A stretch of DNA of 64,000 bases from Flavobacteriales bacterium (GTDB taxonomy: Bacteria > Bacteroidota > Bacteroidia > Flavobacteriales_D > Crocinitomicaceae). The position numbers and the translations under genes are program-made. Where the stretch lies: NCBI GenBank assembly GCA_947470515.1, contig CANITF010000001.1, positions 62,001 through 126,000 of the forward strand, written 5' to 3'. The notes under the pieces were generated by a model, which saw nothing but the letters and a program-made list of their open reading frames with translations, was not told where the DNA came from and made no database searches. Positions 1 to 64,000 of this stretch are shown here, piece after piece. Position 1 is the stretch's first letter. The number at the start of each line of letters is the position of its first letter.

Positions 1-747
1 GGAACGCAATAAACGATAAACGTGGTTGCGGTCTCCTTCAAACTGCAAAACAGCATCAACCATGTGTTCCAAAACTTTTGGTCCAGCCAATGATCCTTCT
101 TTGGTGATGTGTCCAATTAAAAATACCGGAACACCCGTTTGTTTCGCATATCTCAATAATTGCGCAGTGCATTCCCGAACTTGCGAAATACTTCCAGGCG
201 AACTTTCTATTTGGGTAGAATAAAGTGTTTGAATGGAATCAATAATCAAAAGCTGAGGGTGCGTTTCTTCAGCTTGCAAAAAGATATTTTGAATATTTGT
301 TTCTGTAAGGATATAACATTGCTGATTGGTCAAGCCAATGCGTTCAGCACGCATTTTGATTTGTTGTTCACTTTCTTCTCCAGAAACATACAACACATTC
401 AATTGATCTTCATCAACTGCCATTTGTAAGAGCAAGGTTGATTTCCCAATTCCGGGCTCGCCACCAAATAGAATCAAAGATCCTGGAACTAATCCCCCAC
501 CTAAAACACGGTTCAATTCAGCGTCTTTTAAAAATATACGAACATGTTCTTGGTTTTCAATCGTATGAATCGCTTGAGGTTTAGAATTTCTTGTTGAGGA
601 TGAAAAGGCAACAACAGAAGGAATATTTTTCTCAATAATTTCTTCTACAAATGTATTCCATTCCCCACATGATGGACATTTTCCCAACCATTTCGGGGTT
701 TCATGCCCACAATTTTGACAGAAATATGCTGATTTTACTTTAGCCAT
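1..747 (-). CDS. radA: DNA repair protein RadA (Sms), partial
   Basis: The open frame starts at 747 and runs off the left edge, leaving 249 N-terminal codons. It begins MAKVKSAYFCQNCG and carries the C4 zinc finger (CxxC...CPSCGEW, residues about 10-30), followed by a RecA-like ATPase core with Walker A GGEPGIGKST and a Walker B-like LLIIDSIQT. RadA is a cytoplasmic RecA-family motor that promotes branch migration of recombination intermediates. The Lon-like C-terminal domain lies outside the window. A TGATTCT-T-AGAATCA dyad (786-800) lies about 40 bases upstream of the start. The family assignment is secure. Confidence 0.95.
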   Translation of the reverse strand, partial: MAKVKSAYFCQNCGHETPKWLGKCPSCGEWNTFVEEIIEKNIPSVVAFSSSTRNSKPQAIHTIENQEHVRIFLKDAELNRVLGGGLVPGSLILFGGEPGIGKSTLLLQMAVDEDQLNVLYVSGEESEQQIKMRAERIGLTNQQCYILTETNIQNIFLQAEETHPQLLIIDSIQTLYSTQIESSPGSISQVRECTAQLLRYAKQTGVPVFLIGHITKEGSLAGPKVLEHMVDAVLQFEGDRNHVYRLLRS

Positions 748-785
748 TTTTAATCGATTAGGTATAAAGGTAAAAGGAAAAAGTG

Positions 786-800
786 TGATTCTTAGAATCA
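786..800. promoter_or_regulatory. 7-1-7 palindrome upstream of radA
   Basis: A perfect inverted repeat TGATTCT-T-AGAATCA lies between the radA start (747) and the M42 peptidase remnant. Its size and symmetry suit a dimeric regulator. No regulator can be named from sequence alone, and chance occurrence is possible in AT-rich DNA. Confidence 0.3.
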
Positions 801-833
801 AATTACTTTTTACTTCTTCCTTTTTCCATTATT

Positions 834-1078
834 TTTAAATTCAGTGCTTTTATCAAAACAACTTTAAAATGGCAACCTGAGATTTTAACTGCTGGCGGAA
901 CTGACACAGCAGGTATTCAACGAATGACCGAAGGGGAATCTATCGCGGGTGCTGTGAGTATTCCAACCGTCATTTGCACCAAGTTATTGAGATGGCACAC
1001 AAAGATGATATTCAAGGAAGTATTGATTTATTAGTGGCTTGTGTGAGTGAATTGGATAAACATGATTGGCGTTTTTAA
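834..1078 (+). pseudogene. M42 family metallopeptidase C-terminal remnant
   Basis: Translation from about 834 gives FSAFIKTTLKWQPEILTAGG, followed by TDTAGIQRM and then AGAVSIPT. The frame is then lost, and shifting by one base restores RHLHQVIEMAHKDD and a tail ending ELDKHDWRF-stop. This matches the C-terminal part of M42 aminopeptidases (GGTDxxxI, SIPTRxxH motifs). A single C appears to be missing near 974 and the upstream two thirds of the gene is absent. It is a 5'-truncated, frameshifted remnant. Confidence 0.75.
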
Positions 1079-1086
1079 GTAAACAA

Positions 1087-3285
1087 TCAAAAAGAAGCTC
1101 CAATACTTAAAAAAACAGTTCTTCCATTGCCAGGTAAAATGCCAGGTCCAGGATATCCCCCTGCCCTGCGAGTTGCATATTTTTCATCAGCAATATTATT
1201 TACTCCAGCTTTAACATTGTAACGCTCCATAAACTTATATGAAAGAGAAGCATCCATAACTTGGTATGCAGAAAGTTTACCTATAGTTCCTGTAGAATTA
1301 GGGGTTTCAGTATTTGCCGCATCTGTAAAGACATTCCCAACACAACTTAACTGAAATGTAGCTGAAAATCCTTTAATAGAATAAGTTGCACCAAAGCGGT
1401 GAATATACTGAGGTGCATTTTCAACACGTTTATTTTCAATTGATTTTGATGGGTCATTAACGATAGAGGGGTTATTCCATTTCACATAAGTTGCATTAAT
1501 GAATGAATTGGAAGCAAAAAGATTGAGGTTGCCAATTTTTGAATAGTTTGTGAAAATTTTTATCGGATTTATTTCAATATAAGATTCAACACCTTTGCTT
1601 ACGGAAGTGCCAATGTTTGTTTTGAATGGCACTCCATTTTGAGTGATTGTTCCAATTCTGTTTTCATAATTCAGATAAAATATACCTATGTCAAAGCTTA
1701 AATAACTTTTCACCGTACCTCTATAACCAAAGTCAGCATTAAAGCCACTAGCATCTTTTAAGGCTGGATCAATTATTTCTGTCGTTGCAGAAGGTGTAAG
1801 TTCCGAAAAAGTAACAGGTCGATAAGCCAAAGAATAGTTTGCATAAAGATTCGTCATTTCAGTTACTTTAAATTCACCACCTAATCCATAAAGTAAAATT
1901 TGACGTTCTTTTTTGTTTGCACCAATTGCACCAGTTGAAGAAGTATTGATGTATCCTTCACTTTGATTTTTAATATATTCAAAACGAATTCCTGGAACTA
2001 CTTTTATTCTTTTGCCTATTTGGAAAATATTTTCGGCAAACACAGCATAATTTACTGTACTAAACTCTAAAGATCTTCCAAACTGGAGATTGGTCAATGT
2101 AAGATCAAAATCAGCCCCTGTTGTACCAACCCCTAGTTGATTTCTTTTTGTACTTCCTGAATATGCACGTAATCCTCCGGCAAAAACATTCTGTTGCCCA
2201 AGCAATTTATATTTCACTGAAACCCTTGCTTCAGCCCCATAATTTTGATACTTATCCATATCTACTTGTCTCGCATTATATTGCAGCGTCACAGGATTTA
2301 TGCTGTCTTTAGTCGTAATAGACTTCGTGAAGCCGACGCTATTTCTTTCGGCAATAGTCACAAACGATTTTAATTGAAAATTCACAGTTTTCGAAATATT
2401 ATATTTAACAATGAAAGAAGCCACATTAAAAGGAGCACTAAACCAATTTCTTTCTCTTGAAGATTGACGTGGATTTTCTTCAAACTGTGCATCGGTTAAG
2501 CCCCCAGCCTGTTGACTTTTGTAATTCATTTTACTATACTCCGCTGAGATAATTATTTTTTTTGTCAATTGATAATTTGCGGAGATAAATCCTGTATAAA
2601 TCGTATAAAGGCTATTTTCTCTCCAACCATCTGCTGCGCGATGGTGTAAAAATCCATAATATGAGAATTTCTTAGATGTTCCTCCAAGTGCATTAAACGT
2701 GTTAAATAAACCATAAGACCCTATTGTTTGTGACGTTTCAAAGGCAATAGGCTTAGTTGGATTTCCTTTTTTGATTTGATAGTTTACTAATCCACCAAAC
2801 TGTGGACCATATTGCAAAGATGCAGCACCTCGTATTACTTCAATTTTCTCTAAAGCTTCCATTGGTGGAGTATAATATGTCTCAGGATATCCAAAAACTT
2901 CAGAGTTTATTTCATAACCATTTTGACGGACATTAAATTCCCAAGAACGATTAGGACTTAAACCTCGAGCGCCTATTCCCGCTTGAATACCCGATGCATC
3001 ATTTTCCCAAATACTCATTCCAGGAACCTTTGCAAAGACTTGACGCGTATTATTAGTGCTTAAATCAGCATTAATTCTGTCCAACTGTATAACTTCGTTT
3101 TTTTTCCCAGCATATATAATGTTATCCTTCATGTCTGGCATTCTTTCTATCCCGCCAACACTATGTTCTGTTTGGATTAAAATTGTTGGTAAATTAATAA
3201 CCTTCGAAGTATCTTTTACTTGGGCGAATGTACTTGCATAGGTTGTTAAATGTAAAATTGCGGCAAGTAAAACTGATTTTTTCAT
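1087..3285 (-). CDS. TonB-dependent receptor, FecA-like
   Basis: This 732-residue outer membrane receptor has a signal peptide (residues 1-21, MKKSVLLAAILHLTTYASTFAQ). A plug domain follows at about 50-170 (FAKVPGMSIWENDASG, IEVIRGAASLQYGPQFGG), then a 22-strand type barrel ending in a terminal aromatic (FLSIGASF). There is no N-terminal carboxypeptidase-like domain. The plug and barrel resemble ferric-citrate/siderophore receptors, so iron-complex uptake is likely but the ligand is inferred. The promoter (3326-3356) and an upstream TTAGAAT-G-ATTCTAA dyad suggest metal-responsive control. The next gene downstream in the same direction would be radA, beyond the pseudogene. Confidence 0.88.
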   Translation of the reverse strand: MKKSVLLAAILHLTTYASTFAQVKDTSKVINLPTILIQTEHSVGGIERMPDMKDNIIYAGKKNEVIQLDRINADLSTNNTRQVFAKVPGMSIWENDASGIQAGIGARGLSPNRSWEFNVRQNGYEINSEVFGYPETYYTPPMEALEKIEVIRGAASLQYGPQFGGLVNYQIKKGNPTKPIAFETSQTIGSYGLFNTFNALGGTSKKFSYYGFLHHRAADGWRENSLYTIYTGFISANYQLTKKIIISAEYSKMNYKSQQAGGLTDAQFEENPRQSSRERNWFSAPFNVASFIVKYNISKTVNFQLKSFVTIAERNSVGFTKSITTKDSINPVTLQYNARQVDMDKYQNYGAEARVSVKYKLLGQQNVFAGGLRAYSGSTKRNQLGVGTTGADFDLTLTNLQFGRSLEFSTVNYAVFAENIFQIGKRIKVVPGIRFEYIKNQSEGYINTSSTGAIGANKKERQILLYGLGGEFKVTEMTNLYANYSLAYRPVTFSELTPSATTEIIDPALKDASGFNADFGYRGTVKSYLSFDIGIFYLNYENRIGTITQNGVPFKTNIGTSVSKGVESYIEINPIKIFTNYSKIGNLNLFASNSFINATYVKWNNPSIVNDPSKSIENKRVENAPQYIHRFGATYSIKGFSATFQLSCVGNVFTDAANTETPNSTGTIGKLSAYQVMDASLSYKFMERYNVKAGVNNIADEKYATRRAGGYPGPGILPGNGRTVFLSIGASF

Positions 3286-3325
3286 TCTTAAAATTCTTGA
3301 ATAATTAATCTTTATTTATTGACTA

Positions 3326-3356
3326 CAAAAGAACAGTTAGATCAAGGAAAGTGCAA
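3326..3356 (-). promoter_or_regulatory. Probable promoter of the FecA-like receptor
   Basis: On the minus strand a TTG (3354-3356) is separated by 20 bases from TTCTTTTG (3326-3333). This fits the Bacteroidota -33/-7 pattern except for the first bases of the -7 box. It lies about 40 bases upstream of the start codon at 3285. Confidence 0.45.
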
Positions 3357-3374
3357 TACCTTAAAAATGGTATA

Positions 3375-3389
3375 TTAGAATGATTCTAA
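3375..3389. promoter_or_regulatory. 7-1-7 palindromic operator candidate (Fur-like)
   Basis: TTAGAAT-G-ATTCTAA is a perfect dyad with the 7-1-7 geometry of Fur-family boxes. It is about 20 bases upstream of the predicted -33 element of the iron-type TonB receptor. That Fur binds here is inferred from geometry and gene function, not shown. Confidence 0.4.
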
Positions 3390-3404
3390 ATAATCAAACA
3401 CTTT

Positions 3405-3502
3405 AATTCATCAACTTCTCGCTAAAAATCGGTTTTTCTGCAATGGACATGGAAATTCGTTTACGCTGGCATGGTGAAAATCCTCCAGAACTGGAAATTT
3501 GA
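3405..3502 (+). pseudogene. Possible short coding remnant
   Basis: One plus-strand frame reads LKIGFSAMDMEIRLRWHGEN then PPELEI and a stop at 3500-3502. Its composition looks protein-like in an otherwise gene-free stretch. No family was recognised and no start or upstream domain is present. It may be the tail of a lost gene or chance. Confidence 0.25.
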
Positions 3503-3588
3503 AGGAATATAAGTTATAAATTACTGCAGATACGGTGAGGGTAATGGTTTAGGCTTATTTACAAAAACACTTTTCTCTTCCATTTATT

Positions 3589-3697
3589 AACTCCAACGGA
3601 GTTAAATGTTGACAGCGACGGAATTTATCCGTCGTGGAAAAAGGATTGGAATTAATAAGTTTTGGCATGTGTTTTTGGTAAAAACCATGACAAAACT
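3589..3697. repeat. Three-hairpin intergenic element, copy A
   Basis: Three successive dyads are present. The first is AACTCC-aac-GGAGTT (3589-3603). The second is CGACGGA-attta-TCCGTCG (3616-3634). The third is an outer AGTTTTG...CAAAACT stem (3658-3697) enclosing GTTTTT-ggt-AAAAAC (3671-3685). A second copy with the same architecture lies at 5416-5523. The rest of the 3286-3724 gap holds the promoter, the palindrome and the possible coding remnant described separately. Confidence 0.8.
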
Positions 3698-3724
3698 ATT
3701 CTAGAAAAAGATATGATTAACGTT

Positions 3725-4975
3725 TCACAAATTATCAATATTCAATTTACGCAATTTTGGTGTCAACCTAGCTGTAACAATTACTACCAAAATAGTTAAA
3801 ATTCCCCCCACAACAATTGACGGTTTTAAACCAAATGCTCTTGCTGTTGTTCCAGATTCAAAGGCTCCAATTTCATTTGAGGAACCAATAAAAATACCAT
3901 TTACAGCTGATACACGTCCACGCATATTATCTGGTGTTGATAATTGAAGTATCGTGTGTCGAATAACAACGCTGACGTTGTCAAAAGCTCCTGTTAAGAA
4001 CAAGAAAAATAACGCCCAATAGAAATTAGTTGACAAACCAAATAAGATAGTCGCTAATCCAAACGCTCCAACGGAAAGAAATAAATTTCGACCAGCATTT
4101 TTAGTAGGTGGTTTATAAGCAATGATCAGTGCCATTATTACAGCACCAATTGCAGGTGCAGCTCTTAGGAAACCTAATTCAATCGATCCAGCGTGTAAAA
4201 CTTTATCTGCAAAAGCGGGTAATAATGCAACAGCTCCTCCAAATAAAACCGCGAAAAGATCTAAAGTCAATGCTCCTAAAATCAATTGATTTTTAAAAAC
4301 AAATTTGATTCCAGCTGAAAGACTCTCAAACAACGATTCTGTTTTGTCCTTTGCAGGAATTGGTTTTGAAGCAATAAATAAAAACGCTAAGAATGCTAAA
4401 ATGATAAAGGAAATATCAACGGTATATGCAACAGTGTAATTTACTGCAATTAAAATTCCTGCTAAAGATGGCCCTAGAACTGAAGCAATGTGCCAAAAGG
4501 TACTGTTCCATGTTGCTGCATTTGCATAAAAAGCCCTAGGCACAATTTGCGACATGAAAGAGGGATAGGCTGCAGATAAAAATCCACGAATTATTCCAAC
4601 AAAAGCAATTGCTATGAAAATAGGAGTTGTCCCAAAGTTTTTAATTACATGAACCGTATCCAATGAAAAATACAAGAGTAAACTTGTAACTAGAATGAAT
4701 AAAAAACTGAAGAAAAGAATAATATATTTTCTATTGAACGAATCAGCAATGTGACCAGAAAACAACGAAATTATAATAAAAGGAATCGCTTCAGTAAGGC
4801 CTATCATTCCTAAAGCCAAAACATCATGGGTAAGATCATAAACTTGCCAGCCGACAATCACACTTTGCATTTGAATACCTAAAGTCAAGAAAAAGCGATT
4901 CGCCAAAAAGAAATTGAATTCTTTAATTCTTAATACAGCAAACGGATCGTGCTTTTCTTTTTTTGATTCAGTCAT
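3725..4975 (-). CDS. MFS transporter (EntS/H+ antiporter-like)
   Basis: A 416-residue major facilitator with about 11-12 hydrophobic helices and an MFS signature near residues 65-85 (GHIADSFNRKYII). A central loop (around 205-220, rich in charged residues) separates the two six-helix halves. The sequence resembles the EntS/MefA type drug:H+ antiporter group, whose members export siderophores or macrolides from the cytoplasm. Being next to an iron-type TonB receptor makes siderophore or metabolite export an attractive but unproven idea. The substrate cannot be deduced. Confidence 0.85.
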   Translation of the reverse strand: MTESKKEKHDPFAVLRIKEFNFFLANRFFLTLGIQMQSVIVGWQVYDLTHDVLALGMIGLTEAIPFIIISLFSGHIADSFNRKYIILFFSFLFILVTSLLLYFSLDTVHVIKNFGTTPIFIAIAFVGIIRGFLSAAYPSFMSQIVPRAFYANAATWNSTFWHIASVLGPSLAGILIAVNYTVAYTVDISFIILAFLAFLFIASKPIPAKDKTESLFESLSAGIKFVFKNQLILGALTLDLFAVLFGGAVALLPAFADKVLHAGSIELGFLRAAPAIGAVIMALIIAYKPPTKNAGRNLFLSVGAFGLATILFGLSTNFYWALFFLFLTGAFDNVSVVIRHTILQLSTPDNMRGRVSAVNGIFIGSSNEIGAFESGTTARAFGLKPSIVVGGILTILVVIVTARLTPKLRKLNIDNL

Positions 4976-5072
4976 GTTTTCAAAAAAGTTAAAGTCTTTA
5001 TGGGTGCAGTAATATATGGTTAATTCCAGTTTAAATTGTCACATTTTTTTTGGAACAAATAGGTGTTGCCCT

Positions 5073-5363
5073 CTACTTATCCAATACCTTTGGAATTCTA
5101 AAATAGTCCGAATCCTTTTTAGGAGCATTTTTCAACCCTTCATCTTGTGTAATCGAATCAACAGCAACGTCTTCACGCAGGTTGTTATATCCTTCAGTCA
5201 TGAAAATTAATGGTTCAACATTGTCTGTGTTCACTTCACTCAATTTATCCATGAATGAAATGATGTTTTCCATGTCTTGAATGATAGCTTGTTTTTTATC
5301 TCCTTCAAATTCAAGTCGCGCTAAATGTGCAATATGGTCAACAATTTCTTCTGTAATTTTCAT
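5073..5363 (-). CDS. gatC: Asp-tRNA(Asn)/Glu-tRNA(Gln) amidotransferase subunit GatC
   Basis: A 96-residue protein with the standard GatC layout: an N-terminal helix pair (EEIVDHIAHLARLEF), an acidic helix (DMENIISFMDKL) and the conserved turn NTDNVEPL. It ends with the extended segment LREDVAVDS...APKKDSDYFRIPKVLD that threads between GatA and GatB. GatCAB converts misacylated Glu-tRNA(Gln) or Asp-tRNA(Asn) to the amide form. gatA and gatB are not in the window, so the subunits are unlinked here, which is common in Bacteroidota. Confidence 0.95.
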   Translation of the reverse strand: MKITEEIVDHIAHLARLEFEGDKKQAIIQDMENIISFMDKLSEVNTDNVEPLIFMTEGYNNLREDVAVDSITQDEGLKNAPKKDSDYFRIPKVLDK

Positions 5364-5415
5364 GGTGTAAAAATAGTAAAATGATTTAATCCTATTTCGT
5401 TACTTTCCCCAAAAA

Positions 5416-5523
5416 AACTCCAGAGGAGTTAAATGTTTGCAACGACGGATGAAATCCGTCGTGGAGAAAAGTCGAAATTCAGTTTTGGCGTGTGTCCGAC
5501 AGCTGGCGGACCATGACAAAACT
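5416..5523. repeat. Three-hairpin intergenic element, copy B
   Basis: This copy has the same order as the element at 3589-3697: AACTCC-aga-GGAGTT (5416-5430), CGACGGAT-gaa-ATCCGTCG (5443-5461) and an outer AGTTTTG...CAAAACT stem (5481-5523). The inner stem is GTCCG...CGGAC instead of GTTTTT...AAAAAC. The sequence is replaced but pairing is preserved. Confidence 0.8.
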
Positions 5524-5570
5524 AATCTAAAGAAATTAACGAAGATTTAATGATTCTAAAAGCTCTTTCC

Positions 5571-6338
5571 TTATTTGTTGTGAATCAACCCAGGATGTTC
5601 CTTAATCAACGATTCATTGATCTTATCAAAACAAACCCCCAATACTTCTAATTCCGTCATTTCAGCAATTGCTTCCGTTTTAATTGCTTCATGAACATAA
5701 ACTTTTGAAATACCTGGTCTTGCAGGCCCTAACAAGTTTGTTGGATCTGAAAATAATTTATAATGATTGGTAAATGTTACAGGAATAATAGGAACATCTA
5801 ATGCTTTTGCCAATTTGAAAGCACCTTTTTTAAAAGGAATCATGGCAGGACTCCCTTCATCTGGAATTCCACCTTCAGGAAAAATAACGAGCGACCAACC
5901 TTCCTTTACAGCTTTTTTGGCTAAGATGAACGATGTTGCAGCTTTACTTCTATCTTTTCTGTAGACAGGAATGTTCAACCCTTTGAAATACGTTCGAATA
6001 ATTGGGTAACTCAAGATCTCTCCTTTTCCGAGAAACAAAAAAGGATGTTTCGGAAGAATTGAATACATGAAAAAGATGTCCAGATAGGAAGAATGGTTTG
6101 CAACAATAATATATGGCCCTTCAGGAATTGGAGAATCAATTACTTTTTTAACGCGGTAGAAACAAAAAACGCGCATCATCCAACTCCAAAACACAAACAA
6201 ACGAAAACTGATTTTTTTCCATTTTTTGTTCGACAACAAGACCCAAAAAAAAGGGTAAAGTGCCACAGCGAAAATCACAAAGATTACCGCAACATAACAT
6301 TTCCAAAGTAGGGAGAAAAGTCCTTTGATTGTGTTCAT
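5571..6338 (-). CDS. plsC: 1-acyl-sn-glycerol-3-phosphate acyltransferase
   Basis: A 255-residue inner-membrane acyltransferase that transfers the second acyl chain in phosphatidic acid synthesis. There is an N-terminal hydrophobic helix (residues 8-35), then the catalytic HX4D motif NHSSYLD (H82, D87). The substrate-binding block FPEGGI follows (E155) and then a PVTF segment. The family usually spans 230-260 residues, so it appears complete. It is divergent from trpS, whose start is about 90 bases away. A lyso-ornithine acyltransferase role is an alternative, since PlsC-fold enzymes share these motifs. Confidence 0.9.
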   Translation of the reverse strand: MNTIKGLFSLLWKCYVAVIFVIFAVALYPFFWVLLSNKKWKKISFRLFVFWSWMMRVFCFYRVKKVIDSPIPEGPYIIVANHSSYLDIFFMYSILPKHPFLFLGKGEILSYPIIRTYFKGLNIPVYRKDRSKAATSFILAKKAVKEGWSLVIFPEGGIPDEGSPAMIPFKKGAFKLAKALDVPIIPVTFTNHYKLFSDPTNLLGPARPGISKVYVHEAIKTEAIAEMTELEVLGVCFDKINESLIKEHPGLIHNK

Positions 6339-6430
6339 TTCCTCAAAAATACTCTTTTCAAAGACTTGAAACGCGCTACGTCTATGTTTTCAATGAAAAT
6401 AACTAAATTCGCCTAAATAAAAAAAAGAGT

Positions 6431-7399
6431 ATGGCTCGAATTCTTACCGGAGTGCAAAGCACAGGAACACCTCACTTAGGCAATTTGTTAGGCGCAATAA
6501 TTCCTGCAATTGAAATGGCAAACAAACCTGAAAACGATTCGTTTTTATTCATTGCCGACATGCACTCGTTGACACAAATTAAAGATGGAAATGTTTTGCG
6601 TGAAAACACTTACAGCACTGCTGCAACATGGCTTTCTTTTGGATTGGATACCGAACGAGTTATTTTTTATCGTCAATCAGATGTTCCTCAAACGGCTGAA
6701 TTATCATGGTATTTGAGCTGTTTTTTTCCATTTCAACGTTTGACTTTAGCCCATTCCTTCAAAGATAAAGCAGATCGTTTAGAAGATGTAAATGCTGGAT
6801 TGTTTACCTATCCTATGTTAATGGCAGCAGATATTTTATTGTATGACGCTGAATTTGTTCCGGTAGGAAAAGATCAATTGCAACATATAGAAATTACGAG
6901 AGATGTTGCTTCACGTTTTAATTTTGAAATGGGAGAAACGTTTGTTTTACCCGAAGCAAAAATTGAAAAGGACAACATGTATGTTCTCGGAACGGATGGA
7001 CACAAAATGAGTAAATCGCGCAATAATTTCATCAATATATTCTTGCCAGACAAAGAATTAAAAAAGCAGGTGATGTCAATTTTAAGTGATAGTAAAGGTT
7101 TGGAAGAGCCGAAAGACCCTGAAACGTGCCATATATTTGCGATGTATCAGTTATTGGCGAATGAAGAACAAGTCAGTGAGATGAGACAAAAATATACCGC
7201 AGGAGGTTATGGTTATGGGCATGCAAAAACGGCTTTATTTGAATTAATTTTGACCAAATATGCTGCTCAAAGAGAAAAATACAATTATTTAATGGCGAAT
7301 AAAACGGAAATTGATGTGGCGCTTAAAATTGGTTCTGAAAAGGCTAGAAACGTTGCGCAGAATGTTATCAACCGCGTAAGAAGCAAAGTAGGCTATTAA
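6431..7399 (+). CDS. trpS: Tryptophanyl-tRNA synthetase
   Basis: A 322-residue class I aminoacyl-tRNA synthetase that charges tRNA-Trp. It has the HIGH-like motif PHLGN (residues 14-18), a TrpRS core with DILLYDAEFVPVGKDQLQHI around 134-153, and the KMSKS loop intact at 192-196. The C-terminal helical anticodon-binding region is present and the length is typical. The start ATG at 6431 follows an A-rich leader with no clear Shine-Dalgarno, as is usual in the phylum. Confidence 0.96.
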   Translation: MARILTGVQSTGTPHLGNLLGAIIPAIEMANKPENDSFLFIADMHSLTQIKDGNVLRENTYSTAATWLSFGLDTERVIFYRQSDVPQTAELSWYLSCFFPFQRLTLAHSFKDKADRLEDVNAGLFTYPMLMAADILLYDAEFVPVGKDQLQHIEITRDVASRFNFEMGETFVLPEAKIEKDNMYVLGTDGHKMSKSRNNFINIFLPDKELKKQVMSILSDSKGLEEPKDPETCHIFAMYQLLANEEQVSEMRQKYTAGGYGYGHAKTALFELILTKYAAQREKYNYLMANKTEIDVALKIGSEKARNVAQNVINRVRSKVGY

Positions 7400-7433
7400 T
7401 TTGATAGAATGTGAATACATTTTTTTATATTTG
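7400..7433 (+). promoter_or_regulatory. Promoter of the oligopeptide-binding lipoprotein
   Basis: TTTG at 7400-7403, a 22-base spacer and TATATTTG at 7426-7433 match the Bacteroidota -33/-7 consensus. Transcription would start near 7440, which supports translation from the ATG at 7458 rather than from the earlier TTG. Confidence 0.6.
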
Positions 7434-7457
7434 TGCTATTACAAAACCTATAAAACC

Positions 7458-9167
7458 ATGCGACATCTTTTTATCCCATTTATTTCAGCCTTAATAGTAT
7501 TAATTTCTTCTTGTGGTTCTGGAGACGAACCTCAATTGAATGCTGCAGGGGGGAAATTATATGGTGGAGAATTTAAATTCATGTCCTCTGAGAAAGTAAA
7601 CAACCTATATCCATTAGCAACTTCAGATATTTATACAGCACGTTTCAATTCTCAAATTTATGAGCCTCTTTTAAAATTGGATATAGAAACAATGAAAGTT
7701 GTGCCAGCTCTTGCTAAATCGTATACTATTTCTGCTGATGCAAAAACGTTTGTATTTAAAATTAGAAAAGGAGTAAAATTTCAGGATGATGAATGTTTTG
7801 GAGGTGAAGGAAGAGAATTAACTGCTGAAGACGTCAAGTATAGCTTAGACATGGCTTGCTCTGGTTTGAAAGGCAATAAAATGAGTTATCTTTTGGTAAA
7901 CCGAATCAAAGGCGCGAAAGATTATTATAAAAACTCAAAACAATCTTTACCTAAAGCGGGAGTTTCTGGAATCCGTGTTCTTGATGCTGCCACGGTTGAA
8001 ATAACGTTAACTCAAGCGTTTCCTGGATTTGATAAAATTTTAACACATACAAATCTTGGCATTTATCCTCGCGAAGCATACGAAATGTATGGTGCAGAAA
8101 TGTCAAAACACCCAGTTGGTACAGGTCCATTTATGTTAGAATCAATGGACGATAAAGGTGTTACTTTAAAAAGAAATCCTAATTATTGGAGAAAAGATGA
8201 GTTTGGAAATCAATTGCCTTTCTTAAGTAAAGTCATTATGACGTATGTGAAGGACAAGAAAAGCGAATTATTAGCATTCAGAAACAAAGAAGTTGATATC
8301 GTTCTAGAAATTCCTGTTGATGATGTTGAGAATGTTCTTGGTTCTCTTCAAGATGCTCAAGCTGGAAAAAACGTTAAGCACAAAGTTGAATCAAAATCAA
8401 GTATGAGCATGAATTATATAGCTTTTGCTTGTGAAAGTGCCGAATTTAAAAATCCTGACGTAAGAAAAGCATTTAACCTTGCAATAAATAGAAGTGAAAT
8501 TGTAGATAAATATCTTTTAGGTGAAGGTTGGCCTGCTGAAAACGGTTTTGTCCCATTGATGGATAATTTTCCGAATGACAAAGTGAAAGGCCACAAACAA
8601 AACGTTGCACAAGCGCAGGCTTTAATGGCAGCGGCTGGTTATGCTCAGGGAAAGGGATTTCCCGCAATTGATTTCTACGTAAATGCGATTGAGGGTTCTG
8701 CCCCGCATAAAATGTGCGTTGGAGTTGCTGCTCAAATAAAGCAAAACTTGAATGTTGATTTGAACATAATTCTTTGTTCAATTTCAGAACGTGAAAAAGC
8801 AATCGCTTCTGGAAAAGCTAAAATTTGGAGATCAGGATGGATTGCGGATTATCCTGATGCTGAAAATTTCCTAAGCTTATTCCATAGTGGTAACATCAAA
8901 GAAAACTCTTCTGAAGTGAATGCATTTAAATTCCGTAATGCAGCGTTTGATGCACTTTTCGAAAAAGCAATAATGGAAAAAGACGAAGTAAAAAGAAATA
9001 ATCTTTTCGTTAAGTGCGATCAAATGATTATTGATGAAGCGGCCGTAATGCCTATCATGACAGATGACTTTATGATTATGGTGAATGCTAGAGTTAGAGA
9101 TTTCAAAACGAATTCAATGGAAAACTTGGATTTTTCAACGATGTTTATCAAAGAACCTAGAAATTAA
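7458..9167 (+). CDS. Oligopeptide ABC transporter substrate-binding lipoprotein (SBP_bac_5)
   Basis: 569 residues from ATG 7458. The frame is open from 7401, but the promoter covers that part and the lipoprotein signal peptide begins at 7458. The signal is MRHLFIPFISALIVLISSCG with lipobox cysteine 19. The mature part is a full-length family 5 binding protein. It shows the early strand segment NNLYPLATSDIYTARF, the YEPLLKLD block and the hallmark GTGPFMLESMDDKGVTLKRN segment followed by NPNYW. It probably binds peptides at the periplasmic face, but permease and ATPase genes are not adjacent. The stop overlaps the recO stop by four bases (convergent). Confidence 0.88.
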   Translation: MRHLFIPFISALIVLISSCGSGDEPQLNAAGGKLYGGEFKFMSSEKVNNLYPLATSDIYTARFNSQIYEPLLKLDIETMKVVPALAKSYTISADAKTFVFKIRKGVKFQDDECFGGEGRELTAEDVKYSLDMACSGLKGNKMSYLLVNRIKGAKDYYKNSKQSLPKAGVSGIRVLDAATVEITLTQAFPGFDKILTHTNLGIYPREAYEMYGAEMSKHPVGTGPFMLESMDDKGVTLKRNPNYWRKDEFGNQLPFLSKVIMTYVKDKKSELLAFRNKEVDIVLEIPVDDVENVLGSLQDAQAGKNVKHKVESKSSMSMNYIAFACESAEFKNPDVRKAFNLAINRSEIVDKYLLGEGWPAENGFVPLMDNFPNDKVKGHKQNVAQAQALMAAAGYAQGKGFPAIDFYVNAIEGSAPHKMCVGVAAQIKQNLNVDLNIILCSISEREKAIASGKAKIWRSGWIADYPDAENFLSLFHSGNIKENSSEVNAFKFRNAAFDALFEKAIMEKDEVKRNNLFVKCDQMIIDEAAVMPIMTDDFMIMVNARVRDFKTNSMENLDFSTMFIKEPRN

Positions 9168-9859
9168 GAATATAAAATTTCCTTAATTACATCCAACGAT
9201 TTTTGAATATTGAAGTTGGGAACGTGCAGTTTATAGTAATGAATCATTATATCAAACACTTCTGATTTTAATTCTTTCGAAGAACAAGAAAAGGGTTCTT
9301 TTCTTAAGATTGATTGAATCAGAATTACTGGTGGTCCATCAGCGACTAATTCTCCAGTTCTGTCATAATCAGAGAAATCACCGTCTTGCAAATGGAAGTA
9401 ACGCTTATTTGTTTCTTGAATATGAGGATCAATTCCCATGTGCAGCGAAAAGTCGAGAAGAAATTGAGCGGCAAAAAGCGACAAATCTGTAGCGCTATTT
9501 AACGAGAGAATGGTTTTTTCTAGAAACTGAAAAAGAGAAACATCGCGCTGGTCTGTTTGTAAACATTGTTTCAACACATCCACCATAAAAAAAGCAATTG
9601 TTGCCTTTACAGGGTTCGTTGGGATGTCTTGGAGAGCAAGATGAGGTTTGGCTTCCGTCAATTTTCCTAATTCACTATCTGGACGTCGATAATAAATAAT
9701 TTCACAAATTGATAATGCAAATAAGGCCGTTCCTTTTTTCTTTCCTCCTTGAAAAATGAATTTTTGAATCCCATTTTGTAGGGTATAAAAAGTGACGATT
9801 AAACTACTTTCAGAATAATTAATTCGATGAATAAAGATTGCTGTATCGGATTGTTTCAC
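9164..9859 (-). CDS. recO: DNA repair protein RecO
   Basis: A 231-residue RecFOR pathway mediator that loads RecA on SSB-coated DNA. The N-terminal OB-fold is seen in SDTAIFIHRINYSESSLIVTF with the typical GGKKKGT loop. A helical domain follows (DVLKQCLQTDQRDVSLFQFL). The zinc-binding cysteines found in some RecO proteins are not evident, as in many Bacteroidota. The start lies 10 bases downstream of the porZ stop, so the two form a transcription unit. The recO-porZ pairing is common in the phylum. Confidence 0.92.
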   Translation of the reverse strand: MKQSDTAIFIHRINYSESSLIVTFYTLQNGIQKFIFQGGKKKGTALFALSICEIIYYRRPDSELGKLTEAKPHLALQDIPTNPVKATIAFFMVDVLKQCLQTDQRDVSLFQFLEKTILSLNSATDLSLFAAQFLLDFSLHMGIDPHIQETNKRYFHLQDGDFSDYDRTGELVADGPPVILIQSILRKEPFSCSSKELKSEVFDIMIHYYKLHVPNFNIQKSLDVIKEILYS

Positions 9860-9869
9860 AAGATTAATT

Positions 9870-12185
9870 CTAATGAACTACCATAACCTTTCCAACCTTG
9901 CGTCCTTTTCCTTCATTGGCCGCAGTCCAAATAAGATAAACACCAGTTGTTACTTTTTCGCCAGTTATTGTTTTTCCATTCCATGTTGCAGTTCCGCCAT
10001 TTGAAGTAGTCTGATACACCAAATTACCTGCAACATCGGTAATTTTTATATCTGAATTATAGCGTATTCCTTGTATCGTTATCGGTCCTTCAAAATCTGG
10101 TCGAGCAGGATTCGGAAAAACAGTTACATTATCATAGGTCGGATCTTCATACGTTGCATCCGTTCGATATGAAATCAGGCCTTTATCCGTTATTATAAAA
10201 AGTTCTCCCGTTGATTGGTTTAAGGTTAAATCAAGAATGTTATTCGAAATTAAAGGGGAATTCTCTGTTGTATGTTGTTCAATTACTTCTAAACCATCCG
10301 CAGACAATAAAATGATTCCTGAATTTGCTGTTGCAAACCATTTTCTGTTTGCTCCATCAACCACAATGTCTGTAATATTTGTATTTCCTAAAACATATTC
10401 TATATTCCCTTCATATTCAACCTTAATGCGTTGTGCGTTATAATCTCCTGCAACTGCATCAAATGAATTCGCCGAATTATATAAAACAGCAAAACCATTA
10501 TCCGTACCAATCCAAATTTCATTGTCAAAATCAACAGCAATAGCATTCACCGTATTTGAAGGTAAAGCACCTGTAACTTCACCATTGTTTAAATTTATTT
10601 TTTTATCATCACTAATATCTGCAAATGTTTCATTTGGATTGTAACCGAATAAACCAGACCCATCGATACTGAACCAGGAATTTCCATTATAATCAACCGT
10701 TAATTTCTTGGAAAATTTATTTTCAGCAGCGTTTCCAGAATCATAAGCATACCAATCTCCTGCTTTGGTGTAAACGTTTAAGGGTGTATTTGTGTAGCCA
10801 TTTAGAACCCATAAATTACCCGATTCATCATACGTTATGGATGTAATCATTGCATTTGTAGAGGTTAATTCAGTGAATTGTAACGTCGAATTTGCTGGGG
10901 TAAATGTTTTTGATACTTGACCAGAATTATCCATTATTGAAATTGGTACTTGTGAATAAGTTCCAATCGCAATGTTATCAGAAGTTGTAGGGTCAATTGA
11001 AACTGCCAGATAGTCCCAAATATTTGCAGTGGACCACATAGTCATATTGGTTTTATCACGCAAAGACCATTTTTCATCTTCAAACAAATAAAGACCAGCG
11101 CTTCCATATGTTGAAGCTGTTGAAGAAAGACCCCCACCAACAACTGCTAATTTGCCTTTCTGCCAATCCATTGAATAAAAATCTTTTTTTGGCGGCCCTT
11201 CAAAAGGGTAAGGTGTCAGAGAATATTGATTGTTAATTTCAAAAAGTCCTAAGGATTTATCAGCAACCCAAGTAACACCGGAAACAGTGCAACTATTTTC
11301 TGCCGAAACCCATGTATTAAAAGAATATGCCGAATAAACCTTATTATACGTATAGTCTAAATTTACGATATAGACTGCCCCGTCAGAATTGATGACTAGA
11401 CGATTTTCATCAGTTGTTAAAGAATTTATTTCAATGCTAAAAGGTTCATTATAAACAGTTGTTTTACCTGTATTCGTAACATGGAAAACAGAATCTAATC
11501 CATATGCTTCGTTTTGTTGTAATACAAAAAGCTGATCTGATATTATTTCAATATCCTTGTAGGTATTTAAGGTAAGAACAGCTATTCTTGTATCAACAAC
11601 CCATTGAGAAGGATCGCCCAATGCGATATTGTTAATGTTTGCACGCAACAGTTTTTCAGAAGTTAAAGCAAAAATAGAATCTCCCCTAAATGCTATATCC
11701 AAAATAGCTGAACCTTCAAGAGTGGGATAAAACGTTTCTTTTACTTCATTTTTTAGGGGATCAATTTTAACAATCGAAAAACTAGTTGCGAAATAGACAA
11801 ATCCTTGGTTTAGGACTATTTTATTGATTCTTTTATTTCCTGGTACTTGAGCAAGTCTAATAGCTGGAATATTTGTGACTTTATTATCTACGATTTTATC
11901 AATATTTCCATTGTTATATCCAATGAATAGCGCCTTTTGAGAAGCATCATGTCCTAAACAAGTTAAGTTAATATCAGATAATCCATTTACATCAGTCCAG
12001 AGACTAGTTTCATTTGCTCCTGTATCATATTCCTGCAAGCCATTTTCAAAAGCAGCGAAAACAAGGTTGCCTTCAACAACAACATCTATTGCTTTTTTAT
12101 TAGGAACATGCAATCTCCATTCACCTGTTCCTACTTGTGCGTAAAGGCCAAAATTTAATAATAAAAGGAAGTAAAATAATTTCAT
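9870..12185 (-). CDS. porZ: Type IX secretion system protein PorZ-like
   Basis: 771 residues with a signal peptide (MKLFYFLLLLNFGLYAQ). The opening GEWRLHVPNKKAIDVV is typical of PorZ. Two seven-bladed propellers of the Reg_prop kind follow (for example ENGLQEYDTGANETSLWTDV, IWIGTDNGFAVL, KWFATANSGIILL). The C-terminal sorting domain starts VFPNPARPDF and ends GKVMVVH. PorZ sits at the cell surface in the T9SS attachment complex and delivers A-LPS to the PorU sortase. The assignment rests on architecture, length and the recO neighbour; a generic propeller T9SS protein is the alternative. Confidence 0.82.
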   Translation of the reverse strand: MKLFYFLLLLNFGLYAQVGTGEWRLHVPNKKAIDVVVEGNLVFAAFENGLQEYDTGANETSLWTDVNGLSDINLTCLGHDASQKALFIGYNNGNIDKIVDNKVTNIPAIRLAQVPGNKRINKIVLNQGFVYFATSFSIVKIDPLKNEVKETFYPTLEGSAILDIAFRGDSIFALTSEKLLRANINNIALGDPSQWVVDTRIAVLTLNTYKDIEIISDQLFVLQQNEAYGLDSVFHVTNTGKTTVYNEPFSIEINSLTTDENRLVINSDGAVYIVNLDYTYNKVYSAYSFNTWVSAENSCTVSGVTWVADKSLGLFEINNQYSLTPYPFEGPPKKDFYSMDWQKGKLAVVGGGLSSTASTYGSAGLYLFEDEKWSLRDKTNMTMWSTANIWDYLAVSIDPTTSDNIAIGTYSQVPISIMDNSGQVSKTFTPANSTLQFTELTSTNAMITSITYDESGNLWVLNGYTNTPLNVYTKAGDWYAYDSGNAAENKFSKKLTVDYNGNSWFSIDGSGLFGYNPNETFADISDDKKINLNNGEVTGALPSNTVNAIAVDFDNEIWIGTDNGFAVLYNSANSFDAVAGDYNAQRIKVEYEGNIEYVLGNTNITDIVVDGANRKWFATANSGIILLSADGLEVIEQHTTENSPLISNNILDLTLNQSTGELFIITDKGLISYRTDATYEDPTYDNVTVFPNPARPDFEGPITIQGIRYNSDIKITDVAGNLVYQTTSNGGTATWNGKTITGEKVTTGVYLIWTAANEGKGRKVGKVMVVH

Positions 12186-12237
12186 TGCCTAATTAACGAC
12201 TGTTTTTGCCAATTATTTGATGAGGTACGTTATAGCG

Positions 12238-12269
12238 TAAAAATAGCAATATTAAAAGGGTTTAACAAA
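12238..12269 (-). promoter_or_regulatory. Promoter of porZ-recO
   Basis: On the minus strand TTTG (12266-12269), a 20-base spacer and TATTTTTA (12238-12245) match the Bacteroidota promoter except for the final G. It lies about 50 bases upstream of the porZ start codon. Confidence 0.55.
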
Positions 12270-12277
12270 AGAAGAAA

Positions 12278-12317
12278 ATCGAAAATTTCGATGAATGTTA
12301 AAATACAATTATATTTG
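12278..12317 (+). promoter_or_regulatory. Promoter and overlapping dyad of the glycosyltransferase gene
   Basis: TATATTTG (12310-12317) is a perfect -7 box, 20 bases after a TTTC (12286-12289) that could serve as -33. The TTTC lies inside a perfect dyad ATCGAAA-A-TTTCGAT (12278-12292), so a dimeric repressor bound there would block this promoter. No regulator can be named. Confidence 0.45.
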
Positions 12318-12340
12318 ACTAAAATCAGAGATAGAGACGA

Positions 12341-14290
12341 ATGAATTTTACTGGCATTAAATTAAAGTTTAACTTATTTTTTTCAGATAAACGATCTAAT
12401 CAAATCTTGTTTTTAGTGATTGTTGGGTTACATTTAATTGTAAAATTCGGCACTCTTAATCAACTTGAATTACAAGGAGATGAAGCTTTTAGTGTCTTTT
12501 ATTCGCAACAATCAATCAATGAGTTGCTACAGACATTGAACAATGAGGCAAATCCGCCACTCTATTATTTGCTCTTACATTTTTGGATTCAACTTTTTGG
12601 AATTGGTCTCGTAGCCGTTAAGTCACTAAATATTATTATCAGTATTGGCACTGCAATACTGCTCTTTAAATTGACAAGAAAAATTGGAAATTTTTGGTTC
12701 GTTGTTTTCGTTTCAGTTTGTTTTTTATTCTCCAATTTGCATTTTGATTTTAGTCATGAAATACGTGCCTTTCAGCTCGTTTTGTTTCTTACAGTTGCTT
12801 CATGCTATTCGTTCATTCAATTCCTTGAAACAAAAAACAGGAAGTGGCTCTATTTATTAATCTTTATAAATGCAGCATTACCTTACACACATTACAATGC
12901 TGTTTTGGTGCCAATAGTGCAATTTATTGGCTGTTTATTTTATTGGAACAAAGAGCGGAAATTGGTTTTAATGCTTTGTTTAGGGTATGTATTGAGTGCA
13001 ATTATATTTCTTCCACAATTGGTGATTTTTAAAAGTGTGGTTCCGGATGAGAATTTCTGGCTTGGCTTATCAACCTTTGAAGATTTTAACTATATTTTAG
13101 TCAAGGTTGTTGGGAACGACCAAGCCTATTATCCTTTAATAATTCCGTATTTTTTATCTCCTGTAATGCTGATTATAGGATTGCGTTATTCATGGTTTAA
13201 AAAAGATTTTTCCTGGAGAATATTTTTAGTGTTTTGGCTGTTATTTATTCTCCCACTTTTAATTAATTTTTATTTAGCCCAATATATTCCATCCTTTCAA
13301 GTCAGATACGTTTTGTTTGCGAGTTTCGGATTGTATCTCTCAATTGGATATTTATTTTTGCATTTGGAGAAGGGTAAGTGGCTTTTTAGATCCTATTCCC
13401 TGCTTTTAATACTTCATTTTTTCTATCAATTTGATCCAGGAAAAAGAGATGGTGAAGGGTGGAAAGAAACTGCTTTATTGATAAAAAGCTACCAAAACGA
13501 AAAGGTTGCAGTAGTCATTAATGCTGATTACAAGGCGAAAGATTTATTATATTACTATAATGAAGCGGCATTTTCCGCGTATAAAAATTATGAGAAATCC
13601 CTTAAAAAACTTAGATTTTTTCCAATTGCAACAGCTAATGAAATCTCAAAACTGGGAAGCCTAGCGCAATATGATAAAGTTTTATTTATTTCAAGTCACC
13701 AAGAGATTTCGGACCCAAAAGGACAAATACCTGCTGCCTTAGAAAGTAAGCTGAAATTTTGTTATGAAGTTGGAGATCCTATTAGCACAAAGGTTCTTGT
13801 ATATTCCACTTCCCTAGAAAGACAGTGTGAAAAGTTTAATTTTCTGTCGACAGTAAAGAAGTGTTTTACTGATTATTATTACTGGAATGTAACACAGCAA
13901 AAAGATATTATATCCGGTAAAAATGTATTAAAGAATGAATTGAATTCTAAACTATTTGGTCATCTTTTTATAGGAGGAGAACATCCCTACACGCCAATTA
14001 GAAAAGAATTTGTAAGTAACGTAAGCCGAGTTGATTGTTCTCTTGAATTTGCATCCAAAGAGGTAACAAATTCGATTCTTGTAGTTTCAGTTGAACGAAA
14101 TGGCCAGGCTTATAAACGAGCTGAATATCAACTTTCGGATGTATCAAAAAAAGGAGAAAATTCAATTTCTATTAAAAGCAGTGTTATGGGAAGTTATCCA
14201 GAAGGCGCTGTTGTTAAAGTGTACGTTTGGAATCCTGGAGGTCCATCACTCGAAATCAAGAGAATGGTCATCCAATTCTGGAAAAAGTGA
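12341..14290 (+). CDS. GT-C fold membrane glycosyltransferase (family 39/ArnT-like)
   Basis: 649 residues. The N-terminal half is polytopic (about ten helices between residues 22 and 360). The first extracytoplasmic loop carries the catalytic-type acidic pair in QGDEAF (D47, E48), and NPPLYYLLLHFW follows as in PMT/ArnT-like enzymes. Such enzymes transfer sugars from a polyprenyl-phosphate donor to lipid or protein acceptors on the outer face of the inner membrane. The C-terminal half is soluble and unusual, with no domain recognised. Donor and acceptor are unknown. Confidence 0.8.
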   Translation: MNFTGIKLKFNLFFSDKRSNQILFLVIVGLHLIVKFGTLNQLELQGDEAFSVFYSQQSINELLQTLNNEANPPLYYLLLHFWIQLFGIGLVAVKSLNIIISIGTAILLFKLTRKIGNFWFVVFVSVCFLFSNLHFDFSHEIRAFQLVLFLTVASCYSFIQFLETKNRKWLYLLIFINAALPYTHYNAVLVPIVQFIGCLFYWNKERKLVLMLCLGYVLSAIIFLPQLVIFKSVVPDENFWLGLSTFEDFNYILVKVVGNDQAYYPLIIPYFLSPVMLIIGLRYSWFKKDFSWRIFLVFWLLFILPLLINFYLAQYIPSFQVRYVLFASFGLYLSIGYLFLHLEKGKWLFRSYSLLLILHFFYQFDPGKRDGEGWKETALLIKSYQNEKVAVVINADYKAKDLLYYYNEAAFSAYKNYEKSLKKLRFFPIATANEISKLGSLAQYDKVLFISSHQEISDPKGQIPAALESKLKFCYEVGDPISTKVLVYSTSLERQCEKFNFLSTVKKCFTDYYYWNVTQQKDIISGKNVLKNELNSKLFGHLFIGGEHPYTPIRKEFVSNVSRVDCSLEFASKEVTNSILVVSVERNGQAYKRAEYQLSDVSKKGENSISIKSSVMGSYPEGAVVKVYVWNPGGPSLEIKRMVIQFWKK

Positions 14291-14320
14291 ACGAAAGCTT
14301 CTTTAGACAATAAAAACAAC

Positions 14321-14328
14321 TATTTTTG
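14321..14328 (+). promoter_or_regulatory. -7 box for tRNA-Arg transcription
   Basis: TATTTTTG matches TAnnTTTG and lies about 70 bases before the tRNA. A clear -33 partner is not seen. The inferred leader includes a 14-base copy of the tRNA 5' end. Confidence 0.35.
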
Positions 14329-14341
14329 TGAACACAAAAGT

Positions 14342-14355
14342 CTCCGTGGCGCAAC
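14342..14355 (+). repeat. Duplicated 5' end of tRNA-Arg
   Basis: CTCCGTGGCGCAAC is identical to tRNA positions 14400-14413 but continues into unrelated sequence, so it is not a tRNA gene. A further element, TTCAGTTGC at 14370-14378, is the reverse complement of GCAACTGAA inside the tRNA D-arm (14409-14417). Confidence 0.6.
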
Positions 14356-14397
14356 CATCTATAAAAGAATTTCAGTTGCCCCACTAAAGCAAAAACA

Positions 14398-14471
14398 GGC
14401 TCCGTGGCGCAACTGAATAGCGCACTGGATTTCGGCTCCAGCGGTTACAGGTTTGAATCCTGTCGGGGTCA
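14398..14471 (+). tRNA. tRNA-Arg(TCG)
   Basis: A 74-base cloverleaf. Acceptor GGCTCCG (14398-14404) pairs with CGGGGTC (14464-14470), with G-U pairs. The D stem is GCGC/GCGC. Anticodon stem CTGGA/TCCAG encloses TTTCGGC, giving anticodon TCG at 14432-14434. The T stem ACAGG/CCTGT encloses TTTGAAT. The discriminator is A and CCA is not encoded. It reads CGA arginine codons. Confidence 0.95.
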
Positions 14472-14478
14472 CAAAACA

Positions 14479-14520
14479 AAACGAGAATGAGAGCGAGAGC
14501 GTCATTCTCGTTTTTGTTTT
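14479..14520 (+). terminator. Intrinsic terminator after tRNA-Arg
   Basis: AAACGAGAATGA (14479-14490) and TCATTCTCGTTT (14502-14513) form a perfect 12-bp stem with an 11-base loop, followed by TTGTTTT. It begins 8 bases after the tRNA. The rest of the gap up to 14780 shows nothing further. Confidence 0.9.
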
Positions 14521-14780
14521 ACATCATTTTCATTCTGATTCTCGCTCTTTATCAGTGGGTTTTTTGTTTTTAAAATAATAATAGTCTACATTTTTATTTC
14601 CATTCTCTCAATCTCCTCCCATTTTTAAAAAAGCTTCTGCAAGAATTTATAACAAAGTAAAAAAGCGTCTTTCTCTTAAAAATGCCAATTGTAAAAGAAT
14701 AATTACATATAAACCAGATAAATACGCCTTAATTCAAAGAATTTAACTGCCTTTTTCATCCAAAAATGAAACATCAAATC

Positions 14781-14796
14781 TACAACTAAAGTTGTA
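14781..14796. promoter_or_regulatory. Operator-like dyad upstream of the DGR target operon
   Basis: TACAACT-aa-AGTTGTA is a perfect 7-2-7 inverted repeat located 12 bases before the predicted -33 element of the 14852-17114 operon. The position suits an activator or repressor. This is inferred from symmetry only. Confidence 0.35.
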
Positions 14797-14807
14797 TTTA
14801 CTTTCTG

Positions 14808-14839
14808 TTTGAAACCACCGAGATTTGTTTTTAAATTCT
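14808..14839 (+). promoter_or_regulatory. Probable promoter of the T9SS/collagen operon
   Basis: TTTG (14808-14811), a 20-base spacer and TAAATTCT (14832-14839). The -7 box has two departures from TAnnTTTG. It lies 13 bases before the ATG at 14852, implying a very short leader. Confidence 0.4.
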
Positions 14840-14851
14840 TACTAGGTACAT

Positions 14852-15316
14852 ATGAAAAAACAAATTTTTCTTTTCGCTACTTTCTTTACAGCTTTGGCGG
14901 CAACAGCTCAAGAAGTAGTTTCATCACAAGGTGAAACGTATTCCAACGCCAATGGAAGTATTGATTTCACGGTCGGTGAAGTGATTATCAACACAGGTTC
15001 GAATGGAACGAATGACCTTACCCAAGGTTTCCACCAAACGAACTGGAACTTTTTAGGAGTGGAAGATTTTGCTCCGGACTACCAAGCAACTATTTTTCCT
15101 AATCCAACAGAAGATGTATTGAACATTAGAACAAGCACGTTCGAGAATGTGACCTACACGCTGTATGATACGCAAGGGAAGCTTGTAATGCAGAACATTC
15201 TTTCTGCTGAGCAAACACCCATTCAAGTAAGTCAATTGGCTCCAGGAGCTTATTCGCTATGCATCAATGACCAAACTGGGCAATTGAAGAATTTCAAATT
15301 AATAAAATCACACTAA
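14852..15316 (+). CDS. Small T9SS-sorted secreted protein
   Basis: 154 residues. The signal peptide (MKKQIFLFATFFTALAATAQ) is followed by a short beta-rich segment of the kind often found in Bacteroidota secreted proteins (SSQGETYSNANGSIDFTVGE, then a conserved LTQGFHQ). A type A T9SS C-terminal domain follows from IFPNPTEDVLNI (about residue 86) to the end. It is exported to the periplasm and then across the outer membrane. It precedes the collagen-repeat DGR target by 10 bases, so the two are probably co-transcribed and may act together at the cell surface. No enzymatic domain is present. Confidence 0.8.
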   Translation: MKKQIFLFATFFTALAATAQEVVSSQGETYSNANGSIDFTVGEVIINTGSNGTNDLTQGFHQTNWNFLGVEDFAPDYQATIFPNPTEDVLNIRTSTFENVTYTLYDTQGKLVMQNILSAEQTPIQVSQLAPGAYSLCINDQTGQLKNFKLIKSH

Positions 15317-15326
15317 TTGATATTTT

Positions 15327-17114
15327 ATGAAAAAATTACTATTATCATTGGTTGCGGCAGCAACACTTTCATTAAGCTCTTTCGGGCAAGCACCAGAGGG
15401 CTTTAAATACCAGGCAGTAGTAAGAGATGCTGGAAACACCATATTAAACAACCAAGCAGTTGGTCTGCGCATGACGATCCAACAAGGTTCTATTGGGGGA
15501 ACCACCGTTTATGCTGAAACATTTTCAACAACCACCAACGCTTACGGATTGGTAAACCTAGAAATTGGAAACGGAACTGTTGTAAGTGGAGATTTTACAA
15601 CGATTGATTGGGCAAATGGTCCTTTCTTCATGGAAACAGCAGCAGATGTAACTGGAGGAACCAACTATACTGTTATGGGTACGAGCCAATTGATGAGCGT
15701 TCCTTATGCATTGTATGCAAAGACATCGGGAAGTTCAACTCCTGGTCCTCAAGGACCTCAAGGAATTCAAGGAACAGCAGGAAATGATGGAGCAACTGGA
15801 CCACAAGGCCCCGCAGGTTCAAATGGAACAAATGGAATAAATGGACAAAGTGCTTATGAAATTGCTGTTACCAATGGATATATCGGAACAGAAGCACAAT
15901 GGTTAACCTCATTGCAAGGTGCTACAGGAGCTCAAGGGCCAGCAGGTCCTACAGGTTTAACTGGTGTAACAGGAGCAACAGGAGCAACAGGAGCTCAAGG
16001 TCCAATAGGTTTAACTGGTGCAACAGGAGCAACAGGAGCTCAAGGTGCAACAGGTTTAACAGGAGCAACAGGTTTAACAGGAGCAACAGGTCCTCAAGGT
16101 CCAATAGGTTTAACTGGTGCAACAGGAGCTCAAGGGTCAGCAGGTCCTACAGGTTTAACTGGTGCAATGGGAGCAACAGGAACTCAAGGTATTCAAGGTT
16201 TAACTGGCGCTACAGGCCCACAAGGTCCAATAGGTTTAACTGGTGCAACAGGAGCAACTGGTTCAGTTGGAGCAACAGGAGCAACAGGCGCAACAGGTCC
16301 ACAAGGTCCAATTGGTTTAACAGGAGCAACTGGTTCGGTTGGTGCTACAGGCGCAACTGGCCCACAAGGTCCAATAGGTTTAACTGGTGCAACAGGAGCT
16401 CAAGGGCCAGCAGGTCCTACAGGTTTAACTGGTGTAACAGGAGCAACAGGAGCAACAGGAGCTCAAGGTCCAATAGGTTTAACTGGTGCAACAGGAGCAA
16501 CAGGTTTAACAGGAGCAACAGGTCCTCAAGGTCCAATAGGTTTAACTGGTGCAACGGGAGCTCAAGGGCCAACAGGTTTAACAGGTGCAACGGGAGCAAC
16601 AGGCCCAACAGGTCCTCAAGGCCCGGCGGGTAACGATGGACAAGGTGGTGTCACAACAGCTGGTACGAATGTTACAATAACTGGTTCAGGAACAGTTAGC
16701 GATCCATATGTGGTAAATGCAAATGGAGGTACTCCTACCTACACAATCGGCCTGTGGCCAGAATTAGGCGGTTACGTATTCTGGGTTTCTGCAGATGGTA
16801 AACACGGCCTTGTGGCTGAAACGCAAAATCAAGGATATACATCATGGTATGAAGCTCAAAACTTGATTTCAAACCCATCTAATCATTCAGTTAATGGACA
16901 AAAATTCAGAGATTGGCGAATGCCAACAAGATTCGAATTAAATGAAATGTATGTTCAGCGAGTAGCAATTGGCGGTTTTGCTAATTTCGGCTATTGGAGT
17001 TCTACGGAGAACAATTATGGTAATGCGTGGGGGCAGTATTTCTCCGATGGTTTCCAGGGCTACGACGGTAAGGCCGGCTACCCCTTCTATGTTCGTTCGG
17101 TCCGGGCTTTTTAA
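15327..17114 (+). CDS. Collagen-repeat surface protein with DGR-type variable C-terminus
   Basis: 595 residues. The signal peptide is [22 protein letters not shown] beta domain spans about 22-135 ([16 protein letters not shown]...[13 protein letters not shown]), common in phylum proteins. Collagen-like Gly-X-Y tracts lie at about 140-173 and 199-438, dominated by GATGATG and [10 protein letters not shown] units. They are split by a conserved linker ([19 protein letters not shown]). The C-terminal DUF1566/Lcl-type C-type-lectin-like domain (about 470-595) has WRMPT at 530-534 and YWSSTE at 556-561 and ends YVRSVRAF. The last 34 codons behave as a DGR variable region. The protein would form a trimeric stalk presenting a variable ligand-binding tip. 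A T9SS domain is not seen. Confidence 0.88.
15918..16625 (+). repeat. Collagen-coding tandem repeat DNA
   Basis: The segment is built of 9-18 base units encoding GAT, GLT, GPQ and GPI triplets. Near-identical longer blocks recur, for example the stretch from GAQGPAG at about 15936 and again near 16399. This points to expansion by slippage or recombination and makes the tract length-variable and hard to assemble. Confidence 0.85.
16992..17111 (+). other. Candidate DGR variable region (VR)
   Basis: From TAT TGG (Y556, W557) to the final TTT (F595). Between residues 562 and 588 every codon ends in C or T except GCG, TGG, GGG, CAG, CAG and AAG. The C/T-ending codons encode N, N, Y, G, N, Y, F, S, D, G, F, G, Y, D, G, A, G, Y, P, F and Y. 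This is what adenine mutagenesis of AAC/AAT template codons yields (NNC/NNT). The invariant end VRSVRAF (GTTCGTTCGGTCCGGGC) would correspond to the homing-initiation end. The stretch is much more GC-rich than its surroundings. The template repeat was not found in the window. Confidence 0.72.
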
Positions 17115-17171
17115 CTATTTAACTCCCGATAGCTATCGGGATTAACTATTTAAATATAACCGCGAAGCGGT
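17111..17171 (+). repeat. Palindrome, flanking direct repeats and hairpin after the VR
   Basis: Directly after the target's stop is a perfect 18-bp palindrome TCCCGATAGCTATCGGGA (17124-17141). It is flanked by two 12-base direct repeats TTAACTATTTAA (17111-17122 and 17142-17153). A second hairpin ACCGC-gaa-GCGGT lies at 17159-17171. Hairpins just downstream of the VR are known to assist target recognition in characterised DGRs; a terminator role is the alternative. Confidence 0.6.
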
Positions 17172-17192
17172 CGATTTTATTTTCGCAACCCA

Positions 17193-17399
17193 ATGGCACT
17201 TTATTATGATTTACCAGTTTACAGGGATACTTATAAATTGATTTTAAAAATATTTGAGTGTACCAAAGATTTTTCAAAGGAGTATAAATACACCTTGGGG
17301 CAAGATATGAAGCGTGATGCCTTACAACTGGTAAGAAGTATTTATAGAGCAAATAAAAATGTTCGTTTGCTGAGCAATATGCTAAATGGAAAGCGCTAG
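17193..17399 (+). pseudogene. avd: Truncated DGR accessory protein Avd (four-helix bundle) remnant
   Basis: The frame opens MALYYDLPVYRDTYKLIL, continues FECTKDFSKEYKYTLGQDMK, and then LQLVRSIYRANK. This is a clear match to the N-terminal half of Bacteroidota DGR Avd/four-helix bundle proteins. It then jumps to NVRLLSNMLNGKR and stops at 68 residues, against about 110-125 for intact members. VRLLSNM looks like part of the third helix, so an internal deletion plus loss of the end is likely. Intact Avd pentamers bind the DGR reverse transcriptase and template RNA; this product would lack helices 3-4. It lies 78 bases after the target gene. Confidence 0.75.
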
Positions 17400-17451
17400 T
17401 TTTAATAGTGGTATTTGATTCTCTAGGCTAAGATAAAACACTACTTCAAAT

Positions 17452-17483
17452 TTTGGAATTATTGGGAAGAGAAACTATATTTG
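17452..17483 (+). promoter_or_regulatory. Promoter of the cyclase-kinase-regulator operon
   Basis: TTTG (17452-17455), a 20-base spacer and TATATTTG (17476-17483) match the Bacteroidota consensus perfectly. The predicted 5' leader is about 105 bases. It makes the signalling operon independent of the DGR cassette. Confidence 0.7.
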
Positions 17484-17596
17484 AATTAAATAAACTACTA
17501 ATTTATTGCTATTATGATGGATCAATTGAAAAAGTGTTTGTTAACCAAAAATGATAGAAGCACAAATTTAAATTACTTTTCAATTGTAACGAGAAC

Positions 17597-19627
17597 ATGT
17601 TAAAAAAGCTCTTTTTCTTCTTAATTTTATTATTGTGCAGTTCCTTTACCATCAATTCACAGAGTGCGCGTATATCAGCTCAAAAATCAGTAATATTAAA
17701 TGACACACTTTCGCTAGATGAGACTATTAGTCTGCTTTATTCTTATAAAAACTGGGGTACTGAACCAATTTCAATAAAAGAATGGATCCAGATAAAAAAA
17801 ATTATTTTGGAACGAAAGGGAAAAACACAATCCCTAAGAGATCAATATTTTATTTGTCTAGCAGATTGCAAAAGGTTTGTGCAGTCAAAACAAATAGGTA
17901 AAGCATTGTATTGCGCAAATTCCTTTTACAAAAAGGTGAAAGCCTTGAAAAATGATGAGCAATTGATTAATGTTTATCAGTTGTTCGCTACAATATATGA
18001 AGATGCAAATATGATTGATGACGCTTTGAAATATACTCGGTTGCTCTATGCCTTGAAATGTGAAAATAAGTCAGAAGCTGAGATTATAGAGTTCAGTCAT
18101 ATATTTATTTGGAAGTTTTTTGCCTTTGGTCGTTACAAGAATAGTGCTGCGATACTAAATGAAGCTCAGAAAATGGGCGAAGAGCGAATGAGCTATTTTC
18201 AAAGACATCCTCCTCCAAATTTTAATTATATTGGTGATGATTACAAGGTCAATATCATGGCACTCCTCCGGTTAAAGAAATGGTCAAAAGCTATCGTTGT
18301 TTCTCGAAAAGCTTATAACTACTTTGGCTTGGACGTTACCAAAACGGATGATGTATATTTTAATTATCCCCGAAAATTATTAACATATATAGCCGTTTCT
18401 CATGCCCATTTGAACAACAAAGACAGTGCGTTATTCTATATGAATAATCCCATTATGTTGCAAAGATTTTCAACGGATCGAAATGTGTACTTAACAGAAA
18501 AAAAGGCGTATTTGGATGCTGACGAACTCATGGAGTTAATCAATATTTTGACACTGTTAAAGGAAGATAAAAAAGCAGCAGACTTGGCTTATAAAGCAGT
18601 TTATTCCCAATATAAATTTAAAAATAAGGATTTCCGAGATTATGTGCTAAGTACTTATGCAAGGGTATTTCAGAAGGTAGGAATGTATAAAGAAGCAGCG
18701 GAAGGGTATAAGTTTTTAGCAAACATGACCGATTCAACCAATCAGGAAGAAATAAATACACTTATTGAAAAACAAACAGTTCATAATCGGATTGAAATTT
18801 CTAACGTCAATGAAATAAATGCCAAAAAAGATGAGATTGCCAAGAAGAAATTGGAGCAGCAAATTCTTGTTCGAAATGCATTCATCTTTGGGTTTTCATT
18901 GTTCTTAATTTTTTCAATTGCGATTTTCTTTCAACGTAATAAAATAAAAAAAGGGAAAAAGTTAAGTGATGAATTGCTTTTGAATATTTTGCCATATTCC
19001 ATCGCAGAAGAATTAAAATTAAAAGGTAGTGCCGAATCAAAACTAATTAATGAAGTAACTGTTCTATTTACCGATTTTAAAGGTTTTACACAGTTGTCAG
19101 AGCAATTTACAGCGCAAGAACTTGTTGCTGAAATAAATGAGTGTTTTTCAGCATTTGATAGAATAATGGAAAAAAACCATGTTGAGAAAATAAAAACAAT
19201 TGGTGATGCATACATGGCAGCTGGAGGGTTGCCTTCTTCTAATCAAACGCATGCTTCAGATGTTGTAAATGCAGCGCTTGAAATTCAGCAATACATGATA
19301 AATTATAAGGAAAACAGAGAAAAGGCTGGGAAACTCTTTTTTGAAATTCGTATCGGTGTGCATTCAGGACCTGTAGTTGCAGGAATTGTTGGAATTAGAA
19401 AGTTTGCTTACGATATTTGGGGAGACACAGTTAATACAGCCAGCAGAATGGAAAGTAGCGGTGAAGTCGGAAAAGTCAATGTTTCTGAATCTACTTACAA
19501 GTTAACTCAAGAAAATTTTATGTTTGAATATCGTGGTAAAATAACTGCAAAGGGAAAAGGGGAAATCAATATGTACTTTGTGGAGCGCAAAATTCCATCT
19601 TCCAAGGAAGAGCAAATTCAGTGTTAA
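17597..19627 (+). CDS. TPR-containing class III adenylate cyclase
   Basis: 676 residues. There is a signal or anchor segment (MLKKLFFFLILLLCSSFTINS), a periplasmic TPR-like helical region (about 60-390), a transmembrane helix (about 430-450, AFIFGFSLFLIFSIAIFF), a short linker and a class III cyclase domain (about 485-660). Metal-binding aspartates are D493 (LFTDFKGFT) and D537 (TIGDAYM). The purine-selecting pair is K533 and D606 (YDIWGD), which favours ATP, and the transition-state residues N613 and R617 (VNTASR) are present. All catalytic residues are intact, so it should make cAMP. It heads an operon with a histidine kinase and response regulator. Confidence 0.88.
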   Translation: MLKKLFFFLILLLCSSFTINSQSARISAQKSVILNDTLSLDETISLLYSYKNWGTEPISIKEWIQIKKIILERKGKTQSLRDQYFICLADCKRFVQSKQIGKALYCANSFYKKVKALKNDEQLINVYQLFATIYEDANMIDDALKYTRLLYALKCENKSEAEIIEFSHIFIWKFFAFGRYKNSAAILNEAQKMGEERMSYFQRHPPPNFNYIGDDYKVNIMALLRLKKWSKAIVVSRKAYNYFGLDVTKTDDVYFNYPRKLLTYIAVSHAHLNNKDSALFYMNNPIMLQRFSTDRNVYLTEKKAYLDADELMELINILTLLKEDKKAADLAYKAVYSQYKFKNKDFRDYVLSTYARVFQKVGMYKEAAEGYKFLANMTDSTNQEEINTLIEKQTVHNRIEISNVNEINAKKDEIAKKKLEQQILVRNAFIFGFSLFLIFSIAIFFQRNKIKKGKKLSDELLLNILPYSIAEELKLKGSAESKLINEVTVLFTDFKGFTQLSEQFTAQELVAEINECFSAFDRIMEKNHVEKIKTIGDAYMAAGGLPSSNQTHASDVVNAALEIQQYMINYKENREKAGKLFFEIRIGVHSGPVVAGIVGIRKFAYDIWGDTVNTASRMESSGEVGKVNVSESTYKLTQENFMFEYRGKITAKGKGEINMYFVERKIPSSKEEQIQC

Positions 19628-19653
19628 ATGTTTAATTTATCATAACAATCTAG

Positions 19654-22470
19654 ATGGGCAAAATTTACCATATTATCGTATTTTATTTCTTTATCGTAAT
19701 ATTCCCTTGTACAGCGCAGTTTGAAAAAAATATTGAAACACCTACTTATACTGTAGAAAAACAATTTATATCTGTTAAAGATGGCCTTGCATCAAGAGAA
19801 ATCTATTGTGTAGCTCAAGATCACTATGGATTTATTTGGTTTGGGACAAAATTTGGTTTGAATCGCTATGACGGAAAAAATGTCAAACTCTTCACCATCC
19901 GGGACGGACTTTCTTCAAATATCATTGTTAATTTGTTCGTCGATGCCAACAATCAGTTGATTATACAGCATGGCCTTCGATGGGCACCCCATGTCTCAAG
20001 TGGAAAAACAGATGTGTTCGATGTTAACACATTTAAAGTGCATCCATACAAAAATGAAATAAAATCCTCAAAAGCACCAAAAATTAATAATTGGATTTAT
20101 AAATATATTGATGAAGACATTATTTATAGGATTGGAACAATTAGTGGAAATAAAATTACAAATGAAAAGCTGCATATTGGAATAAACTCCCGCATTTACA
20201 TGATGCCAGGGAATAAGGCTCAATTGGTCTACTCTGAAAAACAAGGTCTTTACTATGTTGAGGGTGATCTAACGATAAAAGTGCTCAATAATTCAGACCT
20301 TTTTGCAGGCGACCAAGGCCGTATTAATTATTTTCTAAAGGATGAAATGGGAAATCTTTGGATCTGCATGCCCCAAGGTGTCTATAAGATAAAATACAAT
20401 AGAAATCTTTTCTATTCCTATTTTACGAATACACAGCAAAGTTTATATACTTGGCCTCAAGCAAGAGGCATTTGTGTAGATATAGATAAGGCTGGTCAGA
20501 AGACAGTTTTTGCAAATGTAATGTCATCGCTATTTTCATCAACACAGAGTTTAAAACAGCCCATTTTAGGAATAGGATGGGGGATTATAGCTATAAAAAA
20601 TCGAATCTATTACTTTGGAAAAGATTTATTTGAGATTGATAAAAGCACACTAAAGCCTATACGAATTGTAAACTTGTTTGGTTCCTCTGACGAGTATTCA
20701 ACATGTGTTTTTCAATATTCAGACTCACTATTATATGTAGGAACATCGGCCTCCATTTTTGCGTATAATCGCTTCACTCAAAATATATCTGTACTTCAAA
20801 AAAACTCAAAAACAATCCCAGACATAAAAGATGTTTACAGGATTGTAAATACATCAAAAGGTATAACGGCTGTGGCTGAAAATGGCATTTATATCATTAA
20901 AAAAGGGAAAATAACCGATTATTTTGGCCATCAATCCAAAGATAAAAACAAGTATCTTCCAATAGTGTCTACTCTGGATATTCATGAGGATAAAAATAAA
21001 TGCTTGTGGATTGCTACAAATGGAGATGGTATGATTAAGTGGGAATGGAATAAAAAGTGTTCAAATCAAAAAACCATTTCTTACACCATACAAGATGGTT
21101 TACCCTCAATGATTCTTTACCGCATCGAAGAAGATAATTCCAATAATTTATGGGTCAGTACAGACGACGGGATCATGAAATTTAACAAAAAAACCGAATA
21201 TATTTCCTTGTTTACAACTGAAGACGGGCTTCCTCATCATGAATTTAATCGAACATCCTCTTTCAAATCAGAAGATGGTTGGATTTATTTCGGAGGGATG
21301 AATGGCGTGGTTGGATTTAATCCTGATGATTTCACAAAGAAAACAGAAAATCAACATGTACCATTTTATATAATCTTAATAACAAAGTATTCAAAAGATG
21401 GAGAGCAAACGGCTCCCTGGTCTTTGAATAGAGCCAATCAAAAAATTACCTGTTTACCTTCTGATCGGTTAATTAAAATTGATTTTGCAGTGTTAGATTA
21501 TGTTGAAGGTAAAAAAATGTACGCTTATCGCATAAATGGTGTTCAAAATGAGGAATGGATTTATACAAAAGAAAGTTGTATCAGTTTAGGAAGCCTACCA
21601 TACGGAACTTATACCATCGAAATTAAAGCGCAATTAGCAGATGGAACATGGCTAAATAATACACTTAAAATTCCAGTTGATTTTGTTTCACCGTTCTATT
21701 TAAAAACCTGGTTCGTTGTTCTAGTCGGATTAATTTTTATCTGTTTGGTAATAAGTGTGATCCGATTTAGAAGTAACCGATTGAAAAAACAAAATGTCAA
21801 ACTTGAAAACATTATTGCAGAAAGAACTGAGGATCTAAATATGGCACTAGAAGATAAAAATATCCTTTTGAAAGAATTGCATCACCGGGTAAAAAACAAC
21901 TTACAGATTATAACAGGATTATTGGAGTTGCAAAAAGAACAATTAACGGATGAAAAAGCAATTCAAGCATTGAATGAAGGACAAATTCGATTAACAAGTA
22001 TTGCCTTGATTCATCAAAACTTCTACGGAGGGACAAATTTAGAAAAGATCTCATTTTATGCTTTTTTAATGAATCTAACAACCCATTCAAAAGAACTTTT
22101 TGAAAATGAAAACAGAATAATCGAATACATTATACATCCGAATGAAATTAACATTGATATAGATAATGCTATACCATTGGGATTAATCGTGAATGAGCTT
22201 CTTACAAATTCTTATAAATACATACCATTGGCTCAAGCGAAAAAAAGTGTTGAAATAAACTTACAAAGTTTAAAAAATGGCACATATCAATTGACCTATA
22301 AGGACAATGGCCCAGGACTGCCCCAAAATATAAATTTTGACAATTCCCAAACACTGGGATTAAAATTAATTCGGGGCTTATCACAGCAAATTAGAGGTTC
22401 CGTTACTTACCACTACGACCAAGGAAGCGTGTTTACCATAAAATTTAAAGGAAAAACAAAAACAAAGTAA
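19654..22470 (+). CDS. Hybrid-free sensor histidine kinase with Reg_prop propeller and HisKA_2
   Basis: 938 residues with a signal sequence. A large extracytoplasmic ligand-binding propeller built of Reg_prop units (DHYGFIWFGTKFGLNRYDG, DGLPSMILYRIEEDNS, YFGGMNGVVGFNPDDF) spans about 30-560. A Y_Y_Y domain lies at about 600-680, a transmembrane helix at about 690-712 and then a coiled linker. The HisKA_2 dimerisation domain (KELHHRVKNNLQ, phosphoacceptor H744) follows, then HATPase with NELLTNSYKY and KDNGPGLP. There is no receiver domain, so the partner is the downstream response regulator 9 bases away. Propeller kinases in the phylum commonly sense oligosaccharides, but the ligand here is unknown. 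Confidence 0.9.
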   Translation: MGKIYHIIVFYFFIVIFPCTAQFEKNIETPTYTVEKQFISVKDGLASREIYCVAQDHYGFIWFGTKFGLNRYDGKNVKLFTIRDGLSSNIIVNLFVDANNQLIIQHGLRWAPHVSSGKTDVFDVNTFKVHPYKNEIKSSKAPKINNWIYKYIDEDIIYRIGTISGNKITNEKLHIGINSRIYMMPGNKAQLVYSEKQGLYYVEGDLTIKVLNNSDLFAGDQGRINYFLKDEMGNLWICMPQGVYKIKYNRNLFYSYFTNTQQSLYTWPQARGICVDIDKAGQKTVFANVMSSLFSSTQSLKQPILGIGWGIIAIKNRIYYFGKDLFEIDKSTLKPIRIVNLFGSSDEYSTCVFQYSDSLLYVGTSASIFAYNRFTQNISVLQKNSKTIPDIKDVYRIVNTSKGITAVAENGIYIIKKGKITDYFGHQSKDKNKYLPIVSTLDIHEDKNKCLWIATNGDGMIKWEWNKKCSNQKTISYTIQDGLPSMILYRIEEDNSNNLWVSTDDGIMKFNKKTEYISLFTTEDGLPHHEFNRTSSFKSEDGWIYFGGMNGVVGFNPDDFTKKTENQHVPFYIILITKYSKDGEQTAPWSLNRANQKITCLPSDRLIKIDFAVLDYVEGKKMYAYRINGVQNEEWIYTKESCISLGSLPYGTYTIEIKAQLADGTWLNNTLKIPVDFVSPFYLKTWFVVLVGLIFICLVISVIRFRSNRLKKQNVKLENIIAERTEDLNMALEDKNILLKELHHRVKNNLQIITGLLELQKEQLTDEKAIQALNEGQIRLTSIALIHQNFYGGTNLEKISFYAFLMNLTTHSKELFENENRIIEYIIHPNEINIDIDNAIPLGLIVNELLTNSYKYIPLAQAKKSVEINLQSLKNGTYQLTYKDNGPGLPQNINFDNSQTLGLKLIRGLSQQIRGSVTYHYDQGSVFTIKFKGKTKTK

Positions 22471-22479
22471 AAGTGTTTC

Positions 22480-23094
22480 ATGAAAAAAATTAAAGTTGGT
22501 ATTGTAGAGGATGAAATGATCATAGCAGAAACCATTTCTTTAGCGTTAAAAAAGTTGGGTTATTTACCAACACAACCAGCTTTTTCGTATGAAACAGCAA
22601 TCAGTATGTTAGAATCAGAAAAGCTAGATATTGTTTTACTCGACATCAACTTAAATGACGAATTAGATGGTGTTGACTTAGCGCATTACATCAACTCTAA
22701 TTATTCACTTCCAATCATTTTTTTAACGGCAAATAGTGATCGTAATACTATTGAACGCTCTAAACAAACTTGTCCAAATGCTTTTTTAGTTAAGCCATTC
22801 AGCAATGAAGACCTTTTTTCAGCTATTGAAATTGCCCTTTTCAACCATGAAATGCAAAGAGAGGAAACTAAAAAAAACAAAACTAATTTACTTCAAACGG
22901 CTATAGAAAGACACCAAATTACAAGCCGTGAAGAAGAAATTATCCTAATGGTTTCGCAGGGATTTCGTCACAAAGAAATTTCTCAGCGACTTTTTATCTC
23001 AGAAGCAACTGTAAAAAGGCATTTATCCAATATATATCAAAAAATAGGCGTTCAATCAAGTATTGATGCATTGAATAAGCTGCAAGAAAAGTAA
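22480..23094 (+). CDS. LuxR/NarL-type response regulator
   Basis: 204 residues. The receiver domain (1-125) has the acidic pocket EDE (10-12), phosphoacceptor D55 (VLLDINLND) and the conserved K in VKPF. A linker and a C-terminal LuxR helix-turn-helix (about 143-190, TSREEEIILMVSQGFRHKEI then EATVKRHLSNIYQKIG) follow. It probably acts as a DNA-binding transcriptional regulator phosphorylated by the kinase encoded immediately upstream. The bidirectional terminator at 23158-23186 closes the operon. Confidence 0.92.
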   Translation: MKKIKVGIVEDEMIIAETISLALKKLGYLPTQPAFSYETAISMLESEKLDIVLLDINLNDELDGVDLAHYINSNYSLPIIFLTANSDRNTIERSKQTCPNAFLVKPFSNEDLFSAIEIALFNHEMQREETKKNKTNLLQTAIERHQITSREEEIILMVSQGFRHKEISQRLFISEATVKRHLSNIYQKIGVQSSIDALNKLQEK

Positions 23095-23157
23095 AAATAC
23101 TTCATCTAAAATTTAGATTCTCATTTCAAATGAGCGAGTTAAATAATACAGAATAAA

Positions 23158-23186
23158 AAAATCACCTCTTTTTGGGAGGTGATTTT
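23158..23186. terminator. Bidirectional intrinsic terminator
   Basis: AAAATCACCTC (23158-23168) and GAGGTGATTTT (23176-23186) form a perfect 11-bp stem with a 7-base loop. A-rich and T-rich flanks serve both strands. It separates the convergent response regulator and metalloprotease genes. Confidence 0.88.
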
Positions 23187-23206
23187 TATCATTCTGAAAT
23201 TCAGTT

Positions 23207-26200
23207 TTATTTTGTCAAGATCAAACGATCTCTAAACATAGTTTTAGATGTCATTATCTGAATTGAATATGTTCCTGAAGAATATGAAGTAAGATCAATC
23301 ATTACCTTTTGATTACCTACCTGATTTTCGATACTTTTTACTAATCGTCCTGCTGCATCATGAATTAAGATAGTTGTTATTAATTCATTACCTGCTTCAA
23401 CGATGAACTTGCCATCTGTTGGATTAGGGAAAATTGCAAAAGTATAAGGAGTTTCCTCTTCCGCTCCTGCGCAACCAACTGTAATAGGATTTTGGTTAGT
23501 TGCACTACAGCCATTTCCGGCAGTGTAAGTATACGTGATAATGAATGCGCCATAACCAGCAACTGAAGGATTAAAGACATTTGTTGAAACCCCCGTTCCC
23601 GAATAAGTACCACCTGTTGGAGTTCCGCCAGTTAAAACAAATGATGGTGCATTAATACAAACATCATTAAATGCTGAAAGAGAAACAGAAGGAACTGTTA
23701 ACGGAGCCGCAACCACTGTTGATGGAGCACTTATGCAACCTCCAGCAGACTGAGTTACCGTAAATGTACCAGCTGAAGTAACAGTATTCGAAGATGACGT
23801 AGATCCATTTGACCAAAGTAAATTTGAACCGGTTGCCGTTAAAACAGAATTCCCACAATTATTTACAACACTTACCACTGGTGCCATCGGAGCATTAGCG
23901 TCAAGTAATAAAGTGCTGAGAACATTAGAGTTACATCCATTGTTAAAGGTGATAGAATATGTGCCTGCAGATAATCCAGATATTGTATAAGGCAACAGAA
24001 CACTAGGAGCAGAGCTGGTAACTGGGCCAGACCAAGATACTGTTCCTGTTCCTGTTCCATTTACACCAAATGTTCCATCTAATGCACCACATGATGTTGG
24101 CAGAGAGATTGTTCCTTGTGTAATAATTGGTAATGGAAGAGGTGAAGCAGTAATAGATCCTGAAGCACTAATGCATCCACCTATCGTTTGTGTAACAGTA
24201 TATGATCCAGCTGATGACACGGTTATAGATGGTGTAGAACCACCTGTAGACCATAGTAAATTTGAACCAGACGTTGTTAAAACTGAGTTACCGCAGTTGT
24301 TCACAACAGTTACAATTGGTGTAGTTGGGACCGTTAAAGGCGTTGCTGTTATTGAACCAGAAACACTATTACATCCACCAACCGTTTGTGTCACAGTATA
24401 CGCCCCTGCTGATGTAACAGTTATTGATGGAGTTGAAGCACCTGTAGACCATAATAAATTCGTTCCTGTTGCACTAATTACAGAATTACCACAATTATTC
24501 ACTACTGAAACAATTGGAGCTGAAGGAACTACCAAAGGAGCCGCGGTTCCTGTAGCGATTGCACTGACACATCCTGCAACAGTTTGAGTAACGGTATAAG
24601 AACCAGCCGCTGTAACTGTAATAGATGGAGTTGTTGCACCTGTAGACCACAATAAATTAGTTCCAGTAGTTGTTAATACTGAATTACCACAGTTATTCGT
24701 TACAGTTACAACAGGTGTAGCTGGTGGGGAGCAAGGAGGGTTAACACATATATTAAGTGACCAACTTGCTAAAGAGCCACCATCAACATCAAAACCATCG
24801 GCAATAGTTAATGTCCATACTCCAGTTGAATTTTGACCGTTGAAAAGTGAAAGGTTTCCAGATGGCTGGTATGTGCCTGCAGAAGTTGGAGGACAAGGAA
24901 TTGAGGCATAAGTTGATGCAGAACCACCATCGAAATTAAGGTTGAAATTATCTAAAGTCGTACATATTCCTGCAAATAACACAACACTTGTCCCAAGTGG
25001 ACTTGTTAATGTTACAGTTAAGTCACTCATATACGTATGCGTGCCAACTAGGTTTAGAACATTTACATCAGTAATAGTGCCACCTGTAGGAATCGTAATT
25101 GTTGAAGTCACTGTTGGCGTTCCTGATGCAGAAATTGCAACTGGTACAACAGTAGAGGCAGTTGTTGAACACGTGTTTGTTCCAAAACTAAAGGTCGAAG
25201 ACCAAGGTGAATTTCCACAACCAGATACAACACGAACTCTCCAATAATAGGTAGTGCTTGTGCTGAGTATAGAAGATGTATAAGTTGCTGCACTAAGTCC
25301 TGTAGATTGATCAACAATAGCCGCAAATCCAGCATCAGTTGCTATTTGAATATCGTATGTTATTCCAGAGCCTGCTGAAGTTGACCAAGTAAATGCTGTT
25401 GGAACCGAAACACCAGTCGCAGTATTCAAAGGAGTTAATAATGTAATTGCTGATGGCGCACCGTTAGCAATTGTCAATTGAACTGTTGTAATTTGAGTTC
25501 CTGTTGCACTATTACCTGTTATTGTAAGAGTATATGTTCCCGGTGCAGCTAATGCTGTATTTGAAATCGTTAATGTACTTGTTCCAACAGGAGTAACAGG
25601 ATTTGTTGAAAAAGCTGAAGTAGCCCCAGCAGGAACACCAGTTATTGAAAGTGTTACCGGAGTAGTATAACCTCCAATTGAACCAACATTCACTGTGAAA
25701 ACGGCGTTACTTGGCTGACAAACACTTAACGTTGATGGTGTTGAACTTAGCGTGTAATTAGAAGTAGGTGCAGTAATTGTAAAATTATTATTAGAGATAT
25801 CAAAGAAATAACCACCTGAACATCTAACCATGATTCTACACGTTGTAGAGGCTGTGTTTGGAACAGTAATTACTTGACTTCCATCATTAGGAACATTTGA
25901 AGCAAGCACCGTAGGATAGGTTAAGCCACCATCTGTAGATAAAAGAATATCAACATTTGCACAACTTATTGGAGCAGCTGTTGTGTTGACAACATTCCAA
26001 GTGACAGTTTGAGAGCTTGAACCTGCCCATGAAATTCCAGTAGCAGTTGGGTAAGTAACAGCAAAAGGGCCACTTGTAGCAATAACGGCTACTGTTGTTG
26101 CTGATTCGTCGTTACAACCTCCGCCTGCAGCATTGTCACGCACAGTTACTTGGAAATTCATAGTTCTTGCAACTGTTGGCAAAACTTCCCATGTATATGG

Positions 26201-27730
26201 ACCATTAGCAGCTAAAGCAGCTAAACTAGGAAAATATCTAGTAGGGCTTGTTGTTGGATCAAAACTTCTAAAATTTGCTTTCGTCGTTTGGGTAGCTGTA
26301 GGCGCTGTTGTAGATGTTCCAGCATCCTTTTCTTCCCAACAATATGTTAAAACATTTGCTGGATTAACATCTGTTGCAGACGCGGTTAAGAAAAATGGTG
26401 TTCCTTGAGGAATCGATATTGCTGGAACTGGCGCTACAGAAGGCGCTGTATTCGACAATGGGCTTTCTACCGGACACGTATGACTTGCGCCAGTAACAAA
26501 CGCACCTATTTCTTGTAAGCTGATAGTATGAAAATAATCATCACTGTTATTTTGAACGTTAACAGGAGCGCAAATTCCTGCATAGGCCATTATAGTTGTT
26601 CCACTACCAGGCTCGAAAGATGTTGCCGCATTTGCATTTCCAGCACATGATCCGCCATTACTGCTATTGAACGTGTGATTTGCACCAAATTGATGCCCCA
26701 TTTCATGTGCTACATAATCAATATCAAAAGGATCTCCAATTGGAGCTGGACTTCCAGTGACACCTTTCGCTTTATTGCCTGAACTGCAAGGACTTTGAAG
26801 CTGGGCAATTCCACCACCACCAGTGCTAAATACGTGACCAATATCATAATTTGCTGAACCAATTACGTTAGTACAAGTTGTTTGGTTTTGTCCAAGCATT
26901 GTTGCACCATTATTATTGGTATAAGGATCAGTTGTAGCGTTTGTATAAATTATTAAATTATTGTTTGCTACCAAATTCATACGTATAGACATTTCTCTTT
27001 CATAAACACCATTGATTCTATTCATTGATGTGTTCTGAGCTGCTAATGCAAGAGCAACTGTCCCACCATGATAAGCAGTGTATTCACCCGTTGCAGCTAA
27101 TGCCAATCTATATGTTCTCAGGGTACAATCTCCAAAACTTTTCACAAGTGAAGGTTTGCCTTCTTTATGTTTCATTAAATTATCAACAAGACATTCCATC
27201 GTTTTGTCTGTGATAAAATCTTTGCGACTATAAACAATATAATATTCCGTATTTCCCTTAATAATTGGATCAATAAAAACAGCACTCTTACCCGGAATCA
27301 TTATCATAGCATGAAAACCATGCGGAGTAACATCCAATTTAACAGATGAACCATCTTCCTCACTGTATGCATCATAGGTTTTAATCTCAGGATATTGAAC
27401 CCCTAAAATCGGATCCATTGTATAATTTTCCTTTACTAAATAAGTGTGTTTTGATCCATCCGGATGAGGTAGACTAATCTGACCAACAAATCCGTTGTTT
27501 TCATATTCAACATGACCAATTCCTTCCAATTGATACCTTAAAGATGCTATGTCAATGGTATAAAGTTTATAAGAACTTGCTTGAATTTGCGGCGTTCCCA
27601 GAGATGAAATAGTTTGAATTGACGTCTCAATCGGATTTAAGTTAATTTTTTTAACGATTTGTGCCTGTATTGTCGTGGAGAAAAAAGACAATACAATCGT
27701 TAAACGGAGTAACAACATTTTTTTATTCAT
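23207..27730 (-). CDS. Reprolysin-like metalloprotease with P domain, repeats and T9SS signal
   Basis: 1507 residues. A signal peptide (1-23) and propeptide precede the M12B-type zinc protease domain (about 200-420). The HEMGHQFGANH zinc site spans residues 342-352 (H342, E343, H346, H352) with a Met-turn IMAYAG. Ig/FnIII-like modules follow, then a proprotein-convertase P domain (FNGQNSTGVWTLTIADGFD). Four near-identical repeats of about 65 residues follow (VNNCGNSVLTTTG...LLWSTGA...SYTVTQTVGGC). A T9SS sorting domain begins IFPNPTDGKF. It is exported by T9SS, and likely roles are degradation of environmental protein or surface adhesion. The modular length far exceeds that of the protease alone. 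Confidence 0.9.
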   Translation of the reverse strand: MNKKMLLLRLTIVLSFFSTTIQAQIVKKINLNPIETSIQTISSLGTPQIQASSYKLYTIDIASLRYQLEGIGHVEYENNGFVGQISLPHPDGSKHTYLVKENYTMDPILGVQYPEIKTYDAYSEEDGSSVKLDVTPHGFHAMIMIPGKSAVFIDPIIKGNTEYYIVYSRKDFITDKTMECLVDNLMKHKEGKPSLVKSFGDCTLRTYRLALAATGEYTAYHGGTVALALAAQNTSMNRINGVYEREMSIRMNLVANNNLIIYTNATTDPYTNNNGATMLGQNQTTCTNVIGSANYDIGHVFSTGGGGIAQLQSPCSSGNKAKGVTGSPAPIGDPFDIDYVAHEMGHQFGANHTFNSSNGGSCAGNANAATSFEPGSGTTIMAYAGICAPVNVQNNSDDYFHTISLQEIGAFVTGASHTCPVESPLSNTAPSVAPVPAISIPQGTPFFLTASATDVNPANVLTYCWEEKDAGTSTTAPTATQTTKANFRSFDPTTSPTRYFPSLAALAANGPYTWEVLPTVARTMNFQVTVRDNAAGGGCNDESATTVAVIATSGPFAVTYPTATGISWAGSSSQTVTWNVVNTTAAPISCANVDILLSTDGGLTYPTVLASNVPNDGSQVITVPNTASTTCRIMVRCSGGYFFDISNNNFTITAPTSNYTLSSTPSTLSVCQPSNAVFTVNVGSIGGYTTPVTLSITGVPAGATSAFSTNPVTPVGTSTLTISNTALAAPGTYTLTITGNSATGTQITTVQLTIANGAPSAITLLTPLNTATGVSVPTAFTWSTSAGSGITYDIQIATDAGFAAIVDQSTGLSAATYTSSILSTSTTYYWRVRVVSGCGNSPWSSTFSFGTNTCSTTASTVVPVAISASGTPTVTSTITIPTGGTITDVNVLNLVGTHTYMSDLTVTLTSPLGTSVVLFAGICTTLDNFNLNFDGGSASTYASIPCPPTSAGTYQPSGNLSLFNGQNSTGVWTLTIADGFDVDGGSLASWSLNICVNPPCSPPATPVVTVTNNCGNSVLTTTGTNLLWSTGATTPSITVTAAGSYTVTQTVAGCVSAIATGTAAPLVVPSAPIVSVVNNCGNSVISATGTNLLWSTGASTPSITVTSAGAYTVTQTVGGCNSVSGSITATPLTVPTTPIVTVVNNCGNSVLTTSGSNLLWSTGGSTPSITVSSAGSYTVTQTIGGCISASGSITASPLPLPIITQGTISLPTSCGALDGTFGVNGTGTGTVSWSGPVTSSAPSVLLPYTISGLSAGTYSITFNNGCNSNVLSTLLLDANAPMAPVVSVVNNCGNSVLTATGSNLLWSNGSTSSSNTVTSAGTFTVTQSAGGCISAPSTVVAAPLTVPSVSLSAFNDVCINAPSFVLTGGTPTGGTYSGTGVSTNVFNPSVAGYGAFIITYTYTAGNGCSATNQNPITVGCAGAEEETPYTFAIFPNPTDGKFIVEAGNELITTILIHDAAGRLVKSIENQVGNQKVMIDLTSYSSGTYSIQIMTSKTMFRDRLILTK

Positions 27731-27815
27731 AGTTTCATAATTTTAGCTCGCTAACTTAAGCAAAAACAACAGTAAAAAAAAATTAATTTTAGGGGAACTT
27801 CAAATATTCACAAGG

Positions 27816-30800
27816 CTATTCCTTCACAATATGTGATCGATTAACTTTACCATTTGCCATTGTTATTTCCAAAATGTATAAACCATCCGCGATATTTCCT
27901 AAGTCTATCACACTTCCATTCACCGCTTTTATGCTTTCAAGTGAAAGGACCTGACCATTCAAAGTATAAACTTTTATCGATTCAATGTTTTCTGAGTTTA
28001 AGAATACAAGACCGTTAGTAGGATTAGGATAAACGCTAATGTTTTCTTCAAGCTCGATAATATTAGCTGTTGGACTTCCCAAAAGAACACAATAAATTTG
28101 CATGCAACCGTTTTGATCTCGAATATAAATAATGTAAACACCATTTGGTAAGTTGTTGAACGTACTTCCTGCTTGCCAAGTAGTTTGATTGTTAATACTG
28201 TATTCGTAAGCTGGAGTTCCACCCGTTACATTCATTGTAATTGAACCATCTGAATTTCCTGCAGTAGGATTCACTTGAGAAGGGCTAATACTCATGTATG
28301 AAGGGGAATTAATAATCGCTGTGGATATTGAAGAACAGCCATTAGCACTTTGCACAGTTACTGTGTATGTACCCGCACAAACATTTGTAAAACTTCCATT
28401 ACCCGATGCTGATGTTAATTGTTGTGTTTGTACAACACCATTTATGTTTCCTAAAGTAATTATATATGGCGCATTCATAGTTTGATCATTGTAAACATAA
28501 GAAATTGAGGCATTGCAAGATCCACTGCACATATTTGAATTTGTTTGGGAAATCGTGAAAATCAAATTACAACTTGTTTGAGTATTTACAAGGAAAGTAT
28601 AGATAGATTGACACCCATTCGCATCTTGAACATAAGCAATGTGAACACCAGCGGCAAGACCAGTAAACACATTTGAACTTTGCATGTTTGAAGGATTCAA
28701 TCCATAAGAATATTGACCAGTTCCACCTGTTGCGTTTATGACTACAACACCATTGTTATTTCCTGTTGTTGCATCGGTAACGTCAACTGAGATAATTATT
28801 TGTTGAGGTGCTGCTATTGTAACTGTTGAAACATTTGACGTACAACCATTTACATCTGTTACTGTGAAATTGTAATTCCCTGCACATAAATTGGTAAATG
28901 ATCCTCCAGATGAAGATAAATTAGAAGTACTTGTATTTACAATAGCTCCGTTATTGGTTAATGCAATAGTATAAGGACCATTGTTCCCAAGCGAATTATA
29001 AGAATAATATAAAGACGCGTTACAATTTCCAAAGCAAGTCAATGGTTGAACTGAAGTCATTATTGTAGTAATCGTGCATCCTGGATCTTCATTTACAATA
29101 AAACAAACAACTGTTGAGCAACCATTTACGTCCTCAATTTGAGTAATATAAATTCCAGCAGCTAATCCTGTTAAGATATTACTCGTGCCCCATGTTAAGC
29201 CATTGTCTATGCTAAATTGGTATGGGGCAGTTCCGCCTGATAAAATTATTTCTGCAGATCCGTTCGACATTCCAGCTGCGGTATTGTCAACAATAATATT
29301 CGAAACTGTGATTGGATTTGGTGCATCAACATATACTTGTTGTGTGTAAACACACCCATTTGTTGCAGTTATTTGTAATGTATATATTCCTTCAGCAACG
29401 TTTGAGAAAATTCCGCTTCCAGAAATTATAGCTGATGTTGCAGATTGAATGGTAGTTCCATTCGATAATAGACTTATTGTAAATGGCAAACCAACTCCTG
29501 AACCTGTAAACGTATAATTTACCGAACCATCAGTGCTGTATGCACATGTGTTTGGATTTCCAGCTCCTGTAATTGCAAGTGCACATCCAGAAATTTGAGT
29601 TAATTGAATCGTATAAATATTTATACATCCGTTTGCATCTTGAGCATAGGCGATATAAACACCAGGAGCTAATCCTGCAAAGGTATTTGAGGTTTGCCAT
29701 CCCGTCGGAGCATTTAGAGCATATTGATATGGAGCCGTTCCGCCAGTTGCAGTGATAGTAATTGAACCATTGTTATTTCCAAAAGTTGGAGAAGTTCCAG
29801 TAGCTGTAACCATTAATTGTGCTGGTTGACCAACTTGAACATTATTAACATAAGAACATCCGGCAGCATCGGTTATCGTTACAGAATAACTTCCCGCACA
29901 AAGGTTGGAAAAAGTTCCATTGCCATCAGAAAATTGATTTGTAGTACTTTGTATTGTGTTTCCATTACTTTCAACAACAATTGTAACTGGTGCAATAGCC
30001 ATTGTATAGGTGTAAATAATACTTCCTGAACATGAGAAAGCACACAAAACATTGGAAGCTTGACTCGTCATCACAACACTGCACGCCGTTGTCACTTGGA
30101 TTATAAAAGTGTATATTGAAACACAACCATTTTGATCCATCACGTATGCTATATGAACTCCTCCAGCTAAACCTGTAAATACGTTGCTACTTTGATACGT
30201 GTTACCGTTTAAGCTATAAGTGTATGGCGCTGTTCCGCCAGAAGCTGTAATTGTGACCGAACCATTACTATTCCCAGTCGTAGTGTTTGTTGTAATAATA
30301 TTTGATATAAGCAATTGATTTGGTTGGTTAAGGGTATAATTATAACTTCCAGAGCAACCATTCGCATCAGTTACTTCGATTACATATACTCCCGAACAAA
30401 GATTTGAAAAGGAACCACTTCCTGCTGATGAAGCATTTGTAGCTGTTTGAAATACTTGTCCACTCGCGTTTTGCAATTCAATCACAAAAGGACCATTATT
30501 ATTGCCATTTGAATATGCATATTGTATAACGGCATTACAAGCCCCATAACAAAGCGTACTTCCACCATTTGCTGTCACAACTATACTGCAACTTGCCGGA
30601 TTAGTTAATGTAAATGTAATTTGTTCAATACATCCATATGCATCTTTTACATATGCAGTATAATTTCCCGCAGCCAATCCTGAAAAGACATTTGATGCTT
30701 GATATGTTGTTCCATTAAGACTATATGTTAATGCTCCAGTTCCACCTGTTGCAATAACTGTTGCGCTCCCATTATTCAACCCTGGTGACGGATCAACAGT

Positions 30801-31157
30801 ATTCACGTATGCCGTTATTTGAGTTGGCTGAATAATAGATGCAGAAGTTGTAAACGAGCAACCTTGGCCTTGAATAGTAATTTGATAAGTTCCTGCGCAC
30901 AAACCTGTGAAAGGAATAGTTTGATATTCTTGTATATACGTTGTAATGGAAAGAACTTGTCCTGTTGTTTGGTTGGATAATGTTACGACATAAGGAGCGC
31001 CAGGCGTCCCAGTGTTTTGATAAACATAGGTTATAGTCCCGTTGCAGTCACCATTGCAAAGCAACGTGCCACCCATAGCTGTTGCAACAACATTGCATTG
31101 TGCCCAAGTTGAAACAGTTAAAAGAAGTGATGTTAGAATAGTAAAAAGCGTTTTCAT
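27816..31157 (-). CDS. SprB-like repeat protein, T9SS-sorted adhesin
   Basis: 1113 residues with a signal peptide (MKTLFTILTSLLLTVSTWAQ). Six tandem units of about 165-170 residues follow. Each holds a cysteine module (LCxGxCNxxIxYxY) and an SprB-type module (NGSxxIxAxGGTAPYxYSLN...SNVFxGLAAGVHIAYVxDxNGC). A T9SS domain (YPNPTNGLVFLN to the end) closes the protein. SprB repeats occur in the mobile adhesin of gliding Flavobacteria, though SprB itself is several thousand residues. It lies 85 bases upstream of the metalloprotease in the same orientation and is likely surface-exposed. Confidence 0.88.
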   Translation of the reverse strand: MKTLFTILTSLLLTVSTWAQCNVVATAMGGTLLCNGDCNGTITYVYQNTGTPGAPYVVTLSNQTTGQVLSITTYIQEYQTIPFTGLCAGTYQITIQGQGCSFTTSASIIQPTQITAYVNTVDPSPGLNNGSATVIATGGTGALTYSLNGTTYQASNVFSGLAAGNYTAYVKDAYGCIEQITFTLTNPASCSIVVTANGGSTLCYGACNAVIQYAYSNGNNNGPFVIELQNASGQVFQTATNASSAGSGSFSNLCSGVYVIEVTDANGCSGSYNYTLNQPNQLLISNIITTNTTTGNSNGSVTITASGGTAPYTYSLNGNTYQSSNVFTGLAGGVHIAYVMDQNGCVSIYTFIIQVTTACSVVMTSQASNVLCAFSCSGSIIYTYTMAIAPVTIVVESNGNTIQSTTNQFSDGNGTFSNLCAGSYSVTITDAAGCSYVNNVQVGQPAQLMVTATGTSPTFGNNNGSITITATGGTAPYQYALNAPTGWQTSNTFAGLAPGVYIAYAQDANGCINIYTIQLTQISGCALAITGAGNPNTCAYSTDGSVNYTFTGSGVGLPFTISLLSNGTTIQSATSAIISGSGIFSNVAEGIYTLQITATNGCVYTQQVYVDAPNPITVSNIIVDNTAAGMSNGSAEIILSGGTAPYQFSIDNGLTWGTSNILTGLAAGIYITQIEDVNGCSTVVCFIVNEDPGCTITTIMTSVQPLTCFGNCNASLYYSYNSLGNNGPYTIALTNNGAIVNTSTSNLSSSGGSFTNLCAGNYNFTVTDVNGCTSNVSTVTIAAPQQIIISVDVTDATTGNNNGVVVINATGGTGQYSYGLNPSNMQSSNVFTGLAAGVHIAYVQDANGCQSIYTFLVNTQTSCNLIFTISQTNSNMCSGSCNASISYVYNDQTMNAPYIITLGNINGVVQTQQLTSASGNGSFTNVCAGTYTVTVQSANGCSSISTAIINSPSYMSISPSQVNPTAGNSDGSITMNVTGGTPAYEYSINNQTTWQAGSTFNNLPNGVYIIYIRDQNGCMQIYCVLLGSPTANIIELEENISVYPNPTNGLVFLNSENIESIKVYTLNGQVLSLESIKAVNGSVIDLGNIADGLYILEITMANGKVNRSHIVKE

Positions 31158-31228
31158 AGAAGTGGTTTTTATAATGTTAATAGTTAGATGAATTGACAGT
31201 TAGACGATTCTATTATCTATGGGTTGCT

Positions 31229-31258
31229 TTTGCCTTCTAAATTAAAATCGTATTTTTG
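31229..31258 (+). promoter_or_regulatory. Promoter of the 129-residue lipoprotein
   Basis: TTTG (31229-31232), an 18-base spacer and TATTTTTG (31251-31258) give a full match to the Bacteroidota consensus. It lies 23 bases before the ATG at 31282. Confidence 0.65.
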
Positions 31259-31281
31259 ATTTACATCACGTTTAAATTACC

Positions 31282-31671
31282 ATGAAACGAAGAGTGAAAA
31301 ACACATTTAGCCTGACTGCCTTACTGCTTATTCTTTGGGCTTGTAACAAACCAGTGTATAAATATAATCCTGATTTTGAGGGGAAATGGCGCACTCCAGT
31401 TGTTTACGATACTATTCTGAATAAAAATGTTTTGAGCGAAATTGTAATTGACGGAGCTGATGGCACACATTCAAATACGTGTGATCCTTGTGGTGCAGAT
31501 TTATGTAATTGTATCAGTTCTCAAGTAGGAAAAGCAGTGATGAATACATCAAGAACACAAATGAAAATAGGATCTAATTCTTATGCACTAACCATTCAGC
31601 AAGAACCAACTGTAAATGCGCTAGGTCAAACAACTATTATTGTTCGTAACCAAACTTATTACAAACAATAA
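31282..31671 (+). CDS. Unknown lipoprotein
   Basis: 129 residues. The signal LTALLLILWACNK has its lipobox cysteine at residue 21. The mature part has a lipocalin-like opening (FEGKWRTPVVYDT), a cysteine cluster (CDPCGADLCNC) and a strand-rich tail. No known family was recognised. It is likely anchored in a cell-envelope membrane. It is divergent from the SprB-like gene and closed by the terminator at 31691. Confidence 0.65.
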   Translation: MKRRVKNTFSLTALLLILWACNKPVYKYNPDFEGKWRTPVVYDTILNKNVLSEIVIDGADGTHSNTCDPCGADLCNCISSQVGKAVMNTSRTQMKIGSNSYALTIQQEPTVNALGQTTIIVRNQTYYKQ

Positions 31672-31690
31672 GAAAATCGTAAGCATTAAA

Positions 31691-31711
31691 AAAGGGGCTA
31701 TGAACCCCTTT
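31691..31711. terminator. Bidirectional intrinsic terminator
   Basis: AAAGGGG (31691-31697) and CCCCTTT (31705-31711) form a perfect stem with a 7-base loop between convergent genes. Confidence 0.8.
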
Positions 31712-31729
31712 AATTCTATTTCAAATCAG

Positions 31730-32647
31730 TTATTCTTTCAAATCATCGCTGAGGACTAATTCACCGAATCGTTCGTAGTTGACGAGCCAAGCTGCGGCAT
31801 TTTTCACATACCTTCCCGTTCCAGCTGTTTCCCAATTACAATAAAGTCGAGTAAATCCACCATCAAAAATCAATCGTTGACCTTGGTTTTCATAAATTGC
31901 TGTTACAACATTTCCATCTGTACTGTAAACTAGTGGAATAAGTTGTTTGTTTGGGTCTTCAATTTTGGATATCGTAATTCCTTCGTAAACATATTCCAAA
32001 CCTGTTGTAATTAAATGGTTTTCTTTCATTCCAGTTGCCGTTGAATCAGTTTTAAAACCAACATTTTTTCCACCATAGAAAGCACCACTCATTGTTACAC
32101 CAACTAATTTTTTCCCTAAAAAGTTTGCGTCAGCATTATATGGATCATTGTCTCCCCAGATATAAACTCCTTTTCCACTGTAGAAAAATTGTTTGATGAT
32201 TTCTGCATGTTCGTCGTTTAATTGTTGCGTTGAAGAGGAAATCACCCATAATTGACAAGCTTTTGAAAGCGCAACTTCTAACTCTTTTGGACTTGGTGCA
32301 GCATTGCTATAGCGGTAAATTGAAAATCCTTTTTCCTTTAACGCAGCTTTTGGTTTTTCGAAATCGAAATTTTCGCCTGTATAAAATTGTAGGACTACGA
32401 TTGTTTGACCTTCAAATGCTCCATCAATTGCTAAATCATATTGATTTCCTGAAGCATTCCCAAAATTGTCTTTCTGTTGAACTGCTCGTTCTTCATATTT
32501 AATTTCTGTTAATCCAGTTGCTTCGTTTCTTGATTCTACTGCAACTTTTTCTGTAACAGAACTTTTTGCTGCACATGCATTGTACTGCGCAGAAGTGATT
32601 TGTGCTAAACACAAAATACTAATAAAGGATAAAATTAAAGTTTTCAT
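31730..32647 (-). CDS. Unknown secreted protein, GATase-like/ThuA-like fold suspected
   Basis: 305 residues with a signal peptide (MKTLILSFISILCLAQITSAQ). The central region alternates strands and helices (TIVVLQFYTG, LWVISSSTQQLNDEHAEIIK, GVYIWGDNDPY, IFDGGFTRLYCNW) in the way of a flavodoxin/class I amidotransferase-like fold, with no recognisable catalytic triad. It lacks a T9SS domain, so it probably stays periplasmic. The function is unknown and the fold suggestion is weak inference. Confidence 0.6.
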   Translation of the reverse strand: MKTLILSFISILCLAQITSAQYNACAAKSSVTEKVAVESRNEATGLTEIKYEERAVQQKDNFGNASGNQYDLAIDGAFEGQTIVVLQFYTGENFDFEKPKAALKEKGFSIYRYSNAAPSPKELEVALSKACQLWVISSSTQQLNDEHAEIIKQFFYSGKGVYIWGDNDPYNADANFLGKKLVGVTMSGAFYGGKNVGFKTDSTATGMKENHLITTGLEYVYEGITISKIEDPNKQLIPLVYSTDGNVVTAIYENQGQRLIFDGGFTRLYCNWETAGTGRYVKNAAAWLVNYERFGELVLSDDLKE

Positions 32648-32740
32648 AAGTTGTTATTTTTAAGTTTCGAAGGGCAGTACATACTTCCTAAAATAAAGTT
32701 CATTCGTGAAAATTTAATACGCAGAACTGAACCAAGAACT

Positions 32741-32748
32741 TATCTTTG
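32741..32748 (+). promoter_or_regulatory. -7 box giving a probably leaderless arfB transcript
   Basis: TATCTTTG is a perfect -7 box ending four bases before the ATG at 32753, so transcription would begin at or next to the start codon. A -33 TTTG is not evident. Confidence 0.4.
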
Positions 32749-32752
32749 CAGT

Positions 32753-33157
32753 ATGAAACCTGATTTACACCTTCTTGAAACAGAAATTTCTTTTAAAACT
32801 TCCCGCAGCGGAGGAGCCGGTGGACAGCATGTCAATAAAGTATCAACCAAAGTGGAATTGGATTTTAATATTTCAGAATCGAAAAGTTTAACGGATGAAC
32901 AAAAGGAATTTTTACGTGAAAAATTAGCGTTAAAATTAACGAATGATGGAATTCTTCAAATTATTTCACAATCAGAAAGAAGCCAATTAGGGAACAAAAA
33001 AATTGTCATTGAAAAATTCCATGAACTTATAAATGCATGTTATGTCATTCGGAAGAAAAGGAAAGCAACAAAAGTTCCAAATGCTGTCAAGAAAAAGAGA
33101 TTACTCAATAAAAAGTTTAAATCTGAACTTAAGAAATTAAGGAGAAAGGATTTTTAA
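32753..33157 (+). CDS. arfB: Peptidyl-tRNA hydrolase ArfB (YaeJ-like ribosome rescue factor)
   Basis: 134 residues. The ATG at 32753 was chosen because the domain starts there (MKPDLHLLETEISFKTSRSG) and a -7 box overlaps any earlier start. The catalytic GGQ lies in GGAGGQHVNKV at about residues 22-32. It lacks the codon-recognition domains of RF1/RF2 and ends in a basic tail (KKRKATKVPN...KKLRRKDF) that enters the mRNA channel of stalled ribosomes. It releases peptides from non-stop complexes. Confidence 0.92.
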   Translation: MKPDLHLLETEISFKTSRSGGAGGQHVNKVSTKVELDFNISESKSLTDEQKEFLREKLALKLTNDGILQIISQSERSQLGNKKIVIEKFHELINACYVIRKKRKATKVPNAVKKKRLLNKKFKSELKKLRRKDF

Positions 33158-33159
33158 AA

Positions 33160-33184
33160 CTAGAGTCTTTGTTTAAGACCCTAG
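33160..33184. terminator. Bidirectional terminator-like stem-loop
   Basis: CTAGAGTCTT (33160-33169) and AAGACCCTAG (33175-33184) pair with one mismatch around a 5-base loop, between A-rich and T-rich flanks. It lies between convergent arfB and the TonB receptor. Confidence 0.65.
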
Positions 33185-33195
33185 CTTTTCCAACT

Positions 33196-35694
33196 TTATA
33201 ACTTCAAAGTCAACCTCACCAAGAAATTTCTTCCAGCTTGAGGATAATAGTAATTTTCAGTTATTCTTTTTCCACCAGCGGTATATCCAAAAGTATATCC
33301 ATTGTTTTCATAAAGAGCATTGAACAGATTATTGCACAAAACGCCAATTTGAATTTCTTTGAATCCCCATGTTTTTATAGTGTAATTTAAAGTAAGATTA
33401 GAAGTGAAATAAGCATCTAATTTACGTGCTTCATTGGACGTGTTATCAAGATATTGCTTGCCCACATATTTTGAAAGTAAATTGATTTCTAAATTCTTGA
33501 ATGGAGCATAATTAATTCCAAAACTTGATATGACTGAAGGAGAAAATGCAATATCTGTATTCGTATGCGCAATAATATCTTGAACCATGTTACCATTAGC
33601 ATCGTAATTATCATAATTGTCAACGAATTCATTGAACTGCTTGATTTTGTTAGCACTTAATGTAAGATTTCCTGTAATACTTAAGTTTTTGAGTAACATA
33701 TATCCCGCTTCAAATTCAATTCCCACTCTGTAACTTTCAGCAACATTTGTTCGGTTATATGCACCTACATCGTTGATTTCGCCTGTAAGAATCAATTGGT
33801 TTTTATAGTTCATCAGGTAATAATTGGCATTCACGAAGAATTTACGCGAATGAAAACGATATCCAACCTCTGTATTTTGTAATTGTTCCGATTTTGGGCG
33901 GCTCTCTTTACTACTTTGAATAAAATCACTTCTGACAGGCTCGCGATTTGCAATGCTGAAAGAAGCATAAACATTATTTTTGTCGTTGAAATCATACATC
34001 AAACCTGCTTTTGGATTGAAAAATGTAAATTGCAATGACTCTTGAATCGGTATCAAATTACTAAACGATTCTTCGACTCCCGTGTATGAATAATTCAGGT
34101 GACGCACTTGTAAATCAGCAAAAAGGTTCAGTTTTTTGAGTTGGTAATTCGCTTTGAAATAACCGCTTGCCTCAACTTTGACAGCGTTATTATCGTAATA
34201 ACGTTGACCAATTTCACTTTGAGAAGCATTTCTAGCCCAAATAATTTCGCCGTAATGCCCACCGTCATACTGATTGACACCACCACCTACAATTAATTTA
34301 AAGTTTTTCAAATTGTTGTAATTCAACGAAAACACACTTCCATAAAAATTATTATCCAACCACCTGCGACGAATTAAGTCTGTTGTTGAGATGGTATCTC
34401 CTCCTGTGAAAAGTGTGTCCAAACCGTAGGTAGAAAAGTCCTGACCTCGTTTATATTGCTCATAATAACCTCTACCTCTGGTATAATGTCCCGCAACATT
34501 GATAGAGATTTTTGTAGAAAATGAGTGTGTAAAATGCAATTGATAATGATCTTGTTGGTAATTATCTACCTCATTGTCATAGGTGTAATAATTATACGTT
34601 CTTGGATTTGAAGCAAAAAGATTAACGGAGTCACCAGCGGTTTGGTAGGTTCCACCTGGATAATAATTGTTATAGAAATGGGATGTAAGGCTGTCTGAAT
34701 TCCCATTCAATTTTGCTTCAGGAATTCCGTACCATGCTTGATAAGTGACTTCTTTTCCACTAAACACATTTGCTTTCAACAATGACTTTTTACCAATCCA
34801 AGCACCTGAAATATAAAATGATTTTAAATTAGATGACGCTCTATCAACATAGCCATCAGAGGAAATACGAGAAAGACGGGTATCAACAGTATACTTATTA
34901 TTGATTAATCCAGTTCCTGCTTTTACGGTGGTGCGCAAAGTAGAAAACGAACCAAAAGAATTATCGGATTCTGCATAAGTTTCTTTTTCAATATTATCAC
35001 TTTTAATGTTGATGCTCGCTCCAAATGCTGCCGCACCATTTGATGAGGTACCAACTCCTCGTTGCACTTGGATATTTCCTGTTGATGAAGCAAAATCAGG
35101 CATATTGACCCAATAAACGCCTTGTGATTCAGCGTCGTTCAAAGGAATTCCATTAACAGTAACATTTGTTCGGGTTGGATCAACACCTCGAATTCTAATT
35201 CCAGTATAACCAACACCGGCTCCTGCATCTGAAGTTACAACTGTGGAAGGAGTTGCCTGCAATAAATAGGTTAAATCTTGACCAAAATTTGTTTTCTTGA
35301 TTTCTTCCACTCCTACGTTCGTATAGGTTGTAGGTGTTTTATCTCCTGCTCGAACGGCTGATATTTGAATCTCTTCAATCATGATAATTGATGGTGTTAA
35401 AACCACATCTAAAAGTAGATTTTTGTCGTCGATGATTGTTTCAATTAGCTCTGTTTCATAACCCTTTAATTGAAAATTTAACGAATAACTACCTCTCGAA
35501 AGCTGGGTTATTCTGAATTCCCCATTTTCGTTGGAAAAACTTCCTGAATAACTATTTTCAAGTTGAACTTTGACATCTGAAATTGGAATTCCTTTTGGAT
35601 CTCGAATTGTTCCATGAATGGAGAGTTGAGCACTTACACTGAAAGTTGTTGCCAGTGAGAACAACATAAAGATTTTTGAAAGTCTTGTTTTCAT
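33196..35694 (-). CDS. TonB-dependent receptor under TPP riboswitch control (thiamine uptake)
   Basis: 832 residues. There is a signal peptide (1-22), then a carboxypeptidase-regulatory-like domain (about 24-100, GTIRDPKGIPISDVKV). A plug follows (about 120-230, GIRIRGVDPTRTNVTVNGIP), then a beta-barrel ending NFLVRLTLKL. The leader holds a TPP riboswitch (35773-35850), so expression should fall when thiamine pyrophosphate is plentiful. This points to thiamine or a precursor as the substrate. The specificity rests on regulation, not on residues in the barrel. Confidence 0.9.
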   Translation of the reverse strand: MKTRLSKIFMLFSLATTFSVSAQLSIHGTIRDPKGIPISDVKVQLENSYSGSFSNENGEFRITQLSRGSYSLNFQLKGYETELIETIIDDKNLLLDVVLTPSIIMIEEIQISAVRAGDKTPTTYTNVGVEEIKKTNFGQDLTYLLQATPSTVVTSDAGAGVGYTGIRIRGVDPTRTNVTVNGIPLNDAESQGVYWVNMPDFASSTGNIQVQRGVGTSSNGAAAFGASINIKSDNIEKETYAESDNSFGSFSTLRTTVKAGTGLINNKYTVDTRLSRISSDGYVDRASSNLKSFYISGAWIGKKSLLKANVFSGKEVTYQAWYGIPEAKLNGNSDSLTSHFYNNYYPGGTYQTAGDSVNLFASNPRTYNYYTYDNEVDNYQQDHYQLHFTHSFSTKISINVAGHYTRGRGYYEQYKRGQDFSTYGLDTLFTGGDTISTTDLIRRRWLDNNFYGSVFSLNYNNLKNFKLIVGGGVNQYDGGHYGEIIWARNASQSEIGQRYYDNNAVKVEASGYFKANYQLKKLNLFADLQVRHLNYSYTGVEESFSNLIPIQESLQFTFFNPKAGLMYDFNDKNNVYASFSIANREPVRSDFIQSSKESRPKSEQLQNTEVGYRFHSRKFFVNANYYLMNYKNQLILTGEINDVGAYNRTNVAESYRVGIEFEAGYMLLKNLSITGNLTLSANKIKQFNEFVDNYDNYDANGNMVQDIIAHTNTDIAFSPSVISSFGINYAPFKNLEINLLSKYVGKQYLDNTSNEARKLDAYFTSNLTLNYTIKTWGFKEIQIGVLCNNLFNALYENNGYTFGYTAGGKRITENYYYPQAGRNFLVRLTLKL

Positions 35695-35772
35695 TTTAAA
35701 ATAAAATTTAACAAGAACAAGGGGCTAATTCTCTGAATATGAATAATTAGCAATTAATAAATAAGTTATCAT

Positions 35773-35850
35773 CTTCCCTACGCAGGCATTATCCTGACAG
35801 GTTCAATGGGTATAATCTCAGCCTTCCTTGCGTCGGGCACCCCTTAGAGA
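35773..35850 (-). promoter_or_regulatory. TPP (THI-box) riboswitch
   Basis: On the minus strand the order is GGGGTGCC, then GGCTGAGA, then ACCCATTGAACCTG, TCAGGATAATGCCTGCGTAG and GGAA. These are the conserved THI elements including the CTGAGA pyrimidine-sensor loop and the pyrophosphate-sensor bulge. It precedes the TonB receptor start by about 80 bases. Confidence 0.95.
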
Positions 35851-35855
35851 TGGCG

Positions 35856-35886
35856 TAAAGGTAATCCAATAATTCGCACTTCGACA
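35856..35886 (-). promoter_or_regulatory. Possible promoter of the TPP riboswitch transcript
   Basis: On the minus strand TTG (35884-35886), a 21-base spacer and TACCTTTA (35856-35863) approximate the -33/-7 pattern. The TTG falls inside the dispersed CTTGTCGAAGTG repeat. The -7 lacks the final G. Confidence 0.35.
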
Positions 35887-35899
35887 AGCTCAGTGACCA
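35877..35899. repeat. Dispersed CACTTCGAC-type repeat, copy 1
   Basis: CACTTCGACAAGCTCAGTG followed by ACCA. The reverse complement recurs at 36515-36540, and partly at 36450-36494 and 36575-36600. It is a short intergenic repeat of the sort widespread in Bacteroidota genomes. Confidence 0.7.
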
Positions 35900-35909
35900 A
35901 ATTATTGGT

Positions 35910-36407
35910 TTATCTATTTAAATAAATTTGAAGCCCAAGTTGAATTCCATAATTTGAACCATAAGTCTTGCCTCCAGCAAAATTTTGGCTGTAATATAAT
36001 GAAGGCTCTAATGCTACATTGTCATTCAAGAAAACTGCGTAACCAATCGATCCTTTAAGGACAGATGAGTTATCAGAAATATCTCCAATAGTTTCTCTTT
36101 TAAGACCGTAACTTAATTCGGTAAATAAATATTTAAGATAGTAGCGAACAAAAGGTGACACGGACCATGACTTGACACTTCCGAAATTATTAATACCGAA
36201 GACAGCGCCAACAGCAAAATTATCTGCGAAAAAAAATCCCAATCGAGGATTGATTTGCAAGAGTGAGCTATTAGTTCCAGAAGCCTTGTTATGATAATTG
36301 TTAAATCCGGCACTACCGCCAATCATCCAAGTGTTTTTTTCTACTTGACTAAAAGAATTAAAACTGAATGTTAAGATCATTACTAATAAAAAGATAGCGT
36401 TTTTCAT
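35910..36407 (-). CDS. Outer membrane beta-barrel protein
   Basis: 165 residues. The signal peptide (MKNAIFLLVMILTFSFNSFSQ) precedes eight amphipathic strands typical of small OmpA/OmpW-like barrels (for example WMIGGSAGFNN, RLGFFFADNFAVGAVFG, VSPFVRYYL, SLYYSQNFAGG, QLGLQIYLNR). The role is unknown. It is flanked on both sides by the dispersed CACTTCGAC repeats. Confidence 0.8.
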   Translation of the reverse strand: MKNAIFLLVMILTFSFNSFSQVEKNTWMIGGSAGFNNYHNKASGTNSSLLQINPRLGFFFADNFAVGAVFGINNFGSVKSWSVSPFVRYYLKYLFTELSYGLKRETIGDISDNSSVLKGSIGYAVFLNDNVALEPSLYYSQNFAGGKTYGSNYGIQLGLQIYLNR

Positions 36408-36449
36408 AAAGTTTGATTTTTTAATTAATTACTAATATAAAATAAATTT

Positions 36450-36600
36450 GGTCACTGAGCTGGACTCTCCTGAGTCTATCGAAGGATCGAAGTGCCAAAT
36501 CCCAAATAATTTTTGGTCACTGAGCCAGTCGAAGTGCCAAATAATTTTCTTTACACCTCTATGTGCCCTATGTTCCACTTCGATAAACTCAGTGCATCGC
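36450..36600. repeat. Cluster of dispersed CTTCGAC/GTCGAAG repeats
   Basis: GGTCACTGAGC (36450) with a degenerate GATCGAAGTG follow-on, a near-full copy GGTCACTGAGCCAGTCGAAG at 36515-36534, and an opposite-orientation copy CCACTTCGATAAACTCAGTG (36575). Between them are AAATCCCAAAT-type short direct repeats. Inverted pairs could form hairpins between the OMP gene and recJ. Confidence 0.7.
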
Positions 36601-36644
36601 TATGTGGTTCAAAATCTCGAATCCCAAATTATAAATCCCAAATT

Positions 36645-38372
36645 TTATAGCGTAGGTCGTATATCCTTAATATTCAGCTGCAATGTTTCCTTGTTGTTCC
36701 ATTTGTTAGATTCCATAGTAAACACAACATCAAATGGCATTCCTGAGGCAGTGTCATCCGCTTTATCCACAAGATTAAATCCAATTCCTTCAAGAACCAA
36801 ATCGGAGGGAGGTTGAACCATAGATATTTTTAAATGCGCTTCTTTCAATACACGTTGATCGGAGGAAAAAACATTGGTTGCCATAAAAACAGGTTTCATA
36901 TTACCTGGACCAAATGGCTCAAACTGATCAATAATTCGCTTCAAACGGGGCAGTTTCATTCGATTTTCACTTTCTAAAAACACATCTTGGAAATCAATCA
37001 AAATATCAACTTGTTGTTCAGGCGTTTCGTCCTCTAGCAAAATGCTTTCTTGCACAATTTCTTCAAATTTTGTCTGAAATGCTTCTACGTTTTCTAGTTT
37101 CATCGTCATTCCTGCAGCATGCGTATGTCCACCAAATTGCTCTAACAAATGTTCACATTTTATCAAAGCAGCATGAATGTCAAAATTATTAACTGATCGT
37201 GCTGAACCTGTTGCCATACCGTTGGATTCTGTTAACACAATTGTTGGGCGGTAATGTTTTTCAATTAAGCGCGATGCAACAATTCCTACAACTCCTTTGT
37301 GCCAATCATTTTTATACAGAACAGTTGTTTTTTTAGCTCCATACGAAGAATCTGCCTCAATAAGTTCCAATGCTTCTGTTGTTATCAATTGATCTATTTG
37401 TCGTCGTTCCAAATTATCCTGATTGATATCAATTGCAATGCTGCGAATTTCATCTATATCATTTGAAATCATTAATTGAACCGAAAATTTCCCTGAACGC
37501 AATCGTCCAGCAGCATTAATTCTCGGTGCAATTGTAAACACAACATCTGTCAATGTAATAGGAAAAGCTCGTTTTGCCAACGTTAAAAGTTCCATGAACG
37601 CTGGACGTGGTTTAGCATTCAATAGTAACATTCCATGGTAACAAAGAATTCTATTTTCGCCAGTTACAGGAACAATATCGGCACCAATACTCACAGCAAG
37701 TAAATCCAAGTGTTCAAACAAAGTTGAGAGTTTCCAATCATTTTGAAGACAAAGTCCATGTAACAATTTAAATCCAACGCCACATCCAGAAAGTTCTTTA
37801 TAAGGATAAGCACAATCTTTGCGCTTTGGATCTAAAACAAAACATTCAGGAAGTATTTCTCCAGGATTATGGTGGTCGCAGATAATAAAATCAATTCCTT
37901 TTTCTTTGGCGTATTTCACATGTTCAACTGAACGAATTCCGCAGTCTAAAGAAATAATAAGTGTAAAACCATTCTCAGCGGCAAAATCAATTCCAAGAAA
38001 ACTTACGCCATAACCTTCAATATACCGATCTGGAATATAGTAATCGAGATTAACATGTTTTGGCTTTAAAAAGGAATATAATAACGCTACAGCAGTTGTT
38101 CCATCGACATCATAATCTCCAAACAGCAATATTTTCTCGTCAGATTTTATTGCGTCATTCACTCGTTGCACTGCTGATTTCATGTCTTGCATTAAGAATG
38201 GATCATGCAATTCTGTTAATTGTGGTCGAAAAAATGTTTCAGCTTCTTCAAACGTGTTTATTCCCCTCTGCAACAATAATTCTGCGACAATGTGATCTAC
38301 TTTTAATTTTGAACGCAATTCTTCTACTGTTGTACTTTCCACCGGCGCTTTGATAAGCCATCTTTTTTGCAT
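36645..38372 (-). CDS. recJ: Single-stranded-DNA-specific exonuclease RecJ
   Basis: 575 residues, the usual size. DHH phosphoesterase motifs are intact: FGDYDVDG (D86, D88, D90), SLDCGI, and CDHHNPG (D166-H168). The DHHA1 nucleic-acid domain has GGHTHAAGMT near 400, and the C-terminal OB-fold is present (FEPFGPGNMKPVF). RecJ degrades 5' single-stranded ends in recombination and mismatch repair. It is divergent from the unknown gene at 38398 with only 25 bases between starts. Confidence 0.96.
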   Translation of the reverse strand: MQKRWLIKAPVESTTVEELRSKLKVDHIVAELLLQRGINTFEEAETFFRPQLTELHDPFLMQDMKSAVQRVNDAIKSDEKILLFGDYDVDGTTAVALLYSFLKPKHVNLDYYIPDRYIEGYGVSFLGIDFAAENGFTLIISLDCGIRSVEHVKYAKEKGIDFIICDHHNPGEILPECFVLDPKRKDCAYPYKELSGCGVGFKLLHGLCLQNDWKLSTLFEHLDLLAVSIGADIVPVTGENRILCYHGMLLLNAKPRPAFMELLTLAKRAFPITLTDVVFTIAPRINAAGRLRSGKFSVQLMISNDIDEIRSIAIDINQDNLERRQIDQLITTEALELIEADSSYGAKKTTVLYKNDWHKGVVGIVASRLIEKHYRPTIVLTESNGMATGSARSVNNFDIHAALIKCEHLLEQFGGHTHAAGMTMKLENVEAFQTKFEEIVQESILLEDETPEQQVDILIDFQDVFLESENRMKLPRLKRIIDQFEPFGPGNMKPVFMATNVFSSDQRVLKEAHLKISMVQPPSDLVLEGIGFNLVDKADDTASGMPFDVVFTMESNKWNNKETLQLNIKDIRPTL

Positions 38373-38397
38373 ATTTTTCCTTTTTCTTATTTAAGTT

Positions 38398-39045
38398 ATG
38401 AAAATAATTGGTATTCTCTTCGCTTTGTTCTCAACTTTTTTTGCTAAAAGTCAAATTTCGTATGATTTTGCGAATACCCTTCCTCCGGAAGGAGAAAAAA
38501 ACACAACGGTTTTAAAAACTTTTTTTGGAACGTATTCAAGTGACCAAACAGATATTGATTATCAATTCACTAAAGAAGGTGTTTTTGCCATTTCGTTTAT
38601 TTACAATACTATTTCACGCGAAACGATACGTGAATCTTCCATATACAGTGTAAAAGACGGATATTTGTTTGGAGTAACTGGTACTGATTCCCTTCCGTGC
38701 GAATTACAAGGTGAGTTTTACCATTTTGCAATCATGTTCAAGGAGCAAATTGTTGGTGGAACGGCTACTAATGTTTTATCAAAACTGAATCAATCGACGT
38801 ATATTTTGAATTTCGAAGATAATGGTCATTTTACTCCGAGTTATCTTACATTCAAAGGGAATGAGTTGATTATTCAACATTTCACGTATGATGCTGAAAC
38901 TACAATTTTTGATGAGATTGCTGATAAAGCAGAAACCGCAATAGGAGAAATGAATTACATCACTTTAAATCCTAAGAAAGAAGAGTGGCTTGGAATGCAA
39001 CTAAACGACTTTAAAGGAACTAAAATCCTTTTTGAGAAGAGGTAA
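38398..39045 (+). CDS. Unknown secreted protein
   Basis: 215 residues. The signal peptide (MKIIGILFALFSTFFAKSQ) is followed by a strand-rich body (FFGTYSSDQTDIDYQFTKEG, ISRETIRESSIYSVKDG). No T9SS domain and no recognised family. The 39046-39346 gap downstream holds nothing identifiable beyond AT-rich sequence. Confidence 0.6.
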   Translation: MKIIGILFALFSTFFAKSQISYDFANTLPPEGEKNTTVLKTFFGTYSSDQTDIDYQFTKEGVFAISFIYNTISRETIRESSIYSVKDGYLFGVTGTDSLPCELQGEFYHFAIMFKEQIVGGTATNVLSKLNQSTYILNFEDNGHFTPSYLTFKGNELIIQHFTYDAETTIFDEIADKAETAIGEMNYITLNPKKEEWLGMQLNDFKGTKILFEKR

Positions 39046-39346
39046 ATATGGTATAAGTAATTAATAATTGGACCTATTGTTAAGAGAATATTGCCTGAAT
39101 TTAAAAGTAAATCGAAAACCAATCCATCCAAAAATAAAATTTTTAAATGAAAATTACCAGGATGTGAAAATAGAATTATCGGAATGATAAATCTTATTTG
39201 ATTGGTATAAAAAAATCGTTCGAATTCCCTACTTTCAAAGGTCTATACTCATTTTAAACTTACGAATGTTCATAAGGTTTAGACAATTAAAATTGGCTTA
39301 AAATTAAAACAACGTTGGAAGCTCATATTTGTATAAATTAATTTAT

Positions 39347-40207
39347 ATGATTCTTGAGAAGAAAATAATAGAGTTAGTTGTGATTTCTGATGTCCATTTA
39401 GGAACTTATGGCTCACGAGCAGAAGAATTAAACAATTATTTAAATTCTATTAACCCGAAGACATTGGTTCTAAATGGGGACTTTATTGATATTTGGCAGT
39501 TTAACAAGAATTACTTTCCAACGTCAAACATGCAAGTGATAAAAACCATTACAAGTATGTTGACGAAAGGAACAACAATCTATTATATTACTGGAAATCA
39601 TGACGAAATGTTGCGGAAATTCAATGGCTTTTCATTGGGAGAATTTCATATCGTTAACAAATTGGTCTTAGAATTAGATACTGGAAAAGCTTGGATTTTT
39701 CACGGTGATGTGTTCGATACAACAATGAAACATTCAAAATGGATTGCAAAACTAGGAGGGAAGGGATATGATCTTTTAATAATGATCAACACAATCGTCA
39801 ATTGGTTTAGTGAAAAATTGGGAAAAGGTAGAGTGTCTTTATCCAAAAAAGTAAAAGATAGTGTGAAAGGAGTATTGAAATTTGTAAATAATTTTGAAGA
39901 AACTGCAGCAGAAATTGCTATTGAAAATGGATATCAATATGTGGTTTGTGGACATATTCACAAACCAGCAATCAAGGAAATTAAGTTAAAAGAAGGAAGT
40001 GTGATTTACTTAAATTCAGGTGATTGGATCGAAAATCTAACAGCATTAGAATACAATAATTCATCTTGGGAATTGATAAAATATGATGAAAAAAAGTATG
40101 CTAAAAATCAATCAGAACTAACGTTAAACAAAGAAAACTTCAAGAAAGCGTTGAACTATGAATCTCTTTTTGAAGAGGTTATAAATGGTGCTACAAATTT
40201 AAATTAG
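39347..40207 (+). CDS. Calcineurin-like metallophosphoesterase (LpxH-like UDP-2,3-diacylglucosamine hydrolase family)
   Basis: 286 residues from ATG 39347. An in-frame TTG at 39329 is less likely because the conserved domain begins at ELVVISDVHLG. All metallophosphoesterase motifs are seen: SDVHLG, NGDFIDIW, GNHDEM, HGDVFD, CGHIHKP and SGDWIEN. Proteins of this type include LpxH, which makes lipid X in lipid A synthesis, but this one is longer than typical LpxH and several paralogues exist in the phylum. It ends 5 bases before a glycosyltransferase gene, so a glycolipid or envelope role is likely. Confidence 0.8.
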   Translation: MILEKKIIELVVISDVHLGTYGSRAEELNNYLNSINPKTLVLNGDFIDIWQFNKNYFPTSNMQVIKTITSMLTKGTTIYYITGNHDEMLRKFNGFSLGEFHIVNKLVLELDTGKAWIFHGDVFDTTMKHSKWIAKLGGKGYDLLIMINTIVNWFSEKLGKGRVSLSKKVKDSVKGVLKFVNNFEETAAEIAIENGYQYVVCGHIHKPAIKEIKLKEGSVIYLNSGDWIENLTALEYNNSSWELIKYDEKKYAKNQSELTLNKENFKKALNYESLFEEVINGATNLN

Positions 40208-40212
40208 AAGAA

Positions 40213-41268
40213 ATGAGAATATTATATGCAATTCAAGGAACAGGAAATGGGCACATCAGTCGAGCATTAGAGATTATTCCAATTTTGCAAAATTATGGAG
40301 AAGTTGATATATTAATTAGCGGAAATCAATCTCAAGTCGAACTCCCTTTTGATGTTAAATACCAATTTCATGGACTGAGTTTTGTTCCTTCAAAGAATGG
40401 TGGCATTAGTTTTTTTAGATCACTCTTCAATATAAAATTAGGGAAGTTAATTAATGAAATCAGAAAGCTAAAAGTTGAAAATTATAATTTAGTTATCAGC
40501 GACTATGAGCCTATTTCTGCGTGGGCATGCGTTCTTCGAAATGTTAAATGTGTGCAACTTAGCCACCAAGCTGCTGTAATGCATAAGAATAGCCCAAAAC
40601 CAGATATAAAACATTATCTAGGTAATTATATCTTGAATCATTATTGCCCTTCTACTATAAATTATGGATTTCATTTTGAACGCTATTCAGAAGCAATTTT
40701 TTTACCTGTAATAAGGAAACAAGTTAGAGATTTAAAAATCAGCGACAAGGGGAATTACTTGGTCTATTTACCTGCTTATCATGATGAAGTATTGCACCAA
40801 TTTTTATGGAATTTTTCAGCAAAATGGACCGTTTTTTCAAAATATTGTACAACTGAATACACAAAGGATAATGTAACTTTTTGCCCGATAGAAAACGATT
40901 CTTTTTTGAAAACTCTTTCCTCTTGCTCTGGTGTTTTGTGTGGAGCAGGTTTTGAACTTCCAGCGGAGGCCATGTTTCTGAATAAAAAATTGATGGTTAT
41001 TCCAATGGAAAATCAATTTGAGCAACAATGTAACGCTGAAAGTCTAAAAAAATTAGGGGTAAAAGTATTGCCAAAACTTGATTTAATGAATTACAGAGAT
41101 GTTTATGATTGGCTGAAATATGCACGTCCGATACAAATTGTGTATGCAGATGAAACGCAAGAACTTATTGAAAAAATTGTGAAAGACCATGCTACTAGTG
41201 AAAGGATAGAACTTGAAAATAACTTAACGCCTCAAGTAAATTGGCAATTTTATCGCTATTTTTTCTAA
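40213..41268 (+). CDS. Glycosyltransferase of the MGDG synthase/UDP-GlcNAc transferase-like fold
   Basis: 351 residues. The N-terminal Rossmann motif MRILYAIQGTGNGHISRALE matches the conserved MJ1255/VC2487-type family. The C-terminal domain has the sugar-nucleotide site CGAGFELPAEAMFLNKK and then PMENQFEQQ. This is a GT-B enzyme that probably acts on a lipid or envelope glycoconjugate. The tight spacing with the LpxH-like phosphoesterase suggests a two-gene operon. Donor and acceptor cannot be read from the sequence. Confidence 0.82.
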   Translation: MRILYAIQGTGNGHISRALEIIPILQNYGEVDILISGNQSQVELPFDVKYQFHGLSFVPSKNGGISFFRSLFNIKLGKLINEIRKLKVENYNLVISDYEPISAWACVLRNVKCVQLSHQAAVMHKNSPKPDIKHYLGNYILNHYCPSTINYGFHFERYSEAIFLPVIRKQVRDLKISDKGNYLVYLPAYHDEVLHQFLWNFSAKWTVFSKYCTTEYTKDNVTFCPIENDSFLKTLSSCSGVLCGAGFELPAEAMFLNKKLMVIPMENQFEQQCNAESLKKLGVKVLPKLDLMNYRDVYDWLKYARPIQIVYADETQELIEKIVKDHATSERIELENNLTPQVNWQFYRYFF

Positions 41269-41342
41269 AAAGAAAAAAATGTTTTCTCAATATTGGAATG
41301 GAAGAAGCACTACTTATTTGTAAAGTAATTCATAATTTTAGT

Positions 41343-42140
41343 TTATCTCCCGTCGCCGTCCAAAAGATTCCCCAATCCTCCTAAAATGCTGCCTTCTTCT
41401 TTTCGAGGACCAGTTCCATAAGAAAGAATGCGTGAAGCTAAGCGTGAAATTGGTAATGTTTGTAACCAAACTTCTCCCGGTCCTTTTAATATTGCGAAAA
41501 ACATTCCCTCACCGCCAAAAAGGGTGTTTTTGATTCCACCAATAAATTGAATATCGTAATCGATTGTGGGTGTATAAGCAACGATGCAACCTGTATCAAC
41601 ACGCAATACTTCATCTGGCTTTAAAACTCGTTTCATGATATGTCCTCCCGCATGGCAAAAAGCCATTCCGTCACCTTCTAATTTTTGCATGATGAATCCT
41701 TCACCACCAAATAATCCTGTGCCCAATTTTCGTTGAAATTCAATGCCGATTGCCACACCTTTTGCAGCGCATAAAAATGAATCCTTTTGACAAATAATCT
41801 TCCCTCCGTATTCGCTTAAATCAATTGGAATTATTTTTCCTGGATATGGTGATGCAAATGCTACACGTGCTTTCCCTGCTCCATGGTGCGTATAAGCTGT
41901 CATAAATAAACTTTCTCCCGTCAACAAACGTTTCCCAGCTCCCCATAATTTACTCATGAAACCACCCGTTTCGGATTGTTGACTGCCATCTCCAAAAATT
42001 GTTTCCATTTGAATTCCCTCGTCCATATACATGAAAGAACCAGCTTCAGCGATTGCAGTTTCTTGAGGATCTAATTCAATCTCTACTAATTGCATTTCTT
42101 CGCCGTGGATGAAATAATCTAAATCGTGGTTTGAGCTCAT
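41343..42140 (-). CDS. AIM24/TIGR00266 family protein
   Basis: 265 residues. The beta-rich TIGR00266/AIM24 fold is seen in the start ([22 protein letters not shown]) and in glycine-rich turns such as [25 protein letters not shown] and [17 protein letters not shown]. The family is widespread and its biochemical role is unresolved; mitochondrial AIM24 supports inner-membrane architecture. It is divergent from the GT gene and has no close operon partner. Confidence 0.85.
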
Positions 42141-42232
42141 TTTAATAAGTAAATTATTGATATAAAAATAGAAAGTATTTCTGGAATTGCAGCAGTATTA
42201 CTTTTCCTTTTTAAGAAAAATTGTAAATTATA

Positions 42233-43231
42233 TTACGTCAATTTATCCGTTAGGATGCGCATCTCAATTGCCGGCGAAATTTGCTCATACAAAATGTTAA
42301 ATACAGCTTCTACAATTGGCATTTCAACTTGAAATTTCTTGTTGATTTCCATGACACATTTTGCTGCATAATATCCTTCAGCTATCATGTCCATTTCCAA
42401 TTGAGCAGTTTTGACAGAATATCCTTTTCCAATCATAAAACCAAATGAACGGTTGCGAGAAAATTGAGAATAAGCTGTAACTAATAAATCACCTAAATAA
42501 GCACTTGATTTTACATCACGGTGAATTGGACTCACTTCATCAATGAAATTTTCTATTTCTTGAATGGCATTTGAAATTAATACAGATTGAAAATTATCGC
42601 CATAACCCAACCCTGAACAAATTCCAGATGCTATGGCGTAAACATTTTTCAAAACAGCAGATAACTCTGTTCCAAATAAATCGTCTGAAACTGTTGTTTT
42701 TATGTAGCGACAAGCCAATAATTCCGCCATTTCTTCAGCAACATCATCGTCTTGACCAGCAATTGTAAGATAAGATAAGCGTTCTAATGCCACTTCTTCT
42801 GCATGACAAGGACCACAAATAATCCCAATATTATCGTAAGGTGTTCCGAAAGTTTTGTGAATGAAACGTGCTGGAATTGCATTAAATTCAGGAATTATTC
42901 CTTTAACCGCAGAAAAGACAATCTTATCCTTCATCAAGCCTTCTGGGAAATTTTCAAATATTTTAGTCAAAAAAGCAGAAGGTGAAGCAATAATCACGAT
43001 ATCAGCTGGACGGATAATTTCAACTAAATTGGTGCTGACATTGATTTTGTTTAAATCAAACTCAACCGATTGTAAATAATTTGGATTATGGCGGTACTTC
43101 AAAATGTGCGCCACAGCTCCTTCGTTGCGCATCCACCAATTAACAGAAGATAAATTATTGCATAATATTTTGACCAAAGCGGTTGCCCAACTTCCTCCAC
43201 CAATAACAGCTATTTTTTTTGAGTCTTCCAT
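42233..43231 (-). CDS. gpsA: NAD(P)H-dependent glycerol-3-phosphate dehydrogenase
   Basis: 332 residues from ATG 43231. The upstream in-frame extension to 43366 is low-complexity and lies before the Rossmann start, so it is excluded. Motifs include the nucleotide-binding GGGSWATALV, SAVKGI, ICGPCHAEE and the catalytic lysine region LKNVYAIASGICSG. It makes sn-glycerol 3-phosphate for phospholipids, the substrate pathway of PlsC also in this window. Confidence 0.95.
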   Translation of the reverse strand: MEDSKKIAVIGGGSWATALVKILCNNLSSVNWWMRNEGAVAHILKYRHNPNYLQSVEFDLNKINVSTNLVEIIRPADIVIIASPSAFLTKIFENFPEGLMKDKIVFSAVKGIIPEFNAIPARFIHKTFGTPYDNIGIICGPCHAEEVALERLSYLTIAGQDDDVAEEMAELLACRYIKTTVSDDLFGTELSAVLKNVYAIASGICSGLGYGDNFQSVLISNAIQEIENFIDEVSPIHRDVKSSAYLGDLLVTAYSQFSRNRSFGFMIGKGYSVKTAQLEMDMIAEGYYAAKCVMEINKKFQVEMPIVEAVFNILYEQISPAIEMRILTDKLT

Positions 43232-43438
43232 TCTCTTATAAAAGCAAAGGTAGGAATAATTTGAATTGGAAAGTTGGTTGGATGGACAATAGTTAGAACT
43301 GGGTTTTAGAGTTATTAATTTTTTCTCGTTTCTTCTTTCGTCATCTTTTTTCCTGACAAAAATCACCTTTTGAACTAATCACACTCATTTTTTAGGGACC
43401 AACGTTTTCCAATCTTTGCTTAAACAAAAATCAAAAAC

Positions 43439-43732
43439 ATGGAAACTATAAAAACGTCACAAACAAAGATGGATAAGTTTATTGCTGAGGCAGAATTTAA
43501 CCGTTTTGGAGTAATTTCAATCGTATTAACAGTTGTAGGTATTTTAGGCGGTGTGACAACTGGTTTGGGCGCTGTTGAAAATACATTCTTATTATCTTTG
43601 GTTCTTATTCCAACTATGATTACACTAAGTTTTCTATTAGCAGTTGCGCCAATTCGTTGGATTTTAGCAGCAGGATCAGTAAGTGTGGCAATTGATTTAA
43701 TTATAAGTGCTTATTTTATTTTTGTGAAATAA
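43439..43732 (+). CDS. Small membrane protein of unknown function
   Basis: 97 residues with a short charged N-terminus (METIKTSQTKMDKFIAEAEF) and three predicted transmembrane helices (about 25-45, 50-70 and 75-95). No recognised family. The 14-base gap to the convergent kinase gene leaves little room for a terminator. Confidence 0.6.
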   Translation: METIKTSQTKMDKFIAEAEFNRFGVISIVLTVVGILGGVTTGLGAVENTFLLSLVLIPTMITLSFLLAVAPIRWILAAGSVSVAIDLIISAYFIFVK

Positions 43733-43746
43733 AGCGTTGCAATTAA

Positions 43747-46700
43747 TTAATCAACACTCGGGAATTCAACCGCAAAGATGGTTCCTTTTTCTTCTTCTGT
43801 TGTGAAATATATAGTGCCGTTGTGGTTTTCAACGATTTGTTTTACCATTGCTAATCCAAGTCCTGTACCAGCTGATTTTGTTGTGAAATAAGGCACGAAA
43901 ATGTTTGGTTTTTTATCCTGTGGAATTCCCGTTCCATTGTCTTCAATTTCTATTAAAAATAGCTTTTCTTCTTTTTTAATGCGTATTCGAATTTTACCTT
44001 CTTTATCCTCAGGAATTGCTTGAATTGCATTTTTGATGAGGTTGTTGAAAGTTCGAATCATTTGATCTTTGTCTGCTTTGACATTGACAGTTTTTAAGGT
44101 GGTCTCAATCGTTATTTCACAGTTTACTTCTTGCCTAAAAACTTCAGATACATTTTCTATTATTGGCAATAAATCCATGGTAACTTCTTCGGGACGTGGC
44201 ATTTTTGCAAAATTGGAGAATTCATTAGCAATCTTCGTCAACGCATCGATTTGTTCAATAATAGAATCAGCAACTTTCTTCACCTTCTTTTCTGATTCTG
44301 GATCCTTCGCATTGTAAACTCTCAAGAGTTGTTGAAGACTTAGCTTCATTGGAGTCAACGGATTTTTTATTTCATGCGCTACTTGTTTTGCCATTTCCCT
44401 CCAAGCTGATTCACGTTCACTTTGAGCCAATTGCTGAGCAGTAAATTCTAATTCTTCTAATTTCTTATTGTAATCTTTTACCAAAGCACCAATTTCATCT
44501 TCCTTGTTATAGGAAATTTGTTGGTTGTGTTTCCCAAATCGAATTTTCGAAAAGTTATCTTGCAACAAACGCAAAGGGGCAGTGACCCAATTAGAAATGA
44601 AAATTGCAAGTACTATTGAAATAGCCAAAAGCAACATAAACACATTAATAATCGCTACTAAGAATTTCTGTATTTGATTCTCAAAATCTTTTTGTTGACC
44701 GAAATGCTGCAGATTAAGGAATCCAAGTAATTTCCCTTCGTGGTTGTAAAATGGTAGATAGGCCGACGTATAATTTAAATTCCCAATGTGTTCATCGTGG
44801 ATTAATTCACTTTTATTGTTCACTAAGAAAGCTTTGATTGCCAAAGGGTTCATTTGTTCGCTGAGTAAACCCATATTAAATACTTTCGGTCGAGAACTGG
44901 CAATCATATAACCACCAGTGTCGTAGAAATTAATATCTGTGACAAATACTTTTGAAAAATTCTGTAGCAAATACGCTATATAATTACCATCATTCGCTAT
45001 TGACAGATTTTTTTGAGATGCAAGTTTATTCCGCAGTTCCATTTCCACAGAAGTGAGCTTTTCTTTGATTACATCTTGCGTATATTGATTGTATTGATTG
45101 CTAACAAACAAGCCACTTCCATAACCGAACGCCAATAAAGACACAAAAACTAACCCAATTAAAACGAGTTGTATTTTTACCGCTAAGCTTAATGTTCGTT
45201 TAAAAATTGGTGTGTAATTGAATTGAAAAAGGATGGGTAAGAGTAAGATTCCGTAAAAACTGAAGAGGTAAGAAAAGGAGGTGATTAATTCAATAACTGT
45301 GATATTTTTAGAGGATAAAATAACAACATCATGATTCGATTTTTTAAGAATATAATGGTTGAATCCATCAGCAGTGTAATAATTTTTTGATTCTTTTTTC
45401 CAAGTATTAATAGGTTTTAACGTGGAAGGAAAATTGAATCCACCATAATTTGTAATCAATCTGTTTTTATGATATTTTGCAATAGCGTATTTTTCAAGTG
45501 ATTCAAAAACTTGTGCTTTGGAAGAAATCAACAAACGTGGAAAACCAATTTCTTCTGGAATTTTTTTAGATTTTAAGGTGCAATACAAAACAGCAGATGA
45601 AGTATCTATTTTAATCGGTTGTTGAATGATGTAACTGTATTGGCCTGTATAATCGCTAACAAAAAACATGTTTGAGTCAATTTCAGATACAATTCCATGT
45701 TTAGAAATAATCTCATTTAAGTATTCATATGCGTTTTTCTTATTGTCACCACCCAAAAGAAGGGATTTCCCATTTAAGTCATATAAATTGAAGTTCATTT
45801 CATAGCGTTCCCAAAAGCCATTGAATATACGTCGCTCTAGTCCCTCTTCGAAATCAGAAAGGCCTATCGTTAAGGGGGAAGAGATAAATATTTTTAAGCC
45901 ATTGTCCTCTTTGATTTTTTCTTTAATGTTGGAATACTCTATTTCTGTAACGATATCCTTTTCAGTTGCAAGTTGATTGGCATACAATTCTCGTTCACTC
46001 TTTTCTTTACGGTTATTGAAGTCCATTAAGTTGAGTGCCGAAACGAGTGAAAATAACCCTAAAAAGATGATTCCAAAACCGAGTTGATAGCTTTTTCCCT
46101 CACGATAAACTAAATATATAATAAGCGCATTCAAGAGTAAAGGAAATAATGAAGCAAAAACGAGCTCATAGCCAAAATTCATTTCATAGAAAAAGAAAAC
46201 TAATCCTCCCATAAATAATACAATAGAGAGTATCAGAGGGTTGTTTTTTGACAGTTTATTGTAGTGTATTATTGTTTTTGTAAAGGTGAAATAACTATAA
46301 AACAAGAGTCCCATACTGGCTATGGCAAGAATAGAATAGCTATTCAATGAAAATAGATTTTCGATAATTAATGGAATGGAAGAATTCTCGATTAATCCCT
46401 TATTTAAATATAGAATCAAAGCCCAGAATGGGATCGTTGAAAGAAAGAAAATTAGACCAATTAATCGGTTACCTTTAATGAAAGTAGGAGATGAAAAGAC
46501 ATGTTTTAAAAAGGAAATAATAAAAATAAGAACAGCGCAGTTCACTAAATACTCAAAGAAATTGGGGAACCATGCATTCATCCCGTACAAAGTAGCTTGA
46601 AATCCATGTGTGTCATGTAAAAATCCAAACCAATTATAGTTTAAGGAGAGCATCCGAATAATTATAAGTGCGAATGGAATTAACCAATTATAAGGTTTCC

Positions 46701-47376
46701 TTATTTTGATAATAAGCTTAAGTAATGCAACTAACCAGAGTGAAATACTTGCTAATAAAAGCAGGAGAAGTGCAATTGATTCGGCTTCGGTTGCTGGTTG
46801 ATATTCATTTGGAATTAATGAAAAAAGAAAGGACTTTTGCTTTGAGAATACAGAAAAAGAAGGGACTTGTTCGAGAGAAATTGAAGCGTCAAAAGGAAGT
46901 TCTAATCCAGACACGAATTTATTTGTAAGGTCTTTGTTTTCATAGGAGTAATCCTGTTTAATCAAAAAAGAAGCACAAATCGTATAGCTCCCATCTTTTA
47001 TAACTTTTGCGTTGTACCAGCCATTTTGCAAGTGAATGATTCCTTCAGATGGAAAATGAATATCTGCAAAGCGTATTATAGGAACCTGATTCGTATTCCA
47101 AATCAGCAAAGAATCTTTGTGGTAAATATGAAGATTAAAGGTTGGATTTAAATCAAAATTATTCCAATTTAGATTCTTTTTGTGGACTTTTAATGCCTCT
47201 TTCTGTGTCAGCAGAAAAGCATCCATTCGCTGTTCTAACGTTTGAAATTTTTCTTGAAATGGAGATATTTCTGAAATGTAATTAGTCGAAAAAACACTGA
47301 AATAATAGCAAACAAAAGCAAGGGAAGCAAGAATGGAAAACAGGATATTACGATATTTCACAACCCATTTTTTCAT
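43747..47376 (-). CDS. Large NtrY-like sensor histidine kinase
   Basis: 1209 residues. A membrane helix (10-30) and an extracytoplasmic domain are followed by a polytopic block (about 205-450, six to eight helices). A second large extracytoplasmic region with a PAS/CACHE-like look and another membrane segment (about 735-770) follow. Near 910 there is a membrane helix and then HAMP (PLRLLQDNFSKIRFG). HisKA has H1001 in VAHEIKNPLTPMKL, and HATPase has FNNLIKNAIQAI, DNGTGIP and GTGLGLAMV. A membrane array this large is unusual for NtrY. No response regulator is adjacent. Its ATG overlaps the uridine kinase stop (TAATG), so translation is coupled. Confidence 0.88.
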   Translation of the reverse strand: MKKWVVKYRNILFSILASLAFVCYYFSVFSTNYISEISPFQEKFQTLEQRMDAFLLTQKEALKVHKKNLNWNNFDLNPTFNLHIYHKDSLLIWNTNQVPIIRFADIHFPSEGIIHLQNGWYNAKVIKDGSYTICASFLIKQDYSYENKDLTNKFVSGLELPFDASISLEQVPSFSVFSKQKSFLFSLIPNEYQPATEAESIALLLLLLASISLWLVALLKLIIKIRKPYNWLIPFALIIIRMLSLNYNWFGFLHDTHGFQATLYGMNAWFPNFFEYLVNCAVLIFIISFLKHVFSSPTFIKGNRLIGLIFFLSTIPFWALILYLNKGLIENSSIPLIIENLFSLNSYSILAIASMGLLFYSYFTFTKTIIHYNKLSKNNPLILSIVLFMGGLVFFFYEMNFGYELVFASLFPLLLNALIIYLVYREGKSYQLGFGIIFLGLFSLVSALNLMDFNNRKEKSERELYANQLATEKDIVTEIEYSNIKEKIKEDNGLKIFISSPLTIGLSDFEEGLERRIFNGFWERYEMNFNLYDLNGKSLLLGGDNKKNAYEYLNEIISKHGIVSEIDSNMFFVSDYTGQYSYIIQQPIKIDTSSAVLYCTLKSKKIPEEIGFPRLLISSKAQVFESLEKYAIAKYHKNRLITNYGGFNFPSTLKPINTWKKESKNYYTADGFNHYILKKSNHDVVILSSKNITVIELITSFSYLFSFYGILLLPILFQFNYTPIFKRTLSLAVKIQLVLIGLVFVSLLAFGYGSGLFVSNQYNQYTQDVIKEKLTSVEMELRNKLASQKNLSIANDGNYIAYLLQNFSKVFVTDINFYDTGGYMIASSRPKVFNMGLLSEQMNPLAIKAFLVNNKSELIHDEHIGNLNYTSAYLPFYNHEGKLLGFLNLQHFGQQKDFENQIQKFLVAIINVFMLLLAISIVLAIFISNWVTAPLRLLQDNFSKIRFGKHNQQISYNKEDEIGALVKDYNKKLEELEFTAQQLAQSERESAWREMAKQVAHEIKNPLTPMKLSLQQLLRVYNAKDPESEKKVKKVADSIIEQIDALTKIANEFSNFAKMPRPEEVTMDLLPIIENVSEVFRQEVNCEITIETTLKTVNVKADKDQMIRTFNNLIKNAIQAIPEDKEGKIRIRIKKEEKLFLIEIEDNGTGIPQDKKPNIFVPYFTTKSAGTGLGLAMVKQIVENHNGTIYFTTEEEKGTIFAVEFPSVD

Positions 47377-47993
47377 TAAACTTTTTGTTTCGCGATTAAC
47401 ATATTGATCTCGTACATCAATCTTTCAAATTCATCATCCGCACGGGAATCATTGTGAAAACGAAAGTCAGCATCATTTTCGAAAGGCAAAAGAAATTGCT
47501 TGTAACATGGCAAAACATGGTTCTCCCACTGATAAATTATAGCTTCTCTTGAATAACCTCTAGTTTCTTGGTCGCGGTACAATCTTCTGTCCAATTGAGT
47601 TGTAGCGTCAACCTCCATGAACATGGAGAAATCAATCAATTTTTTTACTTCCTCGTAATAGAACAAAAACAACCCTTCTACAATAATTAAACTTGATGGA
47701 TGTATGGTTATCAAAGAGATTTTATCAGGTGGAGAATTGAAATGATATTCTTTCACCTCAATTGATTGACCTATAGATAGCTTATATAAATCCGAGAACA
47801 ATCTCTCTCGGTCTAATGCAGTTGGTAAATCAAAGTTGTATTGATTATTCTCGTCTTTTTGTTGTTTTTGAATCGGGAAATAATAGTTGTCCATCGAAAA
47901 AATAGAAGGATTCAAATGTTTTAATTCATTCGAAATACGTTTTAGTAACGTTGTTTTACCAGAACCACTTCCACCACAAATACCAATTATCAT
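47376..47993 (-). CDS. udk: Uridine kinase
   Basis: 205 residues. A Walker A loop GGSGSGKTT (7-15) starts a P-loop kinase of the uridine/phosphoribulokinase group. The base-binding region has SMDNYYFPI and DLPTALDRERLF, and the lid region has REAIIYQWENHVLPCY. It salvages uridine and cytidine to monophosphates. It overlaps the upstream gene by four bases (ATGA) and the kinase downstream by one, forming a three-gene coupled operon. Confidence 0.9.
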   Translation of the reverse strand: MIIGICGGSGSGKTTLLKRISNELKHLNPSIFSMDNYYFPIQKQQKDENNQYNFDLPTALDRERLFSDLYKLSIGQSIEVKEYHFNSPPDKISLITIHPSSLIIVEGLFLFYYEEVKKLIDFSMFMEVDATTQLDRRLYRDQETRGYSREAIIYQWENHVLPCYKQFLLPFENDADFRFHNDSRADDEFERLMYEINMLIAKQKV

Positions 47994-49204
47994 TTTTTAA
48001 TAGATTCAAATTTTACATTCCCCGATTTGTTTAATTGGCTCAAATCGAAATATAAAGCGCCATCGACCAAAGATACTGTAAATAATTCTTTTTTATCTTC
48101 AACGATAAATCTACTTGGATTACTGTTGAAGCTTGCAGAAAAAACATTTTGAGATGGTTTCTTTGTAGCGTCATACGGTAAGAAAATCATTGTATTATTT
48201 ATTTTACAACCAATTCCCTCATTTAAGGTGTAATTCCCAAACTGGAATTGAGTTTTCCCCTTATCAGGTGTGAATTTAAAAGAAGTTAAATCAGTCCATT
48301 TCCCTTCAATAAGTTGCTTTAATTTAACTGTTTTACTTGCACCTTCAGTCATTATTCCAGTCATGTAAAACTGATTTTTATGGTGAATCAATGTTGCAGT
48401 TTCACTATCAGCTGAATTATTTAAGATGGTTTTACCATTTGACCCAATACCCACATGTTCAACAAGATCAAAATTTTCTACTAGACCAATTATGAATCTG
48501 GAATCAGTTAAAACGCCTTTAGATGTTAAATTTTGTACTGTCCAACCCTTCTTCTTGTTTTGAAAATCTCTTGCAGCAAAATAAATTTGATCATCGGTAA
48601 AGCCAATGTATTTCCATTGACCAAAATTCCCTTCTTTGAGGTTTAAATCAGTTACTTCTCCCAAAATTACCGAATAGACAAGCATGTTGTGGTGGGTAAT
48701 AAACGTTGCAAATTCTACATATTTCTTGGCTTTTGTATCGTGATAGCGGAAAATATGCACCAATGCTTTATCAGTTGTGACAATATCCATTAATTGCATT
48801 TCAGCTAAGTCAAAAGCACCCAATTTCTTGATTGCAGAACTTAAACTGACAGATGTTGATTTTATATTCCCAGCAGAATTTAGCTGGTGCAATGAGATTT
48901 TTCCTTCTTCTGGGGATAAATTGTCTAGAAAATAAACATAACGCGCGTTTTCACTTGAAATAAAATGGTAATCTTTTCCATTTGGATTGAAACTTTGTTG
49001 CCAAATATTGGTTGGTTTATTGCCTACTAAAGTCATGTTGACTTTTTTCATGTTCCCCGAAGGATCGCGGTTGAACAAAATCGCTCCCATACCTTTCCAT
49101 TCTAGAATAGAATAAAAGGGATATTGTTCACCAGGCATTTCAATTTGTTGCGCAAAAGAGTTCATTCCAAGAATGATGCAAAAAATGAGGTTGAATCTTT
49201 TCAT
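47990..49204 (-). CDS. Unknown secreted protein
   Basis: 404 residues with signal peptide MKRFNLIFCIILGMNSFAQ and a body of repeated strand pairs suggestive of a beta-propeller (YHFISSENARYVYFLDNL, KYIGFTDDQIYFAARDF, LIHHKNQFYMTGIMTEG). It is co-translated with uridine kinase and the large sensor kinase through overlapping ends. It could serve as a periplasmic partner of that kinase; this is inference from gene order only. Confidence 0.65.
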   Translation of the reverse strand: MKRFNLIFCIILGMNSFAQQIEMPGEQYPFYSILEWKGMGAILFNRDPSGNMKKVNMTLVGNKPTNIWQQSFNPNGKDYHFISSENARYVYFLDNLSPEEGKISLHQLNSAGNIKSTSVSLSSAIKKLGAFDLAEMQLMDIVTTDKALVHIFRYHDTKAKKYVEFATFITHHNMLVYSVILGEVTDLNLKEGNFGQWKYIGFTDDQIYFAARDFQNKKKGWTVQNLTSKGVLTDSRFIIGLVENFDLVEHVGIGSNGKTILNNSADSETATLIHHKNQFYMTGIMTEGASKTVKLKQLIEGKWTDLTSFKFTPDKGKTQFQFGNYTLNEGIGCKINNTMIFLPYDATKKPSQNVFSASFNSNPSRFIVEDKKELFTVSLVDGALYFDLSQLNKSGNVKFESIKK

Positions 49205-49381
49205 GATAAAGTGTATATTTGGTCAAAGCTTTTAGCAATTAACGTGCTAAAAATAAGTTTTTGAACGGTAATATTGAATGATTGTTACAGAAAGAAATCA
49301 TCTAATTTCTATGCTGAACCAACGATTTGAATACAATTAACGTCTTTTTTAAAATATGCTTAATTAGAATAAACTAGAACT

Positions 49382-51643
49382 ATGAAAAAACAACTACTTA
49401 TTTTAACAATCTTTATTTCTGCCTACTCCGCCGATTGTTTCTCTCAGACAATCAATTCAGGCAGGCCACTTACAACAATGGGTAAAGTGGAACGCACAAA
49501 AACATTTTATGAAACAGCTCCAGTAGACCCTGCTGCAGAAATAGCAAATTATGCTGCAACAGGTGAAAAAATGTTCCGTTTTGGAAAGGAGTTCCAAGTG
49601 AATTTGAATATTATGACCGAAGCGTCAAAAACAATTTTACCTTCAGGTGACGCTTTATATCAATTCGGAATTTCTTGTCCAAATGCATTATCAGTAAATG
49701 CCGTTTTTGATAAATTTCATTTAGCGGCTGGAACTAGACTTTTTATTACGGATGCCTTAAGTGAAGAATTTATTGGTGCTTATACTAGTTTGAATAACAA
49801 TGCAAACAGTATGTTAGGAACAGAATTAGTTCATACAAACAAGATTATCATTGAATTAATTGAGCCAAAAACAGTTGTTGGAACAAGTGTTTTGAATGTG
49901 AGTACAATCGTTTCTGGTTTTCAAGATTTGGACGCATTAGCTAAAGCATTAAATAGTTCAGGTAATTGCCATTATGATGTTAATTGTCCTCAAGGTTCTT
50001 TGTGGTTAGACCAATCACATTCAGTCGCTATGATGGTGAATGGAGGAGGATTTTGTACTGGATCACTTGTAAATAATACTACAGGAACAATTATTCCTTA
50101 CTTTTTATCTGCAAATCATTGTGGAACAAATCCTGGTGGGTGGGTTTTCCGTTTCCGCTGGGAATCTCCAGTAGGAGGAACTGTTTGTGGTACTGGTGGT
50201 AATTCAACCAATGGTCCTGAAACAATGAATGTAAATGGTGGAATATTGCGCGCTACATGGGCAGGTTCAGATTTCTCATTGACAGAATTAAATACTGCTC
50301 CAGATCCAGCTTGGGGAATTTATTATAGTGGATGGGATCATACGGGAAATCCTGTATCATCAGCAGTTGGAGTTCATCATCCATCTGGGGATATTAAAAA
50401 AATCTCTTTTGAGAACAATAACGCTTTGACATCAAGTGCATGGGCTGGTACTGCTGCAAACAGCCACTGGCATGTTCCAGGATGGGATTTAGGGGTTACT
50501 GAAGGAGGTTCTTCAGGCTCACCTTTGTTTGATCAAAATCACAGAGTCATTGGTCAATTACATGGTGGTGCTTCTTCTTGCGGTGCCGGCGATTTATCAG
50601 ACGAATATGGTAAGTTTTCAGTTTCTTGGACTGGTAACAATACAAGTTCTTCCCGTTTGAGCAACTGGTTAGATCCTTCTTCAACTGGTGCAACTGCAAT
50701 TGATGGCATTGACCCTAACGGCCCAGGTTTAGCATTAGATGCAGCCTTGAATAATCCACAAGGTGTGTCAGGTACTTATTGCCAAGCAACAGTTACACCG
50801 CAAGTTACAATTACAAATTCTGGAACGGATGTGTTAACCTCAGCAACTGTTAATTATGGTTATGATGGGCTTTTAAATCAAACATATCCATGGACTGGTT
50901 CATTGAATCAATTTCAAACAATTACGATAACCTTACCAATTGCAACACTTCCTGGGGGTAATCATACTTTTGGTGCAGAAGTAGTTAATCCAAATGGATC
51001 TGCTGATTTAAATCTTGCAAATAATACAATTTCTTCTTCATTTACTACAGTTGTAAATGGACAAACAGTTACATTAAATCTGAATTTAGATTGCTATGCT
51101 TCTGAAACTTCTTGGGAATTGTACGATGCATCAAGTGCAATACTTTATTCAGGTTCAGGTTATACTGATGGTAATCCAGTTTTGGTTCAGCAAGATTTTT
51201 GTTTGAGTTATGGCTGTTATGATTTTAAAATCATTGATGCTTTTGGCGATGGAATGTCAGGATGTAATACAGCAAATGGTGGAAATGGCGATTATAACAT
51301 CACTTATAATGGAATAATAGTTGCAGAATTGTTAAATGCAAATGCAAATTTCGGAACAGATAATACTACAAATTTCTGTATAACTTTAGGTTTGGATGAA
51401 TTTAGTTTAGCAAATAGTGTAAGTGTTTATCCTAATCCAGCAAATGAATCAATTACTGTTTTAACAGATGGATTGAACATGACGAAAGTTGAATTAATGA
51501 ACATTGCAGGACAAATTATCTCTTCTACTGAAGTGAATAGTACTCTTGTAAAAGTTGATGTTTCGACTGTTTCATCAGGTGTTTACTTTGTTAAAGTATT
51601 CTCTGCAGAAGGAACAGCTGTGAAGCAGTTAATTATTAAATAA
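49382..51643 (+). CDS. Trypsin-like serine protease with T9SS signal (lysyl endopeptidase-like)
   Basis: 753 residues. A signal peptide (1-22) and a propeptide precede the S1-type protease domain (about 195-435). The catalytic triad is visible: H246 in SANHCGT, D297 in AGSDFSL and S378 in GGSSGSPLFD. The domain resembles Achromobacter-type lysyl endopeptidase. A CARDB-like domain (about 460-560), a further beta domain with ETSWELYDASS and a T9SS sorting domain (YPNPANESITVL to KQLIIK) follow. The likely role is extracellular protein degradation. Confidence 0.9.
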   Translation: MKKQLLILTIFISAYSADCFSQTINSGRPLTTMGKVERTKTFYETAPVDPAAEIANYAATGEKMFRFGKEFQVNLNIMTEASKTILPSGDALYQFGISCPNALSVNAVFDKFHLAAGTRLFITDALSEEFIGAYTSLNNNANSMLGTELVHTNKIIIELIEPKTVVGTSVLNVSTIVSGFQDLDALAKALNSSGNCHYDVNCPQGSLWLDQSHSVAMMVNGGGFCTGSLVNNTTGTIIPYFLSANHCGTNPGGWVFRFRWESPVGGTVCGTGGNSTNGPETMNVNGGILRATWAGSDFSLTELNTAPDPAWGIYYSGWDHTGNPVSSAVGVHHPSGDIKKISFENNNALTSSAWAGTAANSHWHVPGWDLGVTEGGSSGSPLFDQNHRVIGQLHGGASSCGAGDLSDEYGKFSVSWTGNNTSSSRLSNWLDPSSTGATAIDGIDPNGPGLALDAALNNPQGVSGTYCQATVTPQVTITNSGTDVLTSATVNYGYDGLLNQTYPWTGSLNQFQTITITLPIATLPGGNHTFGAEVVNPNGSADLNLANNTISSSFTTVVNGQTVTLNLNLDCYASETSWELYDASSAILYSGSGYTDGNPVLVQQDFCLSYGCYDFKIIDAFGDGMSGCNTANGGNGDYNITYNGIIVAELLNANANFGTDNTTNFCITLGLDEFSLANSVSVYPNPANESITVLTDGLNMTKVELMNIAGQIISSTEVNSTLVKVDVSTVSSGVYFVKVFSAEGTAVKQLIIK

Positions 51644-51660
51644 GATACAATCTATATTTG

Positions 51661-51690
51661 AAAGGCGATTCAATTGAATCGCCTTTTTTT
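51661..51690 (+). terminator. Intrinsic terminator
   Basis: AAAGGCGATTC and GAATCGCC form a perfect stem (20-bp core palindrome, GGCGATTCAATTGAATCGCC), followed by seven T residues. It lies 18 bases after the protease stop. Confidence 0.92.
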
Positions 51691-51779
51691 GTGCCATACA
51701 TTTACAGTGAGTACAGCATCAATTTTTGGAAATTTGTGTAATTTTCTTTGGCAAAGTGCTGTCGTGTTAAAAAGGTATA

Positions 51780-51844
51780 ATCCCTATGGGATAAAATATA
51801 TGCGCAAATTAAAATTTGCTAGAGTTATATTGTCCCTATGGGAC
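51780..51844 (-). repeat. REP-like multi-hairpin element, reverse orientation
   Basis: ATCCCTATGGGAT (51780-51792), GCAAATT-aa-AATTTGC in the middle and GTCCCTATGGGAC (51832-51844). It is the reverse complement of the elements at 63111-63180 and 63450-63514. The remaining part of the 51691-52021 gap has a CTCC-tact-GGAG hairpin near 51905 and otherwise AT-rich sequence. Confidence 0.8.
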
Positions 51845-52021
51845 ATTCATTTAACTTACCCTCCTAGTTTTTTGTACTTAAATCATAGACAAATTATACA
51901 AAGCTCCTACTGGAGATTCCTTTAATTTCCACACATAGCTTATATTTTGCGCTTAAAATTTGTGATAATTACCTTCGGTGCTACTTCGCGGACATGGACA
52001 GATTTTACTAAATGTATGTCG

Positions 52022-52369
52022 CTATATAATATATTTCCAAAAGATTACTACCCCAACAATACCTGCAAAAAAGGAAGCAATTAAAACAGCGCCTGCCGCA
52101 ATATCTTTGATTATTTTGATTTTATCATTTTCTTCAGTCGAATAGAGATCACATAACTTTTCAATGGACGTGTTCAAGGCTTCTAAAGACAAAACGAGAG
52201 CAGAAACACCCATTATCATGAGCCATTCTGTCGAAGTGATTTTAAAATAAAAGCCAGCAAAGCAAACGAAGCAAAAAGCTATTAGTTGAATTTTAAAATT
52301 CAGTCCAGTTTTTAGTAAAACAGCTATTCCTGCGAAAGCGTATCCAAATCCACGAAAAAAAGCTTTCAT
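52022..52369 (-). CDS. dgkA: Diacylglycerol kinase family protein (DgkA-like)
   Basis: 115 residues with three transmembrane helices. The active-site block of integral-membrane diacylglycerol/undecaprenol kinases is present: SLEALNTSIEKLCDL, with the EALNTxIE core, and then the IIKDIAAGAVL helix. It phosphorylates a membrane lipid alcohol; diacylglycerol or undecaprenol cannot be told apart by eye. Its start overlaps the CotH-like gene stop by four bases, so the two are coupled. Confidence 0.85.
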   Translation of the reverse strand: MKAFFRGFGYAFAGIAVLLKTGLNFKIQLIAFCFVCFAGFYFKITSTEWLMIMGVSALVLSLEALNTSIEKLCDLYSTEENDKIKIIKDIAAGAVLIASFFAGIVGVVIFWKYII

Positions 52370-53982
52370 TTTATACTTATTTTCCCAGTTCCGATCTTAA
52401 TTCCAGCTTGTTTTAAACTATAAATGTAATTCCCTTCCGAAAGAAAAGATAAAGGAAGTGAATGAGCATGCTCTCCTTTTTGCTTGAAACCAAAATTATC
52501 AGTGTAAACCATTCTTCCAGTTAGATCAAACAGCTCAAAACCAACTTCTCCTTCATTGAACAGCGTAAAACCAATATATCCATCTTCACTCATTGGATTT
52601 GGCCAAACTTTGTGGTATTGCGGAACAAAAGCATTTTCTTTAATAGATAAATCACATATACCTGGAAGGTTGTTATCAATCCAAACAGAACGTTGCTCAA
52701 TATATGTTTTTAAAAAATCTAAATCTTCTTGGTACGTCATTCCAACAAAGCCATTCCAGTTCACATAAACACCTATTATAGGCCATTTTTGGAAATTTCG
52801 AATGCGCGCATCTTGAAGGTAATTTGCCATTGAATCAATGAAATAATTGACACTATCAGTATGAAAAGCCCCTTGTCTTAACTCATCCCATCGGCATTTT
52901 AAGCCATTTCTGTAGGTGGAAGATTGTAATAATTTTTCCCACCAAAAAGGAATTGCAGTTGAGAAATCGCAGATATCATCAAAATTATATTGCCAACCCG
53001 TCGTTAAATTGGCCTCACAATAATCAGCGTTTCCATAGGAAAGGTTAAAATCCCACATAGGGCCAGCAACCAGTTTTCCATTCCAGGCTCCACTGGTTTT
53101 GTCTTTGTGCATGAATGAACTTGATCGATAGCCATCAACTGTTCTTCCTAATTCTTGTAAAATGAAAAAGTCATAAAACGAGGTCGTTTCAATATAATTT
53201 GGATATCCAACAAGGGGATCAGCAAATTGAGGCCCCCAAATAGCATCTTCAAATTCCCCCACAAATGTCTCCATATAACTGGATTGAATTGGGTTTAATT
53301 GATCGAACTCAGGGTCATGAAATTGAAAAAGAACTTCTGTGTTGTAATTGGAAGGCCACGAATAACCAACTTCACCTGTCATTTTATCTATTTTTACAAT
53401 ATAACCGCCCGTAAGTGAGTCCCCTGCTAAATCATCAAAATCGAGCTTTGCAACGTCAACGCGGTTGTTGTCTCTTTTAATTCGCTCAATTAAAATATAA
53501 ACCCCAAGATATTCATTATCGATCATCAATTCACAATGCCTCCAGTTGGAAGCATAATGACCCATTTTTTGCGAAAGATCAAAGGTCAAAATATCGCGTA
53601 TCAGTGTTTTATCAGGATAAGGGCCATATAAAATCCAGTCATTTTCAATTGGCAAACCCATTAACGGAACATTTAAATTGACTCCTAATAGATTTTGCGT
53701 TTCAAAACCATAACTCTTTTTAGGATATTGTTGGGATGTTGAGCCCCTAATTTCGATGGCAATTTTTCCGTTGTAATTGTTAAAAGGATCCGTTAATAAA
53801 TTTTGATTTCCAAAACCATTATCAATAACCCCCATATCACAAACAACGCGTGCAACATCATTTATTGGCTGACCAACTTGAGTTGTGATAACAACTATGG
53901 GTAAATTAGAATCCGTAAAAGTTTGTGAAACGGCTATATTAAGCTGAGAAAATAGAATAAATATAAGTAGTATTTTTTTCAT
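52366..53982 (-). CDS. CotH-like protein kinase family, T9SS-sorted
   Basis: 538 residues. Signal peptide MKKILLIFILFSQLNIAVS is followed by the CotH domain (about 25-410). Marks of this atypical kinase fold include EIRGSTSQQYPKKSYGFE, LIRDILTFDLSQKMG, YLGVYILIERIKR and a metal-site-like GPMWDFNLSYG. A T9SS domain (VWPNPMSEDGYI to GTGKISIK) closes it. CotH in Bacillus spores phosphorylates coat proteins; secreted bacterial members are of unknown substrate. Confidence 0.88.
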   Translation of the reverse strand: MKKILLIFILFSQLNIAVSQTFTDSNLPIVVITTQVGQPINDVARVVCDMGVIDNGFGNQNLLTDPFNNYNGKIAIEIRGSTSQQYPKKSYGFETQNLLGVNLNVPLMGLPIENDWILYGPYPDKTLIRDILTFDLSQKMGHYASNWRHCELMIDNEYLGVYILIERIKRDNNRVDVAKLDFDDLAGDSLTGGYIVKIDKMTGEVGYSWPSNYNTEVLFQFHDPEFDQLNPIQSSYMETFVGEFEDAIWGPQFADPLVGYPNYIETTSFYDFFILQELGRTVDGYRSSSFMHKDKTSGAWNGKLVAGPMWDFNLSYGNADYCEANLTTGWQYNFDDICDFSTAIPFWWEKLLQSSTYRNGLKCRWDELRQGAFHTDSVNYFIDSMANYLQDARIRNFQKWPIIGVYVNWNGFVGMTYQEDLDFLKTYIEQRSVWIDNNLPGICDLSIKENAFVPQYHKVWPNPMSEDGYIGFTLFNEGEVGFELFDLTGRMVYTDNFGFKQKGEHAHSLPLSFLSEGNYIYSLKQAGIKIGTGKISIK

Positions 53983-54039
53983 TTTAGAATGAATTTGAGG
54001 TTTGAAGATACAAAAAATATAAAGAGATTTACTAAAATC

Positions 54040-54070
54040 TTGGCTAAGAACTAATTTCGAAGTAATTTTG
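54040..54070 (+). promoter_or_regulatory. Promoter of the SAM-riboswitch/metH transcript
   Basis: TTG (54040-54042), a 20-base spacer and TAATTTTG (54063-54070) match the Bacteroidota consensus. It lies about 20 bases before the riboswitch. Confidence 0.65.
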
Positions 54071-54090
54071 CACCTCGTTCATTCAAATAA

Positions 54091-54197
54091 ACTTATGAAG
54101 AAAGGTGGAGGGATTAGGCCCTGTGAAACCTTGGCAACCTCCGTTCGCGGAATAGGTGCCAAATCCAATCTCAGCATATTGTTGGGTTAAGATAAGT
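54091..54197 (+). promoter_or_regulatory. SAM-I (S-box) riboswitch
   Basis: P1 is ACTTAT (54091-54096) with ATAAGT (54192-54197). The conserved core GGTGGAGGGATTAGGCCC, then TGAAACCTTGGCAACC and GGTGCCAAATCC are present, along with a P4 hairpin. The element precedes the split methionine synthase genes, which should be repressed when S-adenosylmethionine is abundant. Confidence 0.93.
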
Positions 54198-54251
54198 CGA
54201 TAGTGCAGTTGTGTACTTCCCTTTTTTCATAGTTTGAGTATTAAATAAATT

Positions 54252-55244
54252 ATGAAAACAATTCAAGAATTATTAAAAACAAGAATCCTTATTCTCGACG
54301 GAGCAATGGGAACGATGATTCAGCGCCATAAATTGGAAGAAGAGGATTTCCGGAGAGGGTGGTTTGAAAACCATGATAAATCTTTGAAAGGGAACAATGA
54401 TTTACTTTCATTGACACGTCCTGAAATTATTAAGGAAATTCACCGTAAATATTTTGAAGCAGGTGCTGATATTGCTGAAACAAATACTTTTTCTGGCACT
54501 TGGATAGCACAAGCAGACTATGGCCTAGAGAAATATGTGTATGATATTAATTTTCAATCTGCAAAGATAGCAAAGGAAGTAGCTGCTGAATTTACAGCTC
54601 TTAATCCAGATAAGCCAAGATTTGTTGCAGGTTCAATTGGTCCAACAAATAGAACAGCATCTATTTCGCCAGATGTGAATGACCCTGGTTTTCGAGGGAT
54701 TTCTTTTGACGAGTTGGTGGATGCATATAAAAACCAAGTGAATGCATTAATGGATGGTGGCGTTGACATCTTATTGGTAGAAACAGTATTTGATACCTTG
54801 AATGCAAAAGCGGCACTTTTTGCTATTGATGTAGTTTATGAAGAAAGAAAAATTCAACTTCCAATCATGGTTTCAGGAACGATTACAGACCAAAGTGGAA
54901 GAACATTAACAGGACAAACAACAGAAGCCTTTTTGATTTCTATGTCACACATGCCATTGTTGACTATTGGTTTGAATTGTGCACTTGGAGCCTCAATGAT
55001 GCGTCCTTATTTGCAAATTCTTAATCAAAAGGCAAGTTTTGGAGTGAGCGCTCACCCAAATGCGGGATTACCAAATGAGTTCGGAAAATATGATGAAACA
55101 CCAGAAATTATGGCGGATCAAATTAAAGAATTTTTGGATGAAGGTCTTGTGAATATCATTGGTGGTTGCTGTGGTACAACACCAGAACATATTCGCGCGA
55201 TTGCGGAATTAGCAGCAAACTATAAACCAAGAGAGATACTATAA
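54252..55244 (+). CDS. metH: Methionine synthase, homocysteine-binding subunit (MetH N-terminal module)
   Basis: 330 residues covering only the S-methyltransferase (Hcy) domain. [20 protein letters not shown] starts it. The zinc ligands are the cysteine in GLNCALG and C306-C307 in GGCCGTT. It activates homocysteine for methylation. The remaining MetH modules are encoded by the next gene, 65 bases downstream, so the enzyme is split into two polypeptides. Both are under the SAM-I riboswitch. Confidence 0.92.
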
Positions 55245-55309
55245 AAAAGGGAATTTGAAGTTTGAGATAGTTCAAATTTTCAATTTTTTTTCAAATTATT
55301 GAATAAAAA

Positions 55310-57988
55310 ATGTCAGAAAACACAAAATCAACATTAAAACTTTCAGGGTTAGAGCCTTTAATAGTAACGCCACAAAGTAATTTTGTAAATGTAGGTGAAC
55401 GAACAAATGTTACAGGATCACGTGCATTTCTCAGAATGATCAAAGAAGGTGATTTTGAAGCAGCATTGGCTGTAGCCAGAGATCAAGTGGAAGGAGGAGC
55501 CCAAATCATCGATATAAATATGGATGAGGGAATGATTGACGGAAAAGAAGCAATGGTAAAATTCTTGAATTTAATTGCCTCTGAACCTGATATTTCTCGT
55601 GTTCCAATCATGATAGATAGCTCGAAATGGGAAATCATTGAAGCAGGATTGAAATGCATTCAAGGAAAAGGGATTGTAAATTCAATTTCGTTGAAAGAAG
55701 GAGAAGAAAACTTTATCTCTCAAGCAAAAAAAGTCAAAAGATATGGTGCGGCCGTTATTGTTATGGCATTTGATGAAAAAGGTCAAGCAGATAGCTATGA
55801 ACGACGAATAGAAATTTGTAAAAGATCATATGACATTTTAGTTGACGTAGTTCATTTTGCGAAAGAGGATATCATTTTTGATCCAAATATTTTCCCTGTT
55901 GCAACAGGAATGGAAGAGCATAACAACAACGCTGTTGATTTTTTCCGCGCAACAAAATGGATTAGAGAAAATCTACCAGGTGCGCATGTTAGCGGAGGAG
56001 TTTCAAATGTTTCATTCTCGTTTAGAGGAAATGACAAAATGCGTGAGTCTATGCATTCAGCTTTTCTTTATCATGCTATTCAAAATGGTATGGATATGGG
56101 AATTGTGAATCCTGCAATGCTAGAAGTGTATTCTGATATTGATAAAGAGCTATTAATTTTTGTAGAGGACGTTTTATTAAATAGGAGACCCGATGCAACT
56201 GAAAGGTTACTTGAGTATGCTGAAACCGTAAAAGGAGATGGTAAAAAAAGAGAAATTGATCTTTCATGGAGAAATGTTCCTGTAAATGAACGATTAGCGC
56301 ACGCTTTAGTAAAAGGAATCGTTGAGTTCATCGACGAAGATGTTGAAGAATGTCGCCATCAGTTTTCTCGCCCAATAGAAGTGATTGAAGGACCTTTAAT
56401 GGATGGAATGAATATCGTTGGAGATCTATTTGGGAGCGGTAAAATGTTTTTGCCCCAAGTAGTGAAATCTGCTAGAGTCATGAAAAAAGCAGTTGCATAT
56501 TTGCTACCATTCATTGAAGCAGAAAAAGATGGAGTTAGATCCTTTTCTGGTAAGGTATTGATGGCAACCGTTAAAGGCGATGTTCATGATATAGGTAAAA
56601 ACATTGTTGGCGTTGTTTTAGGCTGTAACAACTATGAGGTTATTGATTTAGGAGTGATGGTCCCGTTTGATAAAATTATCCAAACCGCTATAGATGAAAA
56701 GGTTGATGTTATTGGTCTGAGTGGATTAATTACTCCTTCTTTGGATGAAATGGTGACAATGGCCAAAGAAATGGAACGCGCTAATTTGACTATTCCTCTA
56801 ATGATTGGTGGTGCGACAACTTCAAAAGTTCATACTGCTGTGAAAATTGAGCAAAATTATACGAAAGGTCAAACTGTTCATGTCTTGGATGCATCACGAG
56901 CTGTTACGGTTGTAGAAAGTTTGTTAGGTCAAAAAAAGGATGCTTTCGTAGAAGAATTAAAGGTTGAATATACTCGAGTGCGAGAACATCATGAAAAACA
57001 CCGAGGAGCAAAGCAATTATTATCACTTGCTGAAGCTAGAAAGAACAAATTCGCTATTAATTGGAAGCAAGAAGATTGTATCCAACCAGCAAAATTGGGA
57101 TTAACAAAATTTGAGGATTATCCTTTGTCAGAATTGGTAGATTATATTGATTGGACACCCTTTTTTCAAACCTGGGAATTGCATGGACGATTTCCAAACA
57201 TATTGAGCGATGAGGTTGTAGGAAATGAAGCAACGAAATTATATGCTGATGCGCAACAGATGCTAAAGCAAATAATTGATCAAAAATGGTTAAAAGCGAA
57301 AGCAGTTGTAGGTTTGTTTCCTGCAAATTCTGTTGGTGATGATATTGAAATTTATTCGAACGAATCACCAAAAACCATTTTGAATATTCAACATTCGTTG
57401 CGTCAACAAACAAAGAAAACAGCTGGTCAACCAAACATTGCTTTGTCCGATTTTATTGCGCCAAAAGACACTCTAGTTGAAGACTATATTGGAGGTTTTG
57501 TTGTTACAACAGGGCTAGGAATTGAAGAACATATTCAGCGTTTTGAAAAGGATCACGACGATTATAATTCGATTCTACTTAAAGCTTTGGCTGATCGCTT
57601 AGCTGAGGCATTTGCTGAGAAATTACATGAAATTGTGAGAACAGATTTATGGGGATACGATAAAAATGAAAAATTATCAAATTTAGAATTGATAAATGAA
57701 TCTTATCTAGGGATAAGGCCAGCACCAGGATATCCAGCCTGCCCAGATCATACTGAAAAAACAGGTCTTTTTAAGTTATTGAATGCAACAGAACTTACTG
57801 GGGTTTCATTGACGGAGAGCTTAGCCATGATGCCCACTTCTTCTGTTTCTGGATGGTATTTTGCGCATAAGGAAGCAAAGTATTTTGGTTTGGGTAAGAT
57901 TACTGAAGAACAAGTTGCTGATATAGCAGCAAGAAAAAATAGTTCATTTGAAAAAATGGAACGGTGGTTATCTAGTGTAATTCATTAA
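55310..57988 (+). CDS. metH: Methionine synthase, folate/B12/reactivation subunit (MetH C-terminal modules)
   Basis: 892 residues. The pterin-binding domain (about 20-280, [26 protein letters not shown]) is followed by the B12 cap and Rossmann domains. The cobalt-ligand motif is DVHDIGKN (D424, H426, G429), then GLSGLITPS. The AdoMet reactivation domain (about 560-892) carries [15 protein letters not shown]. It takes the methyl group from methyltetrahydrofolate through cobalamin to homocysteine. All domains after Hcy are in standard order, so only the junction is split. Confidence 0.93.
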
Positions 57989-58004
57989 AAGTTATAGAAA
58001 CAAA

Positions 58005-58031
58005 AAAGTGGTTCGAGAACCGAACCACTTT
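58005..58031 (+). terminator. Intrinsic terminator after metH
   Basis: AAAGTGGTTCG (58005-58015) and CGAACCACTTT (58021-58031) form a perfect 11-bp stem with loop AGAAC. The rest of the gap to 58469 shows a short ACCTA tandem run near 58033 and nothing else identifiable. Confidence 0.88.
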
Positions 58032-58469
58032 CTAACCTAACCTAACCACTATTCACTGAAAAAAGTTGAATATTATATATAAGTTTTAATATTTTCTTTA
58101 CACAAACAACCCAAATTTAAGGGTGATGGTTAGAACTACAAAACGAATAATTAGCAACCCTTTAAATGATTAAGTATCTTCAGCTTGCATAATAAATAGA
58201 ATTAATTTGATTGTTGGACATAAAAGTTCATTCATAGTAATTATTCATAGTTTCGTAGAAAGGAGGGGGCGTTTATTCTTGGAATCCTAAATGAAATAAA
58301 AAAATTAATTATTCGACAAATCTATGTATTGTACCGATGAATTATGGTTTTTTTGTTTAGTTGATTCTCTGAATTTGAAATGTTTACGTTTTTAATTTCT
58401 TGAACAAAATGAATTTGATTTATTCCCTTTTCGATAGACTAACGCATATTTTATACTTAAATTCGTAAT

Positions 58470-58943
58470 GTGAAAATTAAAATTTATACAGACGGATCAG
58501 CAAAGGGCAATCCTGGTCCTGGAGGCTATGGCACCATTTTAAAATTTAATGGACAAGTAAAAGAAATTTCAGGGGGTTATAGAATGACAACCAACAACCG
58601 AATGGAATTAATGGCCTTAATTGTTGGTTTAGAAAACCTTAAAACAAACAAATATCCAGTTGAGGTTTATTCAGATTCTAAATACGTTATTGATTCAATT
58701 GTTAAAGGCTGGGTCTTTGGTTGGAAAACGAAAGGGTTTAAAGGAAAAAAAAATTCAGATTTATGGCTCAGATACCTTGATTTACATCCGAAATACAATT
58801 TAACTTTTCATTGGGTAAAAGGCCATGCTGGTCATCCTGAAAACGAACGATGTGATGTGTTAGCCGTTTCTGCTGCAGAAAATCCCCCTCATGAAATAGA
58901 TCATGTTTTTGAAAAGAACAAAAAAGAAAACTTATTGCTTTAA
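58470..58943 (+). CDS. rnhA: Ribonuclease HI
   Basis: 157 residues. The start is GTG at 58470; the overlapping ATG two bases earlier is followed at once by a stop (ATGTGA). Motifs are KIYTDGSAKGNPGPGG (catalytic D8), RMELMALIVGL (catalytic E), YSDSKYVID and HPENERCDVLA, all four acidic residues retained. It cleaves RNA in RNA/DNA hybrids. The stop overlaps the convergent GATase-like stop by four bases. Confidence 0.95.
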   Translation: MKIKIYTDGSAKGNPGPGGYGTILKFNGQVKEISGGYRMTTNNRMELMALIVGLENLKTNKYPVEVYSDSKYVIDSIVKGWVFGWKTKGFKGKKNSDLWLRYLDLHPKYNLTFHWVKGHAGHPENERCDVLAVSAAENPPHEIDHVFEKNKKENLLL

Positions 58944-59638
58944 ACCGTTTTATTCTCAGTTTGCAACGTTGATGCCAATGCCGCTTTGATAAAGGTGTAA
59001 ATCAGTGGATGAGGTAGTTCTCTTGTAGAAGAAATTTGAGGACAATTTGCACATGCAACGAAAAATGCATGGCTTTTTAAACTAATTATTTCTGGTTCTT
59101 CAAACTGATTATACGCCTCAATATCAATTATTTCCGATGTCAATGTATGTATTAATTGAGGATATAAACTATAACGGGAAGATGTTAGCTCAACTGTGCT
59201 GTGATTTGCGTATAGTTGAATAAATTCCTTAGAATGCGGAACAATTTGAATTCTTTCAAATGTATTTCCTTCAACCAAATTATCAGAAATCAATTTTTCA
59301 CCATTTGAATTCAATTGATGCGAATTTATTAATACTTCAATAAAATTTTTGAGACTTTCACCTGTTATTAATACCGGCAAAGACAAAGTAGAAATGGCCC
59401 TAATAATTCCGTTTAGAAAAAATGCATTTGTAAAAGGACCAGGAGCAATCAGAATTCCATCAAATTGTTCAAAATTTTGAAGTTTATATTGAGCTGCTTC
59501 GTTGATTTTAATCCAATAATAGTTGATGTCAACTTCCAGAAAATTTCCGGAATGATCAAGCGCCATATTCGTAGCCAAATGTGAATTATAAGTGAAATTA
59601 TAATCCCCAATGATTGCTATTTTTAGCGTTTCACTCAT
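58940..59638 (-). CDS. Catalytically dead CTP-synthase-like glutamine amidotransferase
   Basis: 232 residues similar to the glutaminase half of CTP synthase. It shares KIAIIGDYNFTYNSH, GILIAPGPF and the end FFVACANCPQISSTRELPHP, then LIYTFIKAAL. In CTP synthase the equivalents are the G(I/L)CLGMQ nucleophile loop and CQFHPEF. Here the nucleophile loop reads ITGESLKN with no cysteine, and the His and Glu are Cys and Gln. All three triad residues are therefore lost. There is no synthetase half. A ligand-binding or regulatory role is inferred. Confidence 0.8.
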   Translation of the reverse strand: MSETLKIAIIGDYNFTYNSHLATNMALDHSGNFLEVDINYYWIKINEAAQYKLQNFEQFDGILIAPGPFTNAFFLNGIIRAISTLSLPVLITGESLKNFIEVLINSHQLNSNGEKLISDNLVEGNTFERIQIVPHSKEFIQLYANHSTVELTSSRYSLYPQLIHTLTSEIIDIEAYNQFEEPEIISLKSHAFFVACANCPQISSTRELPHPLIYTFIKAALASTLQTENKTV

Positions 59639-59657
59639 AAAGGTAGAGAGAAATAAG

Positions 59658-59683
59658 AAAGCCGTCTTTTTGAAAACGGCTTT
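59658..59683 (-). terminator. Intrinsic terminator
   Basis: AAAGCCGT (59658-59665) and ACGGCTTT (59676-59683) form a stem just after the 59690 stop on the minus strand. A T-containing tract follows on that strand. Confidence 0.65.
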
Positions 59684-59689
59684 AAAAAT

Positions 59690-60334
59690 TTATCGTTTGA
59701 ACCAAGCTTCATATTCAGCAGCTTGCACAAGAAGTGAGTCTAAAAGCAATGTAACAGCATCTGTATGATATACATAACACTCGAAATTACACGTGAATTT
59801 TGAATAATCACCAGATGTATCAGACTCTTGTAAAATATTAGAAAATGTCACGTCTTGAAAGTTAACGGAATTAGACTTTGATGTCCAAGTTACTCCAGTT
59901 CCATCTCGATATGAAAATTCAAATCCAGCAGTACCTGTAGCAGAAAAATTAGGGGTTAAATTACTTCCATGAAAAGCATTAAAAGCAGCAACATCTGGAT
60001 CAATCGCAGTAGAAGCATCCCACACAACACTTCCTAACGCTATTTTAATTGAAACAGGTGTTGACGAGGACAACATTTCGGAGAAATAACTTGCACTTGA
60101 TAAACTTGGACTCGGCAAAAGTATTTTCGCTTTTGACGTAGTACAATAATAACCTAAAACATTTTCTGTCAATTCAACATTTGTTCCATTGATTGAGCCA
60201 ATAAAATGGCAGTTTAAATCAACCATTGGAACTGGAGCTGGAATCACTTCGTGTTTAATACATGAGCTCATTGCAAAGACTATTGCCAGTGTTGCTACGA
60301 TCGCTATTTTAAGATTTTTCATATAGTTAAGCAT
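59690..60334 (-). CDS. Unknown lipoprotein
   Basis: 214 residues (or 210 from the internal ATG at 60322). The signal IVATLAIVFAMSSC fits a lipobox ending in cysteine. The body is strand-rich with many serines and threonines (GSINGTNVELTENVLGYYC, VTWTSKSNSVNFQDVTFSN). No recognised family. It is likely a cell-envelope lipoprotein. Confidence 0.65.
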   Translation of the reverse strand: MLNYMKNLKIAIVATLAIVFAMSSCIKHEVIPAPVPMVDLNCHFIGSINGTNVELTENVLGYYCTTSKAKILLPSPSLSSASYFSEMLSSSTPVSIKIALGSVVWDASTAIDPDVAAFNAFHGSNLTPNFSATGTAGFEFSYRDGTGVTWTSKSNSVNFQDVTFSNILQESDTSGDYSKFTCNFECYVYHTDAVTLLLDSLLVQAAEYEAWFKR

Positions 60335-60436
60335 AGTATGTGAGAAGCTAAAACAATCTTCTACACTATTAAGTTACAACGAATATACGATAAAAAAGAA
60401 TTTAAGTTGCTTTTTATAGGCTTTTAACTAGAAATT

Positions 60437-60757
60437 TTAAGCTCTAATTTGTCTTAACACTTCATTTTGAGAAAAAGTATGAAATTCAATTTCTGAATTT
60501 GTTAAGGTTGCTCCATCAAAGTAAAATAACGCTTGGCCATTTTCAGTAGATCGGCTTTCAAACATTTCTGAAATTTCTAAAGATTCGTTTTTACTTTGTA
60601 ACGTATTAATAATCCTATTTAACTGTGAAGAATTAATTGAAATTTGCGTATCATACGTTAATAAATCTCTTGAGGTTGTCCCAAAAAGTGTTATTTCATT
60701 ATTCGCCGTTAGAAAAATTATTTCTTTAATTCTGATTGTTTGATTAAAAGTTCCCAT
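60437..60757 (-). CDS. Small unknown protein
   Basis: 106 residues from ATG 60757. An in-frame GTG at 60787 would add ten residues with no domain content. There is no signal peptide (MGTFNQTIRIKEIIFLTANN). The sequence is polar and mixed alpha/beta. No family recognised. Confidence 0.55.
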   Translation of the reverse strand: MGTFNQTIRIKEIIFLTANNEITLFGTTSRDLLTYDTQISINSSQLNRIINTLQSKNESLEISEMFESRSTENGQALFYFDGATLTNSEIEFHTFSQNEVLRQIRA

Positions 60758-60933
60758 ATCATTTGTTTTATGATACAAAATTGGCACAGTAGAACGTAAA
60801 CTACATACGATCTACAAATTATTTTTAATCTTCAAATAGTTCAAATCTTCAAATAGTGCAAATAGAAACTTTATTCAAAACACATTCACTATAATCTGTA
60901 AAATTTGTATTTTCAACCTCAAATACACAAGAC

Positions 60934-62226
60934 ATGAAATACGATAGAATTGATAAACAATTATATATAAAAAACAGAGCCAGTTTTAAACAATTGATGG
61001 AACCAAATTCCTTGGCAGTTTTTAATTCAAACGATATTTTTCCAATAAGTGCAGATAGTACAATGCCTTTTCAGCAACACAGAGATATTTTATTTCTTTC
61101 TGGCGTTGATCAAGAGGAAAGTATATTAGTGATTTTTCCAGACAGTAAGAATGAAGCACACAAAGAAGTTCTTTTCTTGAAAGAAACGAGTGATTTAATA
61201 GCTGTTTGGGAAGGTGAAAAACTCAACAAAGAACAAGCATTTGAAGTTTCAGGAATAAAAACTGTTTATTGGTTGAATCAATTCCCAGTAATGTTTAAGC
61301 AAATGATGGCGGACGCATCAAACGTTTATATCAATACAAACGAACATTTACGCGCAAATACGGAAGTTGAAACGCGAGAAGATCGTTTTATCAAACAATT
61401 GAAAAGCGATTATCCTGCACATCAAGTGAGAAAAAGTGCTCCAATTATGCACCGCATTCGTTCTATAAAAGATGCTATTGAAATCGAATTGTTGCAAAAA
61501 GCATGTAAAATAACTGAAGCCGGTGTTCGCCGTTTACTTTCCTACATTAAACCAGGTGTGTGGGAATATGAAATTGAAGCTGAATTGGCGCACGAATTTT
61601 TAAGAAATCGCTCTAAAGGGTTTGCATATACGCCGATTATTGCATCTGGAAAAAATGCGTGTGTTTTGCATTACATTGAAAACAATCAACAATGTAAGGA
61701 TGGTGATGTTATTTTGTTGGATGTTGGTGCTGAATATGCAAATTATGCTTCCGATTTAACACGCTGCATTCCTGTAAATGGAAGGTTTACTGCGCGACAA
61801 AAAGAAGTTTACAATGCTGTATTGCACGTGAAGAAATCTGCTGAAAAATTATTGGTTCCAGGAACAATTATGGCAGATTACCAAAAAGAAGTAGGTAGAA
61901 TCATGGAAGGTCAATTACTTAATTTAGGATTGATTAGCCAATTAGACATCACCAACCAAAACCCAGAATGGCCAGCATATAAGAAATATTTCATGCACGG
62001 AACTTCACATTTCATGGGGCTTGATACCCACGATGTTGGTTTGTGGAACGAACCAATTAAAGCTGGAATGGTCTTCACGTGCGAACCTGGAATTTATATT
62101 CCAGAAGAAGGTTTAGGAATTCGTTTAGAAGATGATTTAGTAGTGCAGGAATCTGGTGCGCCTTTCAATTTGATGAAAGATATTCCACTAGAGGCAGAGG
62201 AAATTGAGACATTGATGAATGAATAA
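60934..62226 (+). CDS. pepP: Xaa-Pro aminopeptidase (M24B)
   Basis: 430 residues. The N-terminal domain (about 5-170) has SADSTMPFQQHRDILFLSG. The M24 pita-bread catalytic domain follows, with metal ligands D in LLDVGAEYANYASDLTR, H in HGTSHFMGLDTHDVG, E in CEPGIYI and E in GIRLEDDL. It removes N-terminal residues preceding proline in the cytoplasm. The length is standard. Its stop overlaps the hydrolase start (TAATG). Confidence 0.94.
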   Translation: MKYDRIDKQLYIKNRASFKQLMEPNSLAVFNSNDIFPISADSTMPFQQHRDILFLSGVDQEESILVIFPDSKNEAHKEVLFLKETSDLIAVWEGEKLNKEQAFEVSGIKTVYWLNQFPVMFKQMMADASNVYINTNEHLRANTEVETREDRFIKQLKSDYPAHQVRKSAPIMHRIRSIKDAIEIELLQKACKITEAGVRRLLSYIKPGVWEYEIEAELAHEFLRNRSKGFAYTPIIASGKNACVLHYIENNQQCKDGDVILLDVGAEYANYASDLTRCIPVNGRFTARQKEVYNAVLHVKKSAEKLLVPGTIMADYQKEVGRIMEGQLLNLGLISQLDITNQNPEWPAYKKYFMHGTSHFMGLDTHDVGLWNEPIKAGMVFTCEPGIYIPEEGLGIRLEDDLVVQESGAPFNLMKDIPLEAEEIETLMNE

Positions 62227-62996
62227 TGGATTGGATAAATAAATTAAATTACAGGGTATTTGGAAACGGATACCCTGTTGTTTTTCTACACGGTTTTTTA
62301 GAATCAACAACCATGTGGAATTACCTTGAGCTTGAAAAAGCACCTTTTCAATCCATTTTAATAGATCTTCCAGGTCATGGTAATTCTGGTTTAAACGATT
62401 CAACTGAATCGCCATCAATGAAATACATGGCCCAGGAGGTTGTAAAATTGTTGAAGGAATTAAATATTGACGAATACCATGTTGTTGGTCATTCTATGGG
62501 CGGTTATGTTGCGCTAGAAGTAAAAGAGTTGGATCCGAAATGTAAAAAGGTTGTGTTGCTTAACTCAAATTTTTGGGAAGATCCAGTTGAAAAGAAAAAA
62601 GACCGTGTTCGAATTGCAGACATCGTTTTAAAAGCGAAAGAGTTGTTTGTGAATGAAGCAATTCCTGGTCTTTTTTACCGCCACAATCGGAAAAACTCTG
62701 TCATAATTGAATTGATAAAAGAAGCTAAAAAAATGGAAGCTGCATCCATTGCCTATGCTTCACTAGCGATGAGAAATAGAGAAGATAAGTCAACATTGGT
62801 TAAGGGAAATCCTGCTGATTTTTTAATTCTTCATGGAAAACATGATCCAATCATTTCAACCGAAAAATGGCAAAGTGAATTAAAAGATATGCCAGTTTCG
62901 TTTGAAATCATTGAAGATGCCGGACACATGTCGCACATTGAAAATCCAACGAAAATCCTTAAAAGTATTATTGATTTTTTAGGCTTCATTAAATAG
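62226..62996 (+). CDS. Alpha/beta hydrolase
   Basis: 256 residues. The fold start is VVFLHGFLESTTMW with oxyanion-type HGF. The nucleophile elbow is GHSMGG, the acid is in LHGKHDPII and the histidine in DAGHMSHIE, so the triad is complete. Substrate unknown; esterase-like members are common. It is co-translated with pepP. Its last 11 codons are duplicated 340 bases downstream. Confidence 0.88.
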   Translation: MDWINKLNYRVFGNGYPVVFLHGFLESTTMWNYLELEKAPFQSILIDLPGHGNSGLNDSTESPSMKYMAQEVVKLLKELNIDEYHVVGHSMGGYVALEVKELDPKCKKVVLLNSNFWEDPVEKKKDRVRIADIVLKAKELFVNEAIPGLFYRHNRKNSVIIELIKEAKKMEAASIAYASLAMRNREDKSTLVKGNPADFLILHGKHDPIISTEKWQSELKDMPVSFEIIEDAGHMSHIENPTKILKSIIDFLGFIK

Positions 62997-63189
62997 AAAT
63001 AACTTTCTTTCCTTTGCATTGATTAAGAATTTAAAAATGTGAGCCTTATTGGTTCTTTGGATATGCTTAGTTCTTTTTTGTCCATGAATTTAAAAATTTC
63101 AATGGCTAATGTCCCATAGGGACTAAATAGCTCTAGCAAATTTTAATTTGCGCAATTATTTTATTCCTTAGGGGTTATGCATTTTTAAT
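62961..63189 (+). repeat. 229-bp direct repeat, copy 1 (includes hydrolase 3' end)
   Basis: Compared with 63301-63529 this segment matches at constant offset 340 with a small number of substitutions and no gaps seen. It covers the last 11 codons of the hydrolase gene, its stop and the following intergenic sequence including one REP-like unit. Confidence 0.88.
63111..63180 (+). repeat. REP-like element R1
   Basis: GTCCCATAGGGAC (63111-63123), then GCAAATT-tt-AATTTGC (63136-63151), then a decayed third dyad (TTCCTTAGGGG). Same layout as 63450-63514 and the inverted copy at 51780-51844. Confidence 0.75.
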
Positions 63190-63253
63190 CCAAAGTAATC
63201 ATATTAGTCAGAAAATAACAAAAAAAACGGACCCCTTAGTTTCAGTATTGCAT

Positions 63254-63300
63254 GTCCCATAGGGACTAAATAGTTCAGGGAAATTTTAATTTGCGCAATA
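63254..63300 (+). repeat. REP-like element R2, partial
   Basis: GTCCCATAGGGAC (63254-63266) followed by an AAATTTTAATTTGCGC stretch that lacks the left arm of the second dyad. It sits between the two 229-bp copies. Confidence 0.7.
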
Positions 63301-63529
63301 AAAGTATTGTTGATTTTTTAGGCTTCATTAAATAGAAATAGCTTCCCATCCTTTGCATTGATTAAGAATTTAAAAATGAGAGCCTTATTGGTTCTTTGGA
63401 TATGCTTAGTTCTTTTTTGTCCATGAATTTAAAAATTTCAATGGCTAATGTCCCGTAGGGACTAAATAGCTCTAGCAAATTTTAATTTGCGCAATTTTTT
63501 TATCCCATAGGGATTATACCTTTTTAATT
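63301..63529 (+). repeat. 229-bp direct repeat, copy 2
   Basis: It begins with codons equivalent to K S I V D F L G F I K and stop of the hydrolase, with no gene in front of it, and then repeats the 3' flank. It contains REP-like unit R3. Homology weakens but continues toward 63600 (AAAAAACGG-type tail). Confidence 0.88.
63450..63514 (+). repeat. REP-like element R3, complete
   Basis: GTCCCGTAGGGAC (63450-63462), then GCAAATT-tt-AATTTGC, then ATCCCATAGGGAT (63502-63514). All three dyads are intact, making this the best reference copy. Confidence 0.8.
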
Positions 63530-63875
63530 TCTATGAACCTAAATTGTAAGCGTATTAGTTGGAAAATAGCAACAAAAAAAAACGGAAACCTTAGTTCCCG
63601 TTATCATTAAATATCCAACAAGTTTGTTTGATGAAGTGTACATTTTTAAGCATAAGCAATTAGGTTAAATACGTTCAATATTCCGAAGATAATTGATCTT
63701 TCCTTTAGACTTAGAAAAAAAACTTGAAGTGTAATTGAGGTGTATTAATCGGGAGTAAATTTTATGTTAAAGGGGGCATATCCTGTTTTAAATACATATA
63801 AAATTGCGACTACTTTAGTATTAAATAGTATATTCGAATAGAGGAAATTTAATCCTTACTTTTAACACTAAAACT

Positions 63876-64000
63876 ATGAAACTTAGAGCAATTATTGTCG
63901 ACGATGAAGAATTCGCAAGAAAGAATCTTATTATGTTGCTTGAGGAATACTGTCCTGATATTGAGATTATTGGAGAGGCCTCTAGAAAAAGTCAAGCAAA
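63876..64000 (+). CDS. Response regulator receiver domain, partial (LytTR-type likely)
   Basis: 41 complete codons before the right edge: MKLRAIIVDDEEFARKNLIM, then LLEEYCPDIEIIGEAS. This is the beginning of a receiver domain with the acidic pocket DDE at 9-11. The style (LRAIIVDDEExAR) is that of LytTR response regulators in the phylum, but the output domain is outside the window. The 63530-63875 stretch before it shows nothing further identifiable. Confidence 0.85.
   Translation, partial: MKLRAIIVDDEEFARKNLIMLLEEYCPDIEIIGEASRKSQA

What the first reader, a model, noticed from the sequence alone, without database searches (positions are those of the whole stretch)
15327..17114. Orphan DGR target: collagen stalk fused to a hypervariable C-type-lectin-like tip
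The sequence shows a signal peptide, about 270 residues of collagen-like triplets and a DUF1566/Lcl domain. In its last part (residues 562-588) nearly all non-scaffold codons end in C or T. The fixed codons are the ones lacking AA at positions 1-2 or acting as anchors (A, W, Q, K). Established DGR biology predicts exactly this from adenine mutagenesis of AAC/AAT template codons. A collagen trimer carrying three diversified tips would be a high-avidity display device. Neither reverse transcriptase nor template repeat is in the window, so the system is either fed in trans or dead.
Basis: partly seen in the sequence, partly recalled or inferred. Interest (0 to 1): 0.85.

Follow-up and report, generated by a model that had tools for sequence, protein, structure and literature searches.

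The report
Frozen target of a lost retroelement
This gene makes a collagen-stalked surface fibre whose sticky tip was once rewritten by a bacterial mutation machine (a diversity-generating retroelement); the machine has since been cut away, leaving one fixed version of the tip and a stump of a helper gene beside it.

Summary
Gene 15327-17114 encodes a signal peptide, a collagen stalk and an Lcl_C/DUF1566 tip, and the tip carries a DGR variable repeat (about 16971-17102). Relatives prove it. A template-like repeat in same-genus genome G018 differs from the window at 14 of 89 positions, all 14 at template adenines. The template of a complete DGR in same-family genome G046 differs at 32 of 129, 29 at adenines. 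Five Lcl_C genes from other relatives show no such bias.

Template and reverse transcriptase, which follow avd in G046, are missing here, were not found elsewhere in this nearly complete genome, and no clear DGR reverse transcriptase turned up in 26 genus genomes. Best reading: a recently dead DGR whose last-written tip survives as a fixed adhesin.

In G046 a collagen-plus-Lcl target has a complete cassette. Four lysines needed for ligand binding in Legionella Lcl align with mutable codons, though chance alone gives 0.09. Leftover targets are known from Treponema denticola; I found no paper on a collagen-stalked DGR target. Structure prediction failed, then closed.

The parts
14852..15316 (+). 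Partner gene, 154 aa, with a T9SS type A sorting domain, directly upstream of the target
   Evidence: Por_Secre_tail E 4.7e-13, TIGR04183 E 2.9e-12; homologs found in 14 of 23 other loci searched, two of them the same contig
15327..17114 (+). DGR target gene: signal peptide and N-terminal domain (to about 15743), collagen stalk (about 15744-16661 with one short break), Lcl_C tip (16797-17105)
   Evidence: NF046116 adhesin_Lcl E 4.3e-83 but 279 bits against a cut-off of 500
16971..17102 (+). Variable repeat (VR); changed codons lie in residues 554-587
   Evidence: 14 of 14 mismatches at template adenines against G018; 29 of 32 against G046; codon list
17084..17114 (+). Conserved 3' end of the VR and stop, in the position of an IMH (name and role recalled from other DGRs)
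   Evidence: Conserved in VR ends of relatives (query win_imh_hairpin; sequences)
17125..17140 (.). 16-nt palindrome, also after both G018 contig-1 targets, absent after the G046 target
   Evidence: folding of 17105-17190 as DNA z -2.94, 2 of 200 shuffles fold as well
17159..17171 (.). Small hairpin ACCGC-GAA-GCGGT between target and avd, a DGR-like target-side hairpin
   Evidence: Same or one-base loop variant in 7 of 8 flanks scanned, window included; the eighth (G208) fails the strict pattern
17193..17399 (+). Truncated avd: 55 codons of avd (17193-17357), then 13 codons without a match and a stop
   Evidence: bAvd E 5.1e-8 over model 7-52 of 107, 33.8 bits against a cut-off of 40; NF033474 DivGenRetAVD E 9.3e-7, 29.1 bits against 80; 98% identical to G046 Avd over 55 aa; DNA homology ends at 17357
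17432..17554 (+). Fragment that reads as the C-terminal tail of another protein, next to the avd break
   Evidence: DNA match of 17434-17539 to G011 and G002 at 70-71%, translation; calling it a T9SS-like tail is my reading

Best explanation
The gene is a former target of a diversity-generating retroelement that sat here as target, avd, template, RT. The RT copied the template RNA with errors at adenines and the cDNA replaced the 3' end of the target, rewriting about 20 codons on the tip of a collagen-stalked adhesin. A deletion or rearrangement that cut avd after 55 codons removed template and RT. Since then the tip has been fixed in the variant written last; the gene is intact and probably still makes a fixed adhesin. 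Shown here: adenine-specific differences to relatives' templates, the avd remnant in cis, absence of template and RT from the assembly. Inferred: the ancestral order at this very locus, trimer, surface position, ligand binding, present expression.
For: Window VR against the G018 template-like repeat: 14 of 14 mismatches at adenines, p 3.5e-8. Against the G046 template: 29 of 32, p 6.2e-12; the three others are sites where the G018 template agrees with the window. Templates of G208, G133 and G030 also show the bias (32 of 41, 31 of 40, 28 of 46, end columns included). Controls: 10 TR-TR and 5 VR-VR pairs p>0.4, 5 Lcl_C genes L058-L062 p 6.9e-3 to 0.47. avd remnant broken at 17357. No TR or RT in the own genome. 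Complete cassette with a collagen plus Lcl_C target in G046. Recent loss: 13 synonymous and 0 non-synonymous differences to G018 in the 55 avd codons.
Against: The templates compared come from other species, not from this one. The window VR has one codon more than the G046 template. The end of the VR and the hairpin are still intact, as a target fed in trans would need. G018's own two contig-1 targets fit G018's template less well (12 of 16 and 14 of 20 mismatches at adenines), so that template has changed or was not their source. The genome is a draft of 58 contigs.
Confidence: 0.87

Rival explanations
1. The target is still diversified in trans by a template and RT on a plasmid, phage or unassembled piece of this genome.
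For: VR end and hairpin are intact; the assembly is a draft; remote targets exist in other DGRs (PMC7517822, passages).
Against: No template or RT in a 99.94% complete assembly. No contig of the viral collection matches an exact pattern of this repeat. The closest RTs in the plasmid and phage collections are under 60% identical, best rows 38% and 46%.
Confidence: 0.07
2. The target was copied here alone, with only the start of avd, from a DGR-bearing genome, so there never was a working cassette at this locus.
For: The orthologous locus in G009 has a target with another stalk and an adenine-biased VR; G022 has another tip, so pieces of this gene do move.
Against: avd follows the target in the same order and spacing as in G018 and G046. 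This differs from the best reading only in where the cassette worked.
Confidence: 0.1
3. Assembly error: the cassette is present but was lost or misjoined at 17357.
For: 58 contigs; DGR regions vary and may assemble badly (general knowledge).
Against: DNA from 17564 on is collinear with G009, where a target and an adenylate cyclase are likewise neighbours. No RT anywhere in the assembly, and none clear in any of the 26 genus genomes.
Confidence: 0.04
4. Ordinary Lcl_C adhesin with a chance codon pattern, never a DGR target.
For: Lcl_C proteins without the signature exist in relatives (L058-L062).
Against: Adenine specificity with clean controls; avd remnant in cis.
Confidence: 0.01

Closest known systems
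Leftover DGR target genes in Treponema denticola isolates without RT and TR (PMC4891356, section 11)
   Same: VRs that differ from templates of other isolates mostly at adenines; core lost, target kept
   Different: Other bacteria and target proteins; here an avd stump remains in cis and the target has a collagen stalk
Complete DGR of G046 contig 16 (same family, L114)
   Same: Collagen plus Lcl_C target, avd 98% identical to the remnant over 55 aa, template explaining 29 of 32 VR differences
   Different: Has full avd, template and RT; lacks the 16-nt palindrome
Legionella collagen-like adhesin Lcl (8q4e; PMC11162425)
   Same: Collagen stalk plus DUF1566 tip; tip sequence match E 9.8e-22
   Different: No DGR is mentioned in that paper: the word 'diversity' does not occur in its main text; N-terminus is a short helix there, a larger domain here
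DGR targets with DUF1566 domains (PMC6642488, PMC4159848; passages)
   Same: DUF1566/Lcl_C domain diversified at its C-terminal end
   Different: No collagen stalk mentioned: 'collagen' occurs 0 times in PMC4159848; not searched in PMC6642488
Mosaic adhesive trimer fibres of Bdellovibrio (PMC10769870, passages)
   Same: Common N-terminal part with exchangeable stalks and tips; swaps seen at this locus in G009 and G022
   Different: Bdello_MAT_N match is weak, 29.7 bits against a cut-off of 60; 'collagen' occurs 0 times in that paper's main text

Membership tests
Diversity-generating retroelement, complete | DGR-type reverse transcriptase | tested here: not met
   No RVT_1 and no DGR-RT profile match in the own genome
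Diversity-generating retroelement, complete | Template repeat in the genome | tested here: not met
   Own genome: only the VR itself matches well, next best E 0.24
Diversity-generating retroelement, complete | Accessory protein Avd | tested here: not met
   Only about half remains, 55 of some 115 codons
DGR target gene (variable protein) | VR near the 3' end that differs from a template at adenines | tested here: met
   14 of 14 and 29 of 32 against templates of relatives; own template absent
DGR target gene (variable protein) | Hairpin after the VR | tested here: met
   Hairpin 17159-17171, same or one-base variant in 7 of 8 flanks scanned
DGR target gene (variable protein) | Variation among cells or strains of one species | not testable with these tools
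   No second isolate or reads of the species were available
Lcl-type collagen-like adhesin | Collagen repeats plus DUF1566/Lcl_C C-terminal domain | tested here: met
   NF046116 E 4.3e-83 but 279 bits, below its cut-off of 500
Lcl-type collagen-like adhesin | Trimer that binds glycans | not testable with these tools
   Known for Legionella Lcl; structure prediction failed
Mosaic adhesive trimer | MAT N-terminal domain | tested here: inconclusive
   Bdello_MAT_N E 5e-7, 29.7 bits against a cut-off of 60

The most novel reading that the evidence does not exclude
In this genus DGRs act as a 'write, then discard' device: cassettes write the tip of a collagen- or fibre-stalked adhesin and are lost repeatedly, while the chosen tip is kept as a fixed, domesticated adhesin. 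Adenine-biased VRs without a clear DGR RT in G000, G009, G014, G018, G025 (only 69% complete) and more weakly G005, with cassettes broken at different points, fit this; repeated independent loss was not shown by a tree.
Probability: 0.25. Interest if true: 0.68.

Novelty: new variant of a known kind. Interest (0 to 1): 0.52.

Why it matters
A relative's template lets one read which codons the lost machine wrote, on a scaffold whose solved homolog (Legionella Lcl) has a mapped ligand face. Complete cassettes in the same family (G046) make a collagen-stalked, DGR-diversified display testable. Related genomes offer several stages of cassette loss: full avd with a truncated template (G018), about half of avd (window), about a quarter (L057), and no avd match (G009).

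Tried and rejected
Chance codon composition: rejected. Other RTs of the genus as drivers in trans: RVT_1 matches 16 of 26 genus genomes. The ORFs printed read to me as retron, polyprotein or other RTs by motif; for a few loci (such as L074, L095) the RT piece itself was not printed. The DGR-RT profile finds nothing in the genus except weak matches inside ORFs of 992 and 1449 aa in G007 and G011. An RT tail as the source of the 13 codons after the avd break: the blastn shows no convincing match, so their origin stays open. Carriage of this DGR lineage by phages or plasmids: nothing close. The paper search on DGR decay listed nothing that I used.

Adenine bias was tested on 21 rows: 16 candidate VRs (window included) and 5 Lcl_C genes from other relatives, treated as controls after they showed no VR-like similarity. 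11 of 16 candidates have p<1e-3, of which 7 have at most 9 non-adenine mismatches (window, L056, L057, two of G018 contig 1, one of G018 contig 25, one of G025). The 5 without clear bias are G018:C25 b, G005:C14 b, G025:C2 a and c, and G020:C135. The p-values treat sites as independent and alignments were made to the template. L057's whole genome was not searched for an RT.

Exposure of the variable residues therefore rests on homology.

Full report
What is there. The ORF at 15327-17114 is intact, 595 aa, with Collagen (6 stretches) and Lcl_C domains.

Just 3' of the stop lie a 16-nt palindrome (17125-17140) and a small hairpin (17159-17171); the hairpin or a one-base loop variant is present in 7 of 8 flanks scanned, the window included. 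The stretch folds better than its shuffles (z -2.94). Then comes a 68-aa ORF that matches bAvd over model positions 7-52 of 107 and NCBIfam's DGR Avd (E 9.3e-7), both below the curated cut-offs, as a half-length protein would be. It is 98% identical to the G046 Avd over 55 residues. DNA homology to G018 and G046 stops at 17357. Beyond lie 13 codons without a match and a fragment that reads as the tail of another protein.

Adenine test. In G018, a same-genus genome, the order is target, hairpin, full avd, then a template-like repeat cut at its 3' end; an unrelated ORF follows, and no DGR RT was found in that genome. Over 89 nt the window VR differs from that repeat at 14 positions, all at template adenines (31 of 89 positions are A; p 3.5e-8). 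In G046, same family, the cassette is complete: target, avd, template, RT with GNLTSQ and YVDD. Its template differs from the window VR at 32 of 129 aligned positions, 29 at adenines (p 6.2e-12); at the three others the G018 template agrees with the window. The window has one codon more. Templates of G208, G133 and G030 show the bias too. Controls: 10 TR-TR pairs and 5 VR-VR pairs have p above 0.4; five Lcl_C genes of other relatives (L058-L062) have p between 6.9e-3 and 0.47. Against simple accounts: G018's own two contig-1 targets fit G018's template less well (12 of 16 and 14 of 20 at adenines).

Is it dead? The own genome (2.99 Mb, 58 contigs, 99.94% complete) has no other copy of the VR, no template (next best E 0.24), no RVT_1 and no DGR RT by a profile of six family RTs. 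That profile matches 32 of 240 family genomes at E up to 0.001, strongly (E<1e-50) in 9: G030, G046, G051, G133, G185, G208, G218, G223, G239. In the 26 genus genomes it gives only weak matches inside long ORFs of G007 and G011. The loss looks recent: the 55 remaining avd codons differ from G018 by 13 synonymous and 0 non-synonymous changes (from G046 by 13 and 1), and none of the 58 non-adenine sites of the 89-nt comparison has changed.

Other orphans. Of 16 candidate VRs tested against the G046 template, 11 show adenine bias at p<1e-3 and 5 do not. L057, a named Flavobacteriales genome whose relation to the genus I did not test, keeps an avd stump of 30 residues at 60% identity. In G009 the orthologous locus (partner upstream, adenylate cyclase downstream) holds a target with another stalk, a biased VR (25 of 36, p 2e-5) and a hairpin, and that genome has no bAvd match. 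In G022 N-terminal part and collagen are shared but the tip is of another kind. The locus thus swaps modules, as MAT fibres do (PMC10769870, passages); the N-terminal match to MAT is below cut-off.

How it probably worked. In G046 a collagen plus Lcl_C target has a complete cassette. Of four targets next to complete cassettes scanned, G046 contig 16 has clear collagen, G208 one stretch just under the cut-off, G046 contig 84 and G030 none. The tip matches PDB 8q4e (listed as HbP1; E 9.8e-22), an entry named in the Legionella Lcl paper (one occurrence). Lcl is a trimer with a collagen stalk and a C-type-lectin-like tip (PMC11162425, sections 10-11 and passages). K369, K380, K385 and K391, whose mutation lowers ligand binding there, lie on its upper surface and align with window residues 562, 573, 579 and 585, all AAx codons in the composite template. 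But 21 of 37 codons are AAx, so chance gives 0.09, and D386, whose mutation had no effect, aligns with an AAx codon as well. Diversification of the ligand face is suggested, not proven.

Compared with what is known. DUF1566 is a well-known DGR target domain (PMC6642488, PMC4159848, passages). Leftover targets without RT or TR are described in T. denticola (PMC4891356, section 11). Searches for DGR plus collagen returned 6 and 2 papers; in the two opened, PMC7517822 and PMC7159879, collagen stands only in reference lists; the rest I saw only in listings. DUF1566 plus collagen returned 8, of which I opened only the Lcl paper. So I found no description of a collagen-stalked DGR target in this library, which lacks most subscription journals. 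Hence 'new variant of a known kind'.

Noticed in passing
window 14852-15316: A T9SS-sorted 154-aa partner gene sits directly upstream of the target; homologs occur in 14 of 23 other loci searched (two of them the same contig), often next to the target.
   Followed up: partly
L158 (G009) 3879-5591 and L159 (G022) 2-2923: Same locus, other modules: G009 has a different stalk with a biased VR tip, G022 shares the collagen but has another tip.
   Followed up: partly
L063:9287-9395 (G018): A template-like repeat cut at its 3' end with no RT beside it; it fits the window VR better than G018's own contig-1 targets.
   Followed up: partly
window 17432-17554: A fragment that reads as the tail of another protein lies just after the avd break, matching G011 and G002 at about 70%.
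   Followed up: partly
G191:C10:32585-32701, G053:C28:1432-1533: Short matches to the DGR-RT profile (open frames of 39 and 43 aa) that may be relics of lost RTs elsewhere in the family.
   Followed up: no
window 15899-16633: A 244-aa ORF in another frame inside the collagen repeats, most likely a by-product of the repeats.
   Followed up: no
G000:C17:30272-30589: A second, weak bAvd-like ORF of 121 aa (E 1.2e-4) in the own genome, with a similar one in G018; probably a four-helix-bundle paralog.
   Followed up: no
L056 (G014:C136): The orphan target there is interrupted by a stop codon, so some frozen targets decay.
   Followed up: no
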